Shown one piece after another: positions 1-14,816 of a stretch of DNA of 14,816 nucleotides (positions within the stretch are counted from its first letter, which is position 1; each line of letters opens with the position of its first letter). Location of the stretch: positions 1 to 14,816 of the forward strand of contig CALCJH010000194.1 of the NCBI GenBank assembly GCA_937967775.1. The letters are read 5' to 3'. A program made the position numbers and the translations under genes. The notes under the pieces are model-generated. The model was given only the letters and a program-made list of their open reading frames with translations. It did not search any database and was not told the origin of the DNA. The stretch comes from an uncultured bacterium (GTDB lineage: Bacteria > Armatimonadota > UBA5829 > DSUL01).

Positions 1-990
1 CGGGCGGAAGGGTTGCGCGTTGGACTTTACTACTCCTTCATGGACGCCCGCATCCCCGCTTTCTGGGAAGGTCCCGCAGGGCTGCCGGAGGAGTGGGAGG
101 CGTTCCGGGAATACATCCACGGCCAGGTCCGAGAGCTGCTGACCGGATACGGGAAAATAGACGTGTTCTGGTTCGACGGCGCCTGGCCCCGCTCGCAGTC
201 CGAGCTGCAGAGCCGGGAGCTTGTGGAGATGATGCGCGGTCTCCAGCCGGACATCCTGATCAACAACCGGCTGGGGCACGTAGAGGCCGCAGATGCCGGC
301 GATGAGGAAGCCGTCGAGGACGCTGGTCTGGCGGCTGAACTGGGCGACTTCGGCACGCCGGAGCACAGGATCGTGGCGGAAGACCGCCTGTGGGAATCTT
401 GCCAGGTCAGCACACAGCGGCTCTGGGGGTACACCATCGGGGAGCGATGGCGCAACACTGACCATCTGCTGTCCTTCCTGGTGGAGGCAGCGGTCAAGGG
501 CGGCAACCTTCTGCTGAATGTCGGCCCGAAGCCGGACGGAACATTCCCTCCGGAGTTCGTTGAGCGGGTTACGGCCATCGGCGAGTGGCTCAAGGTGCAC
601 GGAGAAGCCATCTACGGGCGTGGATCCGGCGATGTCACAGAGTTCGTGACCTATGGCTGGCAGACCGTGCGCGGGAACAATCTTTATCTGATTATCCGCT
701 TCTGGGACGGACGCGATACCCTCACGATGCCCGGTCTGCAATCCCGCGTTCAGCGTGCGGTGCTGCTCACCACAGGGCAGGATCTGGAGGTCAATCAGAG
801 CCGTGACTACCTGACGCTCAGGGGACTGCCTGCCAGGCCGCCCACGGACCTGTTCCCCGTCATCCGTCTGGAGTGCGACGGAGAGCCCGAGGCGTGGGAC
901 TGGGCGAAAGACCGTCTCTGGAAATACGACCCGCGCATCAATACTGAGTGGGCCGCCGCCCGCGGGCGCACGGTATGGGTGGGAAAGTAA
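1..990 (+). CDS. Alpha-L-fucosidase, GH29 family (5' partial)
   Basis: This is the C-terminal part of a glycoside hydrolase family 29 alpha-L-fucosidase, which removes terminal L-fucose from glycans with retention of configuration. The reading frame is open from the first base, so the true start and the N-terminal half of the barrel lie upstream; the TTG at base 13 is internal. The segment GLYYS near the start is the usual GH29 barrel strand. VFWFDGAW follows, and its Asp at bases 175-177 is the expected nucleophile. WESC and the stretch KGGNLLLNVGPKPDG (about bases 496-540) are GH29 hallmarks. The last 110 or so residues look like the C-terminal beta-sandwich domain. The gene ends with TAA and converges on the ynfA-like gene 12 bases away, with no terminator visible between them. 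The family call is firm; the natural substrate is not known. The secreted BNR_4 protein at 12.1-13.4 kb suggests a shared glycan-degrading lifestyle. Confidence 0.93.
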   Translation, partial: RAEGLRVGLYYSFMDARIPAFWEGPAGLPEEWEAFREYIHGQVRELLTGYGKIDVFWFDGAWPRSQSELQSRELVEMMRGLQPDILINNRLGHVEAADAGDEEAVEDAGLAAELGDFGTPEHRIVAEDRLWESCQVSTQRLWGYTIGERWRNTDHLLSFLVEAAVKGGNLLLNVGPKPDGTFPPEFVERVTAIGEWLKVHGEAIYGRGSGDVTEFVTYGWQTVRGNNLYLIIRFWDGRDTLTMPGLQSRVQRAVLLTTGQDLEVNQSRDYLTLRGLPARPPTDLFPVIRLECDGEPEAWDWAKDRLWKYDPRINTEWAAARGRTVWVGK

Positions 991-1002
991 ACCGCACGCC
1001 TG

Positions 1003-1329
1003 TCAGTTTCCGCGCGGCCCCAACACGATAAGCGCTGCTCCTGCCAGACAGACGGCTGCTCCGGACAGGTCCCAGACATCGGGCCGGATCTTCTCCACCG
1101 TCGCCAGCCACACCAGCGACGCGGCGATATAGATCCCTCCGTAAGCGGCGAACGTCCGCCCTGCGAAGGCCGGTTCTGTGCGGGTCAGCGCGAATGCGAA
1201 GAACAGAAGCGCCGCAATTCCAGGGACCAGCCAGAGCGGGCTTTTCCCCAGTCTCAGCCACATCCAGAACGTGAAGCAGCCCGCGATCTCGGAGAATGCC
1301 GCCAGCGCATACCACAGAAACGAGGTCAT
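1003..1329 (-). CDS. YnfA/UPF0060 family small membrane protein
   Basis: This 108-residue protein is almost wholly hydrophobic, with four predicted membrane segments, which is the normal size and layout of the YnfA (UPF0060) family. Typical features are the N-terminal [10 protein letters not shown] segment, the motif [14 protein letters not shown] in the middle and WD.(S)GA near the last helix. The family is related to small multidrug resistance (SMR) transporters. Some members have been linked to efflux of cationic compounds, but the role here is unproven. The ATG overlaps the TGA of the upstream nitrilase gene in a 4-base ATGA, so the two are probably translationally coupled. It is the last gene of the minus-strand run that starts with prfB. 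Confidence 0.9.
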
Positions 1330-2183
1330 CCTGATCCTCCGCCCACATACCGGTCATAGACTTCGGGACGCCGATACCCCCAGCCCATCCAGCCCAAAGG
1401 GTCGGCGTGGATCTTCTTGCGAAGACACCCCACCGGCAGATCTAGCACTCTGACTCCCGGCTCCTTTCCCATCTGATAGAGAAGTTGACCGCCTGGCCCA
1501 ACGGTGAAGCTGCCGCCGTTGAAGCGGAGGCTATGATTCACCACGGTGATGAACACTTCGTTCTCCGCCGCCCGGACGCGGGTGACCATCTCGTTATCCG
1601 CCTCATTTGCCTGACGCCACATGCTCCAGGTCCCCGTAGCAAGCGGGCACGCGATCAATTCTGCACCCAGCGCCCGCAGGCAACGGACACTTTCCGGAAT
1701 CTCGCGGTCGAAGCAGATCATTGCGCCCACCCGCACCGCAGTCTCACGATACGGGCGCTCGGAAACATAGAATGTATCCCCGGGGGTGAAGCATCCTTCG
1801 TGCTGGATGCTTTCAAAGGGGCGGCAGTGGACTTTGCGATAGACCCAGAGCGTCTCTCCTTCCCGGGAGATCAGTGCCGCAGAGTTGTGAATGCACCCTT
1901 CCTCGCCCAACTCCGCGAAACCCAGCACGATGTCCATCCCGAAGCGTCGGGCAACCTCCGCGACGGCTTGTACTTTGGGATGATCGGCCGGGACGGCGGC
2001 CGCGCGCAGGGATGCTGGGTAGTCTTCCACCTCGTGAAAACCGTATCCGTGGAACACGCACTCCGGCGTGACTGCGATCTCCGCATTCTGCCGGCCAGCT
2101 TCCTCAAGCGCTTCCAGCGTGCGGGCGAAGTTACCATCCACGTCCCATACTTGCGTGCGCACCTGGCACATAGCCAGGCGCAC
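1326..2183 (-). CDS. Carbon-nitrogen hydrolase (nitrilase superfamily)
   Basis: This is a 285-residue nitrilase-superfamily amidohydrolase, which hydrolyses non-peptide C-N bonds through a Cys-Glu-Lys triad. All three residues are visible: Glu41 in [11 protein letters not shown], Lys117 in YRKVHC and Cys157 in [12 protein letters not shown] chose the GTG at 2183 because AGGAGA lies nine bases upstream and the protein then begins RLAMCQVRT, where the family's first strand begins. A TTG at 2222 with its own AGGAG would add 13 residues and cannot be excluded. The substrate is not determinable; the general form resembles the carbamoylputrescine/omega-amidase-like branches. The stop overlaps the start of the YnfA-like gene (ATGA). 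The 100-odd bases between this start and the M28 gene show no clear promoter, so it may be read from the prfB transcript. Confidence 0.9.
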
Positions 2184-2285
2184 TGAAGGATATCTCCTGT
2201 CAAAGATCTCGGGGGCAGGCAATCATTGAGGCTCCTATTCTGTTTGTCTGGGTTTGTCAGGTCGTGCTGCGGCGGACCCCGGCGC

Positions 2286-3290
2286 TCAGCGCGGCCTGCG
2301 GATGTCCGCATAGATGGTGCGGGCAACCACCTCTCCGACGGCCTTCAGTGACTCCGGGCTGCACTTGTCAGGTGTATCATCCAGCGTATGCCAGTATGCG
2401 TAGTCGAAAGAGATCAGATCCACCGTAGGGATTCCTGCACGGATGAGCGGGATGTGGTCGTCCAGGATCTGCGGCCCCGGCTCGTCCGGGAACACTTTTT
2501 CCAGCCCTGCTTCCCGCGCATGGCGGTAGATGGCGTCCATCAGCCACGGCGCGGCCTGCTGCGAGTTCACCTCCCGCGGGATACGCAGATCCTTCGCGCC
2601 CACCATGTCCAGAAGGATGCCGTATTCCACGTCCTGTCCCACGTCCTTCAGCACGGTGCGCCATTGCCGCGCGAACTCCGTGGAGCCCAGGAGCATGTCC
2701 TTGACATCCTTACCGAAGTCTTCCCCGTCGAAGAAGATCAAGACCACAGTAACCGGCGGCTTTTGCGCCTGGAACAGATGTCCCAGTTCCAGCAGCGCTG
2801 CCACCCCTGATGCGCCGTCGTTAGCTCCCGGGATGGGTTTCGCAGCTCTGGCAGGGTCGGTCTCTTCATCTGCGAACGGTCGGGTGTCCCAGTGCGCGCA
2901 GAGAATGACGATGCGCTCCGAAGCTCCCGGATAGACCGCAAAGACGTTTGTGAATGTGATATCTTTGCCGCCGTAGCGGCGGGTGAAGCTCTGCGTGAAG
3001 ACCCGGTCCGCCGTCTTAGCGGCTTCCCGTTTCATCCATTCCAGGCACCGTCGGTGGCCGTCGGAACCCGGATCGCGAGGCCCGAAGGAGACCTGCTTCT
3101 CAAGATAGGCAAAAGCGCGCTCCGCGTCGAAGGCGTAGCGGAACTCCGGAGTGCCCTTCTCTTCCGCGCTTTTCCCCGGTCCGGTGTTCGAGCCGCACCC
3201 GGCCAGCGCCGATCCCAGCAACACAGCCAGGAGCAGAACGAGCCGGCCTCCGGTCCCTGGAGCCTCTCGAAGCCGTCTGCCCCCCCTCAC
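2286..3290 (-). CDS. M28-family peptidase, glutaminyl-cyclase-like lipoprotein
   Basis: This 334-residue exported zinc enzyme has a type II signal peptide with lipobox LAGC (Cys32), so it should be a membrane-anchored lipoprotein. The fold is M28, and details match glutaminyl-peptide cyclotransferases. AHWDTRPFAD is at 132-141 and PGANDGASG has Zn-ligand candidate Asp158. FFDGEDFG has catalytic-acid candidate Glu190 and metal-ligand candidate Asp191. LLDMVGAKD has Asp229, ILDDHIPLIRAGIP has Asp278, and the Trp300-His301 pair sits in YWHTLDD. These line up with the human enzyme's Asp159, Glu201/Glu202, Asp248, Asp305 and Trp329-His330. The role would be N-terminal pyroglutamate formation or aminopeptidase activity on exported peptides; sequence alone does not decide. 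The GTG start shares a GTGA overlap with the upstream gene's stop. The N-terminal 16 residues are unusually long and basic for a signal peptide, but no later start keeps the hydrophobic core. Confidence 0.88.
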   Translation of the reverse strand: MRGGRRLREAPGTGGRLVLLLAVLLGSALAGCGSNTGPGKSAEEKGTPEFRYAFDAERAFAYLEKQVSFGPRDPGSDGHRRCLEWMKREAAKTADRVFTQSFTRRYGGKDITFTNVFAVYPGASERIVILCAHWDTRPFADEETDPARAAKPIPGANDGASGVAALLELGHLFQAQKPPVTVVLIFFDGEDFGKDVKDMLLGSTEFARQWRTVLKDVGQDVEYGILLDMVGAKDLRIPREVNSQQAAPWLMDAIYRHAREAGLEKVFPDEPGPQILDDHIPLIRAGIPTVDLISFDYAYWHTLDDTPDKCSPESLKAVGEVVARTIYADIRRPR

Positions 3291-3952
3291 GACGCCCGCC
3301 TGATGCGCCCCTCAGTGGTGTAGAGGGAATAGTCAGGTTTAGTTCCGGCAAAGGCCTCCAGCGCGGAGCCAAGCGTCCCGAACCCGTCGCGCGCGGGTTT
3401 GGTGTCACCCCAGACCCGGAAGTAACCAAGCCCTCCGGCAGCCAGACCGGCCGGCATGGCCACGCGGTAGACCCGGGCCTCTTCCAGCGGTTTCTGGCCT
3501 GCCCTCACGTCCACCACGCGGCTCATCGGAGGACGGCTGAGGTCGTATTTCACCAGTAAGCCGGATAACTGAAGGAATCCACGGTTGGGCTTAGGCGCAA
3601 GGGACAGGCTTCTTTCCAGCGCCTCCCGCACCTGCGCACCCGTCAACCCCAGTACGGATATCGCCTCCTCCGGGTCCACCACAGCGGAGGAAAGCGTCTC
3701 CGGCGAGATGTCGGTCACGCGCAGGTCCACCGGACGCAGCGAGCCTGCCGGCACGAAGGCGACTTCCGCCCCGGCCGAGCGCCTTACAGCATCCGCCACC
3801 AGATTGCCCAGACCCGTCTCGGACACGTCACTGCTTTTTCCCGAAATGATCTGTCCCTCCGATGCGGCCGCCAGCGTAGCCGTCATCAGGCTGAGAGCTG
3901 CCGCCAGCCTCAGCATCGCCGAAGTGTGCCGGTATCCGTGCCGGGTCTGCAT
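3287..3952 (-). CDS. Stand-alone 5'-nucleotidase C-terminal domain protein (secreted)
   Basis: This 221-residue protein consists of a signal peptide (about residues 1-29) followed only by the domain that normally forms the C-terminal, substrate-binding half of UshA-type 5'-nucleotidases. Diagnostic segments are ETGLGNLVADAVRR, AFVPAGSLR, GLTGAQVREALERSL, the FLQLSGLLVKYD stretch and YRVAMPAGLA.GGLGYF. The N-terminal metallophosphoesterase domain, with the metal ligands and catalytic His-Asp pair, is absent, and the neighbouring gene prfB cannot supply it. It should therefore not be a nucleotidase by itself; it may bind a nucleotide-like ligand or pair with a separate phosphoesterase. I chose the ATG at 3952 because AGGAGG lies six bases before it. 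That Shine-Dalgarno overlaps an in-frame GTG at 3967, which forms GTGA with the prfB stop. The gene's end overlaps the M28 start. Confidence 0.82.
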   Translation of the reverse strand: MQTRHGYRHTSAMLRLAAALSLMTATLAAASEGQIISGKSSDVSETGLGNLVADAVRRSAGAEVAFVPAGSLRPVDLRVTDISPETLSSAVVDPEEAISVLGLTGAQVREALERSLSLAPKPNRGFLQLSGLLVKYDLSRPPMSRVVDVRAGQKPLEEARVYRVAMPAGLAAGGLGYFRVWGDTKPARDGFGTLGSALEAFAGTKPDYSLYTTEGRIRRAS

Positions 3953-3963
3953 CGCAGGCCTCC

Positions 3964-5065
3964 TCACTTGATGCCAGCCCGCAGGCCAGCCTCGATCAAC
4001 TCGTCTATCTCACCGTCCATCACGGCTTCCACGTTGCTGGTTTCCGCCTCCGTCCGGTGGTCTTTCACCATCTGGTAGGGCTGGAACACGTAGCTGCGGA
4101 TCTGATTGCCCCATTCAATCTTCCGCTGCTCTCCACGGAGCTCCGCAAGCCGGGCCTCCTCCTCCTGCCGCTTGATCTCCCACAGTTTAGACGCCAGAAT
4201 CCGCATCGCCACTTCCCGGTTCTGATGCTGGCTGCGCTCATTCTGGCAGCTGACCACGATTCCCGTCGGAATGTGCGTGATTCGCACCGCGGAGTCCGTT
4301 TTGTTGACGTGCTGTCCGCCCGCCCCGCTGGAGCGGTAGGTATCTATGCGGAGATCGTCCGGGTTGATCTCGATTTCCGGCCCTTCCGTGATTTCGGGTA
4401 CCACGTCCACGGAAGCGAACGAGGTGTGCCGCCGTGCGTTGGCGTCGAATGGGGAGATGCGCACCAGACGGTGCACGCCCCTCTCCACTTTCAGATATCC
4501 GTAAGCCAGAGGTCCCTTCACCAGAATGGTGGCGTTGCGGATACCGGCCACCTCTCCCTCGACCTCGTTCAGCACCTCAACCTGATATCCTTTGCGTTCC
4601 GCCCAGCGGGTGTACATCCTCAGAAGCATGGCGGCCCAGTCGCAGCTCTCCGTGCCGCCGGCTCCCGCGTTGATTTCCAGAATGGCGTTGGCGTCATCGT
4701 GCGGGCCCGAGAGGAACGTCTGCATCTCGAAGGAATCCAGCTCCGAGACCACGCGGCGCAGCTCCTCCTGGAGATTCTCCTCCTCCGCCTCGTCGCCGGA
4801 TTCTCGCACCAGTTCGGCCAGCACCTCGAGGTCCTCGATGCGCGACGTGATGCTACGGTAGGGCTCGACGACGCTCTTCAGCTTCGCCAGCTCCGTCATT
4901 GCCTTCTGCGCCGCCTCCGCATCGTCCCAGAACCCGGGTTCGCCGCTCTGGCGCTCCAGATCTTCTATGCGCTCCGCTTTCCCGCGGACGTCAAAGATGG
5001 TCCGCGATCTGTTCGAGCCGCTTTCGCAGCTCTTCGATCTCGCGGCCGGCCTCCTGCAACAGCAT
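3964..5065 (-). CDS. prfB: Peptide chain release factor 2, programmed +1 frameshift
   Basis: Release factor 2 recognises UAA and UGA and releases the finished peptide from the ribosome. The gene is in two frames. ATG at 5065 follows AGGAGG (spacing 8) and opens 24 codons that end in CTT TGA, followed by C. Skipping the T at 4993 continues at GAC (4992) for 342 residues to the stop at 3964, giving 366 residues against 365 in E. coli. The frame-1 part contains FWDD near the start, the UGA/UAA-specificity tripeptide SPF in VRISPFDANARR, and the catalytic GGQ in SSGAGGQHVNK. An annotation that ignores the shift would start at the ATG at 4899 and lose 55 residues of domain 1. The frameshift lets RF2 control its own level: scarce RF2 leaves the UGA unread and favours slippage. 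The canonical upstream Shine-Dalgarno-like stimulator is weak here. It heads the minus-strand operon. Confidence 0.96.
4990..4996 (-). promoter_or_regulatory. prfB: RF2 programmed frameshift site CTT TGA C
   Basis: On the minus strand the bases read CTT TGA C, identical to the classical slippery heptamer of bacterial RF2 genes. The P-site tRNA-Leu slips from CUU to UUU, and translation resumes at GAC. The reading after the shift (Asp-Val-Arg-Gly-Lys-Ala-Glu...) joins smoothly to the RF2 coiled-coil domain. In E. coli a purine-rich AGGGGG lies three bases before the CUU; at the same distance this gene has GCGGAC, a poor anti-Shine-Dalgarno match. Confidence 0.95.
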
Positions 5066-5095
5066 GCCGTTTTCCTCCTGTGGTTTTGCCGGGGG

Positions 5096-5125
5096 ATTGT
5101 ACCACCGGCCAGCCACCTCAGTCGA
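5096..5125 (-). promoter_or_regulatory. Putative sigma70-type promoter of prfB operon
   Basis: On the minus strand TCGACT (5125-5120) and TACAAT (5101-5096) are separated by 18 bases. The -10 matches five of six consensus positions and the -35 four of six. The start of transcription would fall near 5089, leaving a leader of about 24 bases that holds the AGGAGG of prfB. This is inference from pattern only. Confidence 0.5.
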
Positions 5126-5127
5126 GG

Positions 5128-5469
5128 ACAGCCTTCTCCTGCAGCTACATCCGCGACCTCATCCCGTCGCTACGTGACATCGGCATCTCCGTGCTTCAGC
5201 TCGATCAGCCTACTCTCAGCGGGATAGACTGGCTACGGGAGACGGTGGGCGGCCGGGTGGTCATCTGGTCGCCCGTGGACATTCAGAGAGTGCTTCCCAC
5301 TGGCGATCGCGTTCTCATCCGCGCCGCCGCGCGCGAGATGATCCAGAATCTGGGCAGGGGCGGCGGGTTCATCGCCGGTCACTACGGCGACCTGCGAGGC
5401 ATCGCCTTCGAGCCGGAGTGGCAGCAATGGGCGTGCGAAGCGTTTTTGGAGTTTGCCGACGGGAGATGA
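5128..5469 (+). pseudogene. Truncated uroporphyrinogen-decarboxylase-like (UroD superfamily) gene remnant
   Basis: The plus-strand frame from about 5128 to the TGA at 5469 encodes some 113 residues that read as the C-terminal third of a UroD-superfamily protein. SCSYIRDLIPSL corresponds to the usual HSCG.I..LIPDL segment. It is followed by GISVLQLDQPTLSGIDWL, GGRVVIWSPVDIQRVLP and GGGFIAG. The final WQQWACEAF helix is also in place. The N-terminal two thirds of a normal protein of about 350 residues are missing, and there is no credible start or ribosome-binding site. The reading frame remains open upstream only because it runs antisense through prfB. Members of this branch, often found near sugar-catabolism genes, are UroD-like or methyltransferase-like proteins rather than haem enzymes. 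The remnant stops within a few bases of the prfB promoter, which suggests a deletion or rearrangement joined the two. Confidence 0.7.
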
Positions 5470-5547
5470 CACACCGGCAAAGGGTGTGACCGTGCGTGAG
5501 ATGCATAAGACAGCCCCTTCGTGTCGTTCGTGAAAGCCTGAGATGTT

Positions 5548-5576
5548 GGCCGGGAGCAGTGACCCTGCCCCCGGCC
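5548..5576 (-). terminator. Hairpin downstream of the PEP-CTERM gene, possible terminator
   Basis: Arms GGCCGGG and CCCGGCC enclose a second pair, GCAG and CTGC, around a 5-base loop. As minus-strand RNA the intervening pair is a G-U wobble, so the stem is a continuous 12 pairs; on the plus strand the same position is an A/C mismatch. That asymmetry and its place 19 bases past the stop codon at 5595 favour a role in the minus-strand transcript. No U-run follows, so it may be an mRNA-stabilising or Rho-assisted end rather than a classical intrinsic terminator. Confidence 0.5.
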
Positions 5577-5594
5577 GTGGAACGGAGGAGGAAG

Positions 5595-6284
5595 CTAGCT
5601 CTTCCGAAATCGACGCAGGAAAAGCCCGCCCATTCCGGACACCGTCAGGAACAGCGGAGCAAGCCCGGCAGGCTCCGGAACGGCAGCAAGAGTGGGAGGG
5701 ACAGCAGCCACCGGCTGGACGGGGGCGACGGCGGCCTGGGATGCTCCCGCCCAGCTCCAGCCGTCCCAGCAGCCGTCCTCCAGCACGCGTCCGCTCATCC
5801 CGACCCCCGAATAGGTCCAGGCGGAGGTCGTGCTGGACCGCAGCCAGTAGCTCCAGTAGCCCGCAGTCCACCAGCCCTCCCGGTAATGGTCGCCGGGGTC
5901 CGTGGCCATCCGGTTGTCGTTCGGAGTGCCAACCGATATGCCGTTTACGAAGGTGAGAGCCGGCGAGGTGGCGAAACCGTTGTCGTTGAGGTCATAGCCG
6001 GTGCCGAAAAGCGCCACGCCATAGGCCCCAGAACTGCTGACGTGCACGTAAAGCCTCGGATCCGCTCTGACGATCGCCGCCAGCATATCTTCTCCCTTCT
6101 TGTCGCCATCCCACCGGTATCCCCATGCCAGAGAGGCAGGGTTTTTCCCGTCCTTCCAGTCAATGATGAGACCGGCTTTCTTGCTTCCGGTGCCCACCCA
6201 GAACTGGATGTCCGTGAAGTCAAATGCGCCTGCCGACGTTGACAATGCGACAAGCAGAGCGAGCACAGAGAGAACTCGTCTCAC
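5595..6284 (-). CDS. PEP-CTERM surface protein of unknown function under B12 riboswitch
   Basis: This 229-residue exported protein starts at GTG 6284, eight bases after a perfect AAAGGAGG. Residues 1-20 form a signal peptide. The C-terminus carries a PEP-CTERM sorting signal: VPEP at 202-205, a hydrophobic stretch, then the basic tail RRFRKS. This signal is recognised by exosortase for surface sorting. The body contains the aromatic-rich segments FWVGTGSKKAGLIIDW, LAWGYRWDGDKKGEDM and ADPRLYVH. A Trp-rich stretch (WWTAGYWSYWLR) follows, then a Pro/Ala/Val linker. I cannot name a domain; the WGYRWDG-type core recalls hypothetical surface proteins, but I cannot verify a family. The gene sits alone downstream of a cobalamin riboswitch, so its production is probably shut off when B12 is plentiful. 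That suggests a role in corrinoid capture or in replacing a B12-dependent function, which is inference. A hairpin follows the stop. Confidence 0.88.
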   Translation of the reverse strand: MRRVLSVLALLVALSTSAGAFDFTDIQFWVGTGSKKAGLIIDWKDGKNPASLAWGYRWDGDKKGEDMLAAIVRADPRLYVHVSSSGAYGVALFGTGYDLNDNGFATSPALTFVNGISVGTPNDNRMATDPGDHYREGWWTAGYWSYWLRSSTTSAWTYSGVGMSGRVLEDGCWDGWSWAGASQAAVAPVQPVAAVPPTLAAVPEPAGLAPLFLTVSGMGGLFLRRFRKS

Positions 6285-6424
6285 GATATGATCCTCCTTT
6301 TGTTTCTCCGGTTATGGTTTTCCGGCCAGTATGCCGGTTCCGGCCTGCGGGTCTAGGGGAGCGTGAGACGTTGACGGCAGAAAAGCCGCTCTGCAGACAA
6401 CAGGTGCCCGTCAGACGATGGCTT

Positions 6425-6452
6425 GTGGAGCTTGACAGTTGCAGCGCTCCAC
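6425..6452 (-). other. Leader hairpin between riboswitch and PEP-CTERM gene
   Basis: GTGGAGC and GCTCCAC form a perfect 7-pair stem with a 14-base loop, in the roughly 270-base leader between the aptamer end and the start codon at 6284. It has no U-run, so it is not a classical terminator. Nearby TGACGG and CCGTCA (6359-6413 region) could form a competing stem. Whether either belongs to the expression platform is unknown. The 6285-6552 stretch otherwise shows no convincing small gene. Confidence 0.4.
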
Positions 6453-6552
6453 ATCCAGCCGGGTTCCTCGACATGACGGGAGCCGCTGCTGATGGCGATC
6501 AGGGGGCCTCCTCAACATCTCAATCCCCGAAGATGTTTGCTGGAACGACGCG

Positions 6553-6743
6553 GTCAGGCAGGTCTTCTGGCTTCCGGATCGTCCTACTTCCGGATCCTTC
6601 CCACGCATCCTCGTTCTGAAAGCGCAGTGGAGATCTCCGGTTTCGTCCCCGGTTACAGCGGCGGGCCCGCGACGGCTTTTCACCGTCTTCCCTCTTGGCC
6701 CCGTGCAGCGACGGGGAACCTGGCCGCTACAGTATTCGATTTC
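6553..6743 (-). ncRNA. Cobalamin riboswitch (AdoCbl/B12 aptamer)
   Basis: Read on the minus strand, this stretch has the conserved blocks of the cobalamin riboswitch in order. First are GGTTCCCC and AAGAGGGAA, then GGTGAAAAGCC and the core GCCCGCCGCTGTAA. CACTG and GGGAAGG come next, and last the B12-box segment GAAGCCAGAAGACCTGCC, ending near 6557. It is a cis-regulatory RNA that binds cobalamin and usually represses the downstream gene. Here that gene is the PEP-CTERM protein on the same strand, about 270 bases further on, with nothing else between. The core blocks are all intact, so it is very likely functional. The outer boundaries are estimates; the 5' end is taken from the predicted promoter. 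Confidence 0.95.
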
Positions 6744-6749
6744 CGTAAA

Positions 6750-6779
6750 AGTCTAGCAAGACCGCGCCCTTACTGTCAA
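6750..6779 (-). promoter_or_regulatory. Promoter of the riboswitch/PEP-CTERM transcript
   Basis: On the minus strand a perfect -35 TTGACA (6779-6774) is followed after 18 bases by TAGACT (6755-6750), with transcription expected near 6743. This places the start just in front of the cobalamin aptamer, which supports both calls. It lies back to back with the queD promoter: the two -35 boxes are about 40 bases apart. Confidence 0.7.
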
Positions 6780-6818
6780 CGGGTGTAAGGCTCTTTCGAG
6801 CAATATTTGCGTGTCTGA

Positions 6819-6847
6819 TTGACAGGCCTGACGGGCGCGAATACAAT
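6819..6847 (+). promoter_or_regulatory. Near-consensus sigma70 promoter of queDEC
   Basis: TTGACA (6819-6824), a 17-base spacer and TACAAT (6842-6847) form an almost perfect housekeeping promoter. The expected start near 6854 gives queD a leader of about 40 bases up to the ATG at 6895. No preQ1 riboswitch fold is apparent in that short leader. Confidence 0.8.
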
Positions 6848-6894
6848 GCCGAGGCAGCGTGTCCGCAGGCGCCGGGCTCGCCGCTTTACAGACG

Positions 6895-7272
6895 ATGTAT
6901 GAACTCGTCGTCCACGTCAGCTTCTGCGGGGCTCACTTCCTTCGCGATTATGAAGGGCCGTGCGCCAACCTGCACGGCCACAACTACCGCGTGGAGGCGC
7001 GCATCACCGGCTCTCGACTGGACAGGGCCGGAATGCTGGTGGACTTCAAACGGGTGAAGCAGTTGGTAGAGGAGATTGTCCGTCCCTTCGATCACCGGGT
7101 GACAAACGAGGTCCCTCCGTTCAACCACCTGAACCCCACGGCGGAAAATATGGCCCGCTTCATTCATGACAGGCTGACTGACTCGCTTAAACCCCTCGGG
7201 CTGCAGGTGGTGTCGGTTGGCATCTGGGAGACCGAGAAGTATGGAGCCTTCTACTCTTCTCCCGCAGAGTAG
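6895..7272 (+). CDS. queD: 6-carboxy-5,6,7,8-tetrahydropterin synthase (QueD)
   Basis: QueD converts dihydroneopterin triphosphate to 6-carboxytetrahydropterin, the second step of preQ0/queuosine synthesis. The 125-residue protein has the three zinc ligands His14, His27 and His29. The catalytic Cys23 is spaced CxxxHGH, which separates QueD from the mammalian PTPS type. FDHRVTNE (about residues 70-77) and the C-terminal WETEKYGA segment fit the active site and pterin-binding Glu. I chose the ATG at 6895. A GTG at 6859 would add 12 residues, but it lies only about five bases after the predicted transcription start, and its extra residues do not resemble the family. The Shine-Dalgarno before 6895 is weak. 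The gene overlaps queE by 32 bases. Confidence 0.94.
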   Translation: MYELVVHVSFCGAHFLRDYEGPCANLHGHNYRVEARITGSRLDRAGMLVDFKRVKQLVEEIVRPFDHRVTNEVPPFNHLNPTAENMARFIHDRLTDSLKPLGLQVVSVGIWETEKYGAFYSSPAE

Positions 7273-8047
7273 CGACCCACTGCCCGCAGGGTCGCGGGAG
7301 CCTGCTGCTCACATCGTGAACATCTTCTCCAGCATACAGGGAGAAGGCCCTCACGTGGGCAGGCGGCATATCTTCGTCAGGTTCTTTGCCTGCAACCTTC
7401 GGTGCACCTACTGCGACACGCCCGAATCGCTCAGCGGCAGCCCGCCGGCTCTGCTGGAACACACTCCTGGAGCCGGAGATTTCACGTGGCGCGACAACCC
7501 GTTGAGCCTCGAGGACGTTGCCGGGGTGGCTCTCAACCTGGCCACGGAGCCTCATGACGCCGTCAGCCTGACCGGCGGCGAGCCGCTTCTGCAAGTTGGG
7601 TTCCTCTGTTTGCTCATTCCACGCCTGCGGGAAGCTGGTTTACGGATCTATCTGGAGACCAACGGCACCCTCCCCGGCAGGCTTGCGAGGGTGATCTCTC
7701 TGGTGGACACCGTGGCGATGGACCTCAAGCTGCCCCAGACTCTGCAGGACGGGCGGGACTGGTCTGCGGACCACGCCGAGTTCCTGCGTATAGCCCTCGC
7801 CCGCGAGGTGTTCTGCAAAATGGTGCTGCCGCCTTCGCCCGACCTGACTCAGGTTCGGAGGATGGCCGAGACGGTGGGCTCTGTATCGCGGGACATTCCC
7901 TTCATCATTCAGCCGGTGACCCCCTTCGGCGCCATCGAACGTCCGCCCTCCGCCGGTGAAATCTGGGACGCCTACGGCACTGTCCGCGCCATCCTGCCGG
8001 ACGTCAGGGTCATTCCTCAGGCCCACAGGATGATGAACCTGCGATGA
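7241..8047 (+). CDS. queE: 7-carboxy-7-deazaguanine synthase (QueE), radical SAM
   Basis: QueE is the radical-SAM enzyme that contracts the 6-carboxytetrahydropterin ring to 7-carboxy-7-deazaguanine. The 268-residue protein has the [4Fe-4S] motif CxxxCxxC at Cys51, Cys55 and Cys58 in the context [23 protein letters not shown] precedes it (about 31-40), the glycine-rich SAM motif TGGEP is at 111-115, and LETNGT follows. An insert of about 25 residues between CDT and the next helix (Pro/Gly-rich, about 61-85) is typical of the longer QueE forms. ATG at 7241 lies inside the end of queD with a 32-base overlap, and GAGA-type purines precede it. The TGA overlaps the ATG of queC (ATGA). An upstream in-frame TTG at 7217 is possible but unneeded. 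Confidence 0.94.
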
Positions 8048-8739
8048 GCGCCGTGGATGTCTCCCGCCCACCGGCGGTCTGTCTTGTCTCGGGCGGGCTG
8101 GACAGCGCCACCGCCGCCGCAATTGCCCGCAGCCGGGGGTTCGAGATCTATGCCCTCTCCTTTGACTACGGTCAGCGTCATCGCAGGGAACTGGACGCCG
8201 CCCGGGCCATAGCCGAATCCCTCGGAGCTGCGCAGCACGTGGTGCTTGGCTTCGACCTCCGCCTCTGGGGAGGCAGCGCTCTCACGTCGGGCATAGACGT
8301 CCCGTCAGGCCGCAGCCCGGAGGATATGGCCAGGGATATCCCTGTCACCTACGTTCCCGCGCGGAATATCATCTTCCTCAGCTTTGCGCTGGCCTGGGCC
8401 GAGACTCTGGAAGCCCGGCACATCTTCATCGGGGTGAACCATTTGGACTATTCCGGTTACCCGGACTGCCGGGGAGAATTCCTGCGCGCTTTCGAGCGGA
8501 TGGCCGCTCTCGGCACGAAGGCCGGAGTGGAAGGGCGTCCGGTGAGTATCGAAGCTCCGCTGGTTCACATGTCCAAGGCGGATATTGTCCGCGAAGGCGC
8601 GCGCCTGGGACTGGACTTCGGCCTCACGTGGAGCTGCTATCTCGGCGGTGAGCGTCCCTGTCAGCAGTGCGACAGCTGCATTCTGCGGGCAAAGGGCTTT
8701 GAGGAGGCCGGACTGCCGGATCCGCTGCTTGCAGGCTGA
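8044..8739 (+). CDS. queC: 7-cyano-7-deazaguanine synthase (QueC)
   Basis: QueC turns 7-carboxy-7-deazaguanine and ammonia into preQ0 with two ATP-dependent steps. The 231-residue protein has the PP-loop SGGLDS at 16-21, [11 protein letters not shown], and [25 protein letters not shown] is the usual nucleotide and substrate loop. The C-terminal zinc site has Cys198, Cys206, Cys209 and Cys212; the family's PCG.C is PCQQC here, with all four Cys kept. It is the third gene of queDEC and overlaps queE by ATGA. Neither the GTP cyclohydrolase (folE) nor the preQ0 reductase (queF) is in the window, so whether the product goes to queuosine, archaeosine-like or DNA modification cannot be read here. 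It converges on the TPR gene 12 bases away. Confidence 0.95.
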
Positions 8740-8751
8740 ACTCTGCGCCTG

Positions 8752-9942
8752 TTACAGCAGCTGGTTCCGCTTGATGAGGAAGCTCTTCTCCAGCATTCGG
8801 ACGCCGTTGCGCACCACAAGATATTTCTGATCCGCCAGACCCTCTCCCTTGAACCCGATGACGTCCTGCACGAAGTCCGGGGCGGTCAACGGATTGAAGG
8901 TGAAGGTCATCACGTATTGCTCGGCCTTCAGCGGATAAATAGAAACGTCCCGCTCGATGTCAATGGTCCGGCTGAAGCGGCCGTCCCTCACATACAGGTC
9001 ATCAATGAGGATGGTCTGATTGGTGTCTATGTCCCAGGAGAACTTCTGGAACTCCTGTTCCTTAAAATCCTTGTCCCGGAGCACCAGACGCACCCGGGCG
9101 CCCGTAGGCAGGTCCAGTGTCCCGAAGACCCGGAACTTGCGCGGTCCAAGAAACTGCCACTGAGCCTCGAATTTGGCGTCTTTTACCGGTTTCAGACGCG
9201 AGCGCTCCTCTTTCTCGCGCAGCAGCTGATTCAAATTGTTTCGTGCTACGTCCACCATCACCTGTTCGCCGGGATCGCCGGACTCCCGGACGTAACGCTC
9301 ATTGTCCTTGATATTCTGCCGCCACTGCTCGATGGCCCGGTCTATCTGGCCGTCCTTGCGGTACGCGTGCGCCAGGGTGTGTCCCACGAACTGGGGTCGC
9401 ATCCGCTTTTTCCCTGTTGATGGATCCACCGCGGGCCGTTTGTTGGCCTCCGTGAACGCCTCGATAGCCTTCTTGAAGTCCAGCACCTTATGGAAATTCA
9501 TCCAGCCCTGAGCGAAATACAGGTCGTATATGTCCGGGTTGTTGGCGATCCCTTCCCTGTATAGCGCCTGGGCGGGCGGGATGTAGCGCCGGTCGGAGCG
9601 CTCCTGCGAGTCCGTGAAGTTGTAGGAGAGGTGCCAGGCTCCCGTGTCGTAGACGTCGATCTGGTGCGGGTCCAGCCAGGTGACGATCCGCACGATGGGG
9701 ATGACCGCCGCATAGTTGCCGCTGTGGAAGAATTCGTCCGCCCGCACCCACAGCAGACCAGCCACCACCTCTTTCAGTCCGATCAGCGTGGCCGCCACGA
9801 ACTGCGTGCCGATCTCGATGTTGGTGACCTTTCCGGGCTGGTATCGCTGGCGCATGGGGTCCAGCTGCACCTGCAGCCACACCACCAGGGCGAGCAACGG
9901 CACCAGCATCGCGAGCAGGGAGCGGCGGGCGGTGACGGACAC
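8752..9942 (-). CDS. Membrane-anchored TPR-type protein of the ABC module
   Basis: This 396-residue protein has one N-terminal membrane segment (about 8-25) and a long, mostly soluble part. The region at about 100-220 has helix pairs typical of tetratricopeptide-like repeats (YFAQGWMNFHKVLDFKKAIEAF and a later HAYRKDGQIDRAIEQW). The C-terminal 150 residues are beta-rich and unassigned. No enzymatic motif is visible. It follows the ABC permease by six bases, and its Shine-Dalgarno AAGGAGG is also the last codons (Lys-Glu-Val) of the permease. It therefore probably works with the transporter, perhaps as a periplasmic scaffold or substrate-handling subunit. The start is GTG at 9942, 11 bases from AGGAGG, which is long. 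I do not recognise a named family. Confidence 0.8.
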   Translation of the reverse strand: MSVTARRSLLAMLVPLLALVVWLQVQLDPMRQRYQPGKVTNIEIGTQFVAATLIGLKEVVAGLLWVRADEFFHSGNYAAVIPIVRIVTWLDPHQIDVYDTGAWHLSYNFTDSQERSDRRYIPPAQALYREGIANNPDIYDLYFAQGWMNFHKVLDFKKAIEAFTEANKRPAVDPSTGKKRMRPQFVGHTLAHAYRKDGQIDRAIEQWRQNIKDNERYVRESGDPGEQVMVDVARNNLNQLLREKEERSRLKPVKDAKFEAQWQFLGPRKFRVFGTLDLPTGARVRLVLRDKDFKEQEFQKFSWDIDTNQTILIDDLYVRDGRFSRTIDIERDVSIYPLKAEQYVMTFTFNPLTAPDFVQDVIGFKGEGLADQKYLVVRNGVRMLEKSFLIKRNQLL

Positions 9943-9948
9943 GGTTTG

Positions 9949-10788
9949 TCAGACCTCCTTGCGCTCGAACACCAGAACACCCACCACCAGCAGGATGATG
10001 GTATACGCCAGACCGTAGAAGACCGCCTTCCACATATACAGCGACAGGTCCGCCGCTGGTACCTCCGGATGTATGATGGGGTTCTGCACGTCGTAATTCC
10101 CGAAGTTCGGGACGACATAGTGCACCGCCGCATACAACCAGCGCAGCACGATGGGAGTATTCGGGCTCTTGGACATCGCCTCCGTCACGCTGGAGATACT
10201 TCCCGCGATGAACACGGCCGAACTCAGGAAGAAGTTCACCGTGACGGTGGCGAAGGTGGAGAAACAGACCGCGACGGCAAGTAGAAGCAACAGTTTCATA
10301 TAGACCATGGCGATGCCACCGATCAACCCCGGCACCTCGCCGGACCAGACCCAGGATGTCCAGAATGGGCCGAAATCGAGGCTCGCAAGGCTCTCCAGCG
10401 CGCGTGTGTTGACTTTCAGCAGGAACACCAGCAGGAAGGCGGCGCCCATCAAGGCAACATTTACGGCCAGTGTGATCGCCCCGCCCAAGAAGCGCCCCAG
10501 CACATATTCGTAGCGCTTCACCGGCTTGGAAAGGATGGTGTAGATGGTGCGCTGCTCGATATCGGCCGGGATGAGCGAGATGCCCATGATGATGGCGATG
10601 AACAACCCCCAGAACTGCACCATCCCCAGCCCGAAGCTCTTCAGGATGACCACCTGCTGGCGGAATTCCAGAAACGTGAACGTCAGAGAGATCAGAACGG
10701 AGCCTAGGGCCAGAATCAGGAAGACGTTCAGAATCTTCTTGCGGATGGCCTCTCCAAAGGTGTTCCTGGCAATTACCCACGCTGTCAA
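9949..10788 (-). CDS. ABC-2 type transporter permease
   Basis: This 279-residue integral membrane protein has about six hydrophobic segments, as in ABC-2/NosY-type permeases. After the first membrane helix comes the SLIPADIEQRTIYTILSKPVKRYEYVLGR stretch (about 72-100; AD.E..T...L.KPV.R is the typical cytoplasmic coupling loop). The protein ends in the FERKEV tail common in this family. It should form the membrane part of an exporter with the ATPase encoded just upstream. The start is a TTG at 10788 that overlaps the ATPase stop as TTGA, so translation is probably coupled. The substrate is unknown. A 30-residue stretch rich in Phe/Trp (about 139-150) lies between segments and is probably external. 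Confidence 0.92.
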   Translation of the reverse strand: MTAWVIARNTFGEAIRKKILNVFLILALGSVLISLTFTFLEFRQQVVILKSFGLGMVQFWGLFIAIIMGISLIPADIEQRTIYTILSKPVKRYEYVLGRFLGGAITLAVNVALMGAAFLLVFLLKVNTRALESLASLDFGPFWTSWVWSGEVPGLIGGIAMVYMKLLLLLAVAVCFSTFATVTVNFFLSSAVFIAGSISSVTEAMSKSPNTPIVLRWLYAAVHYVVPNFGNYDVQNPIIHPEVPAADLSLYMWKAVFYGLAYTIILLVVGVLVFERKEV

Positions 10789-11711
10789 GAGACTGTGCCC
10801 TCCCTGACGGTTTCGATGAAGATGTCTTCCAGCGTCCTCTTCCCGGGGATGACGGCAGTTATCTCGCCCCCTGTCTGCATGATCATCTGGACGGTCTCGT
10901 TTACGAAGCTCTGCTCCACCCGAACCCGGATGGCTCCGTCCACCGTGAATGCGTCGGAGGAGTGCGCCTTGACCTTCTCAAAAATGTCGTCCCGCACCCG
11001 CTCCGCCCGGATCTCCACACTCTTGCCGGCGAGCATCTCCTTCAGTGAGCCCACTCGCATCAGCTTGCCGCGGTCCAGGATGGAGACGCGATCGCAGACC
11101 ATCTCGACGTCCGAGAGCTGGTGGCTGCTGAGAAAGACGGTGCGTCCTTCGTCACGCAGGCGAAGGATCATATCCCGGATGTCCAGATGAGCGATCGGGT
11201 CCAGACCCGATGTCGGCTCATCCAGGAAGAGCAGGTCGGGGTCGTTGATGAGCGCCTGCGCCAGCCCTATGCGCTGCAGCATCCCCTTGGAATAGTGCCG
11301 GAGCCTTTTGTGCTTGTTGTCCGACAGCCCCACGAGATCCAACAGCTCATCCACCTTTTTCTTGCGCTCCGCCGCGGGGATGCCGAACAGTGTCGCATAG
11401 AAGTCCAACACCTCGTACCCGCTCAGATGCTCATAGAAGTAGGGGCTTTCCGGCAGATAGCTGATCTTGCGCTTGACCTCGATGTCTCCCGGGGGATACC
11501 CCAGGATGCTTGCCGTGCCCGACGTCGGGAAGATCAGGCCGAGCAACATCTTGATGGTGGTCGTCTTGCCAGCTCCGTTGGGTCCCAGGAACCCGAAGAT
11601 CTCACCCCGGTGGATATCTAGGGTCAGATGGTCCACGGCGATCACATCCTCGCCGGTCAGGACGCTGTGGAAGGACTTCGTCAGATCACGGATCTCGATT
11701 GCGTTTTCCAT
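10785..11711 (-). CDS. ABC transporter ATP-binding protein
   Basis: This 308-residue ATPase energises the adjacent ABC-2 permease. It contains Walker A GPNGAGKT (43-50), a Q-loop region reading YLPES (85-89) with Pro in place of Gln, and the signature YSKGM (140-144). Walker B is LLFLDEP (160-166), followed by the D-loop SGLD and the H-loop His197. YLPE is common in this NatA-like branch, so it is not a defect. The last 85 or so residues form an accessory domain that ends in LEDIFIETV, common in exporters of this type. The ATG at 11711 has a poor Shine-Dalgarno. A promoter about 150 bases upstream and a GC-rich hairpin in the leader precede it. It heads a three-gene operon. Confidence 0.94.
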   Translation of the reverse strand: MENAIEIRDLTKSFHSVLTGEDVIAVDHLTLDIHRGEIFGFLGPNGAGKTTTIKMLLGLIFPTSGTASILGYPPGDIEVKRKISYLPESPYFYEHLSGYEVLDFYATLFGIPAAERKKKVDELLDLVGLSDNKHKRLRHYSKGMLQRIGLAQALINDPDLLFLDEPTSGLDPIAHLDIRDMILRLRDEGRTVFLSSHQLSDVEMVCDRVSILDRGKLMRVGSLKEMLAGKSVEIRAERVRDDIFEKVKAHSSDAFTVDGAIRVRVEQSFVNETVQMIMQTGGEITAVIPGKRTLEDIFIETVREGTVS

Positions 11712-11744
11712 TCAGGAGATAACAGCCCTCTCTGAGGTCGTCCG

Positions 11745-11763
11745 CCCCGGCGCATCGCCGGGG
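11745..11763 (-). other. GC-rich leader hairpin before the ABC ATPase gene
   Basis: CCCCGGCG and CGCCGGGG form a perfect 8-pair stem around a 3-base loop, about 35-50 bases before the ATG at 11711 in the predicted transcript. No U-run follows on the minus strand. It could affect mRNA stability or translation of the ATPase. The rest of the 390-base stretch 11712-12101 has the promoter below and two short inverted repeats, GGGAGG/CCTCCC at 11931-11947 and CCTGC/GCAGG at 11947-11960; no gene is seen there. Confidence 0.45.
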
Positions 11764-11861
11764 CCGGATCGCCGGTCCCGCCCTTTCAGTCTATACGTTC
11801 TGAAAAGGCGTTCCCGCTCCCGTTTTTTGCCGCCTGTTCCGCCGCTCCTTGCCAAAACAGC

Positions 11862-11891
11862 AGTATAGAACCGTTCCGGAATCCCTGTCAA
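11862..11891 (-). promoter_or_regulatory. Promoter of the ABC-TPR operon
   Basis: On the minus strand a perfect TTGACA (11891-11886) and TATACT (11867-11862) are spaced by 18 bases. Transcription would begin near 11855, giving the ATPase gene a leader of about 145 bases. Confidence 0.7.
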
Positions 11892-12101
11892 ACCGGCTTG
11901 CTCGAAGGCGGGTTTTTAGGCCGGCTCGCCGGGAGGCTCGCCCTCCCCTGCGATGGCAGGTGATGCGGATGCAGGTTTACCGCTCGCGGAGAGACTCTCA
12001 CGATCAATCGCCGCTGAGGGGCCCTGGCCTGGCAGCTACGCGCCTAAGCTGGCATCGAAAGGCTTTGCCTCACTACCCTCGCGCGCTCCGAGTGTGCTCC
12101 G

Positions 12102-13415
12102 TCAGCACGGCCCGGTCCGGCAGATCCTCAGCATGGACGGGGGAGGGAGGGGACCTTCCCGCGGGCGGTCACGGTTGGCGCCGAGCGTCTGCCATCGCAG
12201 TTCGTAGCGCACCCCCGGGATGCCGCTCCTGCCGCTGTCAGGGGCCGAGTGCTTCACGGCTCCCTCAAAGGGAAGCTCCGACCCGCCAGACAGCGATTCA
12301 GCGGCCGGAGCCGATAGCAGCCCCGTGGGCCGCAGGGTCGCCTCGTCCAGGATCCACGTGCCCGAGCCGTGCTTCACGTGCCGCCATGACTGCGTGAGCC
12401 TCCTGCCTTTTGCTGTGACCGGACCGAACAGGATGTGCCAGCCTATGGACCCTCCGCCGCTGAATGCCCAGCGGTAGTCCCAGTCGCTGGTCCGGTAGAT
12501 TTTCCATCCTCCGTCTTCCAGACGGGCGTTGTAGAGCTGTGTGCGGCCTTGATCATCATATTTGTGATAACTGACCACCACCCGGCCCCGGGAGTCGAAT
12601 CCGATGATCGTGTTGCCGTTGATGATGCCTCCGCCGGGCGGCACCGGGTCTATGACATCCGCCGTCGCCAGCGTGATTGGCAGCTTCAGGGGCTTACCGG
12701 AGCTGGTTTCCCAGTGCACCAGGTCGCGACTGCGGGCATAGGAGAGGTCGTGGTTGGTGGAGCAATCGCCGGTGTCCCTCCAGACCCATGCCAGGTGATA
12801 GAACCCGTCCGGGCCACGCTTCGGGCCGTGGAAATAGGCGTTCATCTTTCCTTCGCCTGAGGTCAGAGGAGTGTCCAGCAGCCTGCGCCAGCGTTTCCGG
12901 GAGACGTCATAGACGTTGTAGATCTGGTCGCCCTTTCCACTGCCGCCGTCCCGGTAGGTGAAGATCAGCTCATTGCCAGGACCCTCCATGAACACGGGAT
13001 ACGTGAGCCGCGATTCGCGCTCGCCCACCATCGCCGGTATGCGCTCCATGCTGTGGATGTCGAAGGGTTTGCGGGAGCGGAAGTAGACCAGGGGATCCCC
13101 GTGCATGTTGCCGCTGACGTGCAGAAACCCCCCGCGGTCAATAGCCATCGTGACGTAGTTGTGGCTGTCCCAGCCCAGTTTCTCGGGCAGGCGGGCGAAC
13201 TGCCAGTCGCTGGAGTCCCGCGTCCGCACGCCCAGTGTCATCTGCCTGTCGGCATCGTAAAACGCCACGAATTGCCTGCTGCCGTGCGTCAGCAGACAGA
13301 ATCCCACCGGATGCCCGGACCAGACGGGCATGATATCCTGGCACTCTTCCGCACGCGCCTGACGGCAGAGCAGGACAAAAACCGCCACGGAGGCTACCGC
13401 GAGCAGCCTGAACAT
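12102..13415 (-). CDS. Secreted BNR_4 family protein, PL24/PL25-like
   Basis: This 437-residue exported protein begins at ATG 13415, five bases after AGGAGGAGG. The signal peptide (about 1-22) ends near ARAEE. The mature part is a beta-propeller of the BNR_4 kind, with segments VWSGHPVGFCLLTHG, QFVAFYDADRQM and LGWDSHNYVTMAIDR. GNMHGDPLVYFR, FTYRDGGSGKG, HLAWVWRDTGDCSTNHDLSYARS and VSYHKYD follow. It ends in VRYELRW. His85 (SHN) and His105 (NMH) are 20 residues apart, as are the paired active-site histidines I recall for PL25 ulvan lyase, and a Tyr-Arg-Asp motif follows. This suggests polysaccharide-lyase chemistry on an uronate-rich glycan, but an inactive or binding role is possible. It stands alone, with the ABC operon downstream on the same strand behind its own promoter. 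An in-frame start 33 codons upstream is less likely because the extra residues do not suit a signal peptide. Confidence 0.82.
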   Translation of the reverse strand: MFRLLAVASVAVFVLLCRQARAEECQDIMPVWSGHPVGFCLLTHGSRQFVAFYDADRQMTLGVRTRDSSDWQFARLPEKLGWDSHNYVTMAIDRGGFLHVSGNMHGDPLVYFRSRKPFDIHSMERIPAMVGERESRLTYPVFMEGPGNELIFTYRDGGSGKGDQIYNVYDVSRKRWRRLLDTPLTSGEGKMNAYFHGPKRGPDGFYHLAWVWRDTGDCSTNHDLSYARSRDLVHWETSSGKPLKLPITLATADVIDPVPPGGGIINGNTIIGFDSRGRVVVSYHKYDDQGRTQLYNARLEDGGWKIYRTSDWDYRWAFSGGGSIGWHILFGPVTAKGRRLTQSWRHVKHGSGTWILDEATLRPTGLLSAPAAESLSGGSELPFEGAVKHSAPDSGRSGIPGVRYELRWQTLGANRDRPREGPLPPPSMLRICRTGPC

Positions 13416-13682
13416 CGGATCCTCCTCCTGAGGGATGCTGACGGGCATCTTCAGCACGGCGCGAGGAGACACCCCCATAGGCCACGGCAAGGCTTGCACC
13501 GGCAGCCTTCTCACCCGGCATCCCCCGGATACTTAGCCATGCGTCATTCCACTGCCTTCCCTTTCACGGAGAGGCCCGGAAAAGCCAATCCTCTGGCAAT
13601 GCCGTGGACCAGAGTTTGCTAGTAGCGCCATTCCAGGTCGTCACTATGTCTCCTGTGTTCCCAGAACCTCTTGGGCTACGCT

Positions 13683-13719
13683 GGTCGAGTAGCGCGCCGC
13701 AGGCGCGCGTATCGAGACC
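13683..13719. repeat. REP-like palindrome 1
   Basis: The element begins GGTCGAGTAGC and ends GTATCGAGACC, enclosing a perfect stem GCGCGCC/GGCGCGC with a 3-base loop. Outer arms GGTC/GACC are also paired. It has the form of the palindromic intergenic repeats common in several actinobacterial genomes. It lies in the non-coding stretch 13416-14021. Confidence 0.7.
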
Positions 13720-13734
13720 GCACCGGCCGCACCC

Positions 13735-13775
13735 GTGGTTTCGACTCGTCCGGCTGCGCCGGGTGGCTCAACCAC
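13735..13775. repeat. REP-like palindrome 2
   Basis: Outer arms GTGGTT and AACCAC enclose a perfect inner stem CCGGC/GCCGG with loop TGC, with TTTCGACTCG on one side and TGGCTC on the other. It is diverged from palindrome 1 in stem sequence but has the same architecture (TCGA-type shoulder, short GC stem, 3-base loop). The two are 15 bases apart in tandem. Confidence 0.6.
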
Positions 13776-13785
13776 CGTGGAGGGG

Positions 13786-13817
13786 AGTTCCGGGACTTGC
13801 GATTCCCGGAACTTTTT
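13786..13817 (+). terminator. Intrinsic-terminator-like hairpin without an upstream gene
   Basis: AGTTCCGGGA and TCCCGGAACT form a perfect 10-pair stem around an 8-base loop. It is followed at once by a run of five T (13813-13817), the classical plus-strand arrangement. On the minus strand the T-run is on the wrong side. The flanking genes diverge from here (BNR_4 on minus, transporter on plus), so no known gene needs a plus-strand terminator at this place. It could end a small RNA or be part of the repeat cluster. Confidence 0.6.
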
Positions 13818-13818
13818 A

Positions 13819-13841
13819 GCGGGTATTCCCGGCGTACCCGC
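13819..13841. repeat. Third inverted repeat after the terminator-like hairpin
   Basis: GCGGGTA and TACCCGC form a perfect 7-pair stem with a 9-base loop, one base after the T-run of the preceding hairpin. Together with the two palindromes and the terminator-like stem, four inverted repeats lie within 160 bases. The remaining parts of 13416-14021 contain the BNR_4 leader on minus and the leader of the transporter gene on plus. I see no convincing coding sequence there. Confidence 0.5.
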
Positions 13842-14021
13842 AAGACATCTTTCCCTTTGTCGAAACAGCGCAGTCCGTGGGGAGGGTCAGACGCTCGGGG
13901 TATTCGTGCAAAAAAGCACAAAGTCAGATAATATCCCTGCGGGGGCGGACCAGACCGGGTATCATTGTGCAGGGCCGGTCACGCCCGCGCCCCCGATTAC
14001 GGACGGAGAACAGTCTCGCCT

Positions 14022-14816
14022 ATGGATTTCATCATACCGCTGTTCACGGAGGACACCGTCGCCCACACCGTGCTCATTCTGGGGCTGGTGGCGGCGCTGG
14101 GGCTGCTGGTGGGCAGCATCCGCATCTTCGGGATCAATCTGGGCATCGCCGGGGTGCTGTTCGCCGGGCTGGCGTTCGGGCATTTCGGTCTGGGCATTAA
14201 CGAGCACGTCCTGGAGTTCGCCAAGGAGTTCGGGCTGATCCTGTTCGTCTACACCATCGGAGTGCAGGTGGGGCCGGGGTTCACGGATTCTCTCAGGCGC
14301 CAGGGGCTTCCCCTGAACATCATGGCGGCCAGCGTGGTGCTACTCGGCGTCGCAATGACGCTGGCGGTCAGCCATTTCGGCAAAATAGACATCAAGGCGG
14401 CCGTGGGACTGTATTCCGGCGCCGTGACCAATACGCCCAGCCTGGGCGCGGCCCAGCAGGCGCTGAAGGACATCCCCGGCCTTCCCGCCGAGGCCGCCAA
14501 GCTCCCCGGTCTGGGTTACGCCATCGCCTATCCGTTCGGCATCATCGGCATCATCCTGACGATGCTGCTGGTGCGCGTGCTATTCCGGGTCAACGTTGCT
14601 CAGGAGAGCGAGCAGATCGCGCGCATCCAGCGACCGGCCGTCCCGCCGCCTGCCAATGCCAATCTAGAGGTCACGAACCCGAATCTGGACGGCCTGCGCA
14701 TCCGCGACATCCCGGGGCTTGCGGAATCGGGTGTGGTGATCTCGCGCATCCTGCACGAAGGAAAACTGGAGGTGGCGCATCCCGAGACGGTCATGCGGCT
14801 GGGAGATGTGCTGCAC
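14022..14816 (+). CDS. AspT/YidE-family transporter (3' partial)
   Basis: The frame from ATG 14022 stays open to the last base, giving the first 265 residues of a protein that should exceed 500. It is a membrane transporter of the AspT/YidE (aspartate:alanine antiporter-like) family. These proteins have two repeated membrane halves flanking cytoplasmic RCK_C (TrkA-C) domains. The first half is complete: about five hydrophobic segments, the conserved LFVYTIGVQVGPGF (about 79-92), and the GLYSGAVTNTPSLGAAQQAL region (about 127-146). A charged linker (about 193-222) follows, then the start of the first RCK_C domain near ISRILHEGKLEVAHPETVMRLGDVLH. The substrate is not known for most of the family. 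GGACGGAG stands 13 or more bases before the ATG, so the ribosome-binding site is weak. It diverges from the BNR_4 gene. Confidence 0.9.
   Translation, partial: MDFIIPLFTEDTVAHTVLILGLVAALGLLVGSIRIFGINLGIAGVLFAGLAFGHFGLGINEHVLEFAKEFGLILFVYTIGVQVGPGFTDSLRRQGLPLNIMAASVVLLGVAMTLAVSHFGKIDIKAAVGLYSGAVTNTPSLGAAQQALKDIPGLPAEAAKLPGLGYAIAYPFGIIGIILTMLLVRVLFRVNVAQESEQIARIQRPAVPPPANANLEVTNPNLDGLRIRDIPGLAESGVVISRILHEGKLEVAHPETVMRLGDVLH

Follow-up and report, generated by a model that had tools for sequence, protein, structure and literature searches.

Surface capture of vitamin B12 beside BtuB is known from the lipoproteins BtuG and BtuH of Bacteroides, which differ from the protein described here in their folds and in being anchored by lipid rather than by a PEP-CTERM signal. 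The latter signal is the subject of entry IPR013424. This entry is recorded on 88 of 824 B12-binding DUF4465 proteins (PMC12751083), a precedent for exosortase anchoring of B12 binders, which the original prediction had presented as a different anchoring solution. The DUF4465 or BtuJ domain itself (IPR027828) is presented as a secreted B12-binding domain accompanied by C-terminal sorting motifs or by lipoprotein or periplasmic signals, with BtuJ located in riboswitch-regulated loci (PMC12751083, PMC13398666). It has a jelly-roll fold and a MNTPSY-type motif, whereas the family described here gave no PF14717 match, either in its founding protein or in 63 members. Equally relevant is the SLBB superfamily; a 2007 paper documents diverse bound ligands for it and predicts bacterial transcobalamin-like members to be B12 scavengers, and the word riboswitch does not appear in the main text of that paper (PMC1796856). 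Set against these systems, the new element is the combination of a PEP-CTERM signal, a transcobalamin-type beta domain and a cobalamin riboswitch, together with a link to a pilin, since PEP-CTERM B12 binders and bacterial transcobalamin-like scavengers already have precedents. Among the titles and abstracts listed in searches of open-licence papers, none described PEP-CTERM proteins with a transcobalamin-type beta domain governed by cobalamin riboswitches, and none described a pilin linked to such a riboswitch; of these elements, it is the pilin that could prove categorically new.

The locus lies in a stretch of 14,816 nucleotides from an uncultured member of the Armatimonadota, analysed as a whole and referred to here as the window. 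A full-length cobalamin riboswitch aptamer occupies 6540..6738 on the minus strand, where the RF00174 match spans model positions 1-189 of 189 with 129.2 bits (E 8.2e-33) against a gathering score of 31.5, bearing out the earlier claim of an intact riboswitch. It is the sole match in the Rfam scan of the window to exceed any gathering score, the only RF00174 match at E ≤0.001 in the 2.43-Mb assembly (69% complete), and the highest-scoring of the 50 RF00174 matches over cut-off in 41 genomes. A sigma-70-like promoter, TTGACA-18-TAGACT (6750..6779, minus strand; a consensus match only, 10/12), ends 11 bases before the aptamer. Between aptamer and GTG start lies a leader, or putative expression platform, of 255 nt (6285..6539, minus strand), which contains the Shine-Dalgarno sequence AGGAGG at 6298-6293 and in which no intrinsic terminator was found; RNA folding of 6255-6600 on that strand is barely more stable than that of shuffled sequences (z -1.29).

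The gene behind this leader (5595..6284, minus strand, GTG start) encodes a 229-aa PEP-CTERM surface protein. A signal peptide covers about residues 1-20 (6225..6284), its cleavage site being approximate and the predicted model placing a helix at 2-13; the main domain, predicted to be transcobalamin-beta-like (SLBB, beta-grasp), covers residues 32-183 (5736..6191). The C-terminal part runs in order from the motif VPEP at residues 202-205 (5670..5681), which falls in conserved alignment columns, through a hydrophobic helix predicted at residues 208-228 (5601..5663) to the C-terminus, with a basic end, RRFRKS. The score against TIGR02595 (PEP-CTERM), 17.5 bits, passes the cut-off of 16, and an exosortase is encoded in the same genome (PF09721 on contig C87 of G000, E 1.0e-52). 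No Pfam model matched the window protein at E ≤1, PF07589 included, while PF07589 matches 37 of 63 family members at E ≤5. The description of the gene as lone is likewise right for the window, the next accepted gene on the strand being prfB, which starts at about 5065; a 212-aa frame at 5233-5871 on the same strand shares part of the gene's sequence in a different reading frame and was taken as spurious.

For the main domain, sequence searches were uninformative: no PDB entry matched the protein (best E 2.4) or its profile (best E 1.5), and no Pfam model for the domain emerged from the window protein or from the 63 members at E ≤5. The structure prediction that had been asked for yielded a model whose comparison with known structures placed cobalamin carriers in 14 of the first 15 rows; Foldseek by itself gave no significant E-value (best 0.34), and the call of a cobalamin-carrier fold is made because the top rows agree and VIA-align supports them, on a predicted model. 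A transcobalamin/intrinsic-factor-type beta domain of SLBB beta-grasp fold is thus supported, and the protein would fall in the same SLBB transcobalamin-like clade as the beta domains of transcobalamin, intrinsic factor and haptocorrin, as that clade is drawn in the 2007 paper (PMC1796856). It differs from transcobalamin-type proteins in showing just 7-15% identity to their beta domains in structural alignments, in having no detectable alpha toroid, the part that completes transcobalamin's site, and in carrying a PEP-CTERM anchor and cobalamin-riboswitch control. For transcobalamin itself, the two halves are reported to co-elute in a B12-dependent manner (PMC5599065). About 45-50 residues of 32-183 fall outside the structurally aligned core. 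In the model, a strand at 51-58 is followed by G60, which is 98% conserved among 63 sequences, and a helix at 64-74 precedes strands at 78-82 and 92-97, the strand placement resting on secondary structure; G89, G94 and G96, which lie in the region where the equivalent of a reference position would be expected, are 76-87% conserved.

The predicted fold also bears on whether a known B12-binding family, be it the DUF4465/BtuJ jelly roll, the BtuG propeller or the BtuH domain, was simply missed by the profiles. Each of the three binds B12 at the cell surface and is controlled by a cobalamin riboswitch, and some DUF4465 members carry IPR013424 (PMC12751083). Against this reading, however, neither PF14717 nor any beta-propeller family is among the 14 families matched by the 63 members at E ≤5, the predicted structure corresponds to the transcobalamin beta domain, with jelly roll, propeller and BtuH missing from the displayed comparison rows, and the BtuH fold turns up instead in a neighbouring partner protein. 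The displayed rows likewise lack the augmented jelly-roll fold, although they cannot rule out a jelly roll, and overall this explanation, already disfavoured, is scarcely credible. DUF4430 (PF14478) had been suspected early from a YWSYW...DGWSW pattern, with support coming from fold comparison only; the family has no sequence match to it, in the window protein at E ≤1, in the 63 members at E ≤5 or in any of 61 genomes. The label PF28005, attached to four of the 120 listed homologues (P0035, P0093, P0097 and P0106), was not reproduced by a Pfam search of those four. NF040672, the SCO2322 family, matches 41 of 63 members at E ≤5 (best E 7.1e-7) and reaches residues 143-188 of the window protein with 20 bits against a cut-off of 85; in 61 genomes it gave only three matches, all of them family members beside cobalamin riboswitches, and none of the 61 passes the cut-off. 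SCO2322 itself presumably lies near a cobalamin transporter in Streptomyces.

Beyond the window, a database search returned 163 homologous proteins at E ≤0.001, 120 of them listed. The consensus of 63 sequences reads FDDIQFWVGxGxNxAALVIDWNDG...SLAWGYRWDG...GYWSYW...DGWSF, with W29, G31, G33, G55, W144 and L168 invariant, and the window protein keeps the invariant residues. Eighty loci were then compared, the top 80 among 254 relatives that a single peptide pattern recovered from a genome collection; 51 bear Bacteroidota names, many of the single genus Chryseobacterium, and the labels extend to Planctomycetes, Verrucomicrobia, Armatimonadetes and Desulfosarcina/Desulfobacterium. All 80 carry the domain, L017 by a tblastn match rather than by the ORF profile, and most of the non-Bacteroidota proteins inspected have PEP-CTERM-like ends, while a Flavobacterium protein (L019) ends in a T9SS tail (Por_Secre_tail).

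The association of homologues with cobalamin riboswitches, which the original prediction had set as one of its tests, was found in 75 of the 80 loci, upstream on the same strand in 74. RF00174 accounts for 40 of the 45 loci scanned with Rfam, and an nhmmer profile, built from 12 Bacteroidota riboswitches among those scanned loci, matched all 35 remaining ones. The exception in orientation, L018, has its riboswitch behind the matched gene yet ahead of a second copy. Five loci have no cobalamin riboswitch (L015, L075, L078, L023 and L038); L023, at a contig end, and L038, whose operon runs off the locus edge, are counted as misses, whereas L015, L075, L078 and the matched copy of L018 have none upstream and no visible technical cause. 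The riboswitch is upstream in 25 of the 29 loci that carry no Bacteroidota name, at 158-487 bases from the match in 15 and at 975-2426 bases in 10, the weakest being L013 (38 bits, with intervening opposite-strand ORFs). Since the 41 genomes hold only 0 to 4 cobalamin riboswitches each, chance does not explain the association.

Two further arrangements were observed among these loci. In Desulfosarcina cetonica (L018:6404-6820), a c-di-GMP-I riboswitch immediately precedes a cobalamin riboswitch of the same orientation, and at L015:3786-3865 a lone c-di-GMP-I riboswitch stands ahead of the beta-domain gene. These arrangements suggest that in such bacteria the family is controlled by c-di-GMP together with B12 or in its stead. 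In Bacteroides salyersiae (L034:4857-9095), a 1412-aa frame with partly masked letters fuses the beta domain to an Ig domain and BspA-type leucine-rich repeats and is flanked on both sides by cobalamin riboswitches.

Adhesin-like fusions of this last kind would suit a domain that kept the beta-grasp fold for another ligand, such as a sugar, a peptide or a partner protein, or that does no more than provide a docking site for the BtuH-fold partner described below, with the riboswitch reflecting operon history; the solo position of the window copy and the varied ligands ascribed to SLBB proteins (PMC1796856) point the same way. Such a reading is nevertheless unlikely, because cobalamin carriers fill nearly all of the leading fold-comparison rows and because the riboswitch link recurs across Armatimonadota, Verrucomicrobia, Planctomycetes and Bacteroidota loci, for which operon history alone would hardly be enough. 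Corrinoid capture is the preferred reading, and the surface-binder proposal of the original prediction gains from the carrier fold and the riboswitch association, its corrinoid binding remaining an inference, while the suggested equivalence to BtuG and BtuH did not stand.

BtuG- and BtuH-type proteins do occur as neighbours of the domain. The Flavobacterium operon (L019) runs from the riboswitch through a BtuB-like receptor (TIGR01779, E 3.4e-24, far under its cut-off), a BtuG-like YncE protein (top PDB match 8blw, BtuG1, E 3.1e-55) and a protein with a weak PKD_3 match to a 760-aa protein that combines the beta domain, a DUF5074 domain and the T9SS tail. In the Verrucomicrobia loci L006, L007 and L022, the domain protein is followed by, or fused to, larger proteins and then a pilin-like protein, with a Peripla_BP_2 protein and an ABC ATPase in addition in L022. 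The BtuH fold belongs to the Armatimonadota partner, a protein with the predicted fold of the B12-binding C-terminal domain of BtuH2. In one 841-aa protein (P0198), the BtuH-fold partner domain shares a chain with DUF4465 (E 1.1e-54), and this chain would unite two distinct B12-binding folds, that of the partner domain being predicted. The C-terminal part of the partner aligned to OB-fold proteins and has 27 matches in the window genome (e.g., C21:3644-4225).

Of particular interest is the composition of the cobalamin regulon in the window's own phylum. The 50 riboswitches over cut-off in 41 genomes (the window genome and 40 relatives), identified under stricter filters at the cost of weak riboswitches, comprise the window and 49 further loci, and after removal of three loci cut by contig ends (L149, L165 and L166), 47 were informative; BtuB-like, BtuF-like and pilin-like genes were counted with profiles built from these loci, and PEP-CTERM proteins with a crude pattern. 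A type-IV-pilin-like gene, whose product has an N-terminal methylation motif and is related to DUF1559, is among the first genes behind 35 of the 47. A BtuB-like receptor follows four (L110, L111, L150 and L154), no locus has both, and eight have neither (the window, L113, L125, L140, L142, L151, L158 and L161); the chance of finding no pilin in the four BtuB loci, C(12,4)/C(47,4), is about 0.003 when calculated by hand with kinship ignored. Thirteen of the 47 loci, window counted, include the beta-domain gene and nine another PEP-CTERM-like protein, and in L157, L162 and L164 the pilin is followed by BtuF-like genes.

These riboswitch-linked pilins can be told apart from the general pilin complement. 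Four genomes hold 51, 30, 11 and 24 pilin-like matches, and in all four the riboswitch-linked copies score best, the profile containing G001's own copy; margins are wide in three (313.8 vs 140, 265.9 and 255.7 vs 133, and 253 vs 112 bits) and smaller in G010 (170 vs 131 bits). Judged by their sequences, the pilins of loci L107-L126 and L138-L164 are a distinct type-IV-pilin-like subfamily. Exosortase is absent from four of 31 genomes (G008, G009, G013 and G025), all without a beta-domain match, as are many exosortase-bearing genomes; the exosortase-less genomes keep the pilin in five of eight riboswitch loci (L112, L114, L118, L119 and L141, not L113, L140 or L142). CbiD, the synthesis marker searched, was found in none of 31 genomes and B12-binding domains in all five genomes searched for them, which fits scavenging. 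Because the pilin-like gene follows most of the riboswitches and the BtuB-like gene few, with the two never together, a surface system may conceivably replace BtuB in Armatimonadota and partly in Verrucomicrobiota and Planctomycetota, in which the pilin subfamily, BtuH-fold proteins and transcobalamin-beta PEP-CTERM binders would pass corrinoid to BtuF in a competence-pilus-like manner, the window protein being a reduced offshoot; this extended proposal is tentative and, on balance, rather doubtful.

The window copy is suggestive of a reduced, solo form of this module, although partners may be absent from a 69%-complete assembly. An operon of the same genus (L107) carries riboswitch, beta domain, pilin and partner, its beta-domain protein being 31% identical to that of the window. 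The window genome yielded no riboswitch-type pilin (best match 141.8 bits, at background level), no specific N-terminal part of the partner (matches cover only residues 288-524 of 525) and no convincing BtuB (only TIGR01779 at E 1.2e-4); it does encode a protein with a B12-binding domain. Solo cases number two among the 47, the window and L125, and the genome of L125 also holds a full operon (L148). The missing pilin and partner genes would be expected if the riboswitch were a degenerating relic and the gene of this genome had lost its control by B12 or its connection with the vitamin, an explanation made highly improbable by an aptamer that tops all 50 matches, by the intact promoter-like site and Shine-Dalgarno sequence, and by the retention of the invariant family residues.

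Altogether, a riboswitch-controlled, exosortase-sorted surface protein that captures corrinoid through a modelled transcobalamin-type beta domain is very probably what the locus encodes. As the riboswitch class implies, expression would be permitted when corrinoid is scarce and lowered by B12; the signal peptide would export the protein, and the exosortase would presumably process it at the PEP-CTERM motif and thereby retain it on the cell surface; there, to judge from fold and context, the beta-grasp domain, rich in conserved tryptophans, may bind cobalamin or related corrinoids and hold them for uptake. The same domain would act beside BtuB- and BtuG-like proteins in Bacteroidota relatives, and beside the BtuH-fold partner and the dedicated type-IV-pilin-like protein in Armatimonadota and Verrucomicrobiota relatives, the window carrying a reduced, solo form of that module. 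Such an arrangement links surface proteins encoded behind riboswitches in several bacterial phyla with the fold used by animals for vitamin B12 transport. It supplies a regulon in which the 2007 prediction of bacterial transcobalamin-like scavengers can be tested directly, and it offers a candidate function for at least 163 database proteins, a family whose main domain matches no Pfam model, and for their BtuH-fold partner. Moreover, it places a conserved pilin-like gene among the B12-regulated genes of a phylum with few riboswitch-linked BtuB-like genes, and should the pilin prove to participate in uptake, the view of B12 passage across such envelopes would change.

The surroundings of the gene offer some additional observations. 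Divergent from it, queD-queE-queC-like genes (PTPS, radical SAM and QueC) occupy 6859-8739 on the plus strand behind a strong promoter-like site, TTGACA-17-TACAAT at 6819-6847, which stands back to back with the riboswitch promoter. On the plus strand at 5128-5466, a 113-aa open frame resembles the C-terminal part of uroporphyrinogen decarboxylase at only E 0.14 and is possibly a gene remnant. Finally, prfB (3964-5065, minus strand) is split, its N-terminal frame running from 5065 to a stop at about 4996-4994 and homology resuming in another frame at about 4995; such a split resembles the one that release factor 2 genes bridge by programmed frameshifting.
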